A stretch of DNA of 27,749 nt from a virus, in the IMG/VR virus record IMGVR_UViG_3300023310_000063, positions 1-27,749 of that record; one strand, given 5' to 3'. The notes beneath the pieces are model-generated. The model was not told where the DNA came from and made no database searches. It worked only from the letters and a program-made list of their open reading frames with translations. Made by a program: the position numbers and the translations under genes. Positions 1 to 27,749 of the stretch are shown piece by piece; position 1 is the stretch's first letter; each line of letters begins with the position of its first letter.

Positions 1-126
1 TTACTGCACAACAGACAGGAAGGGCTCTTGCAACAGCGAGATCAATGGAAACAGCAGGTTGGGCAACTTTCTTTAGAGATGGAGCGTCAACAACACACCA
101 TACAGCATCAGTCTGATCAGAGGTGA
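1..126 (+). CDS. C-terminal end of a host gene, cut by the window edge
   Basis: Frame 1 is open from the first base to a TGA at 124-126, giving 41 residues. They are rich in Gln, Glu and Arg (for example QQRDQWKQQ and EMERQQHTIQHQ), as in a coiled-coil tail. It points towards the prophage and ends before the inferred prophage edge, so it is probably the host gene beside the insertion. Nothing identifies its function, and a short open frame at an edge could be chance. Confidence 0.4.
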   Translation, partial: LLHNRQEGLLQQRDQWKQQVGQLSLEMERQQHTIQHQSDQR

Positions 127-395
127 GATAACAATAGGGGATAGAGTGCGATAAGTTAAGCTGAACTAGATAAAATGGTGAAGATAAAGAAGCTTTAAAA
201 GCTAAAAATGTAACGGTGTTTCAAATAGCGAAATAAAGATTAAAGGAAAAAAGGGCGAGAGATTTCGAGTTGCTGAGCCAGTTCTTTCTTTTCATAACCA
301 TCGTGTAACCTCATTTTAAAACATCATTATAATAGATAGTATATTTTGTAATTGGTAAAATAAAGAGAGTTACAAAGGCACAAGACATTAAAATA
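127..395. other. Non-coding left-end region containing the probable host/prophage junction
   Basis: About 270 AT-rich bases lie between the end of the host frame and the stop codon of the mor-like gene. No convincing ORF is seen. Three TGTAAC motifs are described separately. A short dyad (AGCTTT-A-AAAGCT) lies near 191-203. Transposable phages carry transposase-binding sites in the first 150-200 bases, so this is where the left end should be. Without the right end, the 5-bp target duplication cannot be read. Confidence 0.55.
209..374. repeat. Three TGTAAC-N4-TTT motifs, candidate transposase-binding sites of the left end
   Basis: The motif TGTAAC followed by four variable bases and TTT occurs at 209-221 (plus), 304-316 (plus) and 374-362 (minus). 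Three copies within 170 bases is more than expected by chance for such a motif. They lie outside the last early gene, where Mu has sites L1, L2 and L3. Assignment as transposase sites and of base 209 as the terminal base is inference. Confidence 0.4.
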
Positions 396-827
396 TTAAA
401 ATAAACCGAGTTGGTTTTTATTCTTTTTTTGGCGGCTTAAGATATGATAAATCCATCGCTCGGAATAACCGAACTTGCGGCCAAGTACTGCACGATCCTC
501 TGTATTTGATTCGGCGATGATGCGATATGTCCATGCTCGCCAAAAGGCATCGCATTTCGGAATAACGAAGTGGGCATTTCTAAAGTTTGTGACAATAATC
601 TCGGCATCTTCAATGCCAATTACATCCACGATTTCTTGAACATGAATAGTCCATTTTGAAGGGTCGTTAGACCAGCTTGAAAGGTATGGAGAACCATGAA
701 CGCGGGCAGCAAGCAAAAGCGCTTTACGGACACCAATAAAATATGCTGCTTCGTTCAAATCACCAGGCAAATCTTCTGGCTTTACACGCTCTGAAATCGC
801 AGCAATAACCTCATCAGTTATTTGCAT
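396..827 (-). CDS. mor: Mor/C-family transcription activator
   Basis: The product (143 residues from the ATG at 827) resembles the Mor transcription activator family. It has an N-terminal alpha-helical dimerisation part, a central segment like the Mor beta-strand linker, and a C-terminal helix-turn-helix (RAVLGRKFGYSERWIYHIL). In Mu, Mor activates the middle promoter and its relative C activates late promoters. I see only one member here, last in the early operon, so it probably switches on the rightward late genes. The 20-bp dyads at 12748 and 20980 are its likely targets (inference). An in-frame ATG at 860 would add 11 residues but overlap gemA by 43 bases. The ATG at 827 follows GAGAG and overlaps gemA by only 10 bases. 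Confidence 0.88.
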   Translation of the reverse strand: MQITDEVIAAISERVKPEDLPGDLNEAAYFIGVRKALLLAARVHGSPYLSSWSNDPSKWTIHVQEIVDVIGIEDAEIIVTNFRNAHFVIPKCDAFWRAWTYRIIAESNTEDRAVLGRKFGYSERWIYHILSRQKKNKNQLGLF

Positions 828-1222
828 GATTTCACTCTCGCAAGCCACTTTTTCAGGCATTCAATAACGTGTGATTTTTGGTCTTCGGTACAGAAACGAA
901 TATCAGAGCAGGCAGTGTATTTTTCGACTTGTTTTCGCACAGTAATTTTAGACACTGCTTTAATAGCTCCAGCATCTTTTATTTGATACAAAAGCGACCA
1001 GATTTTAGCTGCCTTCGGGTCCTCGATTTTACGCTTCTTTTTACGCGTGGAACCCCACCCCAAAGACTCAAAGTGTTTGATCAGTTTAAAGCGGCCAACG
1101 CTATCTAAATCAGCCGATGATTTTACACGACAAACAGTCCATAAAATATCTTCATAGGTATCGCGATCAAGGCACAAATCTTTCTTAGCAATATGAATTT
1201 TAGCCAATTCTTTATTGCGCAT
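818..1222 (-). CDS. gemA: GemA-like regulatory protein (DUF1018)
   Basis: The sequence RNKELAKIHIAKKDLCLDRD near the start, followed by a SADLDSVGRFKLIKHFESLGW segment and a C-terminal DIRFCTEDQKSHVIECLKKW segment, is the typical GemA/DUF1018 pattern. In Mu, GemA affects host gene expression and DNA supercoiling and lies next to mor, as it does here. A basic linker (STRKKKRK) sits in the middle. The frame extends upstream to a GTG at 1261, giving 147 residues. I prefer the ATG at 1222 because family members begin close to the RNKELAKIHIAKK block, but neither start has a strong ribosome site. Confidence 0.85.
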   Translation of the reverse strand: MRNKELAKIHIAKKDLCLDRDTYEDILWTVCRVKSSADLDSVGRFKLIKHFESLGWGSTRKKKRKIEDPKAAKIWSLLYQIKDAGAIKAVSKITVRKQVEKYTACSDIRFCTEDQKSHVIECLKKWLARVKSCK

Positions 1223-1235
1223 TTGAACGGATGTT

Positions 1236-1463
1236 TTACTCGGCGGCACAATGCACCTCACCCGTACTTAATTTATAATTGATATGAAGCTCGCGAGCAG
1301 CTGGGCAAGCATTGCAATAAATGGTTCCTACCCACGCACTTATTTTTTTACCTGTGCTCCAGCTTTTAACGGATGGACAAAACACCGAAGCCATTGCTTT
1401 AGGTCGAGAATCAACGCCGCGAAATGAGATTGGACGAATAGTTACGCTAGGCACGAAACCCAC
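1236..1463 (-). CDS. Small cysteine-containing protein of unknown function
   Basis: A 75-residue ORF starts at a GTG and ends just inside the region upstream of the gemA ATG. It contains YCNACP (a CX2C pair) and two further single cysteines, which could make a small zinc site. The middle part is basic and polar, with no membrane segment. It fills the gap between the 114-residue HTH gene and gemA in the coupled early operon, which favours a real gene. The start is unsure because it overlaps the tiny membrane ORF at 1442-1531. No family is recognised. Confidence 0.45.
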   Translation of the reverse strand: MGFVPSVTIRPISFRGVDSRPKAMASVFCPSVKSWSTGKKISAWVGTIYCNACPAARELHINYKLSTGEVHCAAE

Positions 1464-1531
1464 CAGATATAAGCCGCCATTGCCGTATAGAACAATAATG
1501 CAAAGATCACATTTCGAGTGTGAAAATTCAT
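1442..1531 (-). CDS. Tiny single-pass membrane peptide
   Basis: A 29-residue ORF has its ATG overlapping the TGA of the upstream gene (ATGA). Residues 8 to 28 are hydrophobic (VIFALLFYTAMAAYIWWVSCL), enough for one membrane helix, after a basic N-terminal NFHTRN. Membrane peptides of this size occur in phage early operons as kil-like or exclusion proteins, but nothing here proves a role. Start-stop coupling is the main support. Confidence 0.4.
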   Translation of the reverse strand: MNFHTRNVIFALLFYTAMAAYIWWVSCLA

Positions 1532-1872
1532 ACTTTGAGTCTCATTTGCCCATGAATATCAGGCAGAGATATCCTTTTCATACGCGACACCTGGGCGAGT
1601 GATTTCATAGCTCGATTGACCAAGTAGTTACACGTCTCATTAAGCTCTTTATCTGTTTTTGCAATAAAGTAACCATCCGATGGATGCGCGCATATATGAT
1701 GCCCTTCCAAGCGCAATGCTTCGATGACATGCCTGATTCGGCGCAAATCAGATGCACGTGCGGATCCGCCACGAATAGCCGTTGCCAGAGATTTACATGT
1801 GATGCCTTTTGCCTTACCAATATGCAGGCATAGTTCAGCCAATACCGAAGTCTCATCAATGATTCTTATCAT
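1528..1872 (-). CDS. Mu-like phage winged-helix protein of unknown role
   Basis: This 114-residue protein has an N-terminal helix-rich part (ETSVLAELCLHIGKAKGITC), then a winged-helix-like block with RRIRHVIEALRLEGHHICAHP and SDGYFIAKT, and a basic C-terminus with SLAQVSRMKRISLPDIHGQ. I know the pattern from small proteins of Mu-like phage early operons, where the role is unassigned. A nucleic-acid-binding role is an inference. Its ATG overlaps the TGA of the upstream zinc-ribbon gene by ATGA. Confidence 0.75.
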   Translation of the reverse strand: MIRIIDETSVLAELCLHIGKAKGITCKSLATAIRGGSARASDLRRIRHVIEALRLEGHHICAHPSDGYFIAKTDKELNETCNYLVNRAMKSLAQVSRMKRISLPDIHGQMRLKV

Positions 1873-2492
1873 GCTTTCACCTCCAACATTTCACGCGCTT
1901 TTTGTTCAATCAAAGGGGTTACAATAAATTGCGGATTAAAGTCTTCTTCAAGCAATGCTTTTTCTGCATCTTGCATGGCTTGCATGCGTGCTTCAGGTGT
2001 AAGTTTTGCAAGCACATCAGGCACATGTGTTTGTTGAAGAACACTGCCAACAGACTTCATTTCAGTGCTGTTCACCCGTGCTTCAGAACGCCTGATTTGA
2101 TGTTGCTCGTGTTGCACGATATCGGTTTTTTTCCCAAGTTCAGATTGCACGATGCGCAAGAGGTAATGATGATTTTTTAGCGGGCGGCGGATGTCTGCAC
2201 TATCTATAGATAGGAAGGCTCTTTGCCAGATGTGGCTTGGTGCCTGGATAAAGTCGCGGTCAAAGCTCACGCCATTGAGAATCATATCCGTGCATTCAGT
2301 GATAAGATTGGAGGCGCGAGAAGTTGTTAAGAAACGTGATTGCGGCGCAAAATAGCCAATATATTTAAGCACCAATGTTCCACAATCAGACGGTAGTTTT
2401 GCAGCGGCAAGAATAGCTTGGCGTGCATCAATATCGGCAATAAACAAACCGATAGAACCGCCAGCACCGCAGGAAGGACAGGTGAGCTTCAT
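1869..2492 (-). CDS. Mu-like early protein with N-terminal zinc-ribbon half
   Basis: The 207-residue protein begins MKLTCPSCGAGGSIGLF, a CX2C knuckle, and continues into a helical region (TLVLKYIGYFAPQSRFLTTSRASNLI is typical of the family). A later segment resembles the PLKNHHYLL motif seen in Mu-like and other phage proteins of this kind. The C-terminal third is charged and helical. The family recurs in transposable phage early regions without a proven function; DNA binding is plausible. I chose the ATG at 2492, next to the CPSC motif and preceded by GGTGGG. The frame also allows an ATG at 2513, six bases after the upstream stop codon begins. Confidence 0.7.
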   Translation of the reverse strand: MKLTCPSCGAGGSIGLFIADIDARQAILAAAKLPSDCGTLVLKYIGYFAPQSRFLTTSRASNLITECTDMILNGVSFDRDFIQAPSHIWQRAFLSIDSADIRRPLKNHHYLLRIVQSELGKKTDIVQHEQHQIRRSEARVNSTEMKSVGSVLQQTHVPDVLAKLTPEARMQAMQDAEKALLEEDFNPQFIVTPLIEQKAREMLEVKA

Positions 2493-3319
2493 GCGAAACC
2501 CACCCATACGCATCGCGTTAGATATTCAGAGCTTGTTCCAGTTGATCGGCAAGGATGGTGAGCAAGGCTTCCAGATTCTCTGGCTTGACCATTTGCAGAT
2601 CCTCTTTGAGTTGCATATTGACCAGCAAATCGGACAAGCCGCGAATAGCCATGCCTACAAACTGCGCTCGGCTTAGATCGTCTTCCTCGATTTGAATTAA
2701 GTTGGCTGGCTTGGTTAGATCGGCTCTCATTTAATGCACCTGTGGTGATGCTTTGATAATGCTGCGCACAGTATCTCGGCCGCGCCCTGTTCGCCGTCCA
2801 ATCTCTGCCTTGCTCAAGCCTTTGGAAAACAGCATACGGATGTGTACTTTCTCGTCTGGAGTGACCAATGTGCCCTTGATTTGCAGCTTCATCATATTGC
2901 CAATAAGCTGGTCTTGCCGAATCAATAGCTGCGCTTGCATTTCGATCATGCGTGCATCCTTGGATGTTGTTTTGGGTATATCGTGTACCAGATGAATATC
3001 GGGTAATATGGTGTTGATTTGTGTGTTCATGGTTAAGTACCTCTTTTTTGAAGTACTCGCCATTTGCTGTCAAACAAAAAGGCGAGCCTGATGTCGGGTT
3101 GACAGACTGGTTGAACAACACAAGACCAGCGGGCTTAAAGCCCCCCAACACCAAGCCCACCAACTGGTAGACCCGCTGTTTAGCGGACACAAAAAAACCA
3201 CCAATGTTGTTACACAGGCGGCTTGCGTCTGTGTGTTCATTCAGGCTGTCAAACCCGACCGCAACTATTGCTGCGATAGGGCGAGTATAGCCATAGTTTT
3301 TTTGTGTTGTCAAATTCAT
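2489..3319 (-). CDS. Ash/Icd-like ORF; only its first third is likely to be meaningful
   Basis: The ATG at 3319 lies two bases after the upstream stop codon, with GGAGG nine bases before it. The first 90 or so residues include SAKQRVYQLVGLVLGG and NPTSGSPFCLTANGEYF. These resemble the Ash and Icd-like (cell-division-inhibitor-like) small phage protein families by recollection of their NPT-G-PFCLT pattern. No other gene occupies 3031-3320 on this strand. The frame happens to stay open to 2489 through two downstream genes in another frame, and that part reads like an out-of-frame shadow (many R, S, Q, H). A structured RNA rather than a protein is possible, because the DNA here is rich in hairpins. 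Confidence 0.35.
   Translation of the reverse strand: MNLTTQKNYGYTRPIAAIVAVGFDSLNEHTDASRLCNNIGGFFVSAKQRVYQLVGLVLGGFKPAGLVLFNQSVNPTSGSPFCLTANGEYFKKEVLNHEHTNQHHITRYSSGTRYTQNNIQGCTHDRNASAAIDSARPAYWQYDEAANQGHIGHSRRESTHPYAVFQRLEQGRDWTANRARPRYCAQHYQSITTGALNESRSNQASQLNSNRGRRSKPSAVCRHGYSRLVRFAGQYATQRGSANGQARESGSLAHHPCRSTGTSSEYLTRCVWVGFA
2518..2730 (-). CDS. Small acidic helical protein, unknown
   Basis: A 70-residue ORF starts with the ATG directly after the TAA of the preceding gene. It is predicted helical throughout (FVGMAIRGLSDLLVNMQL, NLEALLTILADQLEQAL) and mildly acidic, with no cysteines or membrane segment. Its position in the coupled early operon supports it. No function is suggested by the sequence. 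Confidence 0.6.
   Translation of the reverse strand: MRADLTKPANLIQIEEDDLSRAQFVGMAIRGLSDLLVNMQLKEDLQMVKPENLEALLTILADQLEQALNI
2731..3030 (-). CDS. Small protein with C-terminal resolvase-type helix-turn-helix
   Basis: The 99-residue product ends in VTPDEKVHIRMLFSKGLSKAEIGRRTGRGRDTVRSII. This is a clear helix-turn-helix of the kind at the C-terminus of Hin/resolvase proteins and in IS-type HTH domains. The N-terminal half is helical with no recognisable catalytic residues, so this looks like a small regulator rather than a recombinase. The ATG at 3030 is preceded by AGAGGT at a suitable distance. An in-frame ATG at 3063 would add 11 residues but has no good ribosome site. Confidence 0.65.
   Translation of the reverse strand: MNTQINTILPDIHLVHDIPKTTSKDARMIEMQAQLLIRQDQLIGNMMKLQIKGTLVTPDEKVHIRMLFSKGLSKAEIGRRTGRGRDTVRSIIKASPQVH
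3131..3186. repeat. Cluster of short perfect inverted repeats inside the Ash-like region
   Basis: GGGCTT-A-AAGCCC at 3131-3143 is a 13-base perfect dyad. CCGCT-GTTT-AGCGG at 3173-3186 is a 5-bp stem with a 4-base loop. Both lie in the minus-strand leader of the 99-residue HTH gene and could fold in the early mRNA. Their role is unknown. Confidence 0.5.
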
Positions 3320-3320
3320 G

Positions 3321-3542
3321 TTATGCAGCCTCCACTGCATCCATGCCAGCAGCGGTGATTTGATATTGATTGCCATCGGCTTTAATCCAGCCTTTATCTG
3401 CCAAATAAAAGATGGCGACATCACAATCCCCAACCACCTTTTTCAGCTCATACATACTCACCCAAGCAAGGCGTGGCTTGGTGTCTAGTGCTATATATAG
3501 TTCTTTAAGAATATCCAAACGTTGTTTTTTGCGAGCATTCAT
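3321..3542 (-). CDS. Small winged-helix-like protein
   Basis: A 73-residue ORF starts at an ATG overlapping the upstream TGA (TGATG), with GGAGG six bases away. The pattern of an N-terminal helix (ARKKQRLDILKELYIALD), a helix with VSMYELKKVVGDCDVAIFYLADKGWI, and a short hairpin QYQITAAGMDAV looks like a small winged-helix fold, as in MarR/ArsR-like minimal domains. It may be a regulator, but this is only fold-level judgement. Confidence 0.6.
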   Translation of the reverse strand: MNARKKQRLDILKELYIALDTKPRLAWVSMYELKKVVGDCDVAIFYLADKGWIKADGNQYQITAAGMDAVEAA

Positions 3543-4165
3543 CACGCCACCTCCAGCGCAGCAAAATCAAGCGAGATGACTTTCCACTGATCTGTTGATC
3601 CAACGCGTTCATAAGCGCGGATGTAGGTCTTGCTGCCTGCTGTGGTCATGGAATCAGCAATGGCCTGCATGGCTTGCTGCCATTTCTCATCTTCAATTTT
3701 TAAACGGCGAAGACCAAGGATGCGGCTTGTTGATACATTGCCCTGTTTGTCCACCTGGAAAGCATCATTCACTAGCGTAAGAATCTTATCATCTGCACCG
3801 TTGCTCCAATCGTGAATGCATTCGTCAATCAGAGTTTTAGCAACTTGCAGGCGTTCATCAAATACGATGTATTCAGATATTTGCACCGATACTTTATAAG
3901 CCCCGTTGAAGCTCATAAGGTTAATATTGCCCTTCTTGCCACCAATCGTTGTGCCGTATTGCTCGGCACTAATTTCAACAAAAGCCGCGATTTCATCTAG
4001 CACTGTTTGCTTGAGCTGGCGCAAGACTTCACGTTCTGCAATAAAAGTCGCAGCAATATTGCTCACCAGTTCATTGCGTAATAAATCAAGATCTTCCACT
4101 TGATCCTTGGGCACCAAATGCCCTTTACTATTTTTTAGATATCCTTCTGTTATTGCATCCATCAT
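3542..4165 (-). CDS. DUF3164 family protein of Mu-like phages
   Basis: The 207-residue product carries the DUF3164 signature: GYLKNSKGHLVPKDQV at the start, then a helical region, EISAEQYGTTIGGKKGNINL in the middle, FNGAYKVSVQISEYIVFDERLQVAKTLIDECI, and a C-terminal RAYERVGSTDQWKVISLDFAAL. The family is nearly always found in the early region of Mu-like phages downstream of the transposition genes. Its biochemical function is not established. The frame begins with two ATG codons. AAGGAG precedes them, and the TGA of the small membrane ORF overlaps them. Confidence 0.9.
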   Translation of the reverse strand: MMDAITEGYLKNSKGHLVPKDQVEDLDLLRNELVSNIAATFIAEREVLRQLKQTVLDEIAAFVEISAEQYGTTIGGKKGNINLMSFNGAYKVSVQISEYIVFDERLQVAKTLIDECIHDWSNGADDKILTLVNDAFQVDKQGNVSTSRILGLRRLKIEDEKWQQAMQAIADSMTTAGSKTYIRAYERVGSTDQWKVISLDFAALEVA

Positions 4166-4341
4166 TTATCTCCTTTATCCAGCATGCGCCACCAAAGTGC
4201 ATGCCCATCTTCTTTCATGTTGCTGTTCAAATAATCATCAGAATCACGCAGTAGAAACCACACAGCAAACAAACAAGCCACAGCTACGAGTCCGCCGATG
4301 ATTCCCATTAATATATCAAAATCCGTTATAAAATTATGCAT
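4162..4341 (-). CDS. Small single-pass membrane protein
   Basis: This 59-residue ORF begins MHNFITDFDI and has one clear hydrophobic helix at residues 11-30 (LMGIIGGLVAVACLFAVWFL). A charged cytoplasmic-like tail with DDYLNSNMKEDG follows. AAGGAGG lies nine bases before the ATG, which is one of the better ribosome sites in the operon, and the stop overlaps the DUF3164 start codons. Function unknown; a kil-like or host-takeover role is possible but not shown. Confidence 0.65.
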   Translation of the reverse strand: MHNFITDFDILMGIIGGLVAVACLFAVWFLLRDSDDYLNSNMKEDGHALWWRMLDKGDK

Positions 4342-4481
4342 GACCCACCCCTCCTTATTTCTGTAAGCACTTCAATAATCCGATAGCCGCCGTTACCACC
4401 AACCCCCCAGCGCGTCACCCACTTCCACACGCCGCTAATGCGTGATCCACTGCGTCCAAGAAACTTCACATGGCTATGCAT
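4326..4481 (-). CDS. Small basic protein, unknown
   Basis: A 51-residue ORF starts at an ATG overlapping the TGA of the MuB-like gene (TGATG). It ends 16 bases inside the next ORF, with the ribosome site of that ORF inside it. The sequence is basic with many glycines and tryptophans (GRSGSRISGVWKWVTRWGVGGNGG). No motif is recognised. Coupling to the ATPase gene is the main evidence. Confidence 0.5.
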   Translation of the reverse strand: MHSHVKFLGRSGSRISGVWKWVTRWGVGGNGGYRIIEVLTEIRRGGSCIIL

Positions 4482-5677
4482 CACACACCCTCAATGATTT
4501 CGGCGGTCACAAGTGGCTCGCCCATTTGCGCGGCTTCATTCATGGCAGATGCCAATACATTGTGAATATAAAGTGGATATAGACGCGAGCTGGATTCACT
4601 CCCGTTAAATGATGTCAGCCGCTTGCGCACGGCATCACCCCAGCCGTCTTCAAATATTTGCGATAATTCCAAGCCGATGCGTTGAAATTTCAGGGCTACA
4701 TAATCTTCCAGTTCAGAGCCCAACGGCAGTAGCTCGGAAATCAAACAGCGTAAAATCATCTCGCGCATTTCAGGGTGAGTCTGAATATTTAGCCTAGCCT
4801 GCAGTTCAGGTTGACCAATAAGCACAATACCCAACACCTTGCGATAGCCATCTTCAATTTCCCAAAGACGCTTGAGCTGCTTCATTGTTGGCACAGATAG
4901 GTCATGCGCTTCTTCTAAAATTAACACGTGGCTCATGCCTGCTTGAGCACTTGAAAGTAATAAATCACGCACCTGCCGTGCTTTTGCTTCATTCGTGCGG
5001 CGTACTTTCGCACCAGGGCTTAAATCATTCACAATCGCTTCAAGAATCTGATTCGATGTGAGGTATTGTTTATCAATAGTTTGCGGAAAGATGATGCGCA
5101 CATCACCCTCCAATTGTAAATCATGCACCAGTTTACGGCGAATCACTGATTTTCCAGCCCCACACTCACCGGTGATCGCGCACATGCCGCCATTGCGTGC
5201 TGCATCCGTCATAGCAGCCAGAGAATAGCTGTGTGATTCGGACATAAATACATCCTCGGTTTTTTGAACGTCATCAATAAATGGGTTTCGGAATATCTTA
5301 AATAGTCGCAATGTTGTAGGTGTTAGCACTTCGGCCTCCTTTAGTATTTCATCGTCATTTGTTTGTTTTGGCACGCTTTGAATCATGCCTTTACCTTTCT
5401 TTGCCACGCCTTTGCCAAAGGAAACAACCTTGTCTTCAGCCTCATTTCTCCAGCATGTTTTAATCGTTGATTTAGACACGCCAAGCTCATGCAAGTAAGC
5501 CTCAATTTGTGTTTCAAAATCAGGCGTGCTGGCTTTAGGTATGATGCCTCGATTTAGTGCTGAAGAAATGGTTGAGCGCGATAACTGCTCGCCTTTGCTG
5601 TTTAAAATGTGCTGCGCAATCATTTGGTTTTTTACACCAAGTTCTGCAAAAATACGCTGTAATTTAATGGGTTTCAT
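4481..5677 (-). CDS. AAA+ ATPase, transposition target-selection protein (MuB/TniB type)
   Basis: The 398-residue protein has an N-terminal Cro-like helix-turn-helix region (about residues 5-65), as in MuB. A basic linker with KGVAKKGKG follows, then an AAA+ ATPase core with Walker A GECGAGKS at 170-177 and Walker B VLILEEAH at 251-258, and a sensor-like IVLIGQPEL at 284-292. MuB-type proteins bind DNA as ATP filaments, deliver target DNA to the transposase and stimulate strand transfer. The gene follows the transposase gene, separated only by a 40-codon ORF whose TGA overlaps this ATG. Length is greater than the 312 residues of Mu B. It resembles the ATPases of BcepMu and Pseudomonas transposable phages more than Mu B itself. 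Confidence 0.93.
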   Translation of the reverse strand: MKPIKLQRIFAELGVKNQMIAQHILNSKGEQLSRSTISSALNRGIIPKASTPDFETQIEAYLHELGVSKSTIKTCWRNEAEDKVVSFGKGVAKKGKGMIQSVPKQTNDDEILKEAEVLTPTTLRLFKIFRNPFIDDVQKTEDVFMSESHSYSLAAMTDAARNGGMCAITGECGAGKSVIRRKLVHDLQLEGDVRIIFPQTIDKQYLTSNQILEAIVNDLSPGAKVRRTNEAKARQVRDLLLSSAQAGMSHVLILEEAHDLSVPTMKQLKRLWEIEDGYRKVLGIVLIGQPELQARLNIQTHPEMREMILRCLISELLPLGSELEDYVALKFQRIGLELSQIFEDGWGDAVRKRLTSFNGSESSSRLYPLYIHNVLASAMNEAAQMGEPLVTAEIIEGV

Positions 5678-5796
5678 ACCACTGCCCCGAATCGCTCCGC
5701 CCGATTGAACCGAGCTTCCACCGAGTTGATAACACGTAGATTTTCTGCCGAGTTGTGCATGTTGTGCATGTTGTGCATGTTGTGGGTGTATATCAT
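5674..5796 (-). CDS. 40-residue ORF with triplicated Met-His-Asn repeat, between the two transposition genes
   Basis: The ATG at 5796 is preceded by AAGGAG nine bases upstream. The frame runs without stop to a TGA overlapping the ATG of the ATPase gene. The peptide starts MIYTHN followed by three MHN units and then a helical segment (NSVEARFNRAERFG). Good start signals at both ends suggest it is translated, at least to couple translation from the transposase to the ATPase gene. The repeat makes copy-number variation likely. No family recognised. Confidence 0.5.
   Translation of the reverse strand: MIYTHNMHNMHNMHNSAENLRVINSVEARFNRAERFGAVV
5752..5784. repeat. Tandem 9-bp repeat, GTTGTGCAT, three full copies and a partial fourth
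   Basis: Full copies lie at 5752-5760, 5761-5769 and 5770-5778, followed by GTTGTG at 5779-5784. The unit is nine bases long, so changes in copy number keep the reading frame of the small ORF on the minus strand (ATGCACAAC, coding MHN). Confidence 0.9.
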
Positions 5797-5813
5797 TCTC
5801 CTGATCTCCTTTT

Positions 5814-7544
5814 TTAATTCACCGCTTTAAGCGGTGTTACATCAATGATCTCGCGATCAATCCATGCCCGCATATCCTCATCCGTCATGCCATTGGGATA
5901 TGTGGCTTTTAAATCTTGGTTTTCTTGTGGTGTCAGGCGTTTGCCACGCAATGCAATAATGCGTTTCATCATGCGCGAGCCTTTGAGTGGTTCTGGTGTG
6001 GCAGTGGCTGCCAGCGGCACAGCAGTGCCTTTGCGTTTCATATATGCGGGATGGTTAAAGTCTTTGGATGATTTGAATGCATCAACACCAGCAAAAGGTT
6101 TTTCGCGGCGTTTACGTGCATTTTCAGCCTCACGATCTGTATCCACACTATAAGCCGCGCGTGTCATCGCCTTGCCATGCTTCATGCCCTTGGTTTCCTT
6201 GGCTTTTCTATAGCCTTCACCCACGATTTGTGCTTCAACAGCCCAGCCTCCGTCAAGATCAGACATGCGCTCTTCTTTGGAAATGGTGATCCAAGGCTCA
6301 TCGGCATGGATGCGAATTTGAATCACGCCCACATCAAACACATTACGGCGAGCTTCAAGCTTCATGCGCGGAGCGATGCCAGGAATATCAAACACTTTGT
6401 AAGCATCACCCTCAAATTGAACCGTATAATCACCTTTCACTTTCACGCGGCGGCTTTCTTTGTTTGCCAGCGCAAGCAAATCATCATGACCCACCTGAAT
6501 GGTGCGTAGCTGTTCAGGCTTAATCATTTGCCATAATCCAGCACGTGTTTGGCGATGGCGTGAATGACGCATGGTGGCATTGAGTTTGCGACATTCTTGG
6601 GCAGCGACTTCATTGAGTGAATCCACTGATTTGGCAGGTGATATACGCAGACGTGACTCAATACGTTGCTCAACAATACGCTGCGCACATTCCACTTGGC
6701 CACTAGCTTTTGAATTGCCAGCAGCATGGGTTTCAGGGCTCACACCCAAGGCATCAAGGAATGCTAAAAAACCGCTATCACGATGCGCTCCTGTCTTATC
6801 AAGACCAAGCAAAAGCGGTACGCCGTGGAATGGATTACCATCATCCTTCTCACGCCAAGCATGGCTTAAAAAATCAATCGCCATGCGTGCTGATTCGCCT
6901 GGTATGTAGTAATAACGAATGAAGATTAAGCCCGTAAAGTGATCGGTAAGTACTGCACGAATCAGCTTGGGTTTTCCCTTGGCATAGACTTCGGCTACAT
7001 TGTCCGGTTTGTTTTTATAGATTTGAGTGACCATGTCATGTTCACCCATGCCTTTTTTGTCCAAGTACCACTGGGTACAGACTGAATAATCAAGCTGGTG
7101 ATAATGATTGGGGTGCAAGCTGCGAACTTTGATATGTGGCTCTGCCGCAAGCAGTGAGCGTTTGTCCGCCTCAAGTTTGCGCAGGTGGCGATTTAATGTA
7201 GAAGGCTTGAGTGAGCCCTTGGGGATTTTGCCATTTGATTCAGCAATCTCGATTGCCACTTCCGCAGGCATAATAATACGACCCTGGTTTCGCTTGGATG
7301 TAAACATCATAGCTGCCACTTCCAGAATCATATCTTCTGTGATGCCATCAATACGAATCTCGCCTTTATCGACTCGCTTTTTGCGAGTGCATTGATAAAG
7401 ACCTGTTTTTTTAAGCTGGCGATAAAGTGTCTGCGGTGAAATGCCAAGCATTTTAGCCTGCGCTTTGGCAATTGCTGATTTCCCACCTTTCGCATTGCGA
7501 AGTGCTTCTGCAGCTTCAATCAATGCGCCCTCGCGAATGCTCAT
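5814..7544 (-). CDS. DDE transposase A subunit (MuA/TniA type)
   Basis: The 576-residue protein starts with a helix-turn-helix (AKAQAKMLGISPQTLYRQLK, about residues 25-45), then a second helical DNA-binding region. An RNase H-like integrase core follows with candidate catalytic residues D152 (HQLDYS), D249 (LLLGLDKTG) and E285 (SGQVEC). The C-terminal part has a beta-barrel region (about 360-430) and a basic helical tail, as in the Mu transposase C-terminal domain, which contacts the ATPase. It catalyses end cleavage and strand transfer in replicative transposition and integration. It lacks an N-terminal enhancer-binding domain like that of Mu A, and is closer to BcepMu/TniA-like proteins. 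ATGA overlap with the upstream gene shows coupling. Confidence 0.95.
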   Translation of the reverse strand: MSIREGALIEAAEALRNAKGGKSAIAKAQAKMLGISPQTLYRQLKKTGLYQCTRKKRVDKGEIRIDGITEDMILEVAAMMFTSKRNQGRIIMPAEVAIEIAESNGKIPKGSLKPSTLNRHLRKLEADKRSLLAAEPHIKVRSLHPNHYHQLDYSVCTQWYLDKKGMGEHDMVTQIYKNKPDNVAEVYAKGKPKLIRAVLTDHFTGLIFIRYYYIPGESARMAIDFLSHAWREKDDGNPFHGVPLLLGLDKTGAHRDSGFLAFLDALGVSPETHAAGNSKASGQVECAQRIVEQRIESRLRISPAKSVDSLNEVAAQECRKLNATMRHSRHRQTRAGLWQMIKPEQLRTIQVGHDDLLALANKESRRVKVKGDYTVQFEGDAYKVFDIPGIAPRMKLEARRNVFDVGVIQIRIHADEPWITISKEERMSDLDGGWAVEAQIVGEGYRKAKETKGMKHGKAMTRAAYSVDTDREAENARKRREKPFAGVDAFKSSKDFNHPAYMKRKGTAVPLAATATPEPLKGSRMMKRIIALRGKRLTPQENQDLKATYPNGMTDEDMRAWIDREIIDVTPLKAVN

Positions 7545-8437
7545 ACCTCTGCATCCACAGGCATGGATGCTTCAGCAATAGCGGCTTGAAATGTCCCACC
7601 ACAGTTATAAATGGCATCCATCGCTTGAGCCATCTGATCACGCAATACATTCAATGCCGATTGCAATGCAAAGTATTCGTCGCGATTGGGTTCCTTGCCA
7701 TTCATAGCATCCACTTCCATATTTTTGGCGCGTGCTGCCAGGCGAATCATGGGGATGAGTATTTGCGCCTGTTCTGATTCAATTTCGGCAACCGATGGCT
7801 GCGTATCACCCGCAACAATCGCACCTTTTGCTTTTTCAAATTCGGTGGCAATCGAATCAATTTGTTTGTTTTTGGATTCGAGGAGCTGATCTTTAATCAC
7901 AATGTCATTATCACGCTTTTTAATAGCCGCTTTAAGTTCACGGTTTGTCATGCGATCCATATCATCAAGCTTGAACCCAAGTATGGATTCCCCATCATCT
8001 AGCATGTCTAACGCATTATCAGATAGTTCCAAACAGGCATAAAGTTTGGATCGCCCAAGCTTGGTGAACTTTTCCGAACGTTCGGAAAACTTAGCCGCTA
8101 TTTTCATAAGGCTGCTGGCAGTTCTTGTGGAGATTCCACGGTCTTCAAGGGCTGGTCCGAACTCACCGTGTGGTAGTATTGCTTTAAGTTTAATAAGTGC
8201 GCGACCTGCATCAATGGATGAAACAGCGGCTTGCGTTAAAGAATGCTCCGCAAACATCCACAATGCTCTGGGATCATCAGGCAAGTCACCAGCAATACGA
8301 TGCAACTCGCCTTCGCGGCGTGTCGCCAATATGCGTTCCTTATCAGCTTGTGCGACAGTGGCTTCGGCTTGTTTGCTAAGGCGTTCCTTATCGGCTTCCT
8401 GCACTGCCAATTCTGCTTTTGTGGGTTTCTTGCTCAT
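7541..8437 (-). CDS. DUF3102-like phage protein
   Basis: From the ATG at 8437 the product has 298 residues. The N-terminal 55 residues are a charged coiled coil (QEADKERLSKQAEATVAQAD). The middle contains an AGRALIKLKAILPHGEFGPALEDRGISTRTASSLMKIA block, which is the DUF3102 pattern seen in phage and plasmid proteins. A second long coiled-coil region (KDQLLESKNKQIDSIATEFEKAKG) and a helical end follow. The block looks like a helix-turn-helix, so a DNA-binding role near replication or transposition is plausible. AAGGAG precedes the ATG, and the start overlaps the upstream TGA by one base. The frame continues upstream into the previous gene, but that part is out of frame for it. Confidence 0.8.
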   Translation of the reverse strand: MSKKPTKAELAVQEADKERLSKQAEATVAQADKERILATRREGELHRIAGDLPDDPRALWMFAEHSLTQAAVSSIDAGRALIKLKAILPHGEFGPALEDRGISTRTASSLMKIAAKFSERSEKFTKLGRSKLYACLELSDNALDMLDDGESILGFKLDDMDRMTNRELKAAIKKRDNDIVIKDQLLESKNKQIDSIATEFEKAKGAIVAGDTQPSVAEIESEQAQILIPMIRLAARAKNMEVDAMNGKEPNRDEYFALQSALNVLRDQMAQAMDAIYNCGGTFQAAIAEASMPVDAEV

Positions 8438-8754
8438 CAGTACGCGCTCCTTGTGATATTGTTCGTTTGGTCGTTTAATTGGCTGCGTGCGCGCTGCACA
8501 CCGTGCTGCACTGCAATAGCAATATTGGTCATCTTGCCAACTGCCAGCCGCCACCGACCATCGGGTGTCTGCTCTGCAACACCTGCCGATTGCAAGGCTT
8601 GGCACATGCGGGTCGTGGTTGTGCCAGTCCAGCCCGTGAGTGATTTAATCTCTTTGGATTCAAGTGGGTCGAGCTCATGCCCGGCTAACACCTCAACAAG
8701 TGTGAATGCCCGTGTGATTTGGTCAGAGGAATAAAGCTTTTTGGCTTCGCTCAT
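8437..8754 (-). CDS. Small winged-helix (IclR-like HTH) protein
   Basis: This 105-residue protein has a helix-turn-helix pattern like the N-terminal domain of IclR regulators: ITRAFTLVEVLAGHELDPLESKEIKSLTGWTGTTTTRMCQALQSAGVAEQTPDGRWRLA. That includes the recognition helix and the wing. A short polar tail rich in Gln and Asn follows, with no ligand-binding domain. Such short proteins occur in Mu-like early operons. It may control early transcription. Its ATG overlaps the TGA of the 51-residue ORF. Confidence 0.7.
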   Translation of the reverse strand: MSEAKKLYSSDQITRAFTLVEVLAGHELDPLESKEIKSLTGWTGTTTTRMCQALQSAGVAEQTPDGRWRLAVGKMTNIAIAVQHGVQRARSQLNDQTNNITRSAY

Positions 8755-8906
8755 AGTGCTTTCCGACTTACAATATCTGAGGCTTCGATAAACTGACCGC
8801 CAAAGATGGATGCCTTCACAGCCATCGGGCGATTTGGACTTTTACGAAGTTGTTCGAGCGCAACTTGTAAGCGCCACTCAATTTTAATCATTGGATTAAT
8901 ATTCAT
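8751..8906 (-). CDS. 51-residue conserved-looking small ORF
   Basis: The ATG at 8906 overlaps the TGA of the CII-like gene (ATGA) and the stop overlaps the next ATG, so the ORF is coupled at both ends. The sequence is MNINPMIKIEWRLQVALEQL followed by a segment with PMAVKASIFGGQFIEASDIV. It has an amphipathic helix and no cysteines or membrane segment. Function unknown. Confidence 0.6.
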   Translation of the reverse strand: MNINPMIKIEWRLQVALEQLRKSPNRPMAVKASIFGGQFIEASDIVSRKAL

Positions 8907-9361
8907 AGGCTCAATTCTCCTTGTTTGATGCCGTGGTCCACGGCTTTGCGACCTCGCGCCAGCTTGCCAATAGCGGCATCAATGGCAGCACGTGTTTCAT
9001 CTGGGCTGGATTCTTCATTAAAAAATTTAATCAAGGCTTGAATGGCTTGCGATTGCGTGAGCTGTAGCTCATTGATTTCAGATGCATGCATGCGCCCGAT
9101 ACGTTTCGGCAATGGATAAAGCACAAAGCCGCAGCGGCTAGCCATATGGCGCAATGGTCCAAAGTCAGCCTGTGCAATCATGGAACCAGTCAATCGCTTG
9201 GCAGGAAAACTGGCTCCATCATCATGCAGGTTTGTAGCGCGATAGAGACTAGATGCACTCCAACCAAGCATATCTGCCAAGGTGTTAATATCTTGTTTGC
9301 CATAGTGAACCATGTGATAAATTGCATCGTCCAAAGTGTTGGGGGTGGAATGGCGAGCCAT
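8903..9361 (-). CDS. Phage regulatory protein, CII-like (CP76 type)
   Basis: The 152-residue protein begins with LDDAIYHMVHYGKQDINTLADMLGWSASSLYRATN, a helix-turn-helix matching the phage CII/CP76-type regulators of P2-like and Mu-like phages. A helical region (KRLTGSMIAQADFGPLRHMASRCGFVLYPLP) follows, which in the family is the LTL-type helix before the C-terminus. The C-terminal half is helical and charged. It probably helps to control the lytic/lysogenic decision or early expression. It is the first gene of the operon section to the left of the antisense ORF, and palindromic sequence lies directly upstream. Confidence 0.7.
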   Translation of the reverse strand: MARHSTPNTLDDAIYHMVHYGKQDINTLADMLGWSASSLYRATNLHDDGASFPAKRLTGSMIAQADFGPLRHMASRCGFVLYPLPKRIGRMHASEINELQLTQSQAIQALIKFFNEESSPDETRAAIDAAIGKLARGRKAVDHGIKQGELSL

Positions 9362-9402
9362 GATTATACAGCCTCCAAATGAGGCATGTGGAAAAACGCC
9401 GT

Positions 9403-9427
9403 GTTTCTGTAATTGAAACAGCGTTTC
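9403..9427. promoter_or_regulatory. Alternating GTTTC/GAAAC inverted repeats, candidate operator
   Basis: GTTTC at 9403-9407, GAAAC at 9415-9419 and GTTTC at 9423-9427 form two overlapping dyads, including the 13-base GAAAC-AGC-GTTTC at 9415-9427. They sit in the 86-base gap between the minus-strand CII-like gene and the divergent plus-strand ORF starting at 9448, where an operator would be expected. The binding protein is unknown. Confidence 0.45.
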
Positions 9428-9447
9428 ATTATGTGTAAGCTTGGGCT

Positions 9448-10050
9448 ATGAAATTTAAACCCTTTGTTGACCTCTATGGCATCCGTTGCACCCATCAAGA
9501 TAGCTGCGGCGTTTGTTTTGTTCGTGGTGTTATCAGTGAATGGTGCTGTCCAAGTTGTGGTTTTAAAGTTGACTTGACCCTGTTTAACTATGCCAGCCAT
9601 CAAATAAATGCTGCCATGCAAAATGCTTTGCATTTTAATATAGAAGCAAACCAAGTCGGACTTGCTGATTTTGAGCCATCCACACCGCAGCATATTGAGG
9701 ATGCCATGTGTGACATGAGCCATTGGGATACAGCTCCCGATCTTCGTATCACACGTATGAATTTTGATTGCGATCAGGGAACGGGGTCGTTTCATGATGC
9801 TTATCCATTGCACGGTATGGGGCGCAACGACCATCTGTTTGCGGATGCTTTTACACATGCAGGCTCTCCACTATGTTTTGAAGAATCTCTTTCACTGGCA
9901 CATCTGGCTCCGCTATGCGCTGCGCTTTGTACATGGAACTCAGCCGTTGTGCTGGCGAGAAGCAGCGACATCCATGTGTGGCCTGATCTGTATGATCCAG
10001 TCCGAGCCGCACTACAGCAGTCAAAATCAGGGCGCGAACCTCATGTGTGA
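9448..10050 (+). CDS. Plus-strand cysteine-cluster protein inside the early operon, unknown
   Basis: A 200-residue ORF runs against the early operon. Its N-terminal part has a cysteine cluster (RCTHQDSCGVC then EWCCPSCGFKV) resembling a zinc ribbon, followed by an amphipathic stretch (INAAMQNALHFNIEANQVGLADF). Codon use to about 9850 looks like its neighbours, and no good minus-strand ORF occupies 9362-9850. The last 200 bases overlap the convergent minus-strand gene at 9851-10282, and it is not clear which frame is coding there. The start has no strong ribosome site. It may be an independently expressed moron gene. No function recognised. Confidence 0.55.
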   Translation: MKFKPFVDLYGIRCTHQDSCGVCFVRGVISEWCCPSCGFKVDLTLFNYASHQINAAMQNALHFNIEANQVGLADFEPSTPQHIEDAMCDMSHWDTAPDLRITRMNFDCDQGTGSFHDAYPLHGMGRNDHLFADAFTHAGSPLCFEESLSLAHLAPLCAALCTWNSAVVLARSSDIHVWPDLYDPVRAALQQSKSGREPHV

Positions 10051-10282
10051 AAGCATGCATCAAAAACAAACGTGCACTAAGCCGCCCATCGTTGCTGCGG
10101 CGAAAAGAATCCTCAAATGCCTGAATACGACTCCAAATGGTTCTATCCATCAGCTCAACCATACCTTTGCAAGTAGCATGGCTGCGCGTGTAAGCATCAA
10201 CCCTGCGCACCATTTCAGGGGTAATTGTTTTGGGGAAAGCAGCGTAATGAGAAAATTGTGTGTTGTGAGTGGTATCAGGCAT
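9851..10282 (-). CDS. Early-operon protein of unknown function
   Basis: From the ATG at 10282, just after the TGA of the HTH gene, the product has 143 residues. It is predicted helical, with TPEMVRRVDAYTRSHATCKGMVELMDRTIWSRIQAFEDSFRRS near the start and a long helix around AFTHEVRALILTAVVRLGLDH, then a polar C-terminus. The reading frame continues upstream to 10372 inside the HTH gene, but the junction ATG is more likely the start. It is the second gene of the early operon. Its C-terminal half overlaps the convergent plus-strand ORF. No family recognised. Confidence 0.6.
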   Translation of the reverse strand: MPDTTHNTQFSHYAAFPKTITPEMVRRVDAYTRSHATCKGMVELMDRTIWSRIQAFEDSFRRSNDGRLSARLFLMHAFTHEVRALILTAVVRLGLDHTDQATHGCRCFSPAQRLSSMYKAQRIAEPDVPVKEILQNIVESLHV

Positions 10283-10283
10283 A

Positions 10284-10544
10284 TCAAGCGCTCGCCATTG
10301 CTGCTTGGTAATAAGCCGATGGTATGCGAATGCGACCAGATGCTCGGCGATATGCTTCGTCGGGGAACACATCCATGAGTGGCTTATCGATGGCCGCAGC
10401 TACGCCTTGGCGAATCGCAAGGTTGGTGGATTTTCCGTTGATAACTTCGTTGATGCGCTGGCGTGATGACTTTGAAATGTCTGCAATTTCTTGCTGGGTA
10501 ATACCACGCTTTAGCATTGCAGACTTAATATCTGATGGGGTCAT
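10284..10544 (-). CDS. XRE-family HTH protein, Cro/Ner-like
   Basis: The 86-residue product starts MTPSDIKSAMLKRGITQQEI and carries a canonical XRE helix-turn-helix (TQQEIADISKSSRQRINEVING, residues 15-36), then a short tail. AGGAGG lies five bases before the ATG at 10544. The ORF could extend to 10601 but has no such site there. As the first gene of the early operon, divergent from the repressor gene, it takes the place of ner in Mu and cro in lambda, and would repress the early or repressor promoters. Confidence 0.85.
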   Translation of the reverse strand: MTPSDIKSAMLKRGITQQEIADISKSSRQRINEVINGKSTNLAIRQGVAAAIDKPLMDVFPDEAYRRASGRIRIPSAYYQAAMASA

Positions 10545-10564
10545 AAGATCCTCCTGGTTAGATT

Positions 10565-10590
10565 CAAATCGGCGAACGTTCGCCGATTTG
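10565..10590. promoter_or_regulatory. 26-bp perfect palindrome in the switch region
   Basis: The left half is CAAATCGGCGAAC and the right half is its exact complement, with no spacer. It lies in the early mRNA leader between the promoter and the AGGAGG of the Cro/Ner-like gene. It could be an operator for the repressor or the Cro-like protein, or an RNA hairpin next to the ribosome site. Confidence 0.75.
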
Positions 10591-10624
10591 TGACAAGTCA
10601 CTGTGTATTGTTAATGTGACTTGT
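10590..10624. promoter_or_regulatory. Inverted ACAAGTCAC / GTGACTTGT sites, candidate operators
   Basis: ACAAGTCAC at 10593-10601 and GTGACTTGT at 10616-10624 are exact 9-bp inverted repeats 14 bases apart. GTGAC-AA-GTCAC at 10590-10601 is a smaller dyad. GTGACTT occurs again at the GTG start of the repressor (10691). Repeated half-sites between divergent regulator genes fit operator DNA. Confidence 0.6.
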
Positions 10625-10642
10625 TCCTGTGCTATGTGCCAA

Positions 10643-10671
10643 ACTATGGTAACGAATTCGTTACCTGTCAA
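10643..10671 (-). promoter_or_regulatory. Early promoter with an 18-bp palindromic operator in the spacer
   Basis: On the minus strand TTGACA (10671-10666) is a perfect -35 box. A 17-base spacer and CATAGT (10648-10643) as -10 follow. The spacer is almost exactly the perfect palindrome GGTAACGAATTCGTTACC at 10648-10665. A protein bound there would block RNA polymerase. Transcription would begin near 10636 and enter the early operon. Confidence 0.75.
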
Positions 10672-10690
10672 CCTAAAAGGTGGTGTTTAA

Positions 10691-11044
10691 GTGACTTCCG
10701 CTGTCCGATTAAAAGAAGAAAGGAACCGTTTACGTTACAATCAAACGGATTTTGCCGCGATTGGAGGGGTTTCAAAAAAAACCCAAATTGATTATGAAAA
10801 AGGAACCACAAGTCCAACGGGGGTGTATCTATCCGCCATTGCAGCCATTGGTGCAGACGTAAATTATATCTTAACAGGTCAAAGGGTTGCCAATACAGAC
10901 TCTGTCTTGCCACGCTCCGAAGGCGAGGCTATTGCCATGCTTTATGCACAGCTTGATGATGCAGGCAAAGCCGACATAAAAAAACTTATGGAAGAAAAAA
11001 AACAACTTGCCGAGCTTATAGCCCAGCAAAAGAAACGAGCCTAA
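10691..11044 (+). CDS. XRE-family repressor-like protein
   Basis: The 117-residue protein has an N-terminal XRE helix-turn-helix: SAVRLKEERNRLRYNQTDFA, then GGVSKKTQIDYEKGTTSPT and YLSAIAAIGADVNYILTG, the usual five-helix Cro/CI DNA-binding domain ending in the typical YILTG. A short helical tail (GEAIAMLYAQLDDAGKADIKKLMEEKKQL) follows, with no peptidase domain. It starts at GTG, preceded by AAGGTGG. It is divergent from the early operon across the operator region, so it is the probable prophage repressor. The stop is 113 bases before the separate S24 domain ORF. Confidence 0.85.
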   Translation: MTSAVRLKEERNRLRYNQTDFAAIGGVSKKTQIDYEKGTTSPTGVYLSAIAAIGADVNYILTGQRVANTDSVLPRSEGEAIAMLYAQLDDAGKADIKKLMEEKKQLAELIAQQKKRA

Positions 11045-11157
11045 GTGCATGTATGATACAATAGAGCAAGCGTCGCAATAGAGAGTTCAATATTGGAAAA
11101 ATGAAGGTCTAAGGAGCAGGGCATGGCGCAATTGTTGAGCATGAAGAAACCTCGTTC

Positions 11158-11517
11158 ATGGTGGCGTTTGATCGCTATTGGCTGCGTCGTGAAGTTAGCG
11201 TGGCTCCACAGCATTTGCGTTTGATTAAAGCTAGTGGGGATTCAATGAATTCAGGCAAAGGCTTGGGAAGCGACATATATGATGATGATATATTATTGGT
11301 AGACACATCGGTTGAACGCATTGAATCCGATGCTGCTTATATCATCCAGTTTGATGGTCACTTGATGGTCAAGCGCATCCAGCGAATGTTTGATGGCAGC
11401 ATAAGCATCATCAGTAGCAATCCCGAATATGCCACGCAAATTGTGTCTGTAGAGCAAACACCAGATATTCGTATTGCTGGCAAAGTAGTGTACATGATTG
11501 CAGGTCGGAGGATTTAA
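11158..11517 (+). CDS. S24 (LexA/CI-type) peptidase domain lacking its N-terminus, possibly a remnant
   Basis: The 119 residues match the C-terminal S24 domain of phage repressors: FDRYWLRREVSVAPQHLRLI, catalytic Ser in SGDSM (S29), and catalytic Lys in MVKRI (K72). Homology continues upstream of the ATG in frame (GAGHGAIVEHEE from 11113), including the Ala-Gly cleavage motif, but a TAA at 11110-11112 precedes it and no start codon lies between. So the protein either begins at this weak ATG without the cleavage site or is the remainder of a longer repressor. An excellent ribosome site (AAGGAG) lies before an ATG at 11123, but in another frame (33 codons). DNA binding is missing. The XRE gene upstream may supply it. 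Confidence 0.7.
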   Translation: MVAFDRYWLRREVSVAPQHLRLIKASGDSMNSGKGLGSDIYDDDILLVDTSVERIESDAAYIIQFDGHLMVKRIQRMFDGSISIISSNPEYATQIVSVEQTPDIRIAGKVVYMIAGRRI

Positions 11518-11639
11518 TGGAAACAGTAAAAATTCCACGCATTTTGGTTGATGCGATATTGAAGTATTTAGACAGCAAGCCTGCAAGCCAAGAGTGCCGC
11601 AAGCTGGCGAGGCAAATTCGGGAATATATAGGAGGGTGA
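11517..11639 (+). CDS. 40-residue ORF, unknown
   Basis: The ATG overlaps the TAA of the S24 ORF by one base and has GGAGG five bases upstream. The peptide METVKIPRILVDAILKYLDS plus a basic helix (CRKLARQIREYIGG) looks soluble and helical. Its coupling suggests translation together with the S24 domain. No family known to me. Confidence 0.5.
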   Translation: METVKIPRILVDAILKYLDSKPASQECRKLARQIREYIGG

Positions 11640-11642
11640 ATC

Positions 11643-11681
11643 ATGGCATGGAAAAGTAAATCGTATAAAAAACACTTGTAG
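11643..11681 (+). CDS. Very small basic ORF (12 residues)
   Basis: MAWKSKSYKKHL follows a GGAGG site seven bases upstream, three bases after the preceding stop. It is short and may be a leader or chance. It is noted because of its good ribosome site. Confidence 0.2.
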   Translation: MAWKSKSYKKHL

Positions 11682-11705
11682 GCAGAAAAAGGGAGGGGTG
11701 AATAG

Positions 11706-12698
11706 ATGGAAGTAATTGAGAAACGTATCGCCAGTTCGGATGATGCTTGGGATATGATGCGCAGCGTCTTACAAGGTGATATTTTAAAAGAATCATTTGA
11801 ATTGGTTTTTGATGATTGGCCAAAGATTGAAATAAAATTTAATGGCGAGGATTGGAATCAAACTATTCCTACCCGAATCATGCCTGCTATACTTGATATG
11901 CAAAAAGAGATTTACCGCACGTATGCTATGATTCATTATGGCGAAGCCAATACAAGGCGATTAACTGAAAAAGAACGTGAAGATTTAGAAATTATCCTGC
12001 ATGTTACGAAGGGTTCAACCGAAATTGAAGCGCAGCTTAAAAAGCTTTTTAGTAAAATTGCAGAGGGGGCGATATCTAAAATGGAAGCCAAACACTATTT
12101 AATACTGCTTTTGGGAGTCGGGGTATTGATCTCTGGTGGTATGGGGTGGAAAGATTGGATTGAGTTGAAGGCAAAAGAAATTGACGCTAAAACTCAGGTT
12201 ACAATAAACAAGCAAAATGTAGATGCGCAAAGCATCATGTCGGAACAAGAAACCAAAAGGCTCGAGATCTTCAGGGAAGCTATCCAACAAGTTCCAGAAT
12301 TAGGCACAGCCAAAGAAAGCTTTGAGGAAATTCGCAATAAACAACTTCGAGCACTAAAGCCACAGGATAGGATGACGATTGAAGGTATTGAGGTAAATGG
12401 AGTTATTGGTAGCCAGTTATCGCACAAGCCAAGAAAGAGATCAGATGATAAACGTATCGATAGTGACTTTAGAATTTCGACTGTAGATACAGGTATTGAG
12501 AATGGGTACAAAGTAAAACTACATGAAGTTGGAAGTCATCTAGAGTTCGTAGCTGATGTGAGTCAGTTGTCAGATAATGAATGGGATGCTTTAAAGAATG
12601 CCATTTGGAACAAAGAACCTATTAAACTACAAGTTAATGCAAAAGAACTGCGTGGAGAAATCACCTCGGCTACTGTTGTAGCAGTTGTCGTTATTTGA
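11706..12698 (+). CDS. Membrane-anchored protein of unknown function, probable moron
   Basis: The 330-residue protein has an N-terminal soluble part (residues 1-128, with FELVFDDWPKIEIKFNGEDW and MQKEIYRTYAMIHYGEANTR), one membrane helix at 129-147 (KHYLILLLGVGVLISGGMG), a charged coiled-coil stretch and a C-terminal beta-rich domain (FRISTVDTGIENGYKVKL, KLQVNAKELRGEI). GGGAGGGG lies upstream of the ATG. I recall similar unclassified proteins in prophages and plasmids but no function. Placed between the repressor region and the lysis genes and followed by hairpins, it fits a lysogenic-conversion or superinfection-exclusion gene (inference). AT content looks higher than in the late genes. Confidence 0.7.
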   Translation: MEVIEKRIASSDDAWDMMRSVLQGDILKESFELVFDDWPKIEIKFNGEDWNQTIPTRIMPAILDMQKEIYRTYAMIHYGEANTRRLTEKEREDLEIILHVTKGSTEIEAQLKKLFSKIAEGAISKMEAKHYLILLLGVGVLISGGMGWKDWIELKAKEIDAKTQVTINKQNVDAQSIMSEQETKRLEIFREAIQQVPELGTAKESFEEIRNKQLRALKPQDRMTIEGIEVNGVIGSQLSHKPRKRSDDKRIDSDFRISTVDTGIENGYKVKLHEVGSHLEFVADVSQLSDNEWDALKNAIWNKEPIKLQVNAKELRGEITSATVVAVVVI

Positions 12699-12713
12699 CA
12701 ATCTTACCGCTCC

Positions 12714-12730
12714 AAGCCTAACGTAGGCTT
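12714..12730 (+). terminator. Short hairpin after the membrane moron, possible terminator
   Basis: AAGCCTA-ACG-TAGGCTT is a perfect 7-bp stem with a 3-base loop, 16 bases after the stop codon. Only a weak T-rich end follows, so it may be an inefficient or Rho-assisted terminator. Confidence 0.35.
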
Positions 12731-12747
12731 TCAAGCCATACTCCACT

Positions 12748-12767
12748 CGCCTGAAGTACTTCAGGCG
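12748..12767. promoter_or_regulatory. Late-activator dyad 1, CGCCTGAA-GTAC-TTCAGGCG
   Basis: This is a perfect 20-bp palindrome upstream of the lysis genes. A nearly identical dyad lies at 20980-20999 upstream of the capsid protease gene, differing only in the centre. An AT-rich stretch with TAGATATTC follows about 15 bases downstream and could be the -10 box. Mor and C of Mu bind dyads at the -35 position of middle and late promoters, so the Mor-like protein is the likely ligand (inference). Confidence 0.6.
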
Positions 12768-12811
12768 GAATCATCAAGATAGATATTCAGTATTGCCCTG
12801 TTGTGGGTGAG

Positions 12812-12841
12812 AGCGGCACTGGGCTTCAATCCAGTGCCGCT
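12812..12841 (+). terminator. Strong 11-bp hairpin before the endolysin gene
   Basis: AGCGGCACTGG and CCAGTGCCGCT form a perfect 11-bp stem around an 8-base loop. TAGTTTATA follows rather than a run of T, so it could be a terminator for the leftward-lying moron or an attenuator and mRNA stabiliser in the late leader. Confidence 0.5.
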
Positions 12842-12867
12842 TAGTTTATACCTCTGCTGGGTATCGC

Positions 12868-13338
12868 ATGAAACAAAAAACAGAAAACATTATTATTCAT
12901 TGCTCAGACTCGCCAAATGGTCGGGATGTTCGAGCCAGCGATATTCTAGCTTGGCATACTGATCCTAAGCCGAAAGGCCGAGGCTGGCACACGGCAGGCT
13001 ATCATTATGTGATTTGCATCGATGGCGAAGTTGAGCCTTTGGTGCATCGTAATGATGATGCCTACACCGATGGGTGGGAAATCGCCAATGGCGCACGCGG
13101 GCATAATCACAACAGCATCCATATTTGTATGATTGGTGATGATCGCTTCACGCAAAATCAATGGGATGCGCTGCATCAACTGCTTGCCAAGCTTGGTTTG
13201 CAATGCCCCGGTGCTACGGTGCATGGTCATCATGAATTCAATCCAGCCAAAACCTGCCCCAATTTCGATGTCGCACAATGGCTCACCGAGCCTGTTCGTA
13301 TTCAGCAAGCACATCTTTATCCAGGAGGTTCAAAATGA
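12868..13338 (+). CDS. N-acetylmuramoyl-L-alanine amidase, endolysin
   Basis: The 156-residue protein is a single amidase_2/PGRP-type domain like T7 lysozyme. Visible key residues are H11 (IIIHCS), Y46 (GYHYVI), H121 or H122 (VHGHHEF), K128 and C130 (KTCPNFD), matching the zinc ligands and catalytic residues of T7 lysozyme with almost the same spacing. It cleaves the amide bond between MurNAc and L-Ala in peptidoglycan at lysis. No signal peptide is present, so it needs a holin, and two membrane proteins follow. It is the first gene after the late-activator dyad. Confidence 0.93.
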   Translation: MKQKTENIIIHCSDSPNGRDVRASDILAWHTDPKPKGRGWHTAGYHYVICIDGEVEPLVHRNDDAYTDGWEIANGARGHNHNSIHICMIGDDRFTQNQWDALHQLLAKLGLQCPGATVHGHHEFNPAKTCPNFDVAQWLTEPVRIQQAHLYPGGSK

Positions 13339-13541
13339 TTACAATAATGTCGATTGTTTGGTGGGTATTACTTATCTTATTTGCTGGCTGCTTTGGCTGG
13401 TCCTTATGGCAATCGCTTGCAGCATTAAAAGCAAAAGCCGAGGACTATGACTGGATAGGCTATTCCGTGCTTAGTGTTTTATTCTTGTCGAGCGTAGTGC
13501 TTGCATGGTTCACTATTCAAGCTCTGAAGGCTGGCTGCTGA
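13335..13541 (+). CDS. Small two-helix membrane protein of the lysis cassette
   Basis: The 68-residue product starts at the ATG overlapping the endolysin TGA, with AGGAGG six bases before. It has two hydrophobic helices: residues 5-25 (MSIVWWVLLILFAGCFGWSL) and about 42-64 (IGYSVLSVLFLSSVVLAWF), joined by a charged loop. It could be a second holin, an antiholin or a pinholin-like protein. Function is inferred from position. Confidence 0.7.
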   Translation: MITIMSIVWWVLLILFAGCFGWSLWQSLAALKAKAEDYDWIGYSVLSVLFLSSVVLAWFTIQALKAGC

Positions 13542-13542
13542 T

Positions 13543-13956
13543 ATGGGTTTTTTAACAGCCCTTTTGGGAGGTGCTGCTGCGCAACCCATTGAAGCCGTTG
13601 GCAATGTGATGGATAAGTTGTTTACATCTGATGATGAGCGATTAAGCCATGAAGAGATTTTGACGCGGCTAGCACAGCGACCAAATCTAGCGCAGGTAGA
13701 ATTAAACAAGGTCGAAGCAGCCCACCGCTCTGTATTTGTTGCTGGCTGGCGACCTGCCATCGGATGGGTATGCGCATTGGCATTGCTGTATCAATTCGTG
13801 ATTCAGCCATTATTAAATTACGGGCTGCTGATTTATTCGCCAGCCACGCCACCACCGCCTTCGCTTGATTTTGGCCCACTCATGACGGTCGTGATGGCAT
13901 TGCTTGGTCTGGGCGGTTTGCGCACTGTGGAAAAATTACAGGGGCGTGCTAAATGA
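13543..13956 (+). CDS. Holin of the 3TM (GTA/HP1-like) family
   Basis: The 137-residue protein has an N-terminal amphipathic segment, a helical linker (RPNLAQVELNKVEAAHRS), then FVAGWRPAIGWVCALALLYQFVIQPLL with the GWRP-IGW motif of the 3TM holin family, a Pro-rich loop, and a last helix LMTVVMALLGLGGLRTVEK. These proteins form lesions in the inner membrane that release or activate the endolysin. It starts one base after the previous stop. Confidence 0.85.
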   Translation: MGFLTALLGGAAAQPIEAVGNVMDKLFTSDDERLSHEEILTRLAQRPNLAQVELNKVEAAHRSVFVAGWRPAIGWVCALALLYQFVIQPLLNYGLLIYSPATPPPPSLDFGPLMTVVMALLGLGGLRTVEKLQGRAK

Positions 13957-14120
13957 GCATCTATCAGTTTGCATTAAGATCTTTGGGCTTGGGGGCTAGG
14001 GATATTGCCCCGCTAAACACCCCTGTCTTTCATGGCAGATCTTATTTCGCTAGTCGAATAAGCTCTGGCACACGCCAAAGAAAATTGCGTAAGAATGCAC
14101 GGAGGGTTGGTCATGTCTGA
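13953..14120 (+). CDS. Small basic ORF between holin and DksA-like gene
   Basis: A 55-residue ORF starts at an ATG overlapping the holin TGA (ATGA) and ends by overlapping the start of the DksA-like gene. The peptide is basic, with GTRQRKLRKNARRVGHV at the end, and has no membrane helix. Coupling at both ends is the only support. It could equally be an open leader containing the next ribosome site. Confidence 0.35.
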   Translation: MSIYQFALRSLGLGARDIAPLNTPVFHGRSYFASRISSGTRQRKLRKNARRVGHV

Positions 14121-14334
14121 TGTCGCAGACCGAGCTAAACGATTTGAGTCACAACAACGTCAGCATGCTATTGATGCTATTCGACATCGAAAGCATGAAA
14201 CCCCCGAACTAGATGAGCATGGTGAACGCATTTGCAAAAGCTGTGGTGATATCATCAAAAAGATGCGCTTGATGGCTCTGCCTCATGCAGTGCGCTGCGT
14301 GCCATGCCAAGAAGAATGTGAGGGGTGTTCTTGA
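14113..14334 (+). CDS. DksA/TraR-type C4 zinc finger protein
   Basis: From the ATG at 14113, with GGAGGG at the right distance, the product has 73 residues. An N-terminal helical hairpin (ADRAKRFESQQRQHAIDAIR) precedes a zinc finger of cysteines C41, C44, C62 and C65 (ICKSCG ... RCVPCQ), the TraR/DksA pattern. Short TraR-like proteins bind the RNA polymerase secondary channel and alter promoter choice. In Mu-like phages this gene is common between the lysis and head genes. Two extra cysteines near the end (EECEGCS) are unusual. Confidence 0.88.
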   Translation: MSDVADRAKRFESQQRQHAIDAIRHRKHETPELDEHGERICKSCGDIIKKMRLMALPHAVRCVPCQEECEGCS

Positions 14335-14660
14335 TGGATTATAAAGCAGCAAAGTTTTGGTTAGAAGTGGTCATGATGATGGTGAATATCGCTCTTTGGC
14401 TATTTGTTTGGAACAGCAATAAAAACAGAGTTACAAGCGAGAAGATCGAGGGGCTTGAGCAGGAAATTGAAAGCAAGTTGGAAGATCACGCAGAAAAACT
14501 GGGACGCATGGACGAGCGGTTGAAAGTTTCGATTGGGCATCCTGAATTGAAGTCTGTCTATGATCGCATGAATGGCATGCAAAAAGAACTCAGCGAAATT
14601 AATGGAAAAATGCACACCTTGGATTTAATTCATGAGATGTTGTTGAAGGGAGATAAGTAA
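14334..14660 (+). CDS. DUF2730 protein (Mu gp25-like), membrane plus coiled coil
   Basis: The 108-residue product has one N-terminal membrane helix (FWLEVVMMMVNIALWLFVW) followed by a long coiled coil (SEKIEGLEQEIESKLEDHAEKLGRMDERLK and later heptads). This is the DUF2730 arrangement found at this position in Mu-like phages, before the small terminase gene. A role in lysis, as spanin-like, or in packaging has not been proven. The ATG at 14334 overlaps the previous TGA by one base, which fits better than the ATG nine bases upstream. Confidence 0.8.
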   Translation: MDYKAAKFWLEVVMMMVNIALWLFVWNSNKNRVTSEKIEGLEQEIESKLEDHAEKLGRMDERLKVSIGHPELKSVYDRMNGMQKELSEINGKMHTLDLIHEMLLKGDK

Positions 14661-14956
14661 TGGGACTTGCGCAAGTGAAACAAGAAGACCGTCGTTTGCT
14701 CATATTAAAAGCTCTGGCAAGTGAGAGTGATTATGCTATTTCAGATATGGTTTTACGTGGTCTTTTAAGTGAATACGGACACAATGAATCTTCCGACACC
14801 ATTCGGGTAGATATTGCCTGGCTTGAAGAGCAAGGACTGGTGACTTTTGAAAAAGTTAGTGTGACTACTGTAGCAACGATTACTGAGCGTGGGCTTGATG
14901 TAGCGAATGGCGCGGCACGTGTGCCTGGCATTCGTCGCCCTCGCCCTGGTGAATAA
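14660..14956 (+). CDS. Mu gp26-like winged-helix protein
   Basis: A 98-residue protein with a winged-helix pattern: DRRLLILKALASESDYAISDMVLRGLLSEYG, IRVDIAWLEEQGLVTFEKV, then a wing and ATITERGLDVANGAARVPGI. It is one of the small conserved proteins between DUF2730 and DUF3486 in Mu-like phages. It overlaps both neighbours by one base (TAATGG type junctions). A role with the terminase in packaging is likely but unproven. Confidence 0.8.
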   Translation: MGLAQVKQEDRRLLILKALASESDYAISDMVLRGLLSEYGHNESSDTIRVDIAWLEEQGLVTFEKVSVTTVATITERGLDVANGAARVPGIRRPRPGE

Positions 14957-15531
14957 TGGCACCGCGTAGCAAGCTTGAGTCTTTGCCTGATGATTTGCTT
15001 GAGCAGCTTGATCAGCGATTGTTGGCATCACACTATCATGATATTGATGGCCATCATAAATGGTTGCTTGCTGAACTTGATAGGCGTGAGATTGAATTAC
15101 CTGAACCGATTAGCCGCTCGGCGGTTGGACGGTACAGCCGCATGCGTAAGCTGGAGCAACAATCTATCGGCGATAGCGTGCGTCAGATGCGAGCTATTCA
15201 ACAAGAATTTGGGGATGACCCCACATCGTTCTTGGTCAACGGAAATAACATGGCGCAGATGCTCGCATGGAAACGTGTGCAAGCAGCGATGAATGGTGAT
15301 GTGGATGTGGATGAGGAGTTTCTGGCTAACATTTCTTTAGCAATGTCGCGCATGGCGAAAACAGCAGTGATCAATGATGATCGTGAACGTGATATCCGCG
15401 AAGATGAACGCAAGCTTGCAATGGAAGAAGCTGCTGCAAAAGTGGATGCCATCATTGAATCAAGCACTGGCTCCAACAGCGATACGATTACCAAATTGCG
15501 CGAAGCTATTGCAGGTGGCTTGAGTGCCTAA
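14956..15531 (+). CDS. DUF3486 protein (Mu gp27-like), probable small terminase subunit
   Basis: The 191-residue protein begins with SKLESLPDDLLEQLDQRL, then GHHKWLLAELDRREIELPEPISRSAVGRYSRMRK, a helix-turn-helix pattern typical of DUF3486. A long helical part with DDRERDIREDERKLAMEEAAAKVDAI follows. In Mu this protein is the small terminase subunit, which recognises packaging DNA. The large subunit gene follows directly, with an 8-base overlap. Length is as expected for the family. Confidence 0.88.
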   Translation: MAPRSKLESLPDDLLEQLDQRLLASHYHDIDGHHKWLLAELDRREIELPEPISRSAVGRYSRMRKLEQQSIGDSVRQMRAIQQEFGDDPTSFLVNGNNMAQMLAWKRVQAAMNGDVDVDEEFLANISLAMSRMAKTAVINDDRERDIREDERKLAMEEAAAKVDAIIESSTGSNSDTITKLREAIAGGLSA

Positions 15532-17041
15532 TGTTGAAGCGGCTGCAAGCCCAATTCTTCTTAATTATCAGTCCAAGTGGATCTATGATAAAGTTGCAGT
15601 AAAGATTATTGAGAAAAGCCGACGCATTGGTTTGTCTTATGCTGAAGCAGCGGATGCAGTGCTTCATGCAGCTGATGATAGCGGCGGCAATGTTTATTAT
15701 ATTGCATTTTCCAAAGATATGACCGAAGGCTTTATTCAGGATTGTGCAACCTGGGCGAAAGCCTACAACATGGCTTGTGGCGAAGTTCAAGAGGAAGTGC
15801 TTGTTGATGAAGACAGGGAAATCCTTACATACAAAATCAAGTTTGCTTCAGGTAAAATTATTCAAGCCTTATCATCCAGCCCGCGCAACTTGCGTTCTAA
15901 AGGTCGCCCCGGCGACAGGTTGATTATTGATGAGGCCGCGTTTATTGACGAGCTGGAAGAATTGCTCAAAGCAGCTATGGCCATGACCATGTGGGGCGGC
16001 TCTGTTCATATTATCAGTACGCACAACGGCGAAGACAACCCGTTTAATCAGCTTATCAATGATGTGCGGGCTGGCCGCTATGATTACTCATTGCATCGGG
16101 TGACATTGGATGATGCGTTGAATGACGGTTATTTCAAAAAGATTTGCGAAGTGACTGGCAAAGAATGGTCTGAAGAAGCGGAAGCTGCTTGGCGTGATAC
16201 GATTGTAAAACGCTATCGTCCAAATGAGAATGAAGAGTTGTTTTGTGTGCCGTCAATGAGCGGCGGCAGCTACATGTCTCGCGCCTTGATTGAATCGTGC
16301 ATGGTCGAAGCGCCAGTGGTTCGATTTGAGGGTACAGCAAGCTTCAATATTGCTCCAGAACCTGTGCGGCGAGCCGAGATGCAGGATTGGATCAATGATA
16401 ACATCACACCTTTGTTAGCTCGGCTCGACAAGAATCGTCGACATGTGTTTGGTATGGATTTCGCGCGTTCGGGTGATATGTCCGATATTTCACCGATGGA
16501 AATTGGTGCAACGCTGCATAATACAGTTCCGTTCCTTATTGAAATGCACAACGTGCCGCACAAGCAGCAAGAACAAGTTCTTTTTGCAATAGCGGATGGC
16601 TTACCTCGCCTCTGTGGCGGAGCAATTGATGCGGGCGGCAATGGATCATATATCGCAGAAGCTGCGACAGATCGTTATGGCAGCCTTATTGATGAAGTTC
16701 ATTTTACAGAAAATTGGTATAGAGAAAACATGCCGCGCTACAAAGCAAAGTATGAAGACCGTTTAATCAGCATCCCAAAACATGATGATATTCTCGAAGA
16801 TCATCGTGCCATTCGTATGATCAATGGTGTACCTCGTGTGCCCAAGGGTAAGACGGATAAAAAAGGTGCAAGGCATGGGGATAGTGCAATCGCGATGGTG
16901 CTGGCAGATAACAAGACGCTGAATACAGCAGCTCCGATTGAGTATATCACTGATGACACAGAAACATCGGACTTGTCGTTTTTAGGCGAAGCTGAAGGCA
17001 TCAATCACAATAGTTTTATAGGAGGCGGTTATGGTCGCTAA
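15524..17041 (+). CDS. Terminase large subunit (Mu gp28-like)
   Basis: The 505-residue protein has an ATPase domain with a Walker A-like KSRRIGLS at 31-38 and Walker B LIIDEAAF at 133-140. An RNase H-like nuclease domain follows, with acidic residues in VFGMDFARSGD (D312), GGAIDAGGNG (D369) and a late ARHGDSAIA. It powers DNA packaging into the prohead and cuts the DNA. In Mu-type phages packaging starts at the left end of the prophage and includes host DNA. The start is a GTG overlapping the previous stop. Confidence 0.93.
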   Translation: MPNVEAAASPILLNYQSKWIYDKVAVKIIEKSRRIGLSYAEAADAVLHAADDSGGNVYYIAFSKDMTEGFIQDCATWAKAYNMACGEVQEEVLVDEDREILTYKIKFASGKIIQALSSSPRNLRSKGRPGDRLIIDEAAFIDELEELLKAAMAMTMWGGSVHIISTHNGEDNPFNQLINDVRAGRYDYSLHRVTLDDALNDGYFKKICEVTGKEWSEEAEAAWRDTIVKRYRPNENEELFCVPSMSGGSYMSRALIESCMVEAPVVRFEGTASFNIAPEPVRRAEMQDWINDNITPLLARLDKNRRHVFGMDFARSGDMSDISPMEIGATLHNTVPFLIEMHNVPHKQQEQVLFAIADGLPRLCGGAIDAGGNGSYIAEAATDRYGSLIDEVHFTENWYRENMPRYKAKYEDRLISIPKHDDILEDHRAIRMINGVPRVPKGKTDKKGARHGDSAIAMVLADNKTLNTAAPIEYITDDTETSDLSFLGEAEGINHNSFIGGGYGR

Positions 17042-18557
17042 AATCAATCCAGATTTAACTATGGAATTTGCATCCGATGATCCCAAGGTTGATATTACCA
17101 AAGCATTCTTAGGAAATATTCGTTTTAATGAAGACAAGCTTCTTCAGAAGCTGGGCGGCAATCTTGAGATATATGAGGATGTGTACCGTGATGATCGTGT
17201 ATTGTCCTGCTTGCAACAACGTATCAGTGCAGTGATATCAAAAGATTATGATGTGCGTGCCGGCAGTGATTCCGATTTAGACCAACGCGCAGCCGAAGCA
17301 GCTGAAGAGATGATTCGTTCCATACGCTTTGATCGGCTGACAGAAAAGTTTTTATTGCAATCGTTGCTGAAAGGCTGGGGTGTTGCTGAAATCATCTGGA
17401 GCTTGAAAGGTAATATGGTATGGCCTGCTGCAATCAAAGTTAAAAAGAGCCAACGTTTTACCTTTGCACCACTCTATACAATTAAGCCTGTCAGCAATCA
17501 ATATGCTGATGTGCGTAAGGCTCTAAGACTTGAAGCTGCTTTACGTTTAAAAACCCGTGCCAAGCCGATGGAGGGTGAGGCTTTATCCGAGCGGAAGTTT
17601 ATTGTGCACACGATTGGCGCAATGGATGATGACAATCCGTTTGGCACAGGATTAGGCTTTTGGTTATATTGGCCAGTCCGCTTTAAGCGTGAAGGTATGA
17701 GCTTGTGGTTGGAGTTTATTGATAAGTTTGGTTCTCCCACCGTCAAAGGCAAATATCCAACATCTGCATCCGAGCTAGAGAAACGCAAGCTTATGGAAGC
17801 TTTGCGCGCGCTTCGCTCCAACTCTGTAACGGCTATTCCCGAGGGCATGGATGCGGAGTTGATTGCTGCTGCAAAATCTGGCATCAGCACGCATGAACAA
17901 TTGATTGATCGCATGGATCAAGCCATCACCACCGCCATTTTATCCCAAACCCTAACCACCAGCCAAGGCAATACAGGCAGCCAAGCCTTGGGCAAAGTGC
18001 ATGAAGGTGTGAAAGATGAAATTGCCAAATCCGATGCAGATATGTTGAGCGACTCATTGAATGAGACACTGATGCTGTGGTTTACAGAATATAATTTCCC
18101 TGGTGCAACACCACCGCATGTATGGCGTGATATGTCTGACGTTGAAGATTTGGATGCCAAAGCCGAGCGTGATGAACGCCTTGCCAATGCTTCAGGGCGT
18201 ACGCTTGATAAGCGTTATACTGAAGAAGAGTATGGCATCAAGCTAAGTGATGAAAAGAAAACCGCAGCTGGCAATCCACCCACAGCCTCGTTTGCTGAGA
18301 CATCAGCTACAGCGGCCGATGCTGTAGACAAGATTACAGATCAACTGGAGCGTGAAGCGGCTCCGATCACAGATAAGATGATTGACCAGGTGCGCGGGCT
18401 GATGGATGAGGTGGAAAGCTTGGAAGAGTTGGCTGATCGCATTCCTGAATTGTTGGGTGATATGGACACAACACAGATGACTGAGCTCATGGCAAAAGCT
18501 TTTGCCACTGCAAACCTCACGGGGCAGGTAGAAGTGGTGGATGAGAGCAATGCTTAA
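17031..18557 (+). CDS. Portal protein, DUF935 (Mu gp29-like)
   Basis: The 508-residue protein carries the DUF935 pattern: VYRDDRVLSCLQQRISAVISKDYDV near the start, SLLKGWGVAEIIWSLKG, FGTGLGFWLYWPVRFKREGMSLWLEF in the middle, and a C-terminal acidic helical part. The portal forms the dodecameric DNA entrance at one vertex of the head and holds the terminase. AGGAGG precedes the ATG, inside the end of the terminase gene. Confidence 0.95.
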   Translation: MVAKINPDLTMEFASDDPKVDITKAFLGNIRFNEDKLLQKLGGNLEIYEDVYRDDRVLSCLQQRISAVISKDYDVRAGSDSDLDQRAAEAAEEMIRSIRFDRLTEKFLLQSLLKGWGVAEIIWSLKGNMVWPAAIKVKKSQRFTFAPLYTIKPVSNQYADVRKALRLEAALRLKTRAKPMEGEALSERKFIVHTIGAMDDDNPFGTGLGFWLYWPVRFKREGMSLWLEFIDKFGSPTVKGKYPTSASELEKRKLMEALRALRSNSVTAIPEGMDAELIAAAKSGISTHEQLIDRMDQAITTAILSQTLTTSQGNTGSQALGKVHEGVKDEIAKSDADMLSDSLNETLMLWFTEYNFPGATPPHVWRDMSDVEDLDAKAERDERLANASGRTLDKRYTEEEYGIKLSDEKKTAAGNPPTASFAETSATAADAVDKITDQLEREAAPITDKMIDQVRGLMDEVESLEELADRIPELLGDMDTTQMTELMAKAFATANLTGQVEVVDESNA

Positions 18558-18672
18558 ATCGCCACAGCCGCATTTTGATAGGGTGAAACGAGCATTCACT
18601 AGACTAGCAGCACGAAAGTGCGCACCGACGCGTGGACACGGTGTTGACGAAAGAGCGTGTCATGCCTGTTAA
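18550..18672 (+). CDS. Possible 40-residue ORF between portal and MuF genes
   Basis: The frame starts with an ATG inside the end of the portal gene and ends with a TAA that overlaps the likely MuF start. The peptide is basic with several cysteines at the end (RKCAPTRGHGVDERACHAC). There is no good ribosome site. It is kept because it fills the 104-base gap and is coupled at both ends, but it may be chance. Confidence 0.25.
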   Translation: MLKSPQPHFDRVKRAFTRLAARKCAPTRGHGVDERACHAC

Positions 18673-19921
18673 GTACGGTTCGCTGCCCTTCGACGCGCAG
18701 ATAGCATTCTTTCGCAAAAAACTGGCTTTGCCAACACGCGGATGGACAGATATTTGGCAAAGCAATCATGATCATGCATTTGTGGTGGCAGGTGCAACCA
18801 AGATGGCATTGGTTGAAGATATGCAAGCGGCGGTACAAAAAGCGATCGAGAAGGGAACCACGATTGCAGAGTTCCGCAAAGATTTTGATAAGGCTGTCAG
18901 CGATCACGGCTGGAGTTATAACGGCTCGCGCGGCTGGCGCACGCGGTTGATCTACCAAACCAACCTACGCACATCGTATGCAGCAGGTCGGCACGAGCAG
19001 CTGCAAAAGTTGGAGTACTGGCAATATCATCATTCCATTGGCGCAAACAATCCGCGTGAACAACACTTGGCTTGGGATGGTTTGGTGCTGCCAAAAGATG
19101 ATCCATTCTGGAATACGCACTATCCGCCGAATGGCTGGGGTTGTCGTTGTTATGTCACAGGCATGAGCAAAACCCGGATGCAACAGAAAGGTTTGAGTGC
19201 AGGGAAATCACCCACTATCCAAACTCAAAAAGTAAACGTCGGCGTATCAGGGCCCAATCCGCGCACCGTGGAAGTACCCGAAGGCATCAGCCCAGGCTTT
19301 GCTTATGCACCAGGGCAAAGTGCTTGGATGCATGCGTATGATCTCAAACAAGGGAAGCAGTCACCTTTCCCCTTTGAACAGAAAGATAATGGCTTATTTA
19401 AAAAGATCCCCGAACGCGGAGCTGTCGATTTAATGCTTAATCCTCGAGCCTTTCCAGAAAGTGAAATACTACCATCGATGCAGGCAGGTCAGGATGCCGC
19501 CTATGCAAAATTATTTTTGAAGAAGTTTAATGCTGATATTGGTAAGCCTGTCACATTTATTGATGCCAGTGGTGATGCGATGGTCATATCAGATGCCATG
19601 TTTAAGAATGATGAAGATGCATGGAAAATGGGCAAAGGCACACGCAGCGCTCAGCTGAATATGCTCGCGGATTCTATCAAAAATCCTGACGAAATCTGGG
19701 GTTGGGTTGAATGGCACAGGCGTGATAAAAAGGCAATCAGTAGCCGTGCTTATGTTAGCAGGTATATGGTTGGCACTGTGCAATGGCTTGCGATAACGGT
19801 CATGCAACGCAGTGAGGGGAAATGGCAAGGCACAACGGTACATACATCAAGCAGCTCGGATGATTTTAATCAAAAAGTTGAAAAGAACAGGCGTGGGGTT
19901 CGCTTGTATCGAAGACCATAA
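18662..19921 (+). CDS. MuF head morphogenesis protein with C-terminal BECR-type nuclease (toxin) domain
   Basis: From the ATG at 18662 the product has 419 residues. Residues 1-175 match the Mu F/SPP1 gp7 head protein: YGSLPFDAQIAFFRKKLALPTRGWTDI, WRTRLIYQTNLRTSYAAGR, and the signature HYPPNGWGCRCYV. After a linker (about 175-260), residues 260-419 resemble the phage Barnase-EndoU-ColicinE5-RelE-like nuclease domains fused to MuF proteins: LNMLADSIKNPDEIWGWVEW, a central hydrophobic strand, WQGTTVHT, and a final RRGVRLYRR. MuF proteins are carried into the head and may be injected with the DNA, so the domain is a candidate effector acting on RNA in the recipient (inference). An in-frame GTG at 18632 would add ten residues. 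A strong terminator follows. Confidence 0.88.
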   Translation: MPVKYGSLPFDAQIAFFRKKLALPTRGWTDIWQSNHDHAFVVAGATKMALVEDMQAAVQKAIEKGTTIAEFRKDFDKAVSDHGWSYNGSRGWRTRLIYQTNLRTSYAAGRHEQLQKLEYWQYHHSIGANNPREQHLAWDGLVLPKDDPFWNTHYPPNGWGCRCYVTGMSKTRMQQKGLSAGKSPTIQTQKVNVGVSGPNPRTVEVPEGISPGFAYAPGQSAWMHAYDLKQGKQSPFPFEQKDNGLFKKIPERGAVDLMLNPRAFPESEILPSMQAGQDAAYAKLFLKKFNADIGKPVTFIDASGDAMVISDAMFKNDEDAWKMGKGTRSAQLNMLADSIKNPDEIWGWVEWHRRDKKAISSRAYVSRYMVGTVQWLAITVMQRSEGKWQGTTVHTSSSSDDFNQKVEKNRRGVRLYRRP

Positions 19922-19922
19922 A

Positions 19923-19950
19923 AAAAAGGCTGCGTTCCAGCGCAGCCTTT
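19923..19950 (+). terminator. Rho-independent terminator after muF
   Basis: AAAAGGCTGCG and CGCAGCCTTTT form an 11-bp stem with a TTCCAG loop directly after the stop codon. The T run completes a standard terminator. The A run on the other side makes it potentially bidirectional, so it could also stop leftward transcripts from the minus-strand ORF at 20122-20379. Confidence 0.88.
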
Positions 19951-20022
19951 TGCTCTGTACGTCATTGCTGGGAGCTGGAACCCTCTAGCGTACATAAGAT
20001 ACCCCAAGTTTAGGAGATAATC

Positions 20023-20241
20023 ATGGCAAGCACAACCTATCTGGAAAGAATCATTATGCATGCTGTTGCAAAAGAATTGCAATGCCAAAAAGAAATAGAT
20101 GATGCAGCCTTTAAAATTGACCTATTGGCGCAATGCAAGGGTCACTTCTGTAAGTGCTGTTGCAACTTGCGGCGCAGTCGTACCCATAACCACAGAAGCC
20201 GTATCAAGTTTACTGCAAAAAGCCGATATTTCCGTGGTTGA
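20023..20241 (+). CDS. Small ORF after the muF terminator, unknown
   Basis: A 72-residue ORF has AGGAGA five bases before the ATG. The first 45 residues are helical (TYLERIIMHAVAKELQCQKEIDDAAFKIDLLAQ) and look coding. The second half is basic with a cysteine run (HFCKCCCNLRR) and is antisense to the better-looking minus-strand ORF at 20122. The reading frame may be real only in part. It lies in the accessory gap between muF and the G-like gene. Confidence 0.4.
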   Translation: MASTTYLERIIMHAVAKELQCQKEIDDAAFKIDLLAQCKGHFCKCCCNLRRSRTHNHRSRIKFTAKSRYFRG

Positions 20242-20379
20242 GAGTATGTCTTTTTGCCGTAATAGATTAAATAGCTCTGTGAGCATAACAAGATGAGCCG
20301 ATCGCGTGGCATTGGCTTGCTCTTCCGCCACGGCTCTCGCCAACTGTTGAATCTGTTCTAGCATTGCTTGATTGACCAT
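20122..20379 (-). CDS. Minus-strand accessory ORF in the late operon, unknown
   Basis: An 85-residue ORF runs against the late genes. GGAGA lies eight bases before its ATG. The product is helical throughout (MLEQIQQLARAVAEEQANAT, LVMLTELFNLLRQKDILSTTEISAFCSKLD) and soluble. It points at the terminator behind muF and overlaps the opposing small ORF by 120 bases. Its place next to the toxin-bearing muF gene makes an immunity or regulatory role thinkable, but there is no direct sign. Confidence 0.5.
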   Translation of the reverse strand: MVNQAMLEQIQQLARAVAEEQANATRSAHLVMLTELFNLLRQKDILSTTEISAFCSKLDTASVVMGTTAPQVATALTEVTLALRQ

Positions 20380-20428
20380 ATTTTAGATCTCCATGATATG
20401 AGGGATAAGGTACACACCAAACAAATAA

Positions 20429-20434
20429 TATAAT
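20429..20434 (+). promoter_or_regulatory. Consensus -10 box upstream of the G-like gene
   Basis: TATAAT lies in an AT-rich stretch 16 bases before the AGGAGG-led ATG at 20451. It is too close for a normal leader, and the -35 region (TAAGGT at 20406) is poor. It may reflect AT-rich DNA rather than a promoter, although transcription must restart after the muF terminator. Confidence 0.25.
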
Positions 20435-20450
20435 ATAAAAAGGAGGTAAT

Positions 20451-20900
20451 ATGGCAGGTGCAAGTGAGTTCATATCGATTGATGTAGATGATAAGCAAAT
20501 GCAGCAAGTGTTTGGTCGGTTACAGCAGGCTGGTCAGAACATGGATCCCGTGTTTGCCGATATTGGCGAGTATCTATTAGAATCAACCAAACAACGATTT
20601 GTTGATCAGGTTGATCCCGATGGCCTGCCTTGGCAGCCGCTCTCTGACAATAGCCACAAAGAAAAGAATGCCGATAAGATCTTGCTGGAGCATGGCGGGC
20701 TATTGGATTCATTACACTACACCAGTGATGCCCAGCAAGTCGAGTTCGGTACGAATCTTATTTATGGCGCAACACATCAGTTTGGTGATGATGCTCGCAA
20801 TATTCCAGCCCGCGCATTTTTAGGAATATCCGTAGAGGATGAGCTTATCATCCTTGATTTAGCAGAGGCATTTCTTCTGGAACACCTTGCGCCTGTGTAA
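20451..20900 (+). CDS. Phage virion morphogenesis protein (Mu G-like)
   Basis: The 149-residue product has the family pattern: FGRLQQAGQNMDPVFADIGEYLLESTKQRF, then DPDGLPWQPLS, LLEHGGLLDSLHYTSDAQQVEFGTNLIYGATHQFG and IPARAFLGIS. The family corresponds to Mu G and P2 S-like tail-completion proteins, needed for tail or head-tail joining. AAGGAGG lies five bases before the ATG. It follows the accessory insertion rather than muF directly. Confidence 0.9.
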   Translation: MAGASEFISIDVDDKQMQQVFGRLQQAGQNMDPVFADIGEYLLESTKQRFVDQVDPDGLPWQPLSDNSHKEKNADKILLEHGGLLDSLHYTSDAQQVEFGTNLIYGATHQFGDDARNIPARAFLGISVEDELIILDLAEAFLLEHLAPV

Positions 20901-20926
20901 CGCTGTTTCAATAGTTGTAATGCATG

Positions 20927-20956
20927 TTGACAGCATTGCTAACCTTGTTCTACGGT
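20927..20956 (+). promoter_or_regulatory. Possible promoter before the protease gene
   Basis: TTGACA at 20927-20932 is a consensus -35. TACGGT at 20951-20956 is a weak -10 after an 18-base spacer. The late-activator dyad 2 follows 24 bases further on, so this may be an additional or a decoy promoter. Confidence 0.3.
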
Positions 20957-20979
20957 AGACTCATCAAATACATACATCT

Positions 20980-20999
20980 CGCCTGAATCACTTCAGGCG
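20980..20999. promoter_or_regulatory. Late-activator dyad 2, CGCCTGAA-TCAC-TTCAGGCG
   Basis: This has the same 8-bp arms as the dyad at 12748, with a different centre, and both are followed by GA and preceded by CT. It lies about 35 bases before the protease gene. Two copies in front of two late gene blocks point to a shared activator site. Confidence 0.6.
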
Positions 21000-21032
21000 G
21001 ACTAGCTCACGTAAAGCCGCACAATTCGCTGC

Positions 21033-22166
21033 ATGACGACAGCAAAAACACCCCCACATATTCATGCATTCTCGGCTGGCGAGCATATCACCGCCGCTGG
21101 CGACAAAGTCCGCATTACTGCGAATGATCTAAAAGCATCCGCAGCAGCCTACAATCCTGAACTTCATGAAGCTCCGATTGTGATTGGGCATCCCACTGGT
21201 GAATCCCCTGCCTACGGCTGGATTGAATCTTTCGCTGTGCAAGGCAATGATTTCATCGCACAGCCTACGCAAGTCAACCCAGATTTTGCCGAACTGAATA
21301 ATTCAGGCGCATTCAAAAAGCGCTCGATGTCTTTTTACCATCCCGAAAACAAAGCCAACCCAGCCCCCGGCGTTTGGTATCCGCGCCATCTTGGATTTTT
21401 AGGTGCGCAACCCCCGGCGGTTAAGGGTCTGCGCGATTTCAATTTCCAAGAAGATGATGGCGATAGCATCACCATTGAATTTGGCGAATGGGAAGATCGG
21501 GTAGAAGCAGGCGTATTCCGCAGCTTGCGCGAATGGATTCTTGCCAAGTTTGGCAAAGAAGATGCCGATGCCGCCATCCCAAGTTGGGATGTTGATCTTC
21601 TTCAAGAAGCTGCTGTAAAACAAAAAGAAGAGCCCACAACTTCATTTTCAGAAAATAATCCAACGGAGGACACTATGACCCGAGAAGAAAAAGCGGCGGC
21701 GCAAGCCGAGCTTGATACACAAAAAGCATTGCTGGATACGCAAGCAGCCGAATTTGCCGAGCGTGAAACAGCATTGGCAAAGCGTGAGCAAGCAGCGCAT
21801 CGCACAACCTGCGTAGAATTCACTGAAAGCCTAGTGGCAGATGGCAAAGTATTGCCCGCTCAAAAAGATAATCTTATCGAATTTATGGCAGGTCTGGAAC
21901 ATGTTGAGACTGTCGAATTCGGTGAAGGTGATGGCACAGTCGCTAAAACACAGCTGAAATTTATGCAGGATTACCTAGCAGCGCAACCGAAGGTTGTTGC
22001 TTTTGGCGAGCATGATCAAAGCGATGGCAAATCCATTGATTTGGATGATGCGCCCGCATTGGCAAAAGCCGCTGTGGAATTCCAAGAATCCGAGGCTGCT
22101 GCAGGCCGAGCCATCTCAGTCACTCAGGCTGTTGCTCATGTTAAAAAATCGCAAGGGGAAAACTAA
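21033..22166 (+). CDS. Capsid maturation protease with C-terminal scaffold part (Mu I/Z-like)
   Basis: The 377-residue protein begins with a Mu gpI-type protease region: DKVRITANDLKASAAAYNPE, APIVIGHPTGESPAYGWIESF, and FKKRSMSFYHPENKANPAPGVWYPRHLGFLGAQPPAVKGL. The His and Ser within these blocks are candidates for the catalytic residues. The C-terminal half is a charged coiled coil typical of scaffolds (AQAELDTQKALLDTQAAEFAERETALAKREQ). The protease cleaves scaffold and capsid proteins during head maturation. The ATG has only a weak ribosome site. It follows the late-activator dyad 2. Confidence 0.9.
   Translation: MTTAKTPPHIHAFSAGEHITAAGDKVRITANDLKASAAAYNPELHEAPIVIGHPTGESPAYGWIESFAVQGNDFIAQPTQVNPDFAELNNSGAFKKRSMSFYHPENKANPAPGVWYPRHLGFLGAQPPAVKGLRDFNFQEDDGDSITIEFGEWEDRVEAGVFRSLREWILAKFGKEDADAAIPSWDVDLLQEAAVKQKEEPTTSFSENNPTEDTMTREEKAAAQAELDTQKALLDTQAAEFAERETALAKREQAAHRTTCVEFTESLVADGKVLPAQKDNLIEFMAGLEHVETVEFGEGDGTVAKTQLKFMQDYLAAQPKVVAFGEHDQSDGKSIDLDDAPALAKAAVEFQESEAAAGRAISVTQAVAHVKKSQGEN
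21675..22166 (+). CDS. Nested scaffold protein, in-frame internal start (Mu Z-like)
   Basis: GGAGGAC lies just before an in-frame ATG at 21675, which would give a 163-residue protein made of the coiled-coil C-terminal part only. Mu uses the same design, with scaffold Z expressed from within protease gene I. The acidic, proline-poor linker before it (residues 190-214 of the long form) is a natural domain border. Confidence 0.7.
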   Translation: MTREEKAAAQAELDTQKALLDTQAAEFAERETALAKREQAAHRTTCVEFTESLVADGKVLPAQKDNLIEFMAGLEHVETVEFGEGDGTVAKTQLKFMQDYLAAQPKVVAFGEHDQSDGKSIDLDDAPALAKAAVEFQESEAAAGRAISVTQAVAHVKKSQGEN

Positions 22167-22543
22167 TGCACAATCCAGGATTGATTAAAAACTTACTCGC
22201 GGCTGCCGTCATCGCGCCATACCGCATCGTTAAATTTGGTGTAGATGATAACCATGTTGTTCAAAGCGCAGCAGCTACCGATGCATTGATTGGTGTTACT
22301 GGCCAGCTCGGGGCACTTGCAGCAGAGAGTCGAGTTGATATCACGCTTAGTGGCGTGGTCTATGTTGAATACGGCGGTGTCGTAACACGCGGCGATCCGC
22401 TCACCTCCGATGCCAAGGGCATGGCTGTTGTGGCAATACCAGCTGCCGGCGTGAACAACCGCATCATCGGCTTTGCAATGGTTTCTGGTGTGCTCGGAGA
22501 TGTCGGCAGTGTCGATATCAGCAAAAACAAAATTCAGGGATAA
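22166..22543 (+). CDS. DUF2190 capsid decoration (cement) protein
   Basis: The 125-residue product carries the DUF2190 pattern: PYRIVKFGVDDNHVVQSAAATDALIGVTGQLG, RVDITLSGVVYVEYGGVVTRGDPLTSDAKGMAV and a C-terminal FAMVSGVLGDVGSVDI. Such beta-rich proteins trimerise on the outside of the capsid to stabilise it. The ATG overlaps the last codon of the scaffold gene by one base. Its place between scaffold and capsid genes is usual for Mu-like phages. Confidence 0.85.
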   Translation: MHNPGLIKNLLAAAVIAPYRIVKFGVDDNHVVQSAAATDALIGVTGQLGALAAESRVDITLSGVVYVEYGGVVTRGDPLTSDAKGMAVVAIPAAGVNNRIIGFAMVSGVLGDVGSVDISKNKIQG

Positions 22544-22554
22544 GGGAAAAACAA

Positions 22555-23628
22555 ATGAAAAAATCTAATAGTATTATAACATTCGCACTGCTGGCCGTTG
22601 TGGTAGTAGCGATCGGCGGGGTAGACCCAGCCAGCGCATCTGGCTCGATAGATTTTGGTGGGCTTGGTGGTGTTAGTCTAGCTGCATTGGCATTTGGCGG
22701 GATCACCAATTCACCAATGCCAATCATCCCGGAACTTACCGCTATTGCGATAGGTTACAAAAACAAGAAGATGATTGCTGATGATGTGTTACCGATTGTG
22801 CCAGTTGGTAAACAGGATTTCACATACTTCGAATACGCACTGGAAGATGGTTTTACAGTGCCTGATACAAAAGTTGGCCGCACCTCAAAACCCAACGAAG
22901 TAGAATTTTCAGGCACATCGAAAACAGAATCAACAGAAGATCACGGCTTGGATTATCCGATTCCACAGCGTGATATTGACAATGCTCTGCCGAATCACAA
23001 TCCGCTTGGACGCGGCGTGGAAAAAGTCATGAACTTGATCGAACTTGATCGTGAGATTCGTGTATCAAGCATGGTGTTTGATCCAGCTAATTTTGCCGCC
23101 AATAATAAGCAGGCTCTAGCTGGGACTTCGAAGTACACCGATCCAACATCTACACCGATCACGGATATTCGTACTGCTCTCGATGCTATGTTGCTGCGGG
23201 CCAACAAAATGACAATTGGTCGCTTGGCCTTCTCAGCGCTTCAAACGCATCCGGATATCGTTAAAGCTACACATCGCAATTCTGGCGATTCTGGTGTAGC
23301 TGCGCGCCAAGCCATTGCTGAACTCTTCGAACTCGAAGATATTTATGTAGGTGAAGCGCGTGTGAACACTGCTCGCAAAGGCCAAGTGCTAGCTTTGCAA
23401 CGTGCATGGGGTCCGCATATCTGCTTGCACTATACCGATAATATGGCTGATACGAATGGTGGCCAGGCATCGTTTGGTATAACTGCCTCTTTCGGCGGCC
23501 GCCGTGCCGGCTCTCTCCCTGATTCGAATATTGGTCTCGATGGTGGTCAGCGTGTTCGTGCCGGTGAGTCCGTCAAAGAACTACTGATTGCTCCTGATCT
23601 GGGTTATTTGATCTCCAATGTAGTTTAA
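22555..23628 (+). CDS. Major capsid protein with a signal-peptide-like N-terminus
   Basis: The 357-residue protein has a Mu-type HK97-fold capsid body from about residue 55 (PELTAIAIGYKNKKMIADDVLPIVPVGKQDFTYFEY, then LDYPIPQRDIDNA, LDREIRVSSMVFDPANF and a C-terminal VKELLIAPDLGYLISNVV). The first 30 residues are MKKSN followed by a hydrophobic run (IITFALLAVVVVAIGG) and ASASG, which looks like a Sec signal peptide. A second hydrophobic stretch (GVSLAALAFGG) follows. Many Mu-like capsids lack such a leader. It may be removed by the maturation protease or anchor assembly at the membrane (inference). A terminator follows the gene. Confidence 0.9.
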   Translation: MKKSNSIITFALLAVVVVAIGGVDPASASGSIDFGGLGGVSLAALAFGGITNSPMPIIPELTAIAIGYKNKKMIADDVLPIVPVGKQDFTYFEYALEDGFTVPDTKVGRTSKPNEVEFSGTSKTESTEDHGLDYPIPQRDIDNALPNHNPLGRGVEKVMNLIELDREIRVSSMVFDPANFAANNKQALAGTSKYTDPTSTPITDIRTALDAMLLRANKMTIGRLAFSALQTHPDIVKATHRNSGDSGVAARQAIAELFELEDIYVGEARVNTARKGQVLALQRAWGPHICLHYTDNMADTNGGQASFGITASFGGRRAGSLPDSNIGLDGGQRVRAGESVKELLIAPDLGYLISNVV

Positions 23629-23658
23629 GAATTAGAGCACAATAAAAACAAGAACGTT

Positions 23659-23691
23659 AAAAGGGAGGGAGAAGAACTCTTCCTCCCTTTT
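23659..23691 (+). terminator. Rho-independent terminator after the capsid gene
   Basis: AAAAGGGAGG and CCTCCCTTTT form a 10-bp stem around a 13-base loop that can add AAGA/TCTT pairs. T bases at the 3' arm end complete it. It would make the capsid mRNA abundant relative to the tail genes, as commonly seen in phages. Confidence 0.75.
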
Positions 23692-23711
23692 CTAACCCTA
23701 GGAGGATAACA

Positions 23712-24068
23712 ATGTCAAACTGCCTAATGCCAAACTATCTTGTTAAACAAGCTGTAAAACATGATGGAAAAAGCTATGTCGATGGCGATACAATTAAGTT
23801 GCCAGAAGCTGAAGCACAAGAACTGATTGATGCTGGAATACTTGGTCAGGCGACCAAGCCATCAAAATCAGAAAAGCCTTCTGATGCAGTGCTGCTTCAA
23901 CAAATTATTGATGCAGTGGCATCGCTGGATAAAGATGACGCTGATTTGTGGACAAACAGCGGCAAAGCTCAAGTGGCAGCAATTGAAGCCGTGCTTGGGT
24001 TTGATATATCTGCAAAAGATCGTGATGCAGCTTTAGCATCAATTGAAAAAACTGGGGCTGCTGAGTAA
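23712..24068 (+). CDS. Mu gp35-like head/tail-region protein
   Basis: The 118-residue protein has two parts. Residues 8-46 (YLVKQAVKHDGKSYVDGDTIKLPEAEAQELIDAGIL) form the small beta-rich domain common in proteins next to phage capsids. The C-terminal part (SLDKDDADLWTNSGKAQVAAIEAVLGFDISAKDRDAALASI) is a helical domain that recurs in gp35-type proteins. It probably acts at the head-tail junction. AGGAGG precedes the ATG. Confidence 0.75.
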   Translation: MSNCLMPNYLVKQAVKHDGKSYVDGDTIKLPEAEAQELIDAGILGQATKPSKSEKPSDAVLLQQIIDAVASLDKDDADLWTNSGKAQVAAIEAVLGFDISAKDRDAALASIEKTGAAE

Positions 24069-24071
24069 GTC

Positions 24072-24500
24072 ATGTCCTATGCTACGCGACAAGGAATGAT
24101 TGACCGGTTTGGTAAAGCTGAGCTTATACAGCTTACGGATCGTGCTACGCCAACTACGGACATGATTGATGATACCGTGCTTAATGCGGCTTTGAATGAT
24201 GCTGACGCTGAAATCAATAGCTACATTCAGGCACGGTATCCCTTGCCGCTGGCATCCATACCTTTGCAGATTTCCCGCATTGCACGTGATATTGCGCGTT
24301 ATTATTTGTATGATGACAGTGTCACGGAAACGGTTGAAAAACGCTACAAAGAAGCCCTTAAAACACTCGAACAAATAGCCAAAGGTATTGTCCACCTGGG
24401 TCTTGATCCAGTGGGTGATACAACGCCATCAAGTGCATCACCAGAAACATCAGCTAATGCACCTGTATTTTCGCAAGAACGTCTCGCGGGTTATCGCTAA
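24072..24500 (+). CDS. DUF1320 head-tail connector protein (Mu gp36-like)
   Basis: The 142-residue protein shows the DUF1320 pattern: YATRQGMIDRFGKAELIQLTDR, LNAALNDADAEINSYIQARYPLPL, PLQISRIARDIARYYLY and EKRYKEALKTLEQIAKG. It belongs to the gp6-like adaptor group that sits between portal and tail. A flexible Ser/Thr/Pro tail follows. Starts three bases after the previous stop. Confidence 0.9.
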   Translation: MSYATRQGMIDRFGKAELIQLTDRATPTTDMIDDTVLNAALNDADAEINSYIQARYPLPLASIPLQISRIARDIARYYLYDDSVTETVEKRYKEALKTLEQIAKGIVHLGLDPVGDTTPSSASPETSANAPVFSQERLAGYR

Positions 24501-25048
24501 TGCCAACTTTTGAAGCATACGAAAATGCTATGGCAGCCGCTTTAAAGACAGTTGCAGGCATTGATTCTGTGGATGAATACGCAGCTGCTTTGGATGCAGC
24601 AGCTCTTAAGAAAGTAGCACCAAGAAATGCTGGCCTTGTGATTGTTCCGCTGGGTGGTCAGCCAGACCGAGCGCAGCCAAGCACAGGTCAGCTAGCCTTT
24701 TCTTGTCGCACAGGTGCATTCATTGTATCTCGCAATGCACGTGGGGCTACAAACCGAAGCATAGCTGCCAGAACTTTGGCACGTAATGTTATGCTGTTTA
24801 TTCACCAAAATCATTGGGGTCTCGCGGATACCCATGCCGCAGTCATCGAGAAACTTGAAAATCGTTCATCGGGGGCTGCTGATAAAGCTGGTTATGCGGT
24901 TTGGCTGGTCGTATGGAAACAAACTATTTACCTCGATCTTGAGCCTGTTGATACATCGGTTGTGCCAACCGCTGTATTTGCATCGCGAGCACCTGATATT
25001 GGCGTAGGCCACGTTGCAGATTACCAGCAGGTGGATACTTCAATATGA
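24500..25048 (+). CDS. DUF1834 protein (Mu gp37-like), tail terminator or head completion
   Basis: The 182-residue product carries DUF1834-like features: FEAYENAMAAALKTVAGIDSVDEY at the start, a variable region, and a C-terminal beta part (AVWLVVWKQTIYLDLEP). Mu gp37 is the assigned tail terminator candidate in its genome order. The ATG overlaps the previous stop by one base. Function is by family position rather than direct motif. Confidence 0.75.
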   Translation: MPTFEAYENAMAAALKTVAGIDSVDEYAAALDAAALKKVAPRNAGLVIVPLGGQPDRAQPSTGQLAFSCRTGAFIVSRNARGATNRSIAARTLARNVMLFIHQNHWGLADTHAAVIEKLENRSSGAADKAGYAVWLVVWKQTIYLDLEPVDTSVVPTAVFASRAPDIGVGHVADYQQVDTSI

Positions 25049-25572
25049 GTGCCTCTTTCACTATCGCTGAACTTGAACGCCGCCTACTCAATATGATCCG
25101 CTTCGGTATGATTACATCGGTTGATTTGAACTCGGCAACATGCCGTGTAAAACTTGATGATACGCACACCACAGGTGATTTGCCTTGGTCTGTCCAGCGA
25201 GCAGGTAATGTGCGCACCTGGTCACCGTTGAGTGTGGGTGAACAAGTCATGATTATTTCACCCGCAGGCGATTTAACACAAGGTGTTGTGGTGCCTTCGC
25301 TGTATCAAAATGCACATCCTGCTCCATCAAACAAGGCAAATGAGCATATCACGGATTATGGCGATGGAACGGTTATCACATACGATACCACCGCCCATAA
25401 ATTACGCATTGAATGCACTGCAGCTGTAGAAGTGATTGCGCCACTGCTTGAGCTGGGTGATGTGGGCGGTGCTGCTGTTGCACGAGTTGGCGATCTTGTT
25501 GCCGTGGGCGCTGGTTCATCTGCAGGCCAATGGCCGATCGTCACGGGTTCCAACAAGGTGAATGCTGGATGA
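25045..25572 (+). CDS. Baseplate assembly protein V (spike)
   Basis: The 175-residue protein has the gpV pattern: LERRLLNMIRFGMITSVDLNSATCRVKLDDTHTTGDLPW, an OB-fold start, then SPLSVGEQVMIISPAGDLTQGVVVPSLY, and a C-terminal beta-helical part with HKLRIECTAAVEVIAPLLELG. It forms the trimeric spike at the tip of the contractile tail. The ATG overlaps the previous TGA (ATGA). Confidence 0.92.
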   Translation: MSASFTIAELERRLLNMIRFGMITSVDLNSATCRVKLDDTHTTGDLPWSVQRAGNVRTWSPLSVGEQVMIISPAGDLTQGVVVPSLYQNAHPAPSNKANEHITDYGDGTVITYDTTAHKLRIECTAAVEVIAPLLELGDVGGAAVARVGDLVAVGAGSSAGQWPIVTGSNKVNAG

Positions 25573-25904
25573 TAGGCATGGACAAAAATACAGGTAAAAC
25601 CATTTCAGGGCGTGCTCACTTGAAGCAGCGCTTGGATGATATTCTGACCACTCCGCTGGGTTCACGCGTCATGCGCCGCGATTACGGCTCTCGTTTACCA
25701 CGTCTTGTGGATCGCCCTATCAATGCATCGCTCAAACTTGATTTGGTGCATGCGACTGCTGAAGCGATTGCGCGTTGGGAAAATGAATTGATTCTGAAGC
25801 GGGTACGATTATCACAAACCGAACCTGAACATCTTATGCTTGACCTCGAAGGCGTTGAAACCATCAGCGGTGAGCCCATTCGTATTGAGGGCATTTCGTT
25901 ATGA
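25569..25904 (+). CDS. Baseplate wedge protein W (gp25-like)
   Basis: The 111-residue product from the ATGA-coupled start has the GPW/gp25 pattern: HLKQRLDDILTTPLGSRVMRRDYGSRLPRLVDRPINASLKLDL, then IARWENELILKRVRL. Gp25-like proteins join baseplate wedge to sheath, and the EPR-like loop of the family is replaced here by RDYGSR. A second ATG three codons later is also possible as start. Confidence 0.9.
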   Translation: MIGMDKNTGKTISGRAHLKQRLDDILTTPLGSRVMRRDYGSRLPRLVDRPINASLKLDLVHATAEAIARWENELILKRVRLSQTEPEHLMLDLEGVETISGEPIRIEGISL

Positions 25905-26794
25905 GTAAACTAACAGACTTAAAAGCGCCCGATGTCATTGAAGCCCTGGACTATGAATCTATATTGGTAAAAATTAAAGCTGACTATTTGGCGGCAAACC
26001 CTGCTTATACAGCGGATGTTGAATCTGATCCTGTGGTTAAAATGATGGAGACATGTGCTTATCGTGAGCTGGGTGTTCGTCAGCGTGTGAATGATGCTGC
26101 CAGGGCTTTATTGCTTGCTGAAGCAGTCGGCACCGATTTGGATCATATTGCATTCACTTATTATCAGGGCTTAACTCGATTACTCGTTGATCCAGGCGAT
26201 GCCGCAGCCATACCGCCTATTCCACCTATTTATGAATCAGATGATCGTCTGCGTGAGCGCTGCGCATTATCTTTGTATGCATACAGCACAGCTGGACCAC
26301 GTGGAGCCTATAAATTTTATGCCATGACAGCATCGGCAGATGTCAAAGATGTGGATGTTGCAAAACACACCCCAGCACCAGGCGATGTGACTTTAACACT
26401 GTTATCAACCGTGGGCGATGGTGTAGCTGATCAGGCATTGATTGATTTGGTTCAGCTCGCTTTGGATGCGGAAGATAAACGCCCGCTAAACGACACGCCG
26501 TTCACACAAACTGCGACGATTAAACCTTGGACGCTCGATGCATCATTGATTTGTTATCCCAATGCCAATACCACATTGGTATTGCAGCTTGCCAATGCCG
26601 CTGCAACGAAGTTTGTGGCAGATCACCATGCGCTTGATCATGACATCAATATCTCTGCGCTTGATGCCGCATTGCATGTGCCCGGTGTGCAACGTGTGCA
26701 AATAACATCCCCCGCTGCGGATCTGATAATAAGCAATATTGAAGCTCCGTTTAACACAGCCATTGCGATCGCAATCACAGGAACAGCAACATAA
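25901..26794 (+). CDS. Baseplate assembly protein J
   Basis: The 297-residue protein has the baseplate J pattern: VKIKADYLAANPAYTADVESDPVVKMMETCAYRELGVRQRVNDAARALLLAEAVGTDLDHIA, then DDRLRERCALSLYAYSTAGPRGAYKFYAMTASADVKDVDV, and a C-terminal NISALDAALHVPGVQRVQI. It forms wedges at the outer baseplate. ATGA overlap with gene W shows coupling. Confidence 0.95.
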   Translation: MSKLTDLKAPDVIEALDYESILVKIKADYLAANPAYTADVESDPVVKMMETCAYRELGVRQRVNDAARALLLAEAVGTDLDHIAFTYYQGLTRLLVDPGDAAAIPPIPPIYESDDRLRERCALSLYAYSTAGPRGAYKFYAMTASADVKDVDVAKHTPAPGDVTLTLLSTVGDGVADQALIDLVQLALDAEDKRPLNDTPFTQTATIKPWTLDASLICYPNANTTLVLQLANAAATKFVADHHALDHDINISALDAALHVPGVQRVQITSPAADLIISNIEAPFNTAIAIAITGTAT

Positions 26795-27360
26795 TGGCGA
26801 GTAAATCTTTACTCCCTCCGAATGCTACGGCTCTTGAGCATGCTGCGGATGCTGCAATGGCGCGCATTGCCGATGTGAATGTGCCAATCCGTGATCTATG
26901 GAATCCTGATCTATGCCCTGAAGCAGTACTGCCGTGGCTCGCATGGGCGTTATCGGTTGAGCCTTGGGATGCGGACTGGGCAGCATGGCAACAGCGTAAA
27001 GTGATCAAGGCATCGATTCCAGTTCATCGCATAAAAGGTACGGTGGCAGCGGTAAAACAAGTGCTTGCTGCTGCGGGCTTTCCTGATGCTGTTGTACTCG
27101 AAGGTTTGCACCGCGCAACATACAATGGTCAGGCATCATACAATGGCAGCTATGTGCATGGTGACCCTATTGCTTGGGCAACGTATCGCATTGTTTTGCC
27201 GCGTCCGATGACCAACCCGCAAGCCTCATTTGTTCGTGCCCTGCTTACTGAAGCAGACCGAGCAGTGTCTAAATTAATGGGCTTGGAATACACCCAAGTC
27301 CCCAATACTTATAACGGCGCGTCACTTTATGACGGTGCTTATAATCATGGAGTTGCATAA
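26794..27360 (+). CDS. Tail protein I
   Basis: The 188-residue product is a P2 gpI-like protein: SLLPPNATALEHAADAAMARIADVNVPIRDLWNPDLCPEAVLPWLAWALSVEPWDADW, then KVIKASIPVHRIKGTVAAVKQVLAAAGF. It links baseplate J to the tail fibre. The repeated TYNGASLYDGAYNHG segment near the end is typical. One-base overlap with gene J. Confidence 0.93.
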   Translation: MASKSLLPPNATALEHAADAAMARIADVNVPIRDLWNPDLCPEAVLPWLAWALSVEPWDADWAAWQQRKVIKASIPVHRIKGTVAAVKQVLAAAGFPDAVVLEGLHRATYNGQASYNGSYVHGDPIAWATYRIVLPRPMTNPQASFVRALLTEADRAVSKLMGLEYTQVPNTYNGASLYDGAYNHGVA

Positions 27361-27749
27361 ATGCCAAATCTTCCTGAAACCGCAAACCAGTTTGATGCTG
27401 GTGTTTACCAACTTGAAACCAACGACCCGGTTGTCGGTGGTGCTGCTGGCACATCAAACAAACAGGCTATTGCTCTAGCCAATCGCACCGCGTTCTTAAA
27501 AGCGGCAATTGATGCTGTGATTGCGGGGGAAGGTGGCCTTCCAGATAATACTGATCCGACATTATTGTATGCAGCCATTCAATCTGCAATTCAATCTGCA
27601 ATTGGTGCTGGGACAATCACTGCAGCTATCAATGCGCATATTGCTGCCAATGATCCGCATGCGCAATACACCACCAATGCCGAAGTATTGAAATTGATTG
27701 CAGCCAATGTACCAATCCCACCCACTGCACCTGTGCAATCAGTGGCGGG
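27361..27749 (+). CDS. Tail fibre protein, N-terminal part, cut by the window edge
   Basis: The frame starts right after gene I and is open to the right edge (129 codons). It contains LPETANQFDAGVYQLETNDPVVGG and NRTAFLKAAIDAVIAG, typical of P2/Mu-like fibre N-termini that attach to the baseplate. Then come Ala-rich stretches and ANDPHAQYTT, a common fibre motif. The receptor-binding part lies outside the window. Confidence 0.85.
   Translation, partial: MPNLPETANQFDAGVYQLETNDPVVGGAAGTSNKQAIALANRTAFLKAAIDAVIAGEGGLPDNTDPTLLYAAIQSAIQSAIGAGTITAAINAHIAANDPHAQYTTNAEVLKLIAANVPIPPTAPVQSVA

Follow-up and report, generated by a model that had tools for sequence, protein, structure and literature searches.

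A signal-peptide-like leader on the B3-type, HK97-fold major capsid protein of a transposable tailed phage

HK97-fold capsid proteins are generally regarded as soluble cytoplasmic subunits, and in gp5 of HK97 an extra N-terminal segment of approximately 100 residues, the delta domain, precedes the fold. Among described phages, B3, JD18 and KS10 (phrog_1005) have capsid proteins whose bodies are 46–57% identical to that of the protein analysed here. B3 and KS10 also share with our locus an arrangement in which a small phrog_673/DUF2190 gene comes after the protease gene and ahead of the capsid gene; their capsid proteins are leaderless, with starts lying a few residues upstream of the body, and JD18 has no match before residue 50. 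The only solved structure found by sequence is 3BJQ (BB3626, a phage-related protein of Bordetella bronchiseptica), for which the match starts at query residue 57 and the aligned part carries no leader; the JBD30 capsid chain was not among the sequence relatives in PDB searches. No description of signal-peptide-like leaders on HK97-fold capsids was found in open-licence PMC papers, as judged from listings, titles and the opening parts of abstracts, and in passages of one such paper the mentions of signal peptides concern a holin and a hypothetical protein (PMC9658991).

The window, i.e., the whole stretch of 27,749 bases analysed in this work, is the virus record IMGVR_UViG_3300023310_000063. 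Its genes include a Mu-type transposase (phrog_310), a terminase, a Mu-type portal, a Mu F-like protein, a head protease, a phrog_673 gene, the capsid gene, a head-tail adaptor and baseplate genes, a content that identifies the window as a tailed, transposable phage whose head is of the B3 type. The Mu F-like minor head protein (18662–19921) has a C-terminal PBECR2 domain (barnase/EndoU/RelE-like nuclease). Within the protease gene, a nested in-frame start at 21675, preceded by GGAGG at 21665–21669, probably marks a separate scaffold, by analogy with B3ORF36Z. The gene at the phrog_673 position is named DUF2190 in KS10 and VPHZ6; it encodes 266 amino acids in locus L003 (2009–2809) vs. 125 in the window, and ORFs of 262–266 amino acids with similar last residues occupy this position in L100, L102, L106 and L110. 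The features of the head region are as follows.

21033–22166, forward strand: head maturation protease (phrog_976, E-value 1.1e-113)
21675–22166, forward strand: probable separate scaffold of 163 amino acids, from the nested in-frame start within the protease gene (analogy with B3ORF36Z)
22166–22543, forward strand: phrog_673 gene between protease and capsid genes, labelled "head scaffolding protein" in PHROGs
22541–22546, forward strand: TAAGGG, Shine-Dalgarno-like site of the long start, overlapping the stop codon of the preceding gene
22555–23628, forward strand: capsid ORF with ATG start, 357 amino acids, B3-like (Mu-type) major capsid protein
22555–22710, forward strand: leader, residues 1–52, an N-terminal extension of 52 codons directly before the HK97-fold body
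22555–22572, forward strand: n-region MKKSNS, with two lysines
22573–22620, forward strand: uncharged hydrophobic core, residues 7–22 (AlphaFold2 helix at 3–19)
22621–22677, forward strand: acidic loop, residues 23–41, with two D and no K or R (AlphaFold2 pLDDT below 50 at 26–33 and 35–41)
22630–22638, forward strand: A-S-A, residues 26–28, putative signal-peptidase-I-like site read from the sequence
22678–22704, forward strand: second hydrophobic stretch, residues 42–50, LAALAFGGI (AlphaFold2 helix at 42–46 only)
22711–23628, forward strand: HK97-fold capsid body, residues 53–357 plus stop (phrog_1005, E-value 9.5e-96; 3bjq)

PHROG 1005, "major head protein", matches residues 53–357, and in all 40 of the matches listed (out of 65) from phage records the match starts at residue 50 or later. 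The structure 3bjq (E-value 1.5e-22 by sequence) is also the best match by fold (6.9e-23), followed in the Foldseek order by the shells of lambda, Haloferax tailed virus 1, Sf14 and encapsulin, and almost all of the named entries among the 50 BFVD matches listed are capsid proteins, the others including one labelled as a prohead protease and one as uncharacterised. AlphaFold2 models the window protein with a confident HK97 body (mean pLDDT 87.5), an N-terminal helix of moderate confidence (block pLDDT 62 and 72) and a loop of very low confidence; the long form L143 was modelled with a helix at residues 2–23 and no second long helix. The phrog_1005 match, the HK97 fold and the order of protease, phrog_673 and capsid genes identify the protein as a B3-type HK97-fold major capsid protein. 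Instead of the short N-terminus usual in this family, it carries a 52-residue leader in which the positive n-region, the uncharged h-region and the AxA site of a Sec signal peptide can all be recognised. The hydrophobic core, IITFALLAVVVVAIGG, consists of 16 uncharged hydrophobic residues, and the ASA motif is directly followed by SG. Residues 1–32 contain the most hydrophobic 16-residue run (Kyte-Doolittle) among the 131 window ORFs of at least 60 amino acids, a hydrophobicity matched by 12 of 20,000 shuffles of the capsid protein. The preliminary description had read this anatomy (MKKSN, a 16-residue hydrophobic run, ASA-SG and a second hydrophobic stretch) correctly from the sequence; its designation as a good Sec signal peptide holds for the n-region, h-region and AxA site, but plain Sec export is unlikely, as discussed below. 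The second hydrophobic patch measures approximately 9–14 residues in the leaders, and a long second helix is absent from both AlphaFold2 models.

A total of 308 sequences (307 loci, many of them overlapping, and the window) were gathered, and the 306 with a readable body start, which leaves out L008 and L306, gave 212 distinct bodies. The leader is carried by 17 of these 212, a biased sample seeded with long forms, so that the counts are not frequencies. If the leader is taken to end where the body model begins (residue 51 in the window is its first position), the 17 leaders are 35 to 54 residues long, that of L110 being seven residues longer if a GTG start is used. An earlier cut of 165 near bodies comprised 13 long forms, 151 with a start codon between −9 and +4 of the body, and one (L101) truncated at the contig end. 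The comparison with related capsids that had been proposed at the outset was run on B3 and six other named phages, KS10, TJ1, POA1180, Bise, VPHZ6 and StM171; all seven annotated starts are short and none has a leader. Of 398 genomes of the Actinobacillus phylum, 43 had a match, and among the matches inspected there (30 loci and five more) L136 was the only long form. This locus (L136:1327–2397) encodes a distant capsid relative with a signal-like leader, and its nearest kin in the set lack one. As a variant trait present in 17 of 212 distinct bodies, the leader marks a subgroup and does not exclude its carriers from the B3-type family; the protein belongs to a known capsid family and has a new N-terminal trait.

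Before any role can be discussed, it has to be asked whether the protein starts at a later codon, with the upstream part untranslated or serving only as an RNA or regulatory leader. The window does contain an ATG at residue 55 (22717), close to the body, and such an internal start had been the worry of the preliminary description; however, no Shine-Dalgarno-like site precedes this codon, which also lacks conservation, whereas the upstream start has TAAGGG and is followed by codons under selection. A Shine-Dalgarno-like site precedes 16 of the 17 long starts, L074 being the one without. In the 14 leaders covered by our table of internal starts, start codons between −12 and +13 of the body have a site before one only, the GTG at +13 in L090, and L019 has no start codon at all in this interval; in L294, L295 and L299, examined separately and up to +2, no start codon has a site. 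Points in favour of a later start are a GTG where the body of L144 begins, flagged under a looser rule for the GGTGA preceding it, and the almost identical DNA of L003 and L100 across the leader. Selection on the leader was assessed in two pairs. The informative one is the window and L019 (79% identical), where dN/dS is 0.184/1.635 = 0.11 for the leader and 0.138/1.396 = 0.10 for the body; since dS is above 1 and near saturation, only the likeness of these two ratios is reliable. In the same comparison, 30 of the 45 differences in the leader fall at third codon positions, and 37 of 51 residues are identical vs. 16 of 51 codons. The leaders of L003 and L100 differ three times in 43 codons, twice changing the residue, too few to inform on selection. 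Between a point approximately 108 bases upstream of the capsid start and the end of the leader, the DNA of these two loci differs at 5 of 240 positions (L003:2761–3000 vs. L100:1761–2000), while most of the 60-base blocks flanking this stretch on both sides have 4–20 differences, a near-identity that reflects either recent exchange or constraint at the DNA level. A later start was thus rejected as highly implausible on the grounds of codon-level selection, of the sites before the long starts, and of internal starts that, apart from those of L090 and L144, have no site. Assembly error was rejected as well, because the capsid gene is identical, base for base, in another contig (L001) whose sequence departs from that of the window in other places. 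Judged from the codons, the reading frame of this normal HK97-fold capsid protein includes the leader as a conserved segment, and the leader is very probably translated.

As to its origin, the suggestion of a fusion with another sequence stands insofar as the leader is an added segment, but a donor was not found. In a Pfam scan of eight leaders at E-values up to 10, with four residues missing from the L143 leader, nothing reached the cut-off; a tblastn search of 50,697 phage records with the leader of the window, at E-values up to 10 and with the low-complexity filter on, gave zero matches. Two quick trees each needed 7 changes, of which the starred branches forced only 4 and 2. The contig-cut L101 was counted as short in the first tree; the second, thinned at 85% identity, had 91 rows (16 long, 74 short, and L101 unlabelled) and left out L136, four of its kin, L018, L262 and short rows below 380 bits. 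Uniting the 16 near-family long forms in a single clade is compatible with the data (p-AU 0.306), and the claim of many independent gains of the leader was dropped. Likewise, a clade of L090 with the L003 group gave a constrained tree better than the free tree (p-AU 0.842), and movement of the leader between capsid lineages was dropped; the likeness of the L090 leader to those of the L003 group (hhalign E-value 3.6e-6, with 0 of 100 shuffles as high) may represent plain descent, because the joint clade fits. Joining the L003 group and the window pair was not rejected either (p-AU 0.27), and their leaders are weakly alike (score 10.6 vs. a shuffled maximum of 10.2), whereas the score of L090 with the window group was reached by 9 of 100 shuffles and that of L110 with the L003 group by 23 of 100, neither being distinguishable from shuffled sequence. 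L136 stands apart, its body being 60% identical to the short L129 and approximately 26% to the other long forms. The near-family leaders may thus have had one origin or several, with L136 clearly separate.

Leader sequences differ greatly, with a G-h-h-x-P-(D/E) turn recognised by eye in several, but their layout is common. In all 17 the n-region contains K or R and is followed by a hydrophobic stretch of 16 uncharged residues; a loop then leads to a second uncharged hydrophobic patch that precedes the body. The absence of charge from both hydrophobic stretches (17/17) is partly by choice, since they were picked as the most hydrophobic windows. The ratio of K+R to D+E is 33/3 in the n-regions vs. 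3/21 in the loops (Fisher's test, 4e-10, 17 leaders), and without the near-copy L100 the split persists (2.9e-10, 16 leaders); the loop is net negative in 15 of 17 leaders and net positive in none. An earlier split of 14 leaders had given 26/2 and 5/18, respectively, with L003 and L100 as exceptions of net positive loop, these two having two arginines and two histidines in the stretch after the hydrophobic core. As far as residues can tell, the leader charges obey the positive-inside rule. An AxA motif within 12 residues of the hydrophobic core occurs in 11 of 16 leaders (L100 left out), vs. a shuffled mean of 5.0 (p = 0.0016), the 12-residue window reaching into the second patch in leaders with short loops; the motif is absent from the other five.

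We envisage, tentatively and at somewhat short of an even chance, that the leader is a signal-anchor bringing capsid subunits to the inner membrane, with the body kept in the cytoplasm. The nascent capsid protein would be brought to the membrane by the leader with its N-terminus inside; the acidic loop would cross or dip into the membrane, the body remaining cytoplasmic; subunits gathering there could nucleate the procapsid; and the leader would then be cut off, either at the AxA site by signal peptidase or by the head protease of the phage itself, or be kept as a hydrophobic arm. The positive-inside charges, the AxA excess, the sites before the long starts and the like selection on leader and body relative to L019 all favour this anchor, and the second patch is counted for it because plain export does not require such a patch. 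Against it, the second patch is short for a membrane span, L003 and L100 have arginines after the hydrophobic core, some leaders lack AxA, selection is known from one pair, and short-form relatives such as B3 make capsids without a leader. Moreover, the AlphaFold2 models give one N-terminal helix and no second arm: a single span would place the body on the outside, and topology, cleavage and purpose are for that reason what we infer. Of the three readings offered in the preliminary description, the membrane nucleation anchor fits best with the positive-inside charges, the uncharged second patch and a cytoplasmic body, although a maturation leader keeps a share of the probability.

A rival reading is an assembly peptide similar to the delta domain, packing inside the procapsid, aiding assembly and being cut by the head maturation protease, never at a membrane. 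N-terminal segments of HK97-fold capsids can act as cleaved scaffolds, as in HK97, and a head protease is encoded two genes upstream. In JBD30, residues 6–25, the capsid N-terminal arm, form a helix in the procapsid and unfold on maturation (PMC11445458), a rearrangement that keeps an internal assembly peptide alive as a rival. Nevertheless, we consider it rather unlikely: the protease together with the probable nested scaffold start means that the leader need not be the scaffold, a soluble scaffold needs neither charge bias nor signal-peptide grammar, and most gathered relatives manage without a leader. It is also conceivable, if improbable, that the leader is a retained hydrophobic arm of the mature capsid, packing in the lumen or between subunits with neither targeting nor cleavage; its direct junction with the N-terminal arm of the body and its protein-level conservation relative to L019 agree with this, but the positive-inside charges and AxA sites are left unexplained. 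Genuine Sec export, in which the protein would be secreted and processed, wholly or in part, for a role outside the cell, could draw on the n-h-c grammar, the AxA motif in 11 of 16 leaders and the single N-terminal helix of both AlphaFold2 models, and yet appears very unlikely. DNA has to be packaged into the shell within the cytoplasm, and the second hydrophobic patch sets the leader apart from a plain signal peptide. Records G000, G003 and G004, which may be incomplete, gave one match each and no second capsid gene of the same family, so that a second, leaderless copy in the same record was rejected; export of the body is unlikely because the record yielded no other capsid gene of this family.

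Returning to the signal-anchor, a selected signal-peptide-like leader on the shell protein of several Mu-type phages would offer a natural system for studying where and how heads nucleate, and its presence or absence within one family makes its role directly testable. It would also caution annotation pipelines against treating every signal peptide on a capsid gene as an error. T4 head assembly begins at the inner membrane via the gp20 portal with gp40 and YidC, a precedent for heads starting there; in T4 it is the portal, which has no recognisable transmembrane sequence, that sits at the membrane (PMC4493910), whereas here the capsid subunit itself has a hydrophobic leader. The accessible text of a further paper contains nothing on procoat topology (PMC9360617). 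The delta domain of HK97 gp5 and the leader are both extra N-terminal segments, but the delta domain is not signal-like. The procoat of M13 has a positive n-region, a signal-peptide-like helix, an acidic periplasmic loop, an AxA site, a second hydrophobic stretch and a cytoplasmic C-terminal part. The leader described here likewise has a positive n-region, an acidic loop, AxA and a second hydrophobic stretch, and by their residues the leaders reproduce the positive-inside charges and acidic loop of the procoat hairpin. Its action might resemble the early step of M13 procoat insertion, without membership of that family. It is possible, though doubtful, that in a lineage of transposable tailed phages the shell derives from a membrane-inserted precursor, with each subunit entering the inner membrane through a procoat-like leader, heads nucleated there by the capsid protein itself and leader cleavage releasing the shell; if so, the front end of the coat pathway of filamentous phages would sit on an HK97-fold capsid. 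The M13 procoat is a small filamentous-phage coat with a full second span, whereas the body in the window is an HK97 fold of 305 residues.
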